Assembly: GCA_027730605.1 (NCBI GenBank)
Contig: JAQCGN010000005.1
Coordinates: 1 to 41,023 of the forward strand
Origin: Actinomycetota bacterium
Lineage (GTDB): Bacteria; Actinomycetota; Actinomycetes; S36-B12; UBA5976
Length of the DNA: 41,023 bases
Reading direction: 5' to 3'
This document shows positions 1-41,023 of this stretch, in pieces; position 1 is the first letter of the stretch; the number at the start of each line of letters is the position of its first letter. A program made the position numbers and the translations under genes. The notes under the pieces are model-generated. The model was not told the origin of the DNA. It saw nothing but the letters and a program-made list of their open reading frames with translations, and searched no databases.

Positions 1-1
1 G

Positions 2-529
2 AAAGTAAATGAGAACTTGCAAACAAATCTGGCTAATGTTTATGCCGTGGGAGATATCGTGCGTGGCCCCCAATTGGCTCATAAGGGATTCCAAGAAGGA
101 ATCTTTGTAGCAGAACATATGAAAGGTTTAAATCCTAGGATTATTGACATCACCGCAATTCCCAGAGTGACTTATTCTGAGCCTGAAATTGCTTCAGTGG
201 GATTAAATGAACCTGCTGCTAAAGAAAAATATGGTGTCGATCAAATAAGAACTATTCAATATGATTTGGCTGGAAATGGTAAAAGCCAGATTCTAAAAAC
301 CGCTGGTTTTATTAAACTTATCGCGTTAAAAGATGGTGGCCAAATAGTTGGTATTCACATGATTGGCTCTCGAGTCGGGGAATTATTAGCCGAAGCTCAG
401 TTAATGTATTCATGGGATGCCTCCCCAGAAGATGTTGCACCTTATGTTCATGCTCACCCAACGATGTCAGAAGCAATGGGCGAAGCAGCAATGGCACTTG
501 CAGGTAAACCTCTACACACCCACAGTTAA
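2..529 (+). CDS. lpdA: Dihydrolipoamide dehydrogenase, C-terminal part (5' truncated by window edge)
   Basis: Open frame runs from the window edge (KVNENLQTNLANVYAVGDIVRGPQLAHKGFQEG...). The 'YAVGDI' FAD motif and C-terminal dimerisation domain ending 'HAHPTMSEAMGEAAM' are typical of Lpd. Confidence 0.93.
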   Translation, partial: KVNENLQTNLANVYAVGDIVRGPQLAHKGFQEGIFVAEHMKGLNPRIIDITAIPRVTYSEPEIASVGLNEPAAKEKYGVDQIRTIQYDLAGNGKSQILKTAGFIKLIALKDGGQIVGIHMIGSRVGELLAEAQLMYSWDASPEDVAPYVHAHPTMSEAMGEAAMALAGKPLHTHS

Positions 530-551
530 ATAGAAAAAGGAAATAATTTAA

Positions 552-2309
552 ATGCCAACAAATGTTGTAATGCCTCAACTAGGTGAATCTGTAACCGAAG
601 GAACGGTTACTCGTTGGTTAAAAAATGTTGGAGATGTAATAAAAGTTGATGAAGCAATCGTGGAAGTTTCAACTGACAAAGTTGACACCGAAATTCCATC
701 ACCAGTTTCTGGTATTTTGCTTGAAATTAAAGCCGCGCAAGATTCTGTAATTCAAGTTGGTGGAGTAATGGCAATCATTGGTGAATCTGGATCAACACCA
801 GTTAACCCACCAGCAGCACCTGTCGTGCAAACCCCAACACCAGTTATAAAACCTGAACCTGTCATTGAAAAACCAGTCGTGCCAACACCACCTCCAGTAG
901 CAGCACCGGTGGTAACACCTGTTGCCCCAGCTGCAACAACTGGATCAACTGTAAATGTTTTACTACCAGCTTTAGGAGAATCAGTAACAGAAGGAACTAT
1001 TACTCGCTGGTTAAAAAATGTGGGAGATTTAGTTTCATTAGATGAAGCAATTGTAGAAATATCAACTGACAAAGTTGATACAGAACTTCCTTCCCCAGCA
1101 GCTGGAGTGATAAAAGAAATAAAAGTTGCTCAAGATCAAGTAGCTGCTGTTGGAGCAGTACTGGCAATAATTTCAACTTCAACAACAAACAGTGCACCCA
1201 AACCTGCACCAACTCCAGTTGCTCCAGTAATACAAACTCCACCACCTGCTGCTAAAGCTGAACCAGTAGCCGTGACTCAAAGTGCACCTACTCCAACCCC
1301 AAAGCAAACAGTATTTGCAAATACTGCCCCAAATAACAAAGATGTTTATGCAACACCAATTGTTAGACAACTTGCTAAGGAAAAAGGTGTTGATCTTTCA
1401 ACAATTAACGGAACTGGAATCAATGGTCGAATTAAAAAAGAAGACCTCGTAGGTTCTGGAACAAGTGTTGCTACAACACCGGCGCAGACTACAACTCAAA
1501 CTATTCCAACACCAGCTGCAAAAGAGACTGCAAATAAACCTGCAACTAGTTCTGCACCAAAGCCTTCGACTACTGCCGAACAACCACTTCGTGGGCGAAT
1601 TGAGCAAACAACACGTTTGCGAAGAGTTATTGCCGAAAGAATGGTTCAATCACTGCACATTTCAGCACAATTAACAAGTGTTGTTGAAGTGGATGTAACA
1701 AAAATTGCAGCAATACGAAACAAAGTTAAAGATTCATTTGTTGCTCGCGAAGGTGTGAAACTTACCTTTCTACCATTTTTTGCAAAGGCTTCTGTTGAAT
1801 GTTTGAAAGAATTTCCCATAGTAAATGCCACAATTTCAGCTGATGCCAGTCAAATTGCTTACAGTGATGCAATTCATTTGGCTGTAGCAGTTGACACTCC
1901 CCGCGGATTACTGGTCCCAGTTATCAGAGATGCTGGAGACCTATCAATTGCAGGATTAGCTAGAAAAATTCAAGACGTAGCAAATAGAACTAGAGACAAT
2001 AAAGTCACACCTGATGAATTAAGTGGTGGAACATTCACCTTGACTAACACAGGTAGTCGAGGAGCACTTTTTGACACTCCAATTATTAATCAACCACAAG
2101 TTGCAATTCTTGCCACCGGAGCTGTTGTTAAAAGACCAGTAGTGGTTAAAGGCAGTGATGGTAATGATCAAATTGCGATTAGACAAATGGCTTATCTTTC
2201 ATTGACCTACGATCACAGACTTGTTGATGGTGCTGATGCTGCAAGATTCTTGTCTTCCATGAAAGTACGTTTAGAAGAAGCCAACTTTGAATCCGAATTA
2301 GGTCTATAA
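552..2309 (+). CDS. sucB: 2-oxoacid dehydrogenase E2 component (dihydrolipoamide acyltransferase; SucB/DlaT type) with two lipoyl domains
   Basis: Two lipoyl domains (each with STDKVDTE), Pro/Ala/Thr-rich linkers, peripheral subunit-binding domain (YATPIVRQLAKEKGVDLSTINGTGINGRIKKEDL), catalytic domain ending LSLTYDHRLVDGADAARFL. Substrate (2-oxoglutarate vs pyruvate) is not resolved. Confidence 0.93.
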   Translation: MPTNVVMPQLGESVTEGTVTRWLKNVGDVIKVDEAIVEVSTDKVDTEIPSPVSGILLEIKAAQDSVIQVGGVMAIIGESGSTPVNPPAAPVVQTPTPVIKPEPVIEKPVVPTPPPVAAPVVTPVAPAATTGSTVNVLLPALGESVTEGTITRWLKNVGDLVSLDEAIVEISTDKVDTELPSPAAGVIKEIKVAQDQVAAVGAVLAIISTSTTNSAPKPAPTPVAPVIQTPPPAAKAEPVAVTQSAPTPTPKQTVFANTAPNNKDVYATPIVRQLAKEKGVDLSTINGTGINGRIKKEDLVGSGTSVATTPAQTTTQTIPTPAAKETANKPATSSAPKPSTTAEQPLRGRIEQTTRLRRVIAERMVQSLHISAQLTSVVEVDVTKIAAIRNKVKDSFVAREGVKLTFLPFFAKASVECLKEFPIVNATISADASQIAYSDAIHLAVAVDTPRGLLVPVIRDAGDLSIAGLARKIQDVANRTRDNKVTPDELSGGTFTLTNTGSRGALFDTPIINQPQVAILATGAVVKRPVVVKGSDGNDQIAIRQMAYLSLTYDHRLVDGADAARFLSSMKVRLEEANFESELGL

Positions 2310-2315
2310 ACCTGT

Positions 2316-3209
2316 ATGAAAATTGTGATTACCGGTTCATCCGGTTTAATCGGATCGGCTTTAGTTAGAGACTGCGAAAAGAAAAATTTCGAAGTAGTAA
2401 AACTAGTTAGACGTGCCCCAAAACAAGAGAATGAATCGCAGTGGGATCCGATAAAAGGGATTGTTGATTTAAATGTTTTAGAGAAAGCAACAGCTATCGT
2501 GAATTTGGCTGGAGCGGGTGTGGGTGATCGTCGATGGTCCAAAAAGTATAAGAAATTAATTCTTGATAGCCGAGTAAATTCTACAGAAACACTTGCTAAT
2601 GCAATTGTTAATTTAAAAACTCCTCCTTCAGTTTTTGTCTCAGGTTCTGCAATAGGTTTTTACGGTGACACTGCAGATGTTGCTGTTGATGAGAATGCCA
2701 ATTTAGGTGAAGGATTTCTAAGTGATGTTGTTTTCAATTGGGAATATGCAGCACAAAGAGTTAGAAGTAACAATATAAGAGTTGTTCATCCTCGTACCGG
2801 ATTAGTAATGAGTAAACGTGGTGGATTACTAAAAAAGATTTTACCGTTATTCAAACTAGGTTTAGGTGGCAAATTAGGAAACGGTAAACAATACTGGTCC
2901 TATATTTCATTGGAGGATGAAATTAGAGCACTTCATCATTTAATTGACGATGTAAGACTTACTGGTGGGGTCAATTTCACTAATCCAAACCCTGTAACAA
3001 ATGCTGAATTCACCAAATCACTTTCCAGTGTTGTGAATAGACCAGCATTTCTTAAGGTCCCTTCTTTAGCTTTGAAAATAGCTTTAGGCGAATTCTCTAT
3101 TGAAGCCTTAGGTTCATCTCGGATTTTGCCATCAAAGTTGAAAGCAGCAGGTTTTAAATTCAATCAGCCTGATATTTTAAGCACACTAAATTCAGCAATC
3201 ACTTACTAA
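2316..3209 (+). CDS. TIGR01777 family (SDR39U1-like) NAD-dependent epimerase
   Basis: N-term MKIVITGSSGLIGSALV; 'SGSAIGFYGD' and 'VVHPRTGLVMSKRGGLLKKILPLFKLGLGGKLGNGKQYWSYISLEDEI' are family hallmarks. Confidence 0.9.
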   Translation: MKIVITGSSGLIGSALVRDCEKKNFEVVKLVRRAPKQENESQWDPIKGIVDLNVLEKATAIVNLAGAGVGDRRWSKKYKKLILDSRVNSTETLANAIVNLKTPPSVFVSGSAIGFYGDTADVAVDENANLGEGFLSDVVFNWEYAAQRVRSNNIRVVHPRTGLVMSKRGGLLKKILPLFKLGLGGKLGNGKQYWSYISLEDEIRALHHLIDDVRLTGGVNFTNPNPVTNAEFTKSLSSVVNRPAFLKVPSLALKIALGEFSIEALGSSRILPSKLKAAGFKFNQPDILSTLNSAITY

Positions 3210-4453
3210 TGTCTAAGCAAGTTGAAGTAGCAATTATTGGAGCAGGTCTTGCAGGACTTGCCTGTGCCATAGAACTACAAAAAAATAATATTGATTTTCA
3301 AATCTTTGAAGCATCAGATGGTGTTGGTGGACGTGTTAGATCAGATGTTATCGATGGATTTATTCTTGATCGAGGATTTCAACTTTATAATCCAAGTTAT
3401 TCCGAAGGAAAAAGACTTCTTAACTACGATGCTCTTGATTTAAAACCTTTCATTCCCGGGGTGGCCATTCGTGATAATAAAAGACTTCGAATAGTTGTTG
3501 ACCCCTTTCGAGCCAATGGTTTCAGATTAAATCTTTTAAAAGATATTCCCGGAAACCCACTTAGTTGTTTGGGTTTATTAAGATATTTTCTTAGTTATTT
3601 AGTTACCTCTGATGCACAAATTGCCACCACTAAAGATATTTCAGCTTCAGATTCACTGATTAAATCTGGGGTCATAGGTAATCTTCTTGAAAAACTCTTG
3701 AGACCTTTTCTAAAAGGCGTTTTTCTTGAATCTGAGTTAAAAACATCACGAAAATTTTTAGATGTGGTCTTAAAGACTTTTCTTAGAGGTATACCCAGTG
3801 TTCCTGCCCAGGGAATGCAAGTAATTAGTGATCAACTGGCTTCAAAGTTACCTATGGAAAAAATTTCTCTCAACACGAAAATAATAAAAATAGAGGGCAA
3901 TAAACTACAAACTGAGAATGAAGAAATTATTGCAAAAAAGATTGTGGTTGCCACTGATCCAACTACTGCTATTTCTTGGCTTAGCCTAGAAGAAAAGATA
4001 ATGCACACAGTCACAACTTGGTATTTCAAAGCCGATCAAAGTGTTGCTGAGTTAGTAAAAGGAAAGCCCATTCTTTTTGTAGATGCTTCAAATAATGGTC
4101 CACTCACAAATGCTGTTGTTTTAACTAACGCTGCATCAAGTTATGCCCCACCTGGTCAAGTTTTGGTTTCTGCTTCAGCAATTTCACCCCATCAAAATGC
4201 TGATCTTGAGTCTGTAAAAAAACATCTATCCGTAATCTTTGGGGTAGATACAAATAGTTGGCAACTAATTAAGCAATATCAAATAAAAGAAGCACTTGCC
4301 TCCATGTATCCCCCATTTTCCTTAATAAACTCAAATCAAATATCTGAAGACCTATTTGTTGCAGGAGATCATCGAGCAACTTCCTCAATTCAAGGTGCTC
4401 TACTTAGTGGTACAAATGCTGCGACACTGGTCAAAGTAAGTTTAGGTTTATGA
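3209..4453 (+). CDS. FAD-dependent oxidoreductase (protoporphyrinogen oxidase / amine oxidase-like)
   Basis: N-terminal dinucleotide motif VAIIGAGLAGLACAIEL, 'GGRVRSD' and C-terminal 'FVAGDHRATSSIQGALLSGTNAA'. Confidence 0.85.
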   Translation: MSKQVEVAIIGAGLAGLACAIELQKNNIDFQIFEASDGVGGRVRSDVIDGFILDRGFQLYNPSYSEGKRLLNYDALDLKPFIPGVAIRDNKRLRIVVDPFRANGFRLNLLKDIPGNPLSCLGLLRYFLSYLVTSDAQIATTKDISASDSLIKSGVIGNLLEKLLRPFLKGVFLESELKTSRKFLDVVLKTFLRGIPSVPAQGMQVISDQLASKLPMEKISLNTKIIKIEGNKLQTENEEIIAKKIVVATDPTTAISWLSLEEKIMHTVTTWYFKADQSVAELVKGKPILFVDASNNGPLTNAVVLTNAASSYAPPGQVLVSASAISPHQNADLESVKKHLSVIFGVDTNSWQLIKQYQIKEALASMYPPFSLINSNQISEDLFVAGDHRATSSIQGALLSGTNAATLVKVSLGL

Positions 4454-5184
4454 GCAAAGATAAGTTCATCGTTGCAACCTCTGGTGGTTTTATTACCACT
4501 AAACGCTGGGGTGTGATGAGACCTGGAGCTACATTTCTTAAAGCACTTGAATTAACACGAAAACAGCGTCCCAAAGTTTGCTTCATGATGACTGCCAGTG
4601 GAGACGATGCGACTTATATATCAAGATCGTATGAAGCAATGGGCAATTTAAGTGTCGATGTGACACACCTATCTTTATTTCCTCAACCAAATGAAGATGT
4701 TGAAAAAAGATTATTGAATTCAGACTTGGTTTGGGTAGGTGGTGGTTCAGTTGCAAATCTTTTGGCTATCTGGAAGTTACATAAAGTTGACGAAGTTCTC
4801 AAAACTGCTTGGGCAAATGGAACTGTTTTATCAGGGGTAAGTGCTGGATCCATTTGTTGGTTCATGGGTGGAACAACTGATTCATTTGGACCTGATTTAA
4901 AACTAGTTTCTAATGGATTAGGTCTTTTGCCCTCCGGCAATGGAGTGCACTATGACTCCGAGGAACAAAGAAGACCACTACTTCAATCTTTGGTGAAAGA
5001 TGAAACATTTGAAACTGCTTTTGCAACAGATGATCACACCGGAATTGTTTTCAAGGGAATAGAACCAATTGAAGTTATAAGTGATGTTAATTCAGATCCC
5101 CTAACAGGACCTGCCGCTTACAAAATACAAAAAGTCAATGGTGAAATTCAAGAAATTCGTCTTGCCCCTGGAGCTATTGTTTAA
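4450..5184 (+). CDS. pepE: Peptidase E (S51 family, dipeptidase PepE-like)
   Basis: 'WVGGGSVANLLAIW' and nucleophile motif 'LSGVSAGSICWF'; 4-bp ATGA overlap with upstream gene. Confidence 0.85.
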   Translation: MSKDKFIVATSGGFITTKRWGVMRPGATFLKALELTRKQRPKVCFMMTASGDDATYISRSYEAMGNLSVDVTHLSLFPQPNEDVEKRLLNSDLVWVGGGSVANLLAIWKLHKVDEVLKTAWANGTVLSGVSAGSICWFMGGTTDSFGPDLKLVSNGLGLLPSGNGVHYDSEEQRRPLLQSLVKDETFETAFATDDHTGIVFKGIEPIEVISDVNSDPLTGPAAYKIQKVNGEIQEIRLAPGAIV

Positions 5185-7391
5185 TCTTTTGCTCTAGCTA
5201 AATTGCTTGGCCACCAAATTTTCTTACCTATTCCAATTGTTAGGGTTGGAACCAAAATTGACCTAACCAAAATAGTGTCAAGCAGCACACCAAATGACAC
5301 CGCAAATCCCAGTTGAGCAAGGAATACAAGTGGTAACACTCCAAGAACTGCAAATGTTGCTGCTAAAACCACACCAGCAGATGTAATGACTCCACCAGTT
5401 ACAGTTAAGGCTTTTAGCGTTCCAGCCCTTGTTCCTAGTTTCTTAGTTTCTTCGCGCACCCTAGTCATTAAAAATACGTTGTAATCAATACCTAATGCCA
5501 CTAAAAACACAAAAGCAAAAAGTGGGAAAGAGGTATCAGATCCGGGGAAATTAAATACATACTCAAACACAAACTGTGACGCTCCTAGTGTGGCAGCAAA
5601 AGATAAAACAACAGTTGCCACAAGCATAAAAGGCGCTAAAAAACTTCGAAGTAATACAACCAAGATCATAAATATTAAAACCAAAACCGTGGGTATAATT
5701 ATTCTGTTGTCGCGATCATTTGCCTCGGCAATATCTTCATTTACCGCTGTGAACCCACCAACTAAAGCTAATTCACTTACCTTATCCAAATTTTGTCTCA
5801 ATTTGATAATTGTTTCTTTTGCTTCACTTGAATCAGCTGGATCTTTGAGTGTGGCACTAATCAACACTTGACCATCAACAATTTTTGGTTTGGGTAATGC
5901 TTGACCAGGAATTACTGGTCCATCAGGAATTGGAAAAGCTTCTTCCACACCTTCTGTATCAGTTATGACTTTTAATAATTCTTGAGTTTTTGATGAGGGA
6001 CCCAAAATATAGGAAGGATTTCCCTCTCCTGCTGGAAAATGTTTTCCTAATTCTTCTTGACCAACTACCGAATCAGGTTTTCCCACAAAAGTTTCAGTTT
6101 GAGATAAACCTGTGGCATCAAGTTGAGTTGAGTAGCCAGCTAAAGCTAGAAGAAAAATTGCAGTGATTAAACCTGCGCGACGTGTTTTTTTGTCAACAAA
6201 ATTTGCAACTTTTGCCCAAATTCCTGAAAGTTTTTCATCTTCAGAATCAAAATGAGGAATTCGTGGCCAAAAAATCCATCTACCAAATAAAACCAAGAAT
6301 GCTGGTAGCAAAGTAAGCATTGTGATAACCGCGGCAATTATTCCAATTGCGCCAATTGGGCCAAGAGACCTATTGGCATTAAGTTCAGATAAGAGTAAAA
6401 CTAGGAGTCCTGCTGAAGTAGTTGCACCAGAGGCCACAATCGGTTCAACAACTCCACGCAATGCTTTACGCATCGCTCTAAATCTTGATTCAGCTAAATG
6501 AAGTTCTTCACGATATCTGGCAATTAGTAATAAACCGTAATCTGTGGCTGCCCCAATTACTAACACCGACAAAATACCTTGAGCTTGTCCATTCAAAGTT
6601 AGAATGTCTTCTTTTGCTAACGAATAAACAATTGCTCCAGCAACTGCAAGAGCAATGATTGCTGAAAGTAGTGGAAAAATCCAAAGCAAAGGACTTCTGT
6701 AAACAATGATCAAAATTAAAGCAACAACTGTTAGCGTGCTAAGTAACAAAGTTGTATCAACTGCACCAAATGCGCCGAAGAGATCCGCTAAAATACCACC
6801 GGCACCAGTTACGTTGATTTTTAAGCCTTCAATTTCTCTGGCTTCTTCACGAATGGTCTCAACGATTCCGATTAAAGCAGGTTCCCCGTTGGGTAAAGGT
6901 GTGACAATTTTATCACTTGAAATTTCAACATTTATTAAAAGTGCTTCTCCATCTTCGGATGCAATAGGGAAAGCTTTTGATCCGGTAACAAGGTAATCAC
7001 CAATTTTTTTTCCATCACCTTCAATAATTTCAAAAGTTGCTATATCGGTGGCAAACTCATTAGCTTTAGCAATATTTTGTTGAGTCAGATCTCCTTTAAT
7101 AATAATTAAGGCAGGTAGAGAATTCGAGGATCTAAATTCAGGAGTAATATCGCTAACTTTTGAAGATTCCGCAGTCGTGGGTAAGAAGGCTGCATTATCA
7201 TTTTCTTGAACTTCAGAAAGTTTTGCAAATATAGGACCGGCGACACCCGAAATTCCTAACCAAATTGCAACAGTCAAAACAGCAAGTGCGGTAAATTTCT
7301 TAGGACTTTTAGTTTTTTTCTTTTTTTGATTAATAGTAGTTTTCTTAGCAACTGCTTTTTTACTGTGCTTGGCTTTTGCCGCAGGACTCAC
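5181..7391 (-). CDS. MMPL/RND family transporter
   Basis: 736 aa, duplicated 6-TM RND architecture, 'ATDYGLLLIARYREEL' and 'GIDYNVFLMTRVREE' motifs; GTG start preceded by AGGAG; Lys-rich N-terminus. Confidence 0.9.
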   Translation of the reverse strand: MSPAAKAKHSKKAVAKKTTINQKKKKTKSPKKFTALAVLTVAIWLGISGVAGPIFAKLSEVQENDNAAFLPTTAESSKVSDITPEFRSSNSLPALIIIKGDLTQQNIAKANEFATDIATFEIIEGDGKKIGDYLVTGSKAFPIASEDGEALLINVEISSDKIVTPLPNGEPALIGIVETIREEAREIEGLKINVTGAGGILADLFGAFGAVDTTLLLSTLTVVALILIIVYRSPLLWIFPLLSAIIALAVAGAIVYSLAKEDILTLNGQAQGILSVLVIGAATDYGLLLIARYREELHLAESRFRAMRKALRGVVEPIVASGATTSAGLLVLLLSELNANRSLGPIGAIGIIAAVITMLTLLPAFLVLFGRWIFWPRIPHFDSEDEKLSGIWAKVANFVDKKTRRAGLITAIFLLALAGYSTQLDATGLSQTETFVGKPDSVVGQEELGKHFPAGEGNPSYILGPSSKTQELLKVITDTEGVEEAFPIPDGPVIPGQALPKPKIVDGQVLISATLKDPADSSEAKETIIKLRQNLDKVSELALVGGFTAVNEDIAEANDRDNRIIIPTVLVLIFMILVVLLRSFLAPFMLVATVVLSFAATLGASQFVFEYVFNFPGSDTSFPLFAFVFLVALGIDYNVFLMTRVREETKKLGTRAGTLKALTVTGGVITSAGVVLAATFAVLGVLPLVFLAQLGFAVSFGVLLDTILVRSILVPTLTIGIGKKIWWPSNLARAKD

Positions 7392-7523
7392 TTAATTGCT
7401 CCTATAAATATTTTCGCTTAGAAATCAAGCTGCACCATCAGGTGACGTTGGCCTTCTCTAGCCACCAGTCTATTGATATCAACCAAAATCGCATCTTTCG
7501 ACATTAACTAATACGATAAGGAC

Positions 7524-8195
7524 ATGACAAAAACTGGTTTAATCATTGAAAACTGGGGCTCAGATGTCGACTATCAAAGTTCTTGGAATAGACAAAGAGA
7601 AATACACCACAAAATTGTTGCAGAAAATCATGCAGATGTTGCAGTACTACTAGAACACCGAGAAGTTTTCACAGCTGGTAGATCCACCAAGCCAGAGGAT
7701 AGACCAATTGATTCATCACCAGTTTTCGATATTGATCGAGGTGGTCGAATTACTTGGCATGGCCCCGGACAAATCGTTTGTTATCCAATAATGAAATTAG
7801 ATGATCCAGTTGATGTAGTAGCACATGTGCGAAGACTTGAACTATTGATTATTGATGTTTGTTCCCAACTAGGTTTAAATACAACACAAATTGAAGGTCG
7901 AAGTGGTGTCTGGGTTAAAGGAAATAACTCACCTGACAAAAAAATTGCTGCTATTGGAATTAGGGTTGCCAAGCGAGTAACCATGCATGGTTTTGCACTA
8001 AATTGCAACAACTCACTTGATGCATTTCGAAAGATAGTTCCCTGTGGTATTGCTGACGCCGATGTAACGACACTTTCTTTAGAACTAGGTCGGGATGTAT
8101 CAGTCAATGAGGTCACTTCCCTCATAGAAGATGCATTAAGAAATGGTGCGCTTAAGCGAAATGTTTCAAAACGCTCTAAAGTAGAAGTGTCATGA
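7524..8195 (+). CDS. lipB: Lipoyl(octanoyl) transferase LipB
   Basis: '[17 protein letters not shown]', '[18 protein letters not shown]', '[23 protein letters not shown]' signature. Confidence 0.97.
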
Positions 8196-9139
8196 CTATT
8201 GAATTTGTTACCGGTCTAAACTCCGAAGGCAAGAAATTACTTCGCATCGAAGCACGTAATGCTGAAGTACCAATTGAGAAAAAACCTGAGTGGATTAGAA
8301 CTAAATTAAAAACTGGTCCTGAATACACACGAATTCGTGAAATGGTTAAAAAAGAAGGACTTCACACAGTTTGTCAGGAAGCAGGATGCCCCAACATTTT
8401 TGAATGCTGGGAAGACCGTGAGGCAACATTTTTAATTGGTGGATCTGCTTGCACAAGACGTTGTGATTTTTGTTTAATCGATACCGGTAAACCAGATCCT
8501 CTTGATAGAACAGAACCAGACAAAGTTGCTTTAAGTGTAAGAACAATGGGTTTGAAATATGCCACAGTCACAGGTGTCACCAGAGATGATTTAGAAGATG
8601 AAGGTGCTTGGCTATATTCCGAAACTATTAGAGCCATACACAAACACAATCCTGATTGCGGTGTGGAGATTTTAACTCCAGATTTCAGTGGAAAAAAAGA
8701 ATTATTAAAACAAGTTTTTGATGCCAAACCTGAAGTTTTTGCTCATAACTTAGAAACTGTTCCTCGAATATTTAAATCAATTAGACCAGCATTCAACTAT
8801 GAAAAATCTTTAGGTGTTATTACCTTGGCCAAAGAAGCTGGAATGATTACTAAATCAAATTTGATTCTTGGAATGGGTGAAGAAAAAGACGAAATAGTTA
8901 CTGCTTTAAAAGACTTAGTAGATGCAGGTTGCGACTTGATTACCATAACCCAGTATTTAAGACCTTCAGCACTTCATCATCCAATTGCTCGTTGGGTTAA
9001 ACCAGAAGAATTCATCGAATTGGGGGATCTCGCAAAGGAGTTAGGTTTTAGTGGCGTAATGTCTGGACCACTAGTTAGATCTTCTTATCGCGCAGGTCGA
9101 CTATATAAACAAGCACTTGAAGCACGGAATGGAAAATAA
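8192..9139 (+). CDS. lipA: Lipoyl synthase LipA (radical SAM)
   Basis: '[13 protein letters not shown]' and radical SAM '[15 protein letters not shown]'; 4-bp overlap with lipB. Confidence 0.98.
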
Positions 9140-9835
9140 ATGGCCAAATATAAGGAGCCAAAACCAAAGAAAGAAAGATTTAAAACTCTAAAGCAAATAA
9201 AGCAAACCTATTCTATAACTCGTAAAACTGATAAAGCTCTTCCTTGGATAATTCTTCTCACATTAATTGGCACAACTTTGCCGCTAATTTTGGTCGCACA
9301 ATTTTTGTTCGAATCTGCTTTTTCAAAATTGATTACTACCTCTCTTGCTGTTTCAACTGGTTTATTGGCAACTGTTTACCTATTTGGAAAACGAGCCGAA
9401 AAGGCCGCCTATGCACGAATTGAAGGACAACCTGGTGCTGCTGCTGCTGTTTTAAACACTTTAAGAAAAGGTTGGTTTATTACCCCAGCTATTGCTGTTA
9501 CTAGAAATCAAGATTTAGTTCATCGAGTGATTGGACCGGTAGGAATAGTTTTAGTGGGTGAAGGTTCACCAACAAGGGTTGCCCAATTATTGGAAAATGA
9601 AAAAATTAAGGCACGAAGAATCGCTGGAGAAATCCCCGTCTCAACTTTAATTGTGGGCAATGGTGAAGGATTGATCACTTTTAAGAAACTTAATAAGACA
9701 ATCATGAAAATGGGTAAAAAAATTTCCCCAGCTGAATCTCGTGAATTAAGAAACAGATTTGGTGCTTCCGGAGCAAGTTCCCTACCAATTCCTAAGGGTG
9801 CAATGCCTAAAGGTATGAGAATTCCTAGACGCTAA
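9140..9835 (+). CDS. DUF4191 family membrane protein
   Basis: Position right after lipA (as Rv2219) and composition: basic N-terminus, two TM helices, 'EGQPGAAAAVLNTLRKGWFITPAIAVTRNQDLVHRVIGPVGIVLVGEG'. Confidence 0.85.
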   Translation: MAKYKEPKPKKERFKTLKQIKQTYSITRKTDKALPWIILLTLIGTTLPLILVAQFLFESAFSKLITTSLAVSTGLLATVYLFGKRAEKAAYARIEGQPGAAAAVLNTLRKGWFITPAIAVTRNQDLVHRVIGPVGIVLVGEGSPTRVAQLLENEKIKARRIAGEIPVSTLIVGNGEGLITFKKLNKTIMKMGKKISPAESRELRNRFGASGASSLPIPKGAMPKGMRIPRR

Positions 9836-10172
9836 TTATTTGAGTTTTAGCAATACGATCGTGTAATCCCCTACCACTGGCAGTTGATAAAAGTGGAGGA
9901 AATACTAAAATAATTAATAAAGTTCTTATTAAACTTTGAATCAAACGAGGTTTTTGTTGAGTGTTTATATCTTGAACTCTTAAACCAAAAATTCTTTGGC
10001 CAAATGAAGAACCTGTAAGCCAAGTAAATAGAAAAACTTGGGAAGCAAAAATCAATAACGTTAGCAAGGCATGGCTTTGAGTTCCATAATCTGGTCCATC
10101 AGGAATAATCTGTACGACCAAAATCGCTGCAATCCAATCGATGATTAGAGCCAAGATTCTTTTGAAAACCAT
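9825..10172 (-). CDS. RDD family membrane protein
   Basis: 'RILALIIDWIAAILVVQ', 'GSSFGQRIFGLRVQDIN', 'LHDRIAKTQII'; conserved position between DUF4191 and glnA1. Confidence 0.85.
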   Translation of the reverse strand: MVFKRILALIIDWIAAILVVQIIPDGPDYGTQSHALLTLLIFASQVFLFTWLTGSSFGQRIFGLRVQDINTQQKPRLIQSLIRTLLIILVFPPLLSTASGRGLHDRIAKTQIISV

Positions 10173-10242
10173 GGTACAAACATATGCCTGAACTGGATTT
10201 CTCGCGAAATAGCCAGAGCCCTCGAGACAGATGTGAAAACTT

Positions 10243-10280
10243 GTTACAAGCCCGAAACAATTGGGATACCAACTTGATAC
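10243..10280 (+). promoter_or_regulatory. Candidate GlnR operator (four half-sites)
   Basis: GTTAC-n6-GAAAC-n6-GATAC-n6-GATAC with exact 11-bp period, ~95 bp upstream of the glnA1 start. Fits the actinobacterial GlnR consensus gTnAC-n6-GaAAC repeated. Confidence 0.7.
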
Positions 10281-10372
10281 ACCCCTTTAGTAGGTTATGA
10301 ACCAATAGATTGATGGCCCGAGGTTGTGCCCTCTTCTCTAAACCAATAGAAAGTTCTATCAGGAGGTTATTG

Positions 10373-11797
10373 ATGTTTAAGAACGCCGCAGAGGCGATCA
10401 AGTACATCCGCGAAAACGATATTGAATTCGTTGACGTGAGATTCATGGACTTGCCTGGTGTTATGCAACACTTCAACATTCCAGCCAAAGCATTTAACGA
10501 TTCCGTTTTCGAAGACGGATTAATGTTTGATGGCTCTTCAATTCGTGGCTTCCAAGCAATTCACGAATCAGATATGAAGTTAATGCCAGATGTGACAACA
10601 GCTTTTGTTGATCCATTCCGCGAAGCCAAAACATTAGCAATGAATTTCTCTATTCGAGATCCATTCACCAATGAACCATATTCCAGAGATCCAAGAAACG
10701 TTGCTTCAAAAGCTGAAGCTTACTTAAAAGCATCAGGAATTGCTGACACTGTTTATTTTGGTCCAGAAGCTGAGTTCTATATCTTTGATGAAGTTCGTTT
10801 TGATAATCAACCTCAAGGATCATTTTTCAAAATTGATTCAATTGAAGCAGCATGGAACACCGGACGCGAAGAAGAAGGTGGCAACCTTGGATATAAAACT
10901 CCTTTCAAAGGTGGCTACTTCCCTGTTCCTCCAGTAGATCATTTTGCTGATTTACGTGACATTATTTCTTCAACACTTATTAACTTAGGTTTTGAAGTTG
11001 AACGTGCACATCACGAAGTAGGAACTGCTGGTCAAGCAGAAATCAACTACAAGTTCAACACATTATTAAACGCAGCAGATCAAATTATGTTGTTTAAATA
11101 TGTTGTTAAAAACGTAGCTTTCTTAAATGGTCACAGCGCAACTTTTATGCCCAAACCAATGTTTGGTGATAACGGTTCAGGTATGCACTGTCATCAATCA
11201 CTGTGGAAAGATGGCAAACCTTTGTTTTATGACGAAAAAGGTTATGCCGGATTATCTGACACAGCACGTTGGTACATCGGTGGATTGTTAAAGCATGCAC
11301 CATCATTGCTTGCTTTTACTAACCCAACTGTTAACTCATATCACCGTTTAGTTCCAGGATTTGAAGCACCAGTGAATTTGGTTTACTCACAAAGAAACCG
11401 TTCAGCTGCAATTCGTATTCCAATTACTGGATCTAATCCAAAAGCTAAACGAATTGAGTTTAGAGTTCCAGATCCTTCATGCAATCCTTATCTTGCTTTT
11501 GCTGCAATGATGATGGCTGGTATTGATGGTGTTAAAAATAGAATTGAGCCACCAACTCCAGTTGATAAGGATCTATACGAATTACCACCAGATGAAGCAA
11601 AATCTGTGCCACAAGTTCCAGGTTCTTTAGATGCAGTATTAACTGCGTTAGAAAAAGACAAGGACTACTTAACAGCAGGTGGTGTATTTACCCCAGATCT
11701 AATTGATACCTGGATTGAATACAAGAGAGCAAAGGAAATAGACCCAATACGTTTGCGTCCAACTCCTTACGAATACCAGCTGTACTACGACATCTAA
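10373..11797 (+). CDS. glnA: Glutamine synthetase type I (GlnA1)
   Basis: [34 protein letters not shown]...; strong AGGAGG SD 7 nt upstream of ATG 10373, so the supplied ORF start at 10310 is probably too early. Adenylylation-site Tyr region '[20 protein letters not shown]'. Confidence 0.98.
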
Positions 11798-11810
11798 AAA
11801 GTCGAAATAG

Positions 11811-11844
11811 ACACCCCCAACAAGGCAATTGTTGAGGGTGTTTT
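11811..11844 (+). terminator. Rho-independent terminator downstream of glnA1
   Basis: ACACCCCCAACAA-ggcaa-TTGTTGAGGGTGT stem (13 bp, one mismatch) followed by TTTT. Confidence 0.85.
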
Positions 11845-11906
11845 CATTTAATTACCTATTTTTTCACACTTGTGCTTTAACCTGAAATAAGGAAAAAGGA
11901 GAAGTG

Positions 11907-12677
11907 ATGGCTAAACCAACAGTAAAACAAATTAAATCACTACAAGGCTTCAACAGAATTGCGGGAGTTTTTCACCTCTTGCAAATGTTTGCAGTCTTAG
12001 CACTGGCAAACGATTTCGCATTGCCAGTGACTGGAACTTATCTAAATGGACCTCCAGGAACTGCTTTTGGTTCTCCTGTTGTAATACTAGAAACTCCAGT
12101 TGGACTAGCAGTAGCACTATTTCTTGGTTTGTCTGCTCTTTTTCACTTTATTGTTTCAAGTGGAAATTTCTTTAAGAGATATTCAGCATCACTAATGAAG
12201 AATCAAAACATTTTCCGATGGGTAGAGTATTCACTTTCCTCATCTGTGATGATTGTTTTGATAGCTCAAATTTGTGGAATCGGAGACGTTGTTGCCCTGT
12301 TAGCAATATTTGGGGTAAATGCTTCCATGATTCTTTTTGGCTGGCTACAAGAGAAATACACCCAACCTAAAGATGGAGATCTATTGCCATTTTGGTTTGG
12401 TTGTATAGCAGGAATTGTTCCGTGGCTGGGATTACTGATTTATGTGATCGCACCAGGATCAACTTCTGATGTAGCGATACCAGGATTTGTTTATGGCATC
12501 ATCATTTCTCTGTTCTTGTTCTTTAACTCTTTTGCTCTAGTTCAATACTTGCAATACAAAGGCAAAGGAAAATGGAGTAATTACCTCAGAGGAGAACGTG
12601 CCTACATTGTGTTGAGTTTGGTTGCAAAATCAGCACTTGCCTGGCAAATATTCTCAGGAACATTAATTCCTGCTTAA
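11907..12677 (+). CDS. Heliorhodopsin (HeR; very similar to the 48C12 type)
   Basis: 7 TM helices. 'FRWVEYSLSSSVM' (E107) and TM7 'YIVLSLVAKSALAWQ' with Lys241, plus His23/His80, match published 48C12 heliorhodopsin numbering. SD AAAGGAGAA before ATG 11907 (ORF track begins at an in-frame GTG at 11904). Confidence 0.96.
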   Translation: MAKPTVKQIKSLQGFNRIAGVFHLLQMFAVLALANDFALPVTGTYLNGPPGTAFGSPVVILETPVGLAVALFLGLSALFHFIVSSGNFFKRYSASLMKNQNIFRWVEYSLSSSVMIVLIAQICGIGDVVALLAIFGVNASMILFGWLQEKYTQPKDGDLLPFWFGCIAGIVPWLGLLIYVIAPGSTSDVAIPGFVYGIIISLFLFFNSFALVQYLQYKGKGKWSNYLRGERAYIVLSLVAKSALAWQIFSGTLIPA

Positions 12678-12685
12678 TTAATTTC

Positions 12686-12718
12686 GGGTTGGTCTTCGAA
12701 TGTGAAGGCCAACCCTTT
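12686..12718 (+). terminator. Rho-independent terminator downstream of the heliorhodopsin gene
   Basis: GGGTTGGTCTTC-gaatgt-GAAGGCCAACCC (12-bp stem, one G-T wobble) followed by TTT. Confidence 0.82.
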
Positions 12719-12802
12719 ATTTATTCCCGTATTACCTAACTCACACTTTCTACCCATGCGGATTCCAGAATTAGGAGTAATGTGGGAATTGAGGAAAATT
12801 TG

Positions 12803-13408
12803 ATGAAAATTAAATTTGGTAAAAAAGACGGAATCTATCTAGCTCTAATCGGCTTTGTTGTTTTGATTGCATTGAGAGTAGTTAATAGTGACTCCGGTGG
12901 CCACATGATGGGTGATTCCAACTCAAGTGGCATGAATAATTCGCAATCCACCAGTGATTTACAAATGAATGAATCAATGTTTGCTGAAATGATGATTCCT
13001 CATCATCAACAAGCAGTAGAAATGTCAGATTTGGCTTTATCGAAATCAACTAATCCAAAAATTTTGGATTTAGCACAACGCATCAAAGATGCCCAAAGTG
13101 CAGAGATTATTCAAATGCAATCTTGGCTTGGCAGCTCAGAATCAAATTCGATAATGAGTGATCACTCAGGTCATTCTATGGGTGGAATGTTAACTGATGA
13201 AGAATTATCAAAACTTGAATCAGCCTCCGGTGCTGAATTCGATAAATTATTTCTTGAAGGCATGATTGCTCACCATGAGGGTGCAATTGATATGTCAAGA
13301 ATGATTAAGGACACTACAACTAAAGAAATTAATGCATTTGGTGTAAATGTGGTTGAAGTGCAATCAGCTGAAATTCGTGAGATGAAAGAGATTCTAGAAA
13401 GCCTCTAG
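12803..13408 (+). CDS. DUF305 domain-containing protein, membrane-anchored/secreted
   Basis: Signal/TM N-terminus; two His-rich motifs 'MIPHHQQAVEMSDLAL' and 'MIAHHEGAIDMSRMI'. ATG 12803 with upstream GAGGA preferred over GTG 12782. Confidence 0.88.
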   Translation: MKIKFGKKDGIYLALIGFVVLIALRVVNSDSGGHMMGDSNSSGMNNSQSTSDLQMNESMFAEMMIPHHQQAVEMSDLALSKSTNPKILDLAQRIKDAQSAEIIQMQSWLGSSESNSIMSDHSGHSMGGMLTDEELSKLESASGAEFDKLFLEGMIAHHEGAIDMSRMIKDTTTKEINAFGVNVVEVQSAEIREMKEILESL

Positions 13409-13410
13409 AA

Positions 13411-14622
13411 TTAAATCTTTTCTTCTCTCATCTTCCATGGGGCACCATATTCATTAACTAAATCTAGGTAAGGCTTTGGATCAAACCATTCAGGTCCCAT
13501 GACACTTTGTGGCTTCCATTTACCGGAGTGAATCAATTCCATTGCAACTACTGGATTTAGTGCGGTTTGCCAAACAACAGCTTGATCTCCGTATTCCTTC
13601 ATAGACCACTCGTTATCAACAACGTGATACAAATATGTTGCTTTAGGTTTTCCCTCTTTATCTAAACCTTTTACTAACACGCCTGCACAAGTTTTACCTT
13701 TCATGCGCGCACCCAAGGTGGCTGGATCTGGCAATGATGCAGTTAGGAGATCTCTTGGGGAAACTGAAACTCCTTGCACATCAACATTTTCTTTCTTATC
13801 TAAACCAAGCTTGTGAATGGTTTTGAGAATGGAGATGAATTCTTTACCCAAACCGTATTTGAAGTTCACTTTCTTAGCTTCAATCTTTTGAGGAATAAGG
13901 ACAACCTCTTCGTGCTCTACGTTGACACATTCCACCAGTCCTATGCCTTCTGGAAAATCAAAGATTTGTGGTTCAGAAAATGGCTTAGTGGTAAACCAAC
14001 CTTTGCCATCTTCCCAAACCAAAGGTGGATTAAGGCATTCTTCAATCGTGGTCCAAATGGAGAAAGAAGGTGCAAATGTATCTCCTTCCACAACCAGATT
14101 GGAACCATCAAGAACGGTAAGTTGATCGATTTGGCTAAATAGCTCATCAGAGGCGTACTTGGCCAACACGTCACTTAGTCCAGGCTCAACTCCCATTCCA
14201 ATTACAGCCCAGATTTTTCGCTCTGCCCAATTCCAGTCGCGAGCAAATTGCTCGTCGCCTAATTTCACACCAACTTCAGTGTTTGGGTATTTAGGATGTG
14301 GTCTAGATAAGGACATTGCCATATCCATGTAATTTGTGTTCTCAATTTCGCAAGCTAAAAATATTGGCATAACATATCTTGGATCAACGGCGTTAATCAC
14401 AACATCTGGTTTTGTATCTCTAATTAATTCTCTGATGTCTTCTAATTCAGCTGCGTTTACTTCAGCAGCTTCAAATCGATCATCATCAATTCTTTTAATC
14501 GCCATTTGCGCACGCTCAATAGAACGATCAGCAATAACCATGCTTGTTAAGAATTTACGTCTTGATGCGATATTGGCGATTGCTCGCCCAACTCCACCCG
14601 CTCCGATAACGAGTGCTTTCAT
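13411..14622 (-). CDS. Saccharopine dehydrogenase family protein (possibly carboxynorspermidine synthase-like)
   Basis: N-term MKALVIGAGGVGRAIANIASRRKF Rossmann motif; 'VVINAVDPRYVMPIFLAC', 'GMGVEPGLSDVLAKY'. SD AGGAG precedes the internal ATG at 14622. Confidence 0.85.
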   Translation of the reverse strand: MKALVIGAGGVGRAIANIASRRKFLTSMVIADRSIERAQMAIKRIDDDRFEAAEVNAAELEDIRELIRDTKPDVVINAVDPRYVMPIFLACEIENTNYMDMAMSLSRPHPKYPNTEVGVKLGDEQFARDWNWAERKIWAVIGMGVEPGLSDVLAKYASDELFSQIDQLTVLDGSNLVVEGDTFAPSFSIWTTIEECLNPPLVWEDGKGWFTTKPFSEPQIFDFPEGIGLVECVNVEHEEVVLIPQKIEAKKVNFKYGLGKEFISILKTIHKLGLDKKENVDVQGVSVSPRDLLTASLPDPATLGARMKGKTCAGVLVKGLDKEGKPKATYLYHVVDNEWSMKEYGDQAVVWQTALNPVVAMELIHSGKWKPQSVMGPEWFDPKPYLDLVNEYGAPWKMREEKI

Positions 14623-14634
14623 AAAAATCAACTC

Positions 14635-14664
14635 CTACTGGTATTTATTAATCTATACCAATAG
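14635..14664. promoter_or_regulatory. Imperfect palindrome (10-bp arms, 10-bp spacer), candidate operator or 5'-UTR hairpin
   Basis: CTACTGGTAT-n10-ATACCAATAG (one mismatch) between the saccharopine-dehydrogenase-like gene start and the arsC end, abutting the SD. Confidence 0.45.
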
Positions 14665-14666
14665 AT

Positions 14667-15080
14667 TTATTTTTTTACTTGACCCCTAATTTCATCGATT
14701 AATCCCCACACAAGTTGCTTAATTTCATCTCTAATTGGTCTTATTGCAGAAATACCTTGACCTGCTGGATCTTTTACTTCCCAATCTAAATATTTTTTTC
14801 CAGGAAAGATAGGACATGCATCTCCACATCCCATTGTTATTACATAATCAGAATCTTGCACAGCTTCTGTTGTTAATATTTTTGGTTTATTTTTTGAGAT
14901 ATCAATATTTTCTTCCATCATTGCCGCAACAACAGCTGGATTAATTTGATCTGCTGGCATTGAGCCAGCAGATCTAACTTCTATCGTGCTGTGCGATAAA
15001 TACTGTAAGAAAGCTGCTGCCATTTGAGATCGACCTGCGTTATGCACACAGACAAACAGCACACTTACTTTTTTGTTCAC
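14667..15080 (-). CDS. arsC: Arsenate reductase ArsC (LMW-PTPase fold)
   Basis: P-loop 'VLFVCVHNAGRSQMAAAFL', 'VRSAGSMPADQINP', 'VITMGCGDACPIFPGKKYLDWEVKDP'. Confidence 0.92.
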   Translation of the reverse strand: MNKKVSVLFVCVHNAGRSQMAAAFLQYLSHSTIEVRSAGSMPADQINPAVVAAMMEENIDISKNKPKILTTEAVQDSDYVITMGCGDACPIFPGKKYLDWEVKDPAGQGISAIRPIRDEIKQLVWGLIDEIRGQVKK

Positions 15081-15760
15081 GAAACTTTAGGCTTCTTGAA
15101 TTTCATTTGGTAGACATACATGATTAATAGTCCACCAACTAGTAGTCCCACTATTTGAGCCAAAACAAATCCGATCACAGAATCTGGGGAGATACCTGTG
15201 AACGAATTTGTTAAGGATCTTGCCAGGGTTAAAGCTGGGTTGGCAAAGGAAGTTGAGGGGGTGAAAAACATGGCCGCACCAATCCAGATTGGAACCCAAA
15301 CTTGAGGTCCACCTCTGACATCAGAGCGGTTAACTGCGTTAAGCACGAAAATCAAACCAGCTGAAGCAATGACTTCACCGATTAGTTGTCCTGTGCCAGC
15401 TCTTTCTTGGGTTGCTTGTTGGAATGAATCTCCACCGAAGCTGAAATTAATGATTGCCACACTTGTTATAAATCCTAGGATTTGAAACAAAATTAATTGC
15501 AAGGTTTCAGCAAAGGTTATTTTGCCACGTGAGAAAAACCAAAGTGAAACAATTGGGTTAAAGTGGGCGGCCCCAATTTGGGAAAAAATTGAGATTGCGA
15601 TGGCTAAACCAAAAACTGTGCCAATCACATTTATTACCAACATTATGGCTCTATCATCAGTCATATTTTGAGCCATCAGGCCAGATCCAATGACTGCCAC
15701 TCCTAGGGTGAAAGAACCTAAGAATTCAGCAACTAAGCCTCGAAACTTTTTACTTGCCAT
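15077..15760 (-). CDS. Aquaporin/aquaglyceroporin (MIP family; AqpS-like, ars-linked)
   Basis: 'GAAHFNPIVSLW' and 'SFANPALTLAR' half-helix motifs; GTGA overlap with arsC; SD GGGAGGAAG before ATG 15760. Confidence 0.88.
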   Translation of the reverse strand: MASKKFRGLVAEFLGSFTLGVAVIGSGLMAQNMTDDRAIMLVINVIGTVFGLAIAISIFSQIGAAHFNPIVSLWFFSRGKITFAETLQLILFQILGFITSVAIINFSFGGDSFQQATQERAGTGQLIGEVIASAGLIFVLNAVNRSDVRGGPQVWVPIWIGAAMFFTPSTSFANPALTLARSLTNSFTGISPDSVIGFVLAQIVGLLVGGLLIMYVYQMKFKKPKVS

Positions 15761-15905
15761 GAACTTCCTCCCAGAATCGTTCACTTGCATTGGACCTCAC
15801 TTTGCCACTTGCCAGTTAATAAATATGGGTTGGGGCTATTGCAGAAAGAAGAAACCAAGGTGAACAGTGGGTAAACTGCCTCAGGGAAAACTTAGTTATT
15901 TTGCT

Positions 15906-16568
15906 TTACCCAATTGAATCTTCAAAAGGCAAGACAGATTTGGACATGTGTTCTTGCTTAGCCTTTTTGGAGGTTACTTTTCGCATATGGTGTTTGCGGC
16001 ACAAAACTTCATAAACCACCTCATCTGATTTGGCATTAGTGCCGGCATCTCCCACTACTACTTGTTCACCTTCTGTGACCATAACTCCATTTACAATTCG
16101 AGCTTGATGGGTGGCTTTCTTGCCACACCAGCAAAGTGCTTCAACTTGCAAAATGTTCATCCGATCAGCAATTTCTAATAACCTTTGAGCTCCAGGAAAT
16201 AAGGCGGTACGAAAATCTGTGGTGATCCCAAAGGTGAAGACATCAATTCCAAAGTCATCAACCACGCGGGCTAGTTGATCAATTTGCTCAACTTCATAAA
16301 ATTGGGCTTCATCACAAATTAGATAATCAACAGTTTCACCCTTTGATAAAGCTTGAGTCATTAGTCTTAGAAAGTTTGTTTCAGGGGTTACCTCAATAGC
16401 ACTTGCCTGTAAACCAAGTCTGGAACTAAGGGTTGCTTCCCCTGCTCGATCTTTTCTGGTGAAAACTAAACCACGTCTTCCAGCACTGGAGTGATTGTGG
16501 TGAGTTTGTAGAGCAAGAGTGGATTTACCACTGTCCATGGTTCCCGAAAAGAAAACTAGCTCAGCCAT
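15906..16568 (-). CDS. tdk: Thymidine kinase
   Basis: 'MAELVFFSGTMDSGKSTLALQ' P-loop, 'DYLICDEAQFYEVEQIDQLARVVDD', 'CWCGKKATHQARI' Zn motif. The M at 16568 is the canonical start. Confidence 0.95.
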   Translation of the reverse strand: MAELVFFSGTMDSGKSTLALQTHHNHSSAGRRGLVFTRKDRAGEATLSSRLGLQASAIEVTPETNFLRLMTQALSKGETVDYLICDEAQFYEVEQIDQLARVVDDFGIDVFTFGITTDFRTALFPGAQRLLEIADRMNILQVEALCWCGKKATHQARIVNGVMVTEGEQVVVGDAGTNAKSDEVVYEVLCRKHHMRKVTSKKAKQEHMSKSVLPFEDSIG

Positions 16569-16595
16569 AACTGCAATCTTGTCAGATGACAAGAT

Positions 16596-17762
16596 TTATT
16601 CAAAACGCAATGCCTCCACTGGTTTTAATTTGGAAGCTGCTCGCGCTGGCCACACACCAAAGACCACACCAATAAACATGGAAAAGCCAAGGGAGGCCAA
16701 AATGATAGTTGGGCTTAAAGCGAAATTCCATTCACCCAAACTTGCTAAAAAGTAAGCCACAATTTCACCAATGATCACACCAATAATTCCACCAATTAAT
16801 GACAAGACAATGGCTTCGATTAAGAACTGGGTCAGAATTTGTGATTGTTGAGCCCCAATTGCTCGTCTTATTCCTATTTCCCGAGTTCTTTCTCTCACTG
16901 AAACCAACATTATGTTCATGATTCCAATTCCACCCACAACCAAACTAATTGAAGCAATACCACCTAGTAATAATGATAAGAATTGTTCAACAGTTCCAAT
17001 TGCATCCAAAATTTGGCTGGCATCTGTGATCACAAAATCGGCTTCACGGCCCTCTGTGATGTTATGACGAGATTTCAGTAAAGCAGTCAAATTCTTTGTT
17101 ACCTCAGGAACTATTTTTTCATTAACTGTTTGTACGGTAATAGAACTTAAATATGGAGGAACAGCAACGTATTTAAATGCGGTTTCCATCGGGATATATG
17201 CAGTACCCCTTGTTCCAAATCCATCGGCATCATCCAAGATTCCCACAATTGTGAATTCAGTTGAACCAACTGCAATGGAAGAACCAATAGAATAGGCATC
17301 TAATTCTAAATCTTCTGCCAAAGTTGTGCTTAAAACAATTAATCTTGCATCATTTGCATTTATAACATCAGGTAAAAATGAGCCCACGAAAATATCTGGA
17401 TCAACCACAGTTTTGTAATCAGGATCAACCCCCACAATTTGAGATATAGTTGAAGCTTGATTTGAAGAAAGTGTGACTCTTCCTGAAACAGTCTCAGAAA
17501 CTATTTCAATACCTGGTTCTTGAGCAATAGCTTGGGCATCTTCGATGGTAATTGATTGAGGCGTGGTTCCCGTGATTGTTAAGTTTCTGGCACCAAGTCC
17601 TTTAAATTGATCTTGGATTCCAGAAGTTGCACCTTGGGCTACTGATACCAATGCAATAAGTGACATCACACCAATAATTATTCCAAGCATAGTTAAACCC
17701 GAACGAGTTTTTGTAGCAAGAATTCGAGCAAATGCTAATCGGGCAGCTATTAATATATTCAT
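16596..17762 (-). CDS. ABC transporter permease, MacB-like (FtsX domain)
   Basis: 'TKTRSGLTMLGIIIGVMSLIALVSVAQGA', 'GGIGIMNIMLVSVRERTREIGIRRAIGA'. Confidence 0.93.
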   Translation of the reverse strand: MNILIAARLAFARILATKTRSGLTMLGIIIGVMSLIALVSVAQGATSGIQDQFKGLGARNLTITGTTPQSITIEDAQAIAQEPGIEIVSETVSGRVTLSSNQASTISQIVGVDPDYKTVVDPDIFVGSFLPDVINANDARLIVLSTTLAEDLELDAYSIGSSIAVGSTEFTIVGILDDADGFGTRGTAYIPMETAFKYVAVPPYLSSITVQTVNEKIVPEVTKNLTALLKSRHNITEGREADFVITDASQILDAIGTVEQFLSLLLGGIASISLVVGGIGIMNIMLVSVRERTREIGIRRAIGAQQSQILTQFLIEAIVLSLIGGIIGVIIGEIVAYFLASLGEWNFALSPTIILASLGFSMFIGVVFGVWPARAASKLKPVEALRFE

Positions 17763-18448
17763 GCTGCACCACTTTCATCATTTATGACTTTGCCGTCTCT
17801 AAGTGTGATTCTTCTTTTTGCTCTCTTTGCAACGTCTAAATCATGAGTGATAAGAACGATGGTCTTTCCTTCTTTATTCAAACTTTCAAACAAATCCATT
17901 ACTTGTTTGCCAGTGTTTGAATCAAGTGCTCCTGTTGGTTCATCAGCCAAAATAAGTGAAGGTTCTGTTACTAGCGCCCTAGCAATTGCCACTCTTTGTT
18001 GTTGCCCACCAGAGAGTTCTGTTGATTGATGAGTATGTCGATCAGCCATTCCAAGTTTGGTTAAAATTTCCATGGCTTTTTTTCTAGCTTCTCGGGCAGG
18101 CACTCCCCTATAAAAAAGTGGTGTTGCCACATTGTCTAGGGCATCTGTTTTTGGAAGAAGAAAAAATGATTGAAAAACAAAGCCAATTGCATAGTTTCTT
18201 AAAGAGGTAAGTTTCTTGTCATTTAATTTAGAAAGGTCTTCACCAGCAACTTTTACTAATCCCGTTGTTGGTTTATCTAAACAGCCAATTAAATTCATCA
18301 TGGTTGACTTACCTGAACCAGAAGCACCCACTATGGCAACAAATTCACCCTTTTGAATTCGAATATCAACACCATCAAGAGCTCGAACTATTGAGGTTCC
18401 TTCACCAAAGGTCTTGGTGACATTGGACATTTCAACAACAACGGTCAT
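17759..18448 (-). CDS. ABC transporter ATP-binding protein (MacB/LolD-like)
   Basis: Walker A GASGSGKST, signature LSGGQQQRVAIARAL, Walker B LILADEPTGALD; 4-bp overlap with permease. Confidence 0.96.
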   Translation of the reverse strand: MTVVVEMSNVTKTFGEGTSIVRALDGVDIRIQKGEFVAIVGASGSGKSTMMNLIGCLDKPTTGLVKVAGEDLSKLNDKKLTSLRNYAIGFVFQSFFLLPKTDALDNVATPLFYRGVPAREARKKAMEILTKLGMADRHTHQSTELSGGQQQRVAIARALVTEPSLILADEPTGALDSNTGKQVMDLFESLNKEGKTIVLITHDLDVAKRAKRRITLRDGKVINDESGAA

Positions 18449-18450
18449 AT

Positions 18451-20001
18451 TTAGTTAGTTTGTCTGCTTCTATTTCTACTTTCACGTTGCTCTGCGAAAG
18501 GATCTTCTGAGGTTGGAAGCTTGCCATCAGCAGATTGTATTCCCAGCACCACTTCATCGCCTGCGCTTATTCCAGATAAAATTTCTACCAATTGTGATCC
18601 TGTTGCCCCAACTTGGACTTCTTTATCTACCGGTAATTTCTTTTCATTCAAGACTTGCACAAAGGTTTCATTACCTTTTTTAATAAGGGCTTGAATAGGC
18701 ACTGCTATTGTTGCCTCTTTGCTTTCCAAAATAATTTTTGCAGTAACCGTCATACCGATTCGCCAAGTTGCAACACTTGGTTCAGCAATTGTGAAAACTT
18801 TAAACTGGGAAACCCCATTTGAATCTGTGGTAGCAACTTGACCAATCTGAGATACTTTGCCACTATCAACATTGCTGCTGTTACCAAGCTTTAATTCAAC
18901 TTTTTGGTCTAATGCCACATTGGCAATGTCATATTCACTGACATTAATTGCAGCAATCATGGATCCTGTTCCAATGGTTGCTAGGGCACTTGAAACCACA
19001 GCACCTGGTGCGGTGAGAATTTCTCTCACTGTTCCATCCACCGGTGATTTAACAGTTTTTGATGTTCCATCAAAATTATTTAATGTCGCTAACACATCAC
19101 CTTGCTTTACGACACTTCCAGGTTTCATGTTGATTTCTTTTACAGTCCATTGTTTTGTGCCAACATTAGATTGACTTGTCACAATAAGGCTTAAGTCAAT
19201 TCCATTCTTAGAAGCCAAAGTTGACTTGTTATTAACATCGATGTCATATGTGAATTCATCAATCAATATTGCATTTGTGTATCTAATACGATCACTTCCT
19301 GCAGGTGTAACATCAACTGTTGCTGTCATCCCAGCTCTTGCAGTAGCAGGCAATGTGTTTGGAGTGGGGGTAATCAAAACAGTAAATTTTGGAGAAGTAC
19401 CACTTCCTGCTGTAGCAGAAGATTTAATTGAGGAAATATAGCCTGAAGTCAATGTGTCTGAAGAATTTATTGCCAAGGCAATTGGAAGTCCCACACTTAA
19501 TTTTGTTGTTTGAGCCTCAGTTACATCAATACTTATAAATATTTTTCCTGCCCCAACAGTTGCAACTGTGCCATTAATTGAAAATCCTTTAACACCATTT
19601 ACCTGCTTTACTCTTCCTGCAACAGGTGATTTTATTTCTTGAAGCGTTCCGTCATAGTTTTTCAATTGCAAAATTGATTGACCTTTGGAAACCAAAGATC
19701 CCTCATCTTTATTAATTTTATTCACAACCCAGGTGTCATTTAGCGTTGTGGGTGTTCCAGAACTAGTTGTAGCAACTCCAGCGATTTTTGTTAAAGTAGC
19801 TGGCGAATCAGCATTAATGTTAAATGTAAATTCATCAACAATTGATCCGGTTGTGGAAACACTGCTTTCAATTACATCTGGTTTTGCACTATATGTTAAA
19901 TAAGTCTCTACTGCTTCTTTATTAGAATTGGTAAAAAAGAATATTCCCCCACCAATAACCACAGCTAAAGTGGCCACAATCGCAACAGTGCGCTTACGCA
20001 T
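18451..20001 (-). CDS. Efflux periplasmic-adaptor-like protein (HlyD/MacA-like) with internal duplication
   Basis: N-terminal TM anchor; two related barrel-lipoyl units ('GQSILQLKNYDGTLQEIKSPVAGRV...' and 'GDVLATLNNFDGTSKTVKSPVDGTV...'); operon with ABC ATPase/permease. ATG 20001 preferred. Confidence 0.86.
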   Translation of the reverse strand: MRKRTVAIVATLAVVIGGGIFFFTNSNKEAVETYLTYSAKPDVIESSVSTTGSIVDEFTFNINADSPATLTKIAGVATTSSGTPTTLNDTWVVNKINKDEGSLVSKGQSILQLKNYDGTLQEIKSPVAGRVKQVNGVKGFSINGTVATVGAGKIFISIDVTEAQTTKLSVGLPIALAINSSDTLTSGYISSIKSSATAGSGTSPKFTVLITPTPNTLPATARAGMTATVDVTPAGSDRIRYTNAILIDEFTYDIDVNNKSTLASKNGIDLSLIVTSQSNVGTKQWTVKEINMKPGSVVKQGDVLATLNNFDGTSKTVKSPVDGTVREILTAPGAVVSSALATIGTGSMIAAINVSEYDIANVALDQKVELKLGNSSNVDSGKVSQIGQVATTDSNGVSQFKVFTIAEPSVATWRIGMTVTAKIILESKEATIAVPIQALIKKGNETFVQVLNEKKLPVDKEVQVGATGSQLVEILSGISAGDEVVLGIQSADGKLPTSEDPFAEQRESRNRSRQTN

Positions 20002-20085
20002 CAATCCCTCATTCTTAAAGTCATTTTGATATTTCTAAACTAACACTTCATTGTTTTTGAAGCATTTCCTACATAACCACTTATT

Positions 20086-20129
20086 GCTTAGAAATACCTG
20101 ATAATTGGCTTAGTAATACCTGATAATTG
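20086..20129. repeat. 22-bp tandem direct repeat (2 copies, one mismatch)
   Basis: GCTTAGAAATACCTGATAATTG | GCTTAGTAATACCTGATAATTG, immediately 3' of the trmB stop and upstream of the adaptor gene. Confidence 0.9.
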
Positions 20130-20786
20130 CTATTTACTACCAGAAACTTCCATTATCTCTCGTCCTGCTTCAATACCTTTTCGCTCATACTTTGTTTTAG
20201 GTCGCCAACTTGGACGATTGGTAAGGGTGGAATTAGGCAAAACTTCTATCATTTGTTTTCCATATTCTTGCCAATCAGTGGCAGCAAGTATTTCACCTCC
20301 AGGTTTGAGTTTTCGTTGCATCAAGTCGACAATTTCTGCTCTAAAGAGTCTTCTTTTATTATGTCTTTTCTTAGGCCATGGATCTGGAAAAAATGCATAT
20401 ATTGCTTTTAAGGATTCATCAGAAATCCAGTCACGTAACACTTGAACAGCATCAGAATAACAAACTCTTATGTTAGTCAGATTTTCATTATGGGCACTTT
20501 CGACTAAATGACTAATACTAGGTCGGTGCACTTCAACGGCAATGATTAATGAATTTGGATTTGCTTTAGCAAATCCAATTGTTGACTCTCCACTTCCACA
20601 ACCTATTTCGTATACAACATCTTTGTTGCCAAATAGTTCTTGAAAATTCCATGGACCCTCAGGAAGTTCAAATTTTTTAAAATAGTTTTCTAAAGCAAAA
20701 ATTTGATTCTTTGTGACTCGCCCTCTTCTGGCATGGAAGGTTCGAATCACACCTTTTTCAACCCGGAGTCGCGCATTCTCAAGCAT
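20130..20786 (-). CDS. trmB: tRNA (guanine-N7-)-methyltransferase TrmB
   Basis: 'VYEIGCGSGESTIGFA' SAM motif and 'AIYAFFPDPWPKKRHNKRRL'. Confidence 0.96.
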   Translation of the reverse strand: MLENARLRVEKGVIRTFHARRGRVTKNQIFALENYFKKFELPEGPWNFQELFGNKDVVYEIGCGSGESTIGFAKANPNSLIIAVEVHRPSISHLVESAHNENLTNIRVCYSDAVQVLRDWISDESLKAIYAFFPDPWPKKRHNKRRLFRAEIVDLMQRKLKPGGEILAATDWQEYGKQMIEVLPNSTLTNRPSWRPKTKYERKGIEAGREIMEVSGSK

Positions 20787-20804
20787 TAGACAATAATTCT
20801 ATTT

Positions 20805-21377
20805 ATGTCATTTTCAGACAAACCAGCGGCCACAGATGCAGAGCTTCATGAGTTAATTGCAAATAGGTGGAGTCCTCGTTCTTTTGACTCATCACACATA
20901 ATTTCAGACAATGAGTTAGAAACAATAATAGAAGCAGCACGATGGTCACCTTCTTCAATGAATGCCCAACCTTGGCGTTTTTTACTAGGTAAGAGAGGAG
21001 ACAAAAACTTTCAAGGACTAGTTAGCTGCTTAGAAGGAAATAATTTAGATTGGGCACCCAATGCAAGTGCCTTAATTTTAGTTGGCATAACTGCTGAAAA
21101 AATAACCAAAGCTGAAACCTTTGATGCAGGTCTAGCTGTTCATGCCTTATGCACTCAAGCCCTTGCTATGAATTTACATACCCATCAGATGGGTGGTTTT
21201 AATCGAAACAGAGTCAAAGAAGTTTTTTCAATACCTGTAAATATTGACCCAATTGTAATTATTGCAGTTGGAAAAGTCAGTGATCCACAAAAACTTAAAG
21301 CTGAATTAGCTGCAAGAGAATTAGCACCAAGAATTAGAAAGCCATTAAATGAATTAATTCTTCCAGGCTTAAATTGA
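20805..21377 (+). CDS. Nitroreductase family protein
   Basis: 'ANRWSPRSFDSSHIISDNELETIIEAARWSPSSMNAQPWRFL' typical N-terminus. Confidence 0.9.
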   Translation: MSFSDKPAATDAELHELIANRWSPRSFDSSHIISDNELETIIEAARWSPSSMNAQPWRFLLGKRGDKNFQGLVSCLEGNNLDWAPNASALILVGITAEKITKAETFDAGLAVHALCTQALAMNLHTHQMGGFNRNRVKEVFSIPVNIDPIVIIAVGKVSDPQKLKAELAARELAPRIRKPLNELILPGLN

Positions 21378-22039
21378 AAAATTATATTCCTAAATGGTTT
21401 TTCCCATCTAAAACTATTCCAGTAACGCCTTGGAGATCTAATCATTATTGGAAGTCCAAACCTTCCACCATATTTATATTGATTATTGGTTTGTGGCTAT
21501 TTGGAACAGGTGAAGCATTTTTAATTGCTGCTAATGCTGGTGTTTCTCCTTGGACTGTTTTTGCACAAGGAATTTCGGTACAAACCGGTTTAAGTATTGG
21601 CGGAGCTACCTTTGTTACAGGAATAGGTGTTTTATTACTTTGGGTTGCTTTAAAGCAAAAACCAGGGCTTGGAACAGTATTAAATATTATTATTATTTCG
21701 ATTGCTATTGAAGTTATGGTTGAGGTTTTACCAAATCCAACAACTAATTATTTACAAATTATTCAAATACTTTTAGGTATTGCCATTGTTGGTTTAGGAA
21801 GTGGGTTTTATTTAACCTGTCACATGGGCCCAGGCCCTAGAGATGGATTGATGACAAGTATTCATTACAAAACAGGGATCCCAGTAGGAAGAGTGAGATT
21901 GTTCATTGAAATAACAGTCTTAACAGTGGGTTGGATATTAGGTGGCCAAGTAGGTTTAGGAACCTTACTTTTCGGTGTATTAATTGGATACTCTGTAGCA
22001 ACCTGGTTAAAAATTGTGGGAAAAATAACAAGAAAGTAA
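21374..22039 (+). CDS. YczE/YyaS-like integral membrane protein
   Basis: 'NAGVSPWTVFAQGIS', 'GSGFYLTCHMGPGPRDGLMTSIHYKTG'; TTG start overlapping the upstream stop. Confidence 0.8.
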   Translation: MKNYIPKWFFPSKTIPVTPWRSNHYWKSKPSTIFILIIGLWLFGTGEAFLIAANAGVSPWTVFAQGISVQTGLSIGGATFVTGIGVLLLWVALKQKPGLGTVLNIIIISIAIEVMVEVLPNPTTNYLQIIQILLGIAIVGLGSGFYLTCHMGPGPRDGLMTSIHYKTGIPVGRVRLFIEITVLTVGWILGGQVGLGTLLFGVLIGYSVATWLKIVGKITRK

Positions 22040-22074
22040 TTTAGAAGACTTATTGAGGTAAGTTAATCTTAATC

Positions 22075-23976
22075 GTGAAAACAAAACACATACTTTTTCT
22101 ATTTTTAGCACCTATAAGTGTTTTACTTACCCTTTTTGTTACTTCATCACTTTGGGTTGTGCCAGCTCCCCTTATTCCAGATAGTGGACCATTTGTTTAC
22201 TTCATAAGACCAATTCTTACTTCACTTGTTTACTCCTTAGGTGTTTGTGTCATCGCATTATTAATAAGTGATGGTATTTTTGTGCCCTTTAAAGGATCCA
22301 ATGCAAAAATTGCTGCCCAAGTCTCACTTGGCCTTTCCGGTGTTTCATTTGCAGCAGCCGTATTTACCTTGGCACAAGCTTTATCGCAGCCACTTTCGTT
22401 GATAGCAAATTTGAATGTCATAGCGACCTACGGATGGGATGTTACAAATGTTCGGGCTTTATTACTGATTGCTTTGATTTCATTTATTTCTTTCTTAGTT
22501 TTGTTAAAACCAAATGTTGATCGAGTTGGATTAGTTGCCGCAATTAATGTGATTGGGCTTTCTTTACCGGCTTTGTTATCTCATGGTGGTGGAGTATCAA
22601 CTCATCAATGGGCTGTGGTCTCGGGATTTACCCATGGTGTTTCTATTGCTTTGTGGATTTCAGGTGTAATTGCAATATTTTTGATTGTTTCCAACAGAGA
22701 CTTAACCCAGGATCAAAAATCTTTAGCCTTACATAAATTTAGTTTTCTTGCAGGATTTGCAGTTATCTCTTTGATTATTAGTGGTTCAATAAATTCCTAC
22801 ACTCGATTAAATAGTCTGATTGAAATAGTATCAACAACTTATGGTCAGTTAGTGATTGCAAAAATCTCTTTATTAATTTCAGCTCTAGTGGTTGCTATTA
22901 ATATTCGTAAAAGATTACAAACAGAGATAAAAAAACTAGTTGGATTAGAAATGGGATTATTACTTTTTACCTTAGGAATTTCTGTGGTTCTAGCATCAAC
23001 TGCATACCCTAAAACTGGTGCAGCGGCATTTACTTTAATTGAATCAATAACGGGATATCCTGAACCAGCAAAATTTGAATTGTCTTATGCTCTTACTACT
23101 TTTGCAATTGAGCCTTTTACATTTTCAGTGGGAATTTTGACTATTGCACTTTATATTTTTGGTGTTTTTAAATTACAAAAACGTGGTGATAGTTGGCCAA
23201 TAGGTAGAAGTATTTGTTGGATTAGTGCTGTATTAATTGGAATGTATGTGACAAACACAATGTTAGGTCGATATGCGATTTTGATGTTTTCTGCTCACAT
23301 GGCTGTTCACATGATTTTAGCCATGGTTGTCCCAATTTTACTTCCACTTGGTGCACCTTTAACTTTAGCTTTAAGAGTTTTACCCCCAAATGAAACAGTA
23401 AGAAATTCTGATTCTCAAGTAAGAAATATACGTGACTGGATAGTTTCATTAATGAATTCAAAATATATTCATACTCTTTCTCATCCCATAATTTCATTTT
23501 TCTTATTCGCCGGTAGCACCTGGGTGCTTTATTTCTCACCCTTGTTAACAGTTTTAATGAGTAGTCATTTAGGTCACTTATTTATGCATGCGCATTTTAT
23601 TTTGTTGGGATATTTATTCTTTTGGAACATTTTAGGAATAGATCCTGCACCAAGAAAAATTCCTGATGGGTTAAGACTTGGTTTAGTTTTTGCAGCAGCC
23701 GTTTTTCACGGCATTTTTGGTTTTATTACTTACTCTGCCGCCTCCCCACTTGGTGGAGGTTGGTTTAGTGAAGTTGCACCAAGTTGGCTTGAAAATCCAA
23801 TTCAGGATCAACAACTAGGTGGTGGTATCGCTTGGGGATTTGGTGAATTGCCGACAATTTTAGTTCTAGCAATATTGGTTTATCAGTGGGCTTCAAGGGA
23901 TGAGAAAACAAGCAGAAGAGTCACTGATAAAGAAATTGATGACTATAACTCGTACTTGAAATCCTTGGATAAGTAA
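22075..23976 (+). CDS. CopD-CtaG fusion: copper resistance D / cytochrome c oxidase assembly factor membrane protein
   Basis: N-terminal CopD-like TM domain ('LSHGGGVSTHQWAVVSGFTHGVSIALWISGVIAIF'); C-terminal CtaG-like domain ('MFSAHMAVHMILAMVVPILLPLGAPLTLALR', 'HLFMHAHFILLGYLFFWNILGIDPAPR'). Confidence 0.88.
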   Translation: MKTKHILFLFLAPISVLLTLFVTSSLWVVPAPLIPDSGPFVYFIRPILTSLVYSLGVCVIALLISDGIFVPFKGSNAKIAAQVSLGLSGVSFAAAVFTLAQALSQPLSLIANLNVIATYGWDVTNVRALLLIALISFISFLVLLKPNVDRVGLVAAINVIGLSLPALLSHGGGVSTHQWAVVSGFTHGVSIALWISGVIAIFLIVSNRDLTQDQKSLALHKFSFLAGFAVISLIISGSINSYTRLNSLIEIVSTTYGQLVIAKISLLISALVVAINIRKRLQTEIKKLVGLEMGLLLFTLGISVVLASTAYPKTGAAAFTLIESITGYPEPAKFELSYALTTFAIEPFTFSVGILTIALYIFGVFKLQKRGDSWPIGRSICWISAVLIGMYVTNTMLGRYAILMFSAHMAVHMILAMVVPILLPLGAPLTLALRVLPPNETVRNSDSQVRNIRDWIVSLMNSKYIHTLSHPIISFFLFAGSTWVLYFSPLLTVLMSSHLGHLFMHAHFILLGYLFFWNILGIDPAPRKIPDGLRLGLVFAAAVFHGIFGFITYSAASPLGGGWFSEVAPSWLENPIQDQQLGGGIAWGFGELPTILVLAILVYQWASRDEKTSRRVTDKEIDDYNSYLKSLDK

Positions 23977-23977
23977 A

Positions 23978-26908
23978 TTACTCACCATAAAAAATCTTTT
24001 CCATAACTAGTCTTGCTCTTCTGGTAATTCTTCGATAATCCTCGATAAGTTTTGCATGTGATGTTTGATTCAAAGTAAATGCTATGGCAGATAATTCATT
24101 TACATCAGTTGGTATTTGATCATTTGCTTTAGCCCTCGATAACATTTGTGCGTTTCTAATCCAAGTGGCAAGACTCCAAGACTCACTCAATGCTTTGGCA
24201 TCACTTTCGTTAATAAGTTTTGCAGAAACACAAGCTCTTAAGGCAGGTAATGTGGCCGTGATTCTCAAAGACTGTTCTTTATGGCCATGTTGCATTTGCA
24301 ACAATTGCACAACCCACTCCACGTCACTTAATCCACCGCGGCCAAGTTTGGTGTTGAGATTTACATCTGCTCCCCTGGGTAATCTTTCTGATTCCATGCG
24401 AGCTTTAATTCTTCTTATCTCGCGTAGATTTTCATCACTTACTCCATTTTCTGGGTAACGAGTTTTATTTATTCCTTCCATAAATTTCTCTCCTACTTTT
24501 AAATCTCCTGCCACAGGTTGAGCGCGCAAAAGTGCTTGCGCTTCCCAGGGGGCAGACCATTTTTGGTAATAGGAAAGGTATGAATCAAGTGTTCTAACTA
24601 ATGGACCATTTTTTCCTTCAGGTCTTAAATCAGCATCTATTTCTAAGGCTGGATCTGTGGAGGGTTGCATTAATAGAGTGCGAACTCGATTAGCAATATC
24701 TAGAGCACATTTTTCTGCGTCTTGTTGCTCAGCATCTTTCTTAGGTTCATGTACAAACAAGACATCGGCATCACTGCCATATCCAAGTTCAAATCCACCA
24801 AATCTGCCCATAGCAATGATGCTCATATTGGTGGAAACTTCTTTTCCACGTTCACTTTCAATTTCAAGAATGGCAGCTTTTAAGGCAGTTTTTATAACAA
24901 TTGCATAGACATTACTTAATGCATTACCAACTTGTTCAGTTGTTAGCTTGCCACTTAAATCTGCTGTAGCAGTTCTTAAAAGTTCTCTTCGCCTAAACGA
25001 TCTAGCTGCAGAGACAATATTTTCCGCCGTTTCATGTCTTGCAATAACTGCATTCATTTCAATTTCATACTGTTCTTTTGTTCGTGGTGCTAATTCATCA
25101 AGGTTTCCTAACATTGACACTGCTTCGGGTGCACTCATTAACAAATCTGTGGCATATCTACTTGAAGAAAGTAGTTTTGCCATTAATTCAGCAGCTGCTG
25201 ATTCATCTCTTAATAACCTTAAAAACCAAGGGGTACTTCCTAATGCATCACTTAATCTTCTGAAAGAAAGTAAGGCCACATCTGGTTCTGGGCCATCTGC
25301 AAACCATGAGAGTAATACTGGAAGTAATGTTTTTTGAATCACAGCTCTTCGTGAAACACCTATGGTCAAAGATTCAATGTGTCGAAGAGCTGATTCAGGA
25401 TCCTTGTAACCAAGTGCATTTAGCCTCGAAGTTGCCTCAGATATTGTAAGTCGCGCACTGCCTGCATCAAGTCTTGCTACAGCATTAAGTAATGGTCGAT
25501 AGAACAATTTCTCATGAATTCTTCTTACTTCCAATTGATGCTTTCGCCATTGTTTCTCAAGATCGTTGCTTGACTCAGACATAAAACCAAGTGATCGACC
25601 TAACTTTCTTAGTTCACTTTCCTCATCAGGTAAAATGTGAGTTCTTGATAATTTTTGCAATTGAATTCGGTGCTCCAGTGTTCTTAAAAATGTGTAAGCA
25701 TTAGAAAAAGTTGCCGCATCTTCGCGTCCGATGTAGCCCCAGGTGGCTAATTGATCAAGAGCTTGCAAAGTATTTGAACTTCGCACCATCACATCGCTTC
25801 GACCATGAACTAGTTGCAGTAATTGAACTGCAAATTCAACATCCCGAAGTCCGCCTGGGGCAAGTTTTAATTCTCTATCCCCAACTCGGTTATCAATATT
25901 TTCTTCTACCTTTTTACGCATTTTTTGTATTTCATCAACAAAGTTTTCTTTATTTGCTGCTTGCCAGACAAATGGAGAAATTTGATCAAGATACTTATTA
26001 CCCAACTCAATATCACCTGCACTAAATCTGGCTTTAAGTAATGCTTGAAATTCCCAGGTGCTAGCCCATCTTTGGTAATAAGAGACATGTTGTTCAACAG
26101 TTCTAACTAATGCACCAGCTTTACCCTCAGGTCTAAGTGCGGCATCTACTTCCCAAATTTCTCCACCATCATCGGCAACCGAGATATATTGCATAACTTC
26201 AGATGCCACTTTTGTTGCCGCAGAAATAGCAGTCTGTTCATCAGTTCCAGGACTTGGTTCTGCTGTGAATATAACGTCAACATCGGAAACATAGTTAAGT
26301 TCTTGTCCACCAGCTTTTCCCATTGCAATGATGGCTAATTTAAATTTCTTTGGTATATCAATATTTTTGTTTAACGAGACCTCGAGAGCACTTTGTAAAA
26401 TTGCATCGGCAGCATCTGCCAATTCAGCTGCCACTTCCCGTAAGGGCCATTTGCTACAAATATCTCGAGCAGCCAATCCAAGTAATACTTTTCTGTATTC
26501 GCGTACTAAATTAGCACGACTTGATTTTGCGGCAGTTGTAAAAAGAGTAATTAGCTCTTCTTTTGTGTTTGCTTTCGAAAAACTAGTTTCGTGCAAAAAA
26601 ACGGATGCGTCTTCAGGAAAATTAACAAGATGCTCACCTAGCCCATTGGAGGAACCTAAAACGTGCAATAACCGAAGTCTTGATTCATCATTTTCCAGAG
26701 ATTTCAAAAATTCTAAATTTTTCTTCTCGCTTATTCGAACCAGCAGTAGTAAGGCATTATCAGGATCTGCAACTTTACTTAGATTTTCAATCAAAATATC
26801 TTGATCAATGTTTGAATTAAGCATCTTTATCAATTCAGATGCTCTTTTCGAATCAAAAAAACCAGAGCGAGAAAACATCCCGGTTTCAGTTACCGGTCTA
26901 TCTGTCAT
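23978..26908 (-). CDS. glnE: Bifunctional [glutamine synthetase] adenylyltransferase/adenylyl-removing enzyme
   Basis: 976 aa with two nucleotidyltransferase modules ('GKAGGQELNYVSDVDVIFTAEP' and 'GRFGGFELGYGSDADVLFVHEP'). Confidence 0.97.
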   Translation of the reverse strand: MTDRPVTETGMFSRSGFFDSKRASELIKMLNSNIDQDILIENLSKVADPDNALLLLVRISEKKNLEFLKSLENDESRLRLLHVLGSSNGLGEHLVNFPEDASVFLHETSFSKANTKEELITLFTTAAKSSRANLVREYRKVLLGLAARDICSKWPLREVAAELADAADAILQSALEVSLNKNIDIPKKFKLAIIAMGKAGGQELNYVSDVDVIFTAEPSPGTDEQTAISAATKVASEVMQYISVADDGGEIWEVDAALRPEGKAGALVRTVEQHVSYYQRWASTWEFQALLKARFSAGDIELGNKYLDQISPFVWQAANKENFVDEIQKMRKKVEENIDNRVGDRELKLAPGGLRDVEFAVQLLQLVHGRSDVMVRSSNTLQALDQLATWGYIGREDAATFSNAYTFLRTLEHRIQLQKLSRTHILPDEESELRKLGRSLGFMSESSNDLEKQWRKHQLEVRRIHEKLFYRPLLNAVARLDAGSARLTISEATSRLNALGYKDPESALRHIESLTIGVSRRAVIQKTLLPVLLSWFADGPEPDVALLSFRRLSDALGSTPWFLRLLRDESAAAELMAKLLSSSRYATDLLMSAPEAVSMLGNLDELAPRTKEQYEIEMNAVIARHETAENIVSAARSFRRRELLRTATADLSGKLTTEQVGNALSNVYAIVIKTALKAAILEIESERGKEVSTNMSIIAMGRFGGFELGYGSDADVLFVHEPKKDAEQQDAEKCALDIANRVRTLLMQPSTDPALEIDADLRPEGKNGPLVRTLDSYLSYYQKWSAPWEAQALLRAQPVAGDLKVGEKFMEGINKTRYPENGVSDENLREIRRIKARMESERLPRGADVNLNTKLGRGGLSDVEWVVQLLQMQHGHKEQSLRITATLPALRACVSAKLINESDAKALSESWSLATWIRNAQMLSRAKANDQIPTDVNELSAIAFTLNQTSHAKLIEDYRRITRRARLVMEKIFYGE

Positions 26909-27651
26909 TTATCTTTCAAACCTGCGAAATCAACTACAGTTTCAGCAAAAGCTAAACCTAAAGCCCTCCAAGTATTTTTCATTCCTTCACCATATTCACC
27001 AAACTGTTTCTTAACTGAATCATCAGAAATACCTAAAGTTTTTCGCACCTCATCCTCACTAACAAGCCAATCACTCATTATGTTCCAGTCAGTTTCAGGA
27101 TGAAATTGCAATCCCCAAGCACTTTTTCCCAACACAAAAGCTTGCACCTGACAATCATCACTTGTAACAAGTAATTTTGCGTCATGAGGTAGCTCTAAAA
27201 TTGCGTCTTGGTGATATTGCGGAACAGGAATTGCTACGGGTGAGTCCACTACTGAGGATAAAACACAATCATCTTTTGCTTCAGGTAGAAATTCAACAAA
27301 ACCAACACCAATTTCTGGTTTATTAGTTCTGCCAACTTTGCCCCCATTGGCATCAGCTAAAAGTTGTCCACCTAAACAAACTCCCAATGTGGGAGTTTGA
27401 GTTTTGATGACATTTCTTAAAAGCTCTTTTACTTGCTTAAGCCAAGGCCACTTATCTTCATCATGAACTCCGCGAGAACCACCCAGCACAATTACTCCAG
27501 CAAAATTATCCGGACTAGTAGGAACAACATCTCCTTTGAAAGGATAAATAACTTCTATTGCCACACCACGTTCAAATAACCACTCTTCGAGATAACCAAT
27601 TGGGGCATCTTGTTCGTTTTGCACTACTAAAACCACCGGTGGTTTACCCAT
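26905..27651 (-). CDS. Type 1 glutamine amidotransferase
   Basis: 'TLGVCLGGQLLADANGGKVG' nucleophile elbow and 'GLQFHPETDWNIMSDW'; 4-bp overlap with glnE. Confidence 0.88.
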   Translation of the reverse strand: MGKPPVVLVVQNEQDAPIGYLEEWLFERGVAIEVIYPFKGDVVPTSPDNFAGVIVLGGSRGVHDEDKWPWLKQVKELLRNVIKTQTPTLGVCLGGQLLADANGGKVGRTNKPEIGVGFVEFLPEAKDDCVLSSVVDSPVAIPVPQYHQDAILELPHDAKLLVTSDDCQVQAFVLGKSAWGLQFHPETDWNIMSDWLVSEDEVRKTLGISDDSVKKQFGEYGEGMKNTWRALGLAFAETVVDFAGLKDK

Positions 27652-27734
27652 GAACCAAGCCTACTTCCATAACAACCCACAAAGTCACTTATGCCTTATC
27701 TTGCTTTTTTATTTCAAATAATCGTGCAATATTG

Positions 27735-29078
27735 CTATAAGACTGGTAAGTATCTATCAAGTTCCCATTGAGTTACTTGGCGACGATATTCTTCCCACTC
27801 ACTTCGCTTGTTTCTTAAGAAGTAATCAAATACGTGTTCACCTAAAGTTTCTGCCACAAGTTCACTTTTTTCCATCACTTTGATTGCTTCATCTAATGAG
27901 GTTGGAAGTGGAGTGATTCCTAATGCTCTTCTTTCAGCATCAGTTAATGACCACACATCATCTTCGGCACCTTGTGGTAACTCGTAATTTTCTTCAATTC
28001 CTTTTAGTCCTGCAGCTAAAAGAACTGAGTAAGCAAGATAAGGATTAGCTGCAGAATCAAGAGCTCGATATTCAATACGAGTTGATTGACCTTTTGATGG
28101 TTTATACATTGGAACTCTTACTAATGCTGATCTGTTGTTATGGCCCCAACAAACATACGCTGGTGCTTCTCCTCCACCAGTTAAGCGTTTATACGAATTC
28201 ACATATTGATTTGTAACCGCAGTAAATTCTGGTGCATGTTTCAAAATACCGGCGATAAAGCTTCTACCGACTTTACTTAATTGGTATTCAGCACCTGGTT
28301 CATGAAAAGCGTTTTTGTCTCCTTCAAAAAGAGATAAATGTGTGTGCATACCTGAACCTGGTTGATCTCTAAATGGTTTAGGCATAAATGAAGCTCTCAC
28401 ACCTTCACTTAATGCAACTTCTTTTACAACTAAACGAAAGGTCATGATGTTATCTGCTGTACTTAAAGCATCTGCGTAACGCAAATCAATTTCTTGTTGA
28501 CCTGGGCCTCCTTCATGATGTGAAAATTCAACAGAAATTCCCATTGACTCAAGCATGGTGATGGCATTTCTTCTAAAGTCATAACCTGGTCCTGATGCTG
28601 ATTGATCAAAATAACCAACATGATCAACTGGTTTAGGTGAAGCAACATTTACCGCATTTTTGTCATCTTCAAATAAGTAGAACTCAATTTCAGGATGAGT
28701 ATAAAAAGTAAAACCCATATCTGCTGCTTTGGCCATTGTTCTTTTCAAAACCCAACGAGGATCAGCATAAGAAGGTGAACCATCAGGCATTTGAATGTCA
28801 CAAAACATTCTTGCCACACCTGGTCCTTCACTTCGCCAAGGAAGTAATTGAAATGTTGCAGGATCAGGTTTAGCTAACATGTCTGATTCATAAACTCTGG
28901 CAAAACCTTCGATGGCAGAACCATCAAAACCAATTCCTTCAGAAAATGCTGCTTCTAATTCAGCAGGAGCTACTGCTACTGATTTCAAGGAACCGATCAC
29001 ATCGGTAAACCACAAACGTACGAAACGAATATCGCGTTCTTCAATTGTTCTTAATACAAAATCTGCTTGTTTATCCAT
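27735..29078 (-). CDS. glnA2: Glutamine synthetase family protein GlnA2 (type I-like)
   Basis: 'MDKQADFVLRTIEERDIRFVRLWFTDVIGSLKSVAVAPAELEAAFSEGIGFDGSAIEGFARVYESDM' resembles mycobacterial GlnA2. Start chosen at MDKQ; in-frame ATGs at 29084/29087 are alternatives. Confidence 0.93.
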   Translation of the reverse strand: MDKQADFVLRTIEERDIRFVRLWFTDVIGSLKSVAVAPAELEAAFSEGIGFDGSAIEGFARVYESDMLAKPDPATFQLLPWRSEGPGVARMFCDIQMPDGSPSYADPRWVLKRTMAKAADMGFTFYTHPEIEFYLFEDDKNAVNVASPKPVDHVGYFDQSASGPGYDFRRNAITMLESMGISVEFSHHEGGPGQQEIDLRYADALSTADNIMTFRLVVKEVALSEGVRASFMPKPFRDQPGSGMHTHLSLFEGDKNAFHEPGAEYQLSKVGRSFIAGILKHAPEFTAVTNQYVNSYKRLTGGGEAPAYVCWGHNNRSALVRVPMYKPSKGQSTRIEYRALDSAANPYLAYSVLLAAGLKGIEENYELPQGAEDDVWSLTDAERRALGITPLPTSLDEAIKVMEKSELVAETLGEHVFDYFLRNKRSEWEEYRRQVTQWELDRYLPVL

Positions 29079-29101
29079 GAACATCATTGTGCCCCATGAA
29101 T

Positions 29102-29117
29102 GTTTCGGCTTTGTTAC
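29102..29117 (-). promoter_or_regulatory. Candidate GlnR half-operator (GTAAC-n6-GAAAC on minus strand)
   Basis: Minus strand GTAAC-aaagcc-GAAAC in the glnA2/nadE divergent interval. Closely resembles the first pair upstream of glnA1 (GTTAC-aagccc-GAAAC). Confidence 0.5.
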
Positions 29118-29159
29118 ATAAATTTCAGGCAAGATTTAGCCTGGAATACACTTATATAT

Positions 29160-30806
29160 ATGGCACTCACAGTGGCTTTGGCCCAAGTAAACCCTCGGGT
29201 GGGTGATTTAAGTGGCAATGCGGCAATCGTTAGAAATTTCTCCAAGAAAGCATCTGAACTTGGAGCATCTCTAGTTGCTTTTCCAGAAATGGTTTTAACT
29301 GGTTATCCCATAGAAGATCTTTCCTTAAGAAAATCCTTTCAAGATGCTTCCAAGAAAGCATTGAACCAATTAGCAAAAGATTTAGTACTTGATGGGTTAC
29401 AAGATTTAACAGTTGTTGTGGGTTATTTAGATTCAACTGGAGAAAAAGCATCTTTGGGAGTTCCTGCTGGTGGACCACAAAATGCTGCTGCAGTAATTAG
29501 AAATGGTGAAGTAATTGCCAAATACATCAAACATCATTTACCAAACTATGGAGTTTTTGATGAATACAGATACTTTGTCCCAGGAACTGATAACTGCTCA
29601 TTTGAAGTAGAGGGTGTAAAAGTTTCTTTAGCAATTTGTGAAGATATTTGGCAAGACGGTGGACCTGTTTCACAAATTGCTCAACTCAACTCAGATTTAC
29701 TTATAGTTATTAACGGTTCACCATATGAATATGGCAAAGATGATTCTCGTTTACAACTTGTACAAAAAAGAGCTAAAGAAGTAAATGCTCCTCTGGCCTA
29801 TGTAAACATGGTTGGTGGACAAGATGAACTTGTTTTTGATGGTGACTCAATTGTGGTCAACACAGATGGATCAATTGCCAATAGAGCAAATCAATTTGTG
29901 GAAGAAATAATTCTTTTTGAAGTAGAACCAAAGAAACCAATAAGTCAATCAATGGTCAGAAAAAGAAGTAACGATCTGGAAGAGGTTTACCAAGCTTTAG
30001 TTGTGGGCCTAAGAGATTATGTCTTGAAAAATAATATGCAATCAGTTGTACTTGGACTTAGTGGTGGAATCGATTCGGCATTAGTTGCAGCAATCGCTGT
30101 TGATGCACTGGGTGCAAATAATGTTTATGGAGTTTCAATGCCTAGTCCATATTCATCAGAGCATTCCGTAAGTGATGCCAAAGATTTGGCAACTAGAACT
30201 GGTTTGAATTATCGAAGTGTGCCAATCAAACCAATGTTTGATGCTTACCAAGACTCCCTTTCTTTATCTGGTTTAGCAGAAGAGAACTTGCAAGCAAGAC
30301 TTCGTGGAATGACTTTGATGGCAATTTCAAACCAAGAAGGTCACCTAGTTCTTGCCACGGGTAACAAAAGTGAATTAGCTGTTGGCTACTCAACCATTTA
30401 TGGTGATGCTGTTGGTGGTTTTGCTCCTATTAAAGATGTACCAAAAACCTTAGTTTGGCAATTATCTAAATGGAGAAATAAGCAAGCAGGAAATCCTCCA
30501 ATTCCAGAATCAAGTATCACTAAAGAGCCAAGTGCAGAATTACGCCCTGGACAACTTGATACTGATTCTCTTCCAGATTATGAAAAACTTGATCCCATGA
30601 TTAATGCCTATGTTGAGCAAGATCAAGGTGCTTTTGAAATGGCAACCAAGGGAATAGATAAGTCCTTGATTGAAAAAGTGTTGAAACTTATTGATCAAGC
30701 AGAATACAAAAGACGTCAGTACCCACCTGGAACAAAAATTTCAACCAAAGCTTTTGGTCGAGACAGAAGGCAACCAATTACTAATAGTTGGCGAGAAAGT
30801 CTCTAA
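29160..30806 (+). CDS. nadE: Glutamine-dependent NAD+ synthetase
   Basis: Nitrilase-like N-terminus (MALTVALAQVNPRVGDLSGN), 'VVLGLSGGIDSALVAAIAVDALG', 'ATGNKSELAVGYSTIYGDAVGGFAPIKDV'. ATG 29160 preferred over the ORF-track start at 29100. Confidence 0.97.
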   Translation: MALTVALAQVNPRVGDLSGNAAIVRNFSKKASELGASLVAFPEMVLTGYPIEDLSLRKSFQDASKKALNQLAKDLVLDGLQDLTVVVGYLDSTGEKASLGVPAGGPQNAAAVIRNGEVIAKYIKHHLPNYGVFDEYRYFVPGTDNCSFEVEGVKVSLAICEDIWQDGGPVSQIAQLNSDLLIVINGSPYEYGKDDSRLQLVQKRAKEVNAPLAYVNMVGGQDELVFDGDSIVVNTDGSIANRANQFVEEIILFEVEPKKPISQSMVRKRSNDLEEVYQALVVGLRDYVLKNNMQSVVLGLSGGIDSALVAAIAVDALGANNVYGVSMPSPYSSEHSVSDAKDLATRTGLNYRSVPIKPMFDAYQDSLSLSGLAEENLQARLRGMTLMAISNQEGHLVLATGNKSELAVGYSTIYGDAVGGFAPIKDVPKTLVWQLSKWRNKQAGNPPIPESSITKEPSAELRPGQLDTDSLPDYEKLDPMINAYVEQDQGAFEMATKGIDKSLIEKVLKLIDQAEYKRRQYPPGTKISTKAFGRDRRQPITNSWRESL

Positions 30807-30903
30807 GAAATAACCCTTAAGTAGAAGTGGGTCCTAAAATCTGCCACAATTAAGTTATTACCTAGATAAATCCGGGGACCAAGAAATTGGCTTCGAGAGG
30901 AAA

Positions 30904-31704
30904 ATGGTTATGGTTCGTATTTCTGTTAATGACCTATCTTCTTTTAAACAATCCAAAAAACGTTTCACAGTACTTACAAGTTATGACTCATTAACAGCTT
31001 CTCTATTTGATGAATCTGGAATACCGGTTTTATTGGTTGGAGATTCTGCAGCTAATCTAGTTTTGGGTTACGACTCAACTGTGCCAATTACAGTTGAAGA
31101 AATGTTACCCATTGTTAAAGCAGTTGCCAGATCTACATCAAAAGCAATGGTTGTAGCAGATATGCCATTTGGTTCTTATCAATCATCACCAACAGCAGCA
31201 CTTGAATCAGCAACAAGTTTTTTAAAAGCTGGAGCTCACGCAGTAAAACTTGAAGGTGGCCAAAGAGTTTCCTCAACTGTTTCTCATCTTGTTGAATCTG
31301 GAATTCCTGTCATGGGACATATTGGTTTAACGCCTCAATCGGTAAACGTTTTCGGTGGTTACAAAGTTCAAGGTCGCGGTGAACAAGCAGAAGCCTTACT
31401 ACAAGATGCCAAAGCATTAGAAAATGCTGGTGCTTTTTCAATTGTTTTAGAAGCAATTCCAAGAGATCTTGCTAAACAAATAACCGAATCTGTTTCAATT
31501 CCCACAATTGGAATTGGTGCAGGACCTGATACTGATGCTCAAGTGATGGTGTGGCAAGACCTAGTAGGACTTACTCCTGGAGTAAAACCTAAATTTGTGA
31601 AGAATTACTTAAACATTCGTCAAGATATCGAAAAAGCAATCAAAGATTTCAGCAAAGATGTTGAGTCAGGAAAATACCCTGACTCAGATCATTCCTACGA
31701 CTAA
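30904..31704 (+). CDS. panB: 3-methyl-2-oxobutanoate hydroxymethyltransferase
   Basis: 'FTVLTSYDSLTASLFDESGIPVLLVGDSAANLVLGYDSTVPITVEEM', 'VMGHIGLTPQSVNVFGGYKVQGR'. Confidence 0.97.
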   Translation: MVMVRISVNDLSSFKQSKKRFTVLTSYDSLTASLFDESGIPVLLVGDSAANLVLGYDSTVPITVEEMLPIVKAVARSTSKAMVVADMPFGSYQSSPTAALESATSFLKAGAHAVKLEGGQRVSSTVSHLVESGIPVMGHIGLTPQSVNVFGGYKVQGRGEQAEALLQDAKALENAGAFSIVLEAIPRDLAKQITESVSIPTIGIGAGPDTDAQVMVWQDLVGLTPGVKPKFVKNYLNIRQDIEKAIKDFSKDVESGKYPDSDHSYD

Positions 31705-32664
31705 TTACTTTAAAGTAGCAAAAACAGAATCAAAGAATTCAGAGAATTTAACTGATTCCTCTAATGGCAGTAACCATGCCTCTTGTCCCCTAATTTTTTT
31801 AGCAAAAGAATCAGCCATTAATTGATAGGGATCACAAGCTGCAAATTCTTCAACTTTCTTGCCGTCTTTAGTTTCAATAATTAAAGTGCTTGGGCTGTTA
31901 TGGGAAACAAATGCATCGTTTCCACCAGTAGAGATTTTTCCTTGCGTACCAATTATTTCTAAAGTAATTTTATCTGGAATATTCATCGAAGTTAGAGTGT
32001 TAGCTTTAACTTCTCCTATTGTGTAGGTAGTTCTTAAGGTTTCATCACTTCCACCTGGATGCCAAGTAACTTTTGTTGCAATATCTTTTACCGGAGCAAA
32101 ATCAGTTATCCATAACGGTGCCACAGCAGAATAAGGACCAAGGTCATAAAGACTTCCACCACCAAGTGCTGGAATTGTTCTAATGTTTCCTACATCAAGT
32201 CCGTCGTAGGTAAAACTGGCATTAATTTCAATTAATTTGCCGATGATTCCAGAATCAACTAATTGTTTGATTCTCACGGTTCGTGGATGCCATCTGTTCC
32301 AACTTGCTTCCATTAGAAGTTTTCCTGTTGATTGTGAAACTTTGATTGCTTCTTTTAACTCTTGAGCATTCATGGCAATCGGTTTTTCACACAAAACGTG
32401 TTTGCCTGCTTGCATAGCTTTAATCGACCAAGGAATATGAAGTGAGTTTGGGAGTGAGATATAAACGGCCTCAACCTTTGGATCATCAATTAATTCTTGG
32501 TAATCGGTATAAAACTTTCCACTTGGAGAAAGAGCTTTAGCCCGATCAGCGTCTTTCCCTGCCACTGCATAAATTTCACCAACAGTTGAATTCATCAATG
32601 CTGGATAAAGAGCTTTGCTTGCAATTGAACCTGCTCCAATAAAACCGAATCTAACTTTTTCCAT
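31705..32664 (-). CDS. Gfo/Idh/MocA family oxidoreductase
   Basis: 'VRFGFIGAGSIASKALYPAL', 'HVLCEKPIAMNAQEL', 'GGSLYDLGPYS'. Confidence 0.93.
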   Translation of the reverse strand: MEKVRFGFIGAGSIASKALYPALMNSTVGEIYAVAGKDADRAKALSPSGKFYTDYQELIDDPKVEAVYISLPNSLHIPWSIKAMQAGKHVLCEKPIAMNAQELKEAIKVSQSTGKLLMEASWNRWHPRTVRIKQLVDSGIIGKLIEINASFTYDGLDVGNIRTIPALGGGSLYDLGPYSAVAPLWITDFAPVKDIATKVTWHPGGSDETLRTTYTIGEVKANTLTSMNIPDKITLEIIGTQGKISTGGNDAFVSHNSPSTLIIETKDGKKVEEFAACDPYQLMADSFAKKIRGQEAWLLPLEESVKFSEFFDSVFATLK

Positions 32665-32678
32665 TTATATTTTCCTTT

Positions 32679-33527
32679 TTATTTGTAGGCAACTACATTT
32701 GATTTAATAGTGCCAATGCCATCAATTCCTGTTTCAACAACTTGTCCAGGTTTTAAATACTTTTCAGGTTTATGACCCATTCCCACACCTTCAGGAGTTC
32801 CGGTGTTGATGATGTCTCCGGCCTTTAATTCCATAAATTGAGAGATGTACCAAACACAATGATCAATTCCAAAAACCATGTCACTGGTTCTTGAGTCTTG
32901 TCTTTTTTCACCATCAACAGTTGACCAGAGTCTGACATCACTTGGATCAAATTCATCTGCTGTGACAATCCAAGGACCAACAGGATTAAAAGTGGGGAAA
33001 GACTTTCCTTTTACCCATTGACCACTTCTTTCAATTTGCCAATGACGCTCAGACACATCTTGGGAAATTGTGTAGCCAAGAATGTGCTCTTTAGCTTTGG
33101 CAGGTGATTCTAAATAAAGAGCATCTTTACCAATTACCACACAAATTTCTACTTCATAATCTGTTTTAACAGAATTAGGCGGGATAACAATGTCATCAAA
33201 GCCACCAACAACTGTGTCTGGTGCTTTCATAAAAATTACTGGTTCTTTTGGAAGTTCAGCACCTGATTCTTTGGCGTGCTTGGCGTAATTAAGTCCTACA
33301 CAAATTGCTTTAGTTGGTCTTGCAACTGGGGAACCTAGTCTGTAATCAGCAATCTTTACTTTAGGCCTATTTGTTAAATCAAGTTTCTTTAATTTGTCGA
33401 GAGCACCATTGGAAAGTGTTTCACGATTAAAATCTGCTACAACGTCATCAACAAAAACTGCTTCAGTATCACTTATTACTATGGCTGGTTTTTCAGAACC
33501 AAAATTTCCCAAACGAGCTAGTTTCAT
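32679..33527 (-). CDS. Fumarylacetoacetate hydrolase family protein (2,4-diketo-3-deoxy-fuconate hydrolase-like)
   Basis: 'ICVGLNYAKHAKESGAELPKEPVIFMKAPDTVVG', 'TDYEVEICVVIGK', 'GDIINTGTPEGVGMG'. ATG 33527 with SD-like AAAGG. Confidence 0.9.
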   Translation of the reverse strand: MKLARLGNFGSEKPAIVISDTEAVFVDDVVADFNRETLSNGALDKLKKLDLTNRPKVKIADYRLGSPVARPTKAICVGLNYAKHAKESGAELPKEPVIFMKAPDTVVGGFDDIVIPPNSVKTDYEVEICVVIGKDALYLESPAKAKEHILGYTISQDVSERHWQIERSGQWVKGKSFPTFNPVGPWIVTADEFDPSDVRLWSTVDGEKRQDSRTSDMVFGIDHCVWYISQFMELKAGDIINTGTPEGVGMGHKPEKYLKPGQVVETGIDGIGTIKSNVVAYK

Positions 33528-33572
33528 GTTTCTACCTTTCCACTCCAACCTTAGTCTTTCGCTTAACTTTTT

Positions 33573-34427
33573 TTAGATTCCAAATAGGGTGGTCTTTTTT
33601 CCTTTAATTCCTGGTTTACAAATAAAAGTCATCCCAGCTTGAGGATGTTTTCCCATTTCGTTGTTGTGAGCTGTTGTAATCACCAATTGGTCTAAATCTT
33701 TACCAGCAAAGGTACATGATGTGGTGTATGAGACAGGAAGATTAATTTTCTCACTTAGTTTGTATTTCTCGTCATATCTTCTAACTTGTGATCCGTCCCA
33801 AAAAGCAATCCAGAGTCCATCTTCGCCATCTACACACATTCCATCAGGAATTTCATTTTCTCCAAATTTAATAATGGTCCTTCGATCAGTTATTTCTTGA
33901 CCATCGTAGGAAAAAGCATCAACACAATGTTCCAGGGAATCAATGAAGTAAAAAGTTTGAGTGTCTACTGACCAATCAAGTCCATTGGCAAGAGTTAATT
34001 CACTGAGTAATTTCTTTATTTCACTGCCAACTTGAGAAATTCGATAAAGCCCACTTGCTTTGGGCACAAGATCATAGGAAAGAGTTCCAAGAAATAAATC
34101 TCCTGTGTGAGAAACCTTGGCATCATTCCATCTTGATTTGAATTTATCTGTTTCTCGACCAGGAAGTTTTGTGATTTCCCCATCTGTATTTCTTAAAACA
34201 GGACCATTAGCTGTTCCTAAAACATCTCCCCCATTAGTTCTAGGAATTGCAAAACCAACATGATCATCTAATTTGTATTCAGAAGTTTTACTTGTTTCTA
34301 TATTTTTATTTAAAACTTTGCCGTTTAAAATATCAACCCATTGCACATGGTTATTGTTTTCCCCAGTTGCTGTGGGACCTTCTCCTAACCAGCAACGACG
34401 ATCATCAAATACTTCAACTGAAATCAT
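33573..34427 (-). CDS. SMP-30/gluconolactonase/LRE family protein
   Basis: 'RCWLGEGPTATGENNNHVQWVDILNGKV', 'LANGLDWSVDTQTFYFIDSLEHCVDAFSYD', 'PDGMCVDGEDGLWIAFWDGSQVRRYD'. Confidence 0.93.
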   Translation of the reverse strand: MISVEVFDDRRCWLGEGPTATGENNNHVQWVDILNGKVLNKNIETSKTSEYKLDDHVGFAIPRTNGGDVLGTANGPVLRNTDGEITKLPGRETDKFKSRWNDAKVSHTGDLFLGTLSYDLVPKASGLYRISQVGSEIKKLLSELTLANGLDWSVDTQTFYFIDSLEHCVDAFSYDGQEITDRRTIIKFGENEIPDGMCVDGEDGLWIAFWDGSQVRRYDEKYKLSEKINLPVSYTTSCTFAGKDLDQLVITTAHNNEMGKHPQAGMTFICKPGIKGKKTTLFGI

Positions 34428-35174
34428 TTATTTAGGTGGGACTCTTAATCCACCAACTCCGCCATCAACATTTAATCCAATTCCAGTTGTGGAAGAAGAA
34501 AGAGGTGAAGCTAAATAACAAATTGCATGGGCAATTTCTTCAGCAGTAACAAGTCTTCCCATGGGTTGTCTTGCAATCAATGCTTCTTTCATTGCTTTTG
34601 CATCCGAGGCTTGCTCAAGTAGTCTTCCCACCCAAGGAGTATCAGCAGTTGCTGGAACTACACAATTAATTCTTATTCCTTCTCTAATGTGATCTGCTGC
34701 CATAGCAAGAGTTAATGAATGCACTGCACCCTTAGATGCTGAATAAATAGCACGTTGTGGAAAACCATCTGTTGCCACAATTGATGAAACGTTAACAATT
34801 GCTGCATTCTTTGATTTTCTTAAAAATGGAATAGCTGCAGCACTCATTCGTGCTGTTCCTACTACGTTTACATCTAACACTTTGTGCCATTCAGCATCAC
34901 CACCTGCTGTGACATCTCCAATGGCACCTATGCCTGCGTTATTTACTAATACGTCTAAACCGTTTTTAGCAACATCAGCCACAGACTTATTTACATCTTC
35001 TCTATTTGTGATGTCACAAATTAAATAAGTAATTTCATTAATTGGATTTGTTGGTTGATTTCTATCAAAAACAAATACTTTTGCACCACGAGATTGAAGT
35101 AATTTAGCTGTTGCTTCACCGATTCCACTTGCTCCACCGGTAACAATTGCTACTAAATCTTTAAAGTCACTCAT
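34428..35174 (-). CDS. SDR family oxidoreductase (2-keto-3-deoxy-L-fuconate dehydrogenase-like)
   Basis: 'AIVTGGASGIGEATAKLL', 'VNNAGIGAIG', 'YSASKGAVHSLTLAMAADHIREGIRINCVVPATADTPWV', 'ARQPMGRLVTAEEIA'. Confidence 0.9.
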   Translation of the reverse strand: MSDFKDLVAIVTGGASGIGEATAKLLQSRGAKVFVFDRNQPTNPINEITYLICDITNREDVNKSVADVAKNGLDVLVNNAGIGAIGDVTAGGDAEWHKVLDVNVVGTARMSAAAIPFLRKSKNAAIVNVSSIVATDGFPQRAIYSASKGAVHSLTLAMAADHIREGIRINCVVPATADTPWVGRLLEQASDAKAMKEALIARQPMGRLVTAEEIAHAICYLASPLSSSTTGIGLNVDGGVGGLRVPPK

Positions 35175-35181
35175 CTTGTGC

Positions 35182-36198
35182 TCAATCCTTTCGTGGATCT
35201 ATGTGAATCTTTGGACCAACACCAGCATTTGCTGGTCTTTTACCCGCTAAAACATCTGAAGTTTCTTTTAATCCCACAGTGGCAGCAACTATTGAAGTTG
35301 GATCAACTTTGCCACTGCCATAAATATCAATAGTTCCTGCTAATCCAGGAGAAGCCGACAAAATTCCCACCGCTGTGACATCTTTCAAAACTAAATCTCT
35401 TGAATCAATTGAACTAGGAACACCTGAAATTCCTATGTAAACGACTCTTCCCCCAAGTTCAACTACTTGCAAAGCTTTATGTGGAATATCTTTATCAAAA
35501 GTGCAATCAATTACTGCATCAAATCCACCATCAACTTCTTCAAAATCTGAAGATGTTGCACTTGCTCCAAGTTGTTTAGCTAAAGAAAGTGTTTGTGGAT
35601 TTCTACCAATCACGTGCACATATGCACCCATATATGCAGCTAATTGTGCGGTTAGTAAACCAATAGTTCCTGATCCCCACACCAAAACTTTTTTTCCAGG
35701 TCCAGCAAGTGCAGCTTGTGCTGCTCGTAAAGAATTTCCACCTGGCTCAATTAATGCCCCAACTGTGTCATCAATTGAATCTGGCAAAAAATGCAACGCA
35801 GTTGCTGGAACTAACAATTGTTCAGCTAGAGCTCCTGCCCAACCATTTCTAATTCCAATTTCAAATCTATTTTCACAAACATGTTGGCGATTATTTAAAC
35901 AGCGATAACACTTGCCACAACCAAGCATGGTGTCTCCTGTGACACGTTTGCCAATAATTTTTTTATCAACACCATCACCAACGGATGTAACAACTCCGCA
36001 CCATTCATGCCCAAGTCTTAACGGATATTTCTCATGACCTGAATGTAGATAAGCCATTTCGCCAGTAAAGAATTCAACATCGGTGCCGCAGACCCCAACC
36101 CGGGAAACATCAACTACTACTTGACCAGGGCCAGCCACTGGTTTTTCCACATCTTGAACGCCAGAAGTGTGTGGAGCAGTAACCACGAAAGCTCTCAT
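35182..36198 (-). CDS. Zinc-dependent medium-chain alcohol/sugar dehydrogenase
   Basis: 'GVCGTDVEFF', 'RLGHEWCGVVTSVGDGV', structural Zn cysteines 'CGKCYRCLNNRQHVC'. Confidence 0.92.
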   Translation of the reverse strand: MRAFVVTAPHTSGVQDVEKPVAGPGQVVVDVSRVGVCGTDVEFFTGEMAYLHSGHEKYPLRLGHEWCGVVTSVGDGVDKKIIGKRVTGDTMLGCGKCYRCLNNRQHVCENRFEIGIRNGWAGALAEQLLVPATALHFLPDSIDDTVGALIEPGGNSLRAAQAALAGPGKKVLVWGSGTIGLLTAQLAAYMGAYVHVIGRNPQTLSLAKQLGASATSSDFEEVDGGFDAVIDCTFDKDIPHKALQVVELGGRVVYIGISGVPSSIDSRDLVLKDVTAVGILSASPGLAGTIDIYGSGKVDPTSIVAATVGLKETSDVLAGKRPANAGVGPKIHIDPRKD

Positions 36199-36272
36199 AA
36201 TGGAAACAATATAGATTGAGCATTAATAAGACCAAACACCAAGTTGTCTCGATAGTGAGGTAAAAACTTCTA

Positions 36273-37979
36273 ATGCGAAGTGATGCTTGGTACAAAGGTA
36301 AAGATAGAGACTCCTACATCCACCGTGCCTGGATGAGACGTGGTTTACCTAACAACGCATTTGATGGTCGTCCCCATATTGCAATTGCAAACACAGCTTC
36401 TGATCTTGCCCCATGTAATTCTCATTTAAATGAAGTTATGGAATATGTAAAAAATGGTGTTTGGGAAGCAGGTGGTGTTCCTTTAAACATGCCTGCTGTT
36501 TCTTTAGGTGAAACCCAAGTTCGCCCCACTGCAATGTTGTGGCGAAACATGTCAGCTATGGCAACAGAAGAACTGTTGCGAGCAAATCCAATTGATGGTG
36601 TGGTTTTACTTGGCGGATGTGACAAAACAATTCCGGCTCTACTTATGGCAGCAGCATCAGTTGATTTACCAGCCATCGTTGTTCCTGGTGGACCAATGCT
36701 TACTGGAACCTACAAAGGAAAAGCATTAGGTTGCGGCACTGATGTGTGGAAATTCAGTGAAGAGCTACGTGCTGGAAAAATGAGTGAAGAAGACTTCCTC
36801 AAATCAGAACAATCAATGATTAGAAGTCGTGGACATTGCAACACCATGGGAACAGCCTCAACAATGGGTTGTGTTGCAGAAAGTTTAGGTATGACAATTC
36901 CAGGAGTAGCAGGAACTCCTGCTCCTGATTCAAGATTGTTACAATCTGCCCAAGAAACTGGCAGATTAATTGTGCAAATGGTTAAAGATGATCGAAAACC
37001 AAGTGATGTGATGACTAAAGGTTCATTTGTTAACGCCATTGTTGCCCTTGCTGGCATTGGTGGTTCTACTAATGCTGTTGTTCATTTATTAGCAATTGCA
37101 GGTCGTTTAGGAATTAAGTTAACTTTGGATGATTTTGACAAAATTGGCTCCAAGGTGCCCCTACTAGCAAACTTGCAACCTGCAGGAAATCATTTAATGG
37201 AAGATTTCTTTAGAGCAGGTGGACTACTTGCTCTGCTTAAAGAGTTAAAAGATTTGCTAGATCCAACAGCAATCACAGTGACTGGCAAAGCATTCGTTAG
37301 CTATCTTGATGATGCTCAAATTTTTGATGAAACAGTTATCAGTAAAAGAAACAAGCCGTTGCAAGATTCTGCAGGAATTGCAGTGCTAAAAGGAAATCTT
37401 GCCCCTCTTGGTGCAGTAATCAAACCAGCTGCTGCAAGCAAAGAATTACTCAAACACAAAGGCAAAGCTTTAGTTTTTGATTCCATTGAAGATTTCCATG
37501 CCCGAATTGATGATCCAAACTTAGATGTTGATAAAAACACAGTTCTAGTTTTAAGAGGATGTGGACCAAAGGGTTATCCAGGTATGCCAGAAGTTGCCAA
37601 CATGCCCATGCCCCAAAAACTACTTTCTCAAGGCGTTAGAGACATGGTGAGAATTTGTGATGGTCGAATGAGTGGCACAGCTTATGGCACAGTTATTTTA
37701 CATGTTGCCCCAGAATCTGCAGCATTTGGTCCATTAGCGCTAATTCAAACCGGTGATGTAATTTCTCTTGATGTTGAAAAAAGAACATTAAACGTAGAAC
37801 TTACTGATGAAGAACTAAATAGTAGAAAACCAAGTCAAAAGATGATTGATTCTCTTGCTAAACCAGATCGTGGTTGGCAAAAAATGTATATCGAACATGT
37901 AAACCAAGCTGATTCTGGTGCTGATTTAGATTTCCTAGTGGGATCAAGTGGATCCCAGGTGTTGCGTGAATCGCACTAA
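36273..37979 (+). CDS. IlvD/Edd family dehydratase (sugar-acid dehydratase-like)
   Basis: 'RPHIAIANTASDLAPCNSHLNEVME', 'LLGGCDKTIPALLMAAAS', 'GHCNTMGTASTMGCVAESLGMTIPG', 'LVLRGCGPKGYPGMPE'. Arabonate/xylonate-type rather than canonical IlvD is inferred from context. Confidence 0.92.
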   Translation: MRSDAWYKGKDRDSYIHRAWMRRGLPNNAFDGRPHIAIANTASDLAPCNSHLNEVMEYVKNGVWEAGGVPLNMPAVSLGETQVRPTAMLWRNMSAMATEELLRANPIDGVVLLGGCDKTIPALLMAAASVDLPAIVVPGGPMLTGTYKGKALGCGTDVWKFSEELRAGKMSEEDFLKSEQSMIRSRGHCNTMGTASTMGCVAESLGMTIPGVAGTPAPDSRLLQSAQETGRLIVQMVKDDRKPSDVMTKGSFVNAIVALAGIGGSTNAVVHLLAIAGRLGIKLTLDDFDKIGSKVPLLANLQPAGNHLMEDFFRAGGLLALLKELKDLLDPTAITVTGKAFVSYLDDAQIFDETVISKRNKPLQDSAGIAVLKGNLAPLGAVIKPAAASKELLKHKGKALVFDSIEDFHARIDDPNLDVDKNTVLVLRGCGPKGYPGMPEVANMPMPQKLLSQGVRDMVRICDGRMSGTAYGTVILHVAPESAAFGPLALIQTGDVISLDVEKRTLNVELTDEELNSRKPSQKMIDSLAKPDRGWQKMYIEHVNQADSGADLDFLVGSSGSQVLRESH

Positions 37980-40749
37980 AACCGTCAGTAAATCTTTAAT
38001 CGACGATCTAAACAAAGCTGTCCCTAACACTGTTTCAAGTGAGCTCTTTGATCGATTAGCAATTGCCAATGATGCTTCCCACTATTTATTGATGCCCTCA
38101 TTGGTTGCTCAGCCCACCAATGCATCCCAGATAGCTGAAATCTTTAAAGTTATAACCAATCATGATTTGGGAATAACTTTTAGATCAGGTGGGACATCTT
38201 TAAGTGGCCAATCTGTCACAGATTCCCTGCTAGTTGACACCCGTAGAAATTTCAAAGAAATAGCAGTCCTTGAAAACGGGCTGAAAGTAAGAGTGCAACC
38301 TGGAGTAACGGTAAATAGAGTCAATGCCAGTTTAAGAAAATATGGACGAAAACTGGGTCCAGATCCAGCAAGTGAAATAGCCTGCACCATTGGTGGAGTC
38401 ATTGCTAACAATTCCAGTGGCATGGCTTGCGGCACTGAGTTTAATACCTACAAAACCCTTTCCTCCCTGGTTTTTGTTTTACCATCAGGAACACTAATTG
38501 ATTCAAGTCAAAAAGATGCTGATGACCAATTAAGAATCAAAGAACCTGAAATCTATCAGGGGTTAATGAGTTTACGAAAACGAATTATCGATAAACCCGT
38601 CTTGGTTGAAAAAATAAAAAATGCTTACTCAATCAAAAACACTATGGGCTATGGGCTTAACTCATTTGTTGACTTTGAAAAACCTGTTGAAATACTCACC
38701 CATTTAATCGTTGGTTCGGAAGGCACCCTGGCCTTTATCGCTGAAGCAACATTTGAAACTTTACCTTTGTTGGCAAAATCTGCCACAGGTTTACTCATAT
38801 TTGAAAATCTAACCAATGCCACCCAATCACTTCCAGCACTAAAAAGCACTGATGCAGTCCTTATTGAACTACTAGATATTTCATCGCTGAAAGTTGCGCA
38901 AAAAGAACATATGGCCGATTCGGTCCTAGCAAACCTTGAATTCAAAGATCACGCAGCGCTATTGATTGAATATCAATCAAACACTGATGAAGAACTAGCC
39001 CAACAAGTGTTGAAAGCTAATAACCAATTTCAAGAATTACCCATTTCAAGTGGTGAATTAACTACTGATATTTCAATCAAAAATGAACTCTGGCACGCTC
39101 GCAAAGGACTTTATGCTGCAGTGGCAGGAAATAGACCAAGTGGCACCACTGCACTTTTAGAAGATATTTCTGTGCCCATGAAAAACCTGCACCAAACAAC
39201 CATGCAATTGGGCCAACTTCTCAAAAAACATGACTACTTTGATTCAGTCATCTTTGGCCATGCCAAAGATGGAAATCTTCATTTTCTGTTGAATGAAAAA
39301 TTTGATGACCAAACTTGTTTGCAGCGCTATGAGGATTTCACCCAAGACATGGTGGAAATGGTTTTAGGCAATGAGGGTTCCCTCAAAGCAGAACACGGCA
39401 CCGGTCGAATCATGGCCCCTTATGTGAGAAAACAGTTCGGGGATGAGCTCTACCAAATAATGGTGGATCTAAAAAAATTGATTGATCACCGAAATATTCT
39501 CAACCCTGGCATCATCATCAACACTAATCAAAATATCCACATTGAAAACTTAAAGATTTCACCCCCAGTTGATCAAGAGGTAGATAAATGTGTGGAGTGC
39601 GGGTACTGCGAAACGGTTTGCCCAAGTAAAGACTTAACCCTCACCCCTCGACAAAGAATCACAATTAGGCGCATGCAAAAAGATGCCCAAGCAAATAATG
39701 ACCAAGAACTTCTTGATGCCATTGATAAAAACTATGACTACCAAGGAATAGATACTTGTGCAGTTGATGGGATGTGTGCCACTGCTTGCCCGGTTCATAT
39801 CAACACCGGTGATTTAGTAAAACGACTTCGTAGTGAACAACAATCATTTATCTCCCAAAGTTTGGGACGCTTAGCTGCGAGCAACTGGGCTAAGACCACA
39901 AATTTCTTAAGCTCACTTTTGAGTGCCGCACAAAATATGCCAGCCCCACTTGTTTTAGCTGTTAATAAAATCCTTCGCCAAATTAGTGGAAATAACTCAT
40001 TGCCGCTTTGGAACAAGGATTTACCTATAGGGGGTAAACCCAGGGTGGGTAAGTATGTGGAAAGACCAGATTTGGTTTATTTCCCATCATGTGTGAATTC
40101 TTTGTATGGGGAAAATGAAATTGAAAAAGCATTTTTAAGCCTGTGTACTAAAGCCGGATTAAATGTGTTGATCCCCCAAGGAATTGAGAATTTATGCTGT
40201 GGCACACCTTGGGCATCTAAGGGCTTAACTCACGGATTTGAAGTGATGGCGTTGAAAACTAAAAGAGAATTATTGCAACAAATAAAACAAGACAACTTGG
40301 TAGTAGTAAGTGATGCCACTTCCTGCACCCAGGGCCTGACCCAGATTTTTGCTGAAACCAAAATAGACATAGTTGATGTTTTGGAATTTGTGAATAAGCA
40401 GGTGCTGTCCAAATTGAACATCAAAACCAGGCTCAGTTCTTTAGCCCTTCACCCCACTTGTTCAGGAGTTGAGTTAAACATCAATCAAAACATGAAAGAT
40501 ATCGCTGAAATGATCTCCATCAGAGTAGTCATCCCTGATGACTGGGCTTGTTGTGGTTTTGCTGGAGATCGAGGACTACTTCACCCAGGCTTAACTGCCA
40601 GTGCCACCAAGAAAGAATCTGAAGAACTAAACAGTGAAATCTTTGCTGCCTACGCATCCAGCAATAGGCCCTGCCAACAAGCTTTGAGTCAGGCTACTGG
40701 ACAAAAATACGTCCACTTAATAGAACTTGTTGATCAACTAACCCGCTAA
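37966..40749 (+). CDS. FAD-binding oxidase / 4Fe-4S / CCG-domain fusion (D-lactate or glycolate dehydrogenase-like)
   Basis: FAD_binding_4 region 'ITFRSGGTSLSGQSVTDSLLVDTRR'; 'FGHAKDGNLHFLL'; Fe-S motifs 'CVECGYCETVCPS' and 'CAVDGMCATACPV'; 'CCGTPWASKG' and 'CCGFAGDRG'. GTG 37966 likely start, overlapping the dehydratase end. Confidence 0.9.
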   Translation: MNRTKTVSKSLIDDLNKAVPNTVSSELFDRLAIANDASHYLLMPSLVAQPTNASQIAEIFKVITNHDLGITFRSGGTSLSGQSVTDSLLVDTRRNFKEIAVLENGLKVRVQPGVTVNRVNASLRKYGRKLGPDPASEIACTIGGVIANNSSGMACGTEFNTYKTLSSLVFVLPSGTLIDSSQKDADDQLRIKEPEIYQGLMSLRKRIIDKPVLVEKIKNAYSIKNTMGYGLNSFVDFEKPVEILTHLIVGSEGTLAFIAEATFETLPLLAKSATGLLIFENLTNATQSLPALKSTDAVLIELLDISSLKVAQKEHMADSVLANLEFKDHAALLIEYQSNTDEELAQQVLKANNQFQELPISSGELTTDISIKNELWHARKGLYAAVAGNRPSGTTALLEDISVPMKNLHQTTMQLGQLLKKHDYFDSVIFGHAKDGNLHFLLNEKFDDQTCLQRYEDFTQDMVEMVLGNEGSLKAEHGTGRIMAPYVRKQFGDELYQIMVDLKKLIDHRNILNPGIIINTNQNIHIENLKISPPVDQEVDKCVECGYCETVCPSKDLTLTPRQRITIRRMQKDAQANNDQELLDAIDKNYDYQGIDTCAVDGMCATACPVHINTGDLVKRLRSEQQSFISQSLGRLAASNWAKTTNFLSSLLSAAQNMPAPLVLAVNKILRQISGNNSLPLWNKDLPIGGKPRVGKYVERPDLVYFPSCVNSLYGENEIEKAFLSLCTKAGLNVLIPQGIENLCCGTPWASKGLTHGFEVMALKTKRELLQQIKQDNLVVVSDATSCTQGLTQIFAETKIDIVDVLEFVNKQVLSKLNIKTRLSSLALHPTCSGVELNINQNMKDIAEMISIRVVIPDDWACCGFAGDRGLLHPGLTASATKKESEELNSEIFAAYASSNRPCQQALSQATGQKYVHLIELVDQLTR

Positions 40750-40769
40750 TAATTTGGGTTAGTTGATCA
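40731..40769 (+). terminator. Hairpin overlapping the stop codon of the FAD/Fe-S gene; likely terminator
   Basis: TGATCAACTAACCC-gctaataattt-GGGTTAGTTGATCA: perfect 14-bp stem, 11-nt loop containing the TAA stop, followed by an A/T-rich stretch without a clean U-tract. Confidence 0.6.
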
Positions 40770-40903
40770 TAAAATCCCTTTAAATATTGGATTTTTTTGA
40801 GTATTTTACATTCTTAACATTAAACTTAATTGTTTAAAAAGTTTTACAAAATATTGAAAAATATTGCAAAAATAGTCGAAAAATTAAAAGATTTTTTTAA
40901 AAA

Positions 40904-40947
40904 TAGTGCAAAAAATGACCACTATATATAGCACTTTTTTTGCACTA
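40904..40947. promoter_or_regulatory. Perfect 12-bp inverted repeat enclosing an NrdR-box-like palindrome
   Basis: TAGTGCAAAAAA ... TTTTTTGCACTA, with CCACTATATATAGCA (40919-40933) in the loop, resembling the NrdR consensus acaCwAtATaTwGtg. Confidence 0.4.
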
Positions 40948-41023
40948 AATTATTTAATTTTGCAACGGACACACGCCAAAAACCCCCTCTGACCTGCGAA
41001 AACGCACCCTTATTGAAAATGTA

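Follow-up and report, generated by a model that had tools for sequence, protein, structure and literature searches.

The heliorhodopsin gene (HeR) of the window, as we call the 41,023-nucleotide stretch of Actinomycetota bacterium DNA analysed here, encodes, as judged from its sequence, an orthologue of 48C12 and a protein of an already known kind. 48C12 is the founding, crystallised type member, and HeR adds one sequence to a solved family. What is new is the setting of the gene, which lies beside a different glutamine synthetase (GS) paralogue from the one studied experimentally and behind a terminator; this is a refinement and not a discovery. Very probably, HeR is a true heliorhodopsin that does not pump ions and passes a light-driven change to a cytoplasmic partner protein.

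Family identity and coding frame

A Pfam profile search (hmmscan) assigns the HeR protein to the Heliorhodopsin family (PF18761; 325.1 bits against a cut-off of 26.7, E = 3.2e-97), with a match that spans the entire length of the profile (positions 1–242 of 242). No second family was matched, and Bac_rhodopsin (PF01036) was not found at E values up to 0.001, which rules out a type-1 rhodopsin. The earlier note, made from the letters of the DNA, had placed the protein outside the type-1 family, and the profile search agrees, with no better match to an unrelated 7-TM family.

In a search of the PDB, the structures of 48C12, which comes from an actinobacterial fosmid, are at the top (PDB 6SU3, 6SU4, 6UH3 and 9LJJ; all 256 residues, E ~1e-161), followed by TaHeR and then by further heliorhodopsin entries. 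Up to an E value of 10, nothing beyond heliorhodopsins was retrieved. The alignment with 48C12 is ungapped over 256/256 positions (96% identity), and none of its 11 substitutions falls on a tabulated key position. The numbering of the two proteins is thus the same, as the earlier note had stated. TaHeR (PDB 6IS6) is archaeal and matches HeR over nearly its full length (E = 1.9e-55), but is far more distant than 48C12.

Lys241 in TM7, the residue of the retinal Schiff base, and Glu107 in TM3, the counterion, are present together with His23 and His80. All four had been proposed earlier, and codon arithmetic places Lys241 at 12627-12629 and Glu107 at 12225-12227, where they had been claimed. H23, H80, R104, E107, S237 and K241 are identical in every tabulated heliorhodopsin relative. 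Instead of the type-1 motif RYxDW with its Asp counterion, HeR contains RWVEY. As in 48C12, L118 stands at the BR donor position (D96) and S237 at the BR counterion position (D212), consistent with the predicted absence of the usual pump donor and acceptor residues; the replacement has been described for 48C12 (PMC6951262).

Translation recovers the expected frame of 256 open codons followed by a stop, which contains FRWVEYSLSSSVM and SLVAKSALAW. While the ORF finder puts the start at GTG 11904, one codon upstream, ATG 11907 is the better predicted start, because a ribosome-binding site precedes it (Table 1) and residue 1 of 48C12 aligns there. The AGGAG of this site is kept in four of four other same-genus genomes. 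Orthologues from three same-genus genomes are 84–93% identical to HeR, and comparison of the window with same-genus orthologues gives a dN/dS of 0.05–0.07, indicating strong purifying selection. Given this value and the E values of the PF18761 and 48C12 matches, the predicted frame is not a chance one.

Heliorhodopsins occur in 107 of 148 relatives and, counted from the table of genomes, in 39 of the 43 members of the window's family. Two genomes, G005 and G019, each encode a second, divergent heliorhodopsin (L070:7001-7759 and L071:5029-5790) that is about 42–43% identical to HeR and sits on a long branch; each also carries a closer copy. Viral carriage of HeR was considered and rejected, as the sole IMG/VR contig with matches holds distant fragments of 35–45% identity.

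Gene neighbourhood and transcription layout

The region upstream of HeR (7524-11797) has the order lipB-lipA-DUF4191-RDD-glnA1. A second block, glnE-GATase-glnA2, is found at 23978-31704 with nadE-panB nearby; lipB, lipA and glnE were assigned by reading the translations. The mycobacterial glnA1/glnE/glnA2 region is similarly arranged. In the window, glnA2 and nadE are located 15 kb from HeR and have no HeR beside them.

Table 1. Positions of HeR, its flanking elements and the two glutamine synthetase genes in the window
Feature	Coordinates	Strand	Evidence
glnA1 (GS-I), upstream of HeR	10373..11797	+	PF00120, 463.7 bits; DGSS and DNGSGMH motifs intact
Intrinsic terminator, glnA1/HeR spacer	11810..11848	+	Hairpin and T-rich tail; fold -18.6 kcal/mol, z = -4.4
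Ribosome-binding site AAAGGAG, ahead of ATG 11907	11895..11901	+	Read in the sequence
Heliorhodopsin (HeR), 256 aa	11907..12677	+	PF18761, 325 bits; 245/256 identical to 48C12 in PDB 6SU3
Intrinsic terminator 3' of HeR	12686..12715	+	13-pair stem, then T-rich tail; -22 kcal/mol, z = -5.3
DUF305 protein gene, downstream of HeR	12782..13408	+	PF03713
glnA2 paralogue	27735..29078	-	PF00120, 428.4 bits; DGSA and DQPGSGMH motifs

Two complete relatives, IMCC25003 and IMCC26077, keep the lipB-lipA-DUF4191-RDD-glnA1 block without a HeR there. Within the genus, HeR lies directly 3' of glnA1 in G004, G006 and G001, where the gene is split over two contigs. G002 has the order glnA1-DUF305-HeR, with a DUF305 gene of the same family as the one 3' of HeR in the window, and in G005 HeR is located away from glnA1. 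HeR thus adjoins glnA1, or is one gene from it, in five of the seven same-genus genomes, counting the window and the split G001. Because relatives keep the block without HeR, and G005 has its HeR elsewhere, the position beside glnA1 looks like a lineage-specific insertion next to an old gene block. A third GS-like gene, which lacks DGSS, is found on another contig of the genome (G000:C29:17889-19268; L035:5890-7269) beside an aldehyde dehydrogenase gene and near a glutamine-amidotransferase-like gene. It perhaps encodes a gamma-glutamylpolyamine synthetase.

The spacer between glnA1 and HeR contains a terminator hairpin that no shuffled sequence matched in folding, and which is also present in the spacers of same-genus genomes. 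G021 and IMCC25003, which have no HeR at this locus, likewise carry a hairpin and T tail 3' of glnA1, so the termination of glnA1 transcripts at this point is probably ancestral. The four other genomes likewise show hairpins, read by eye, 3' of HeR. With terminators on either side, HeR is probably transcribed as a single-gene unit, although some read-through past the terminator may occur; a promoter scan for HeR yielded no convincing promoter. A glnA1-HeR operon is disfavoured by the conserved terminator between the two genes and by G002, in which the DUF305 gene intervenes behind a second terminator.

In the HeR tree, the glnA1-linked HeRs and the one of G002 form a supported set (SH-aLRT 99) apart from the glnA2-linked HeRs. 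Deeper branches are moderately supported, with SH-aLRT values of 81–88 around the window clade and 85 for the glnA2-linked clade.

Proposed function and the glutamine synthetases

By analogy with its relatives, HeR would most likely be a green-light sensor that acts on a cytoplasmic partner without pumping; heliorhodopsins are generally viewed as signalling or regulatory proteins. We infer its photochemistry, topology, absence of pumping and signalling from 48C12 and related proteins. HeR would form a dimer with a cytoplasmic N-terminus, the inverted topology reported for 48C12 (PMC6951262). All-trans retinal would be bound on Lys241 with Glu107 as the counterion and would absorb near 550 nm; the maximum of AbHeR is at 553 nm (PMC9529153). 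Light is expected to isomerise the retinal, with the Schiff-base proton shifting inside an internal network that includes Glu107 and never leaving the protein. The cytoplasmic loops may then slowly change conformation and relay this change to the partner protein.

Cho et al. reported that AbHeR, from Actinobacteria bacterium IMCC26103, binds the adjacent glutamine synthetase AbGS and raises its activity in the light (PMC9529153). By the scheme of that paper, HeR of the window type belongs to subfamily 1, as does AbHeR, and both proteins have an adjoining GS gene. GS, in the form of either paralogue, is a candidate partner of HeR, though not a likely one, since the adjoining GS is not the paralogue of the report and a conserved terminator separates the genes.

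AbGS carries Ala55 as well as a Pro at the glutamate-binding Asn, and is encoded in an operon with NAD+ synthetase (PMC9529153). The IMCC25003 locus stands in for the AbHeR locus of IMCC26103 in our gene and GS comparisons. The IMCC25003 GS beside HeR has DGSA and D-x-PGSGMH motifs and is 71% identical to GlnA2 of the window and 39% (38.7%) to GlnA1; GlnA1 and GlnA2 of the window are 36% identical to each other. Motif, identity and gene order thus point to AbGS being a GlnA2 paralogue, and motif and identity rule out glnA1 of the window as its orthologue. The GS beside 48C12 is also not AbGS-like, with a similarity of 36.64% to AbGS (PMC9529153), a value that would follow if the neighbour of 48C12-type proteins is GlnA1.

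The genes nadE-glnA2-HeR occur on one strand in 10 of 80 relatives, with gaps of about 28–80 bp between glnA2 and HeR (10 loci) and a mostly divergent panB. While the AbHeR-type locus combines a GlnA2-type GS with nadE in an operon with a short gap, the window has GlnA1 as the neighbour and a conserved terminator between the genes. Because of this, and with glnA2 15 kb away, the AbHeR model of GS regulation does not, on gene arrangement, transfer to HeR by adjacency; action in trans is possible.

It is unlikely that HeR is a light-dependent activator of the adjoining GlnA1. Such a role has the AbHeR precedent and the conserved proximity to glnA1 within the genus in its favour, but the GS of the AbHeR-type arrangement is GlnA2, the terminator between glnA1 and HeR is conserved across the genus, and a DUF305 gene intervenes in G002. 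The ICL3 lysines of AbHeR that are required for GS binding, K216, K217 and K220 (PMC9529153), correspond to Lys218, Gly219 and Lys222 of HeR, which has an additional lysine, K220. Two of the three are thus retained, in favour of such a role, although every tabulated heliorhodopsin has Lys or Arg at the position of K216, which is hence not diagnostic; Gly219 in place of K217 counts against the role, and as a set the lysines point neither way. The AbHeR authors themselves doubted such activation for 48C12 (PMC9529153).

Less probable still is the regulation of the non-adjacent GlnA2 in trans by a HeR relocated from an ancestral nadE-glnA2-HeR operon. The GlnA2/nadE/panB block of the window, left without a HeR, and the nadE-glnA2-HeR order in ten relatives are consistent with it. 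The HeR tree, however, does not nest the window clade in the glnA2-linked clade, at moderate support, and other family members have HeR elsewhere, so descent from such an operon is at most a possibility. We give a similarly low chance to a broader scenario, in which two actinobacterial HeR lineages independently came to lie beside different GS paralogues, GlnA2 in the IMCC25003/AbHeR type and GlnA1 in the genus of 48C12, because, through either enzyme, HeR would exert protein-level control over nitrogen assimilation, also where the HeR and GS genes are transcribed separately. The reported light control of GS concerns a GlnA2-linked operon, and an adjoining GS gene is insufficient to extend it to the 48C12 lineage. 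The genus of 48C12 can be used to test GS as a general heliorhodopsin partner.

Light-driven ion transport in place of sensing is highly improbable: although the viral heliorhodopsin V2HeR3 is reported to transport protons (PMC9448325), 48C12, at 96% identity, showed neither pump nor channel activity (PMC6951262), AbHeR does not pump (PMC9529153), and L118 and S237 occupy the BR donor and counterion positions in HeR.

Retinal supply and the type-1 rhodopsin

Neither a BCD/Blh (PF15461) nor an RPE65-type (PF03055) retinal-forming dioxygenase was found in the window's genome, which is ~95% complete and may still encode such an enzyme. IMCC25003 and 4 of the 43 genomes of the family gave a BCD match in the identical search. 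BCD was not found in six other same-genus genomes, nor the RPE65-type enzyme in the eight family genomes tested. The failure to find a recognised retinal-forming enzyme in the genome makes formation of the HeR holoprotein in native cells uncertain; an actinobacterium that has a functional rhodopsin but no known retinal gene has already been described (PMC7734400).

The genome does contain a carotenoid cluster (L171:258-5497; G000 contig C8) that encodes a PF04240 carotenoid-biosynthesis protein, a polyprenyl synthetase, a phytoene synthase and an apparent phytoene desaturase. An unassigned, glycosyltransferase-like protein is encoded in the same cluster. A separate type-1 rhodopsin (PF01036) with an RYVDW motif is encoded on another contig (L036:8808-9644; G000 contig C68), and HeR is therefore not the sole rhodopsin of the genome.
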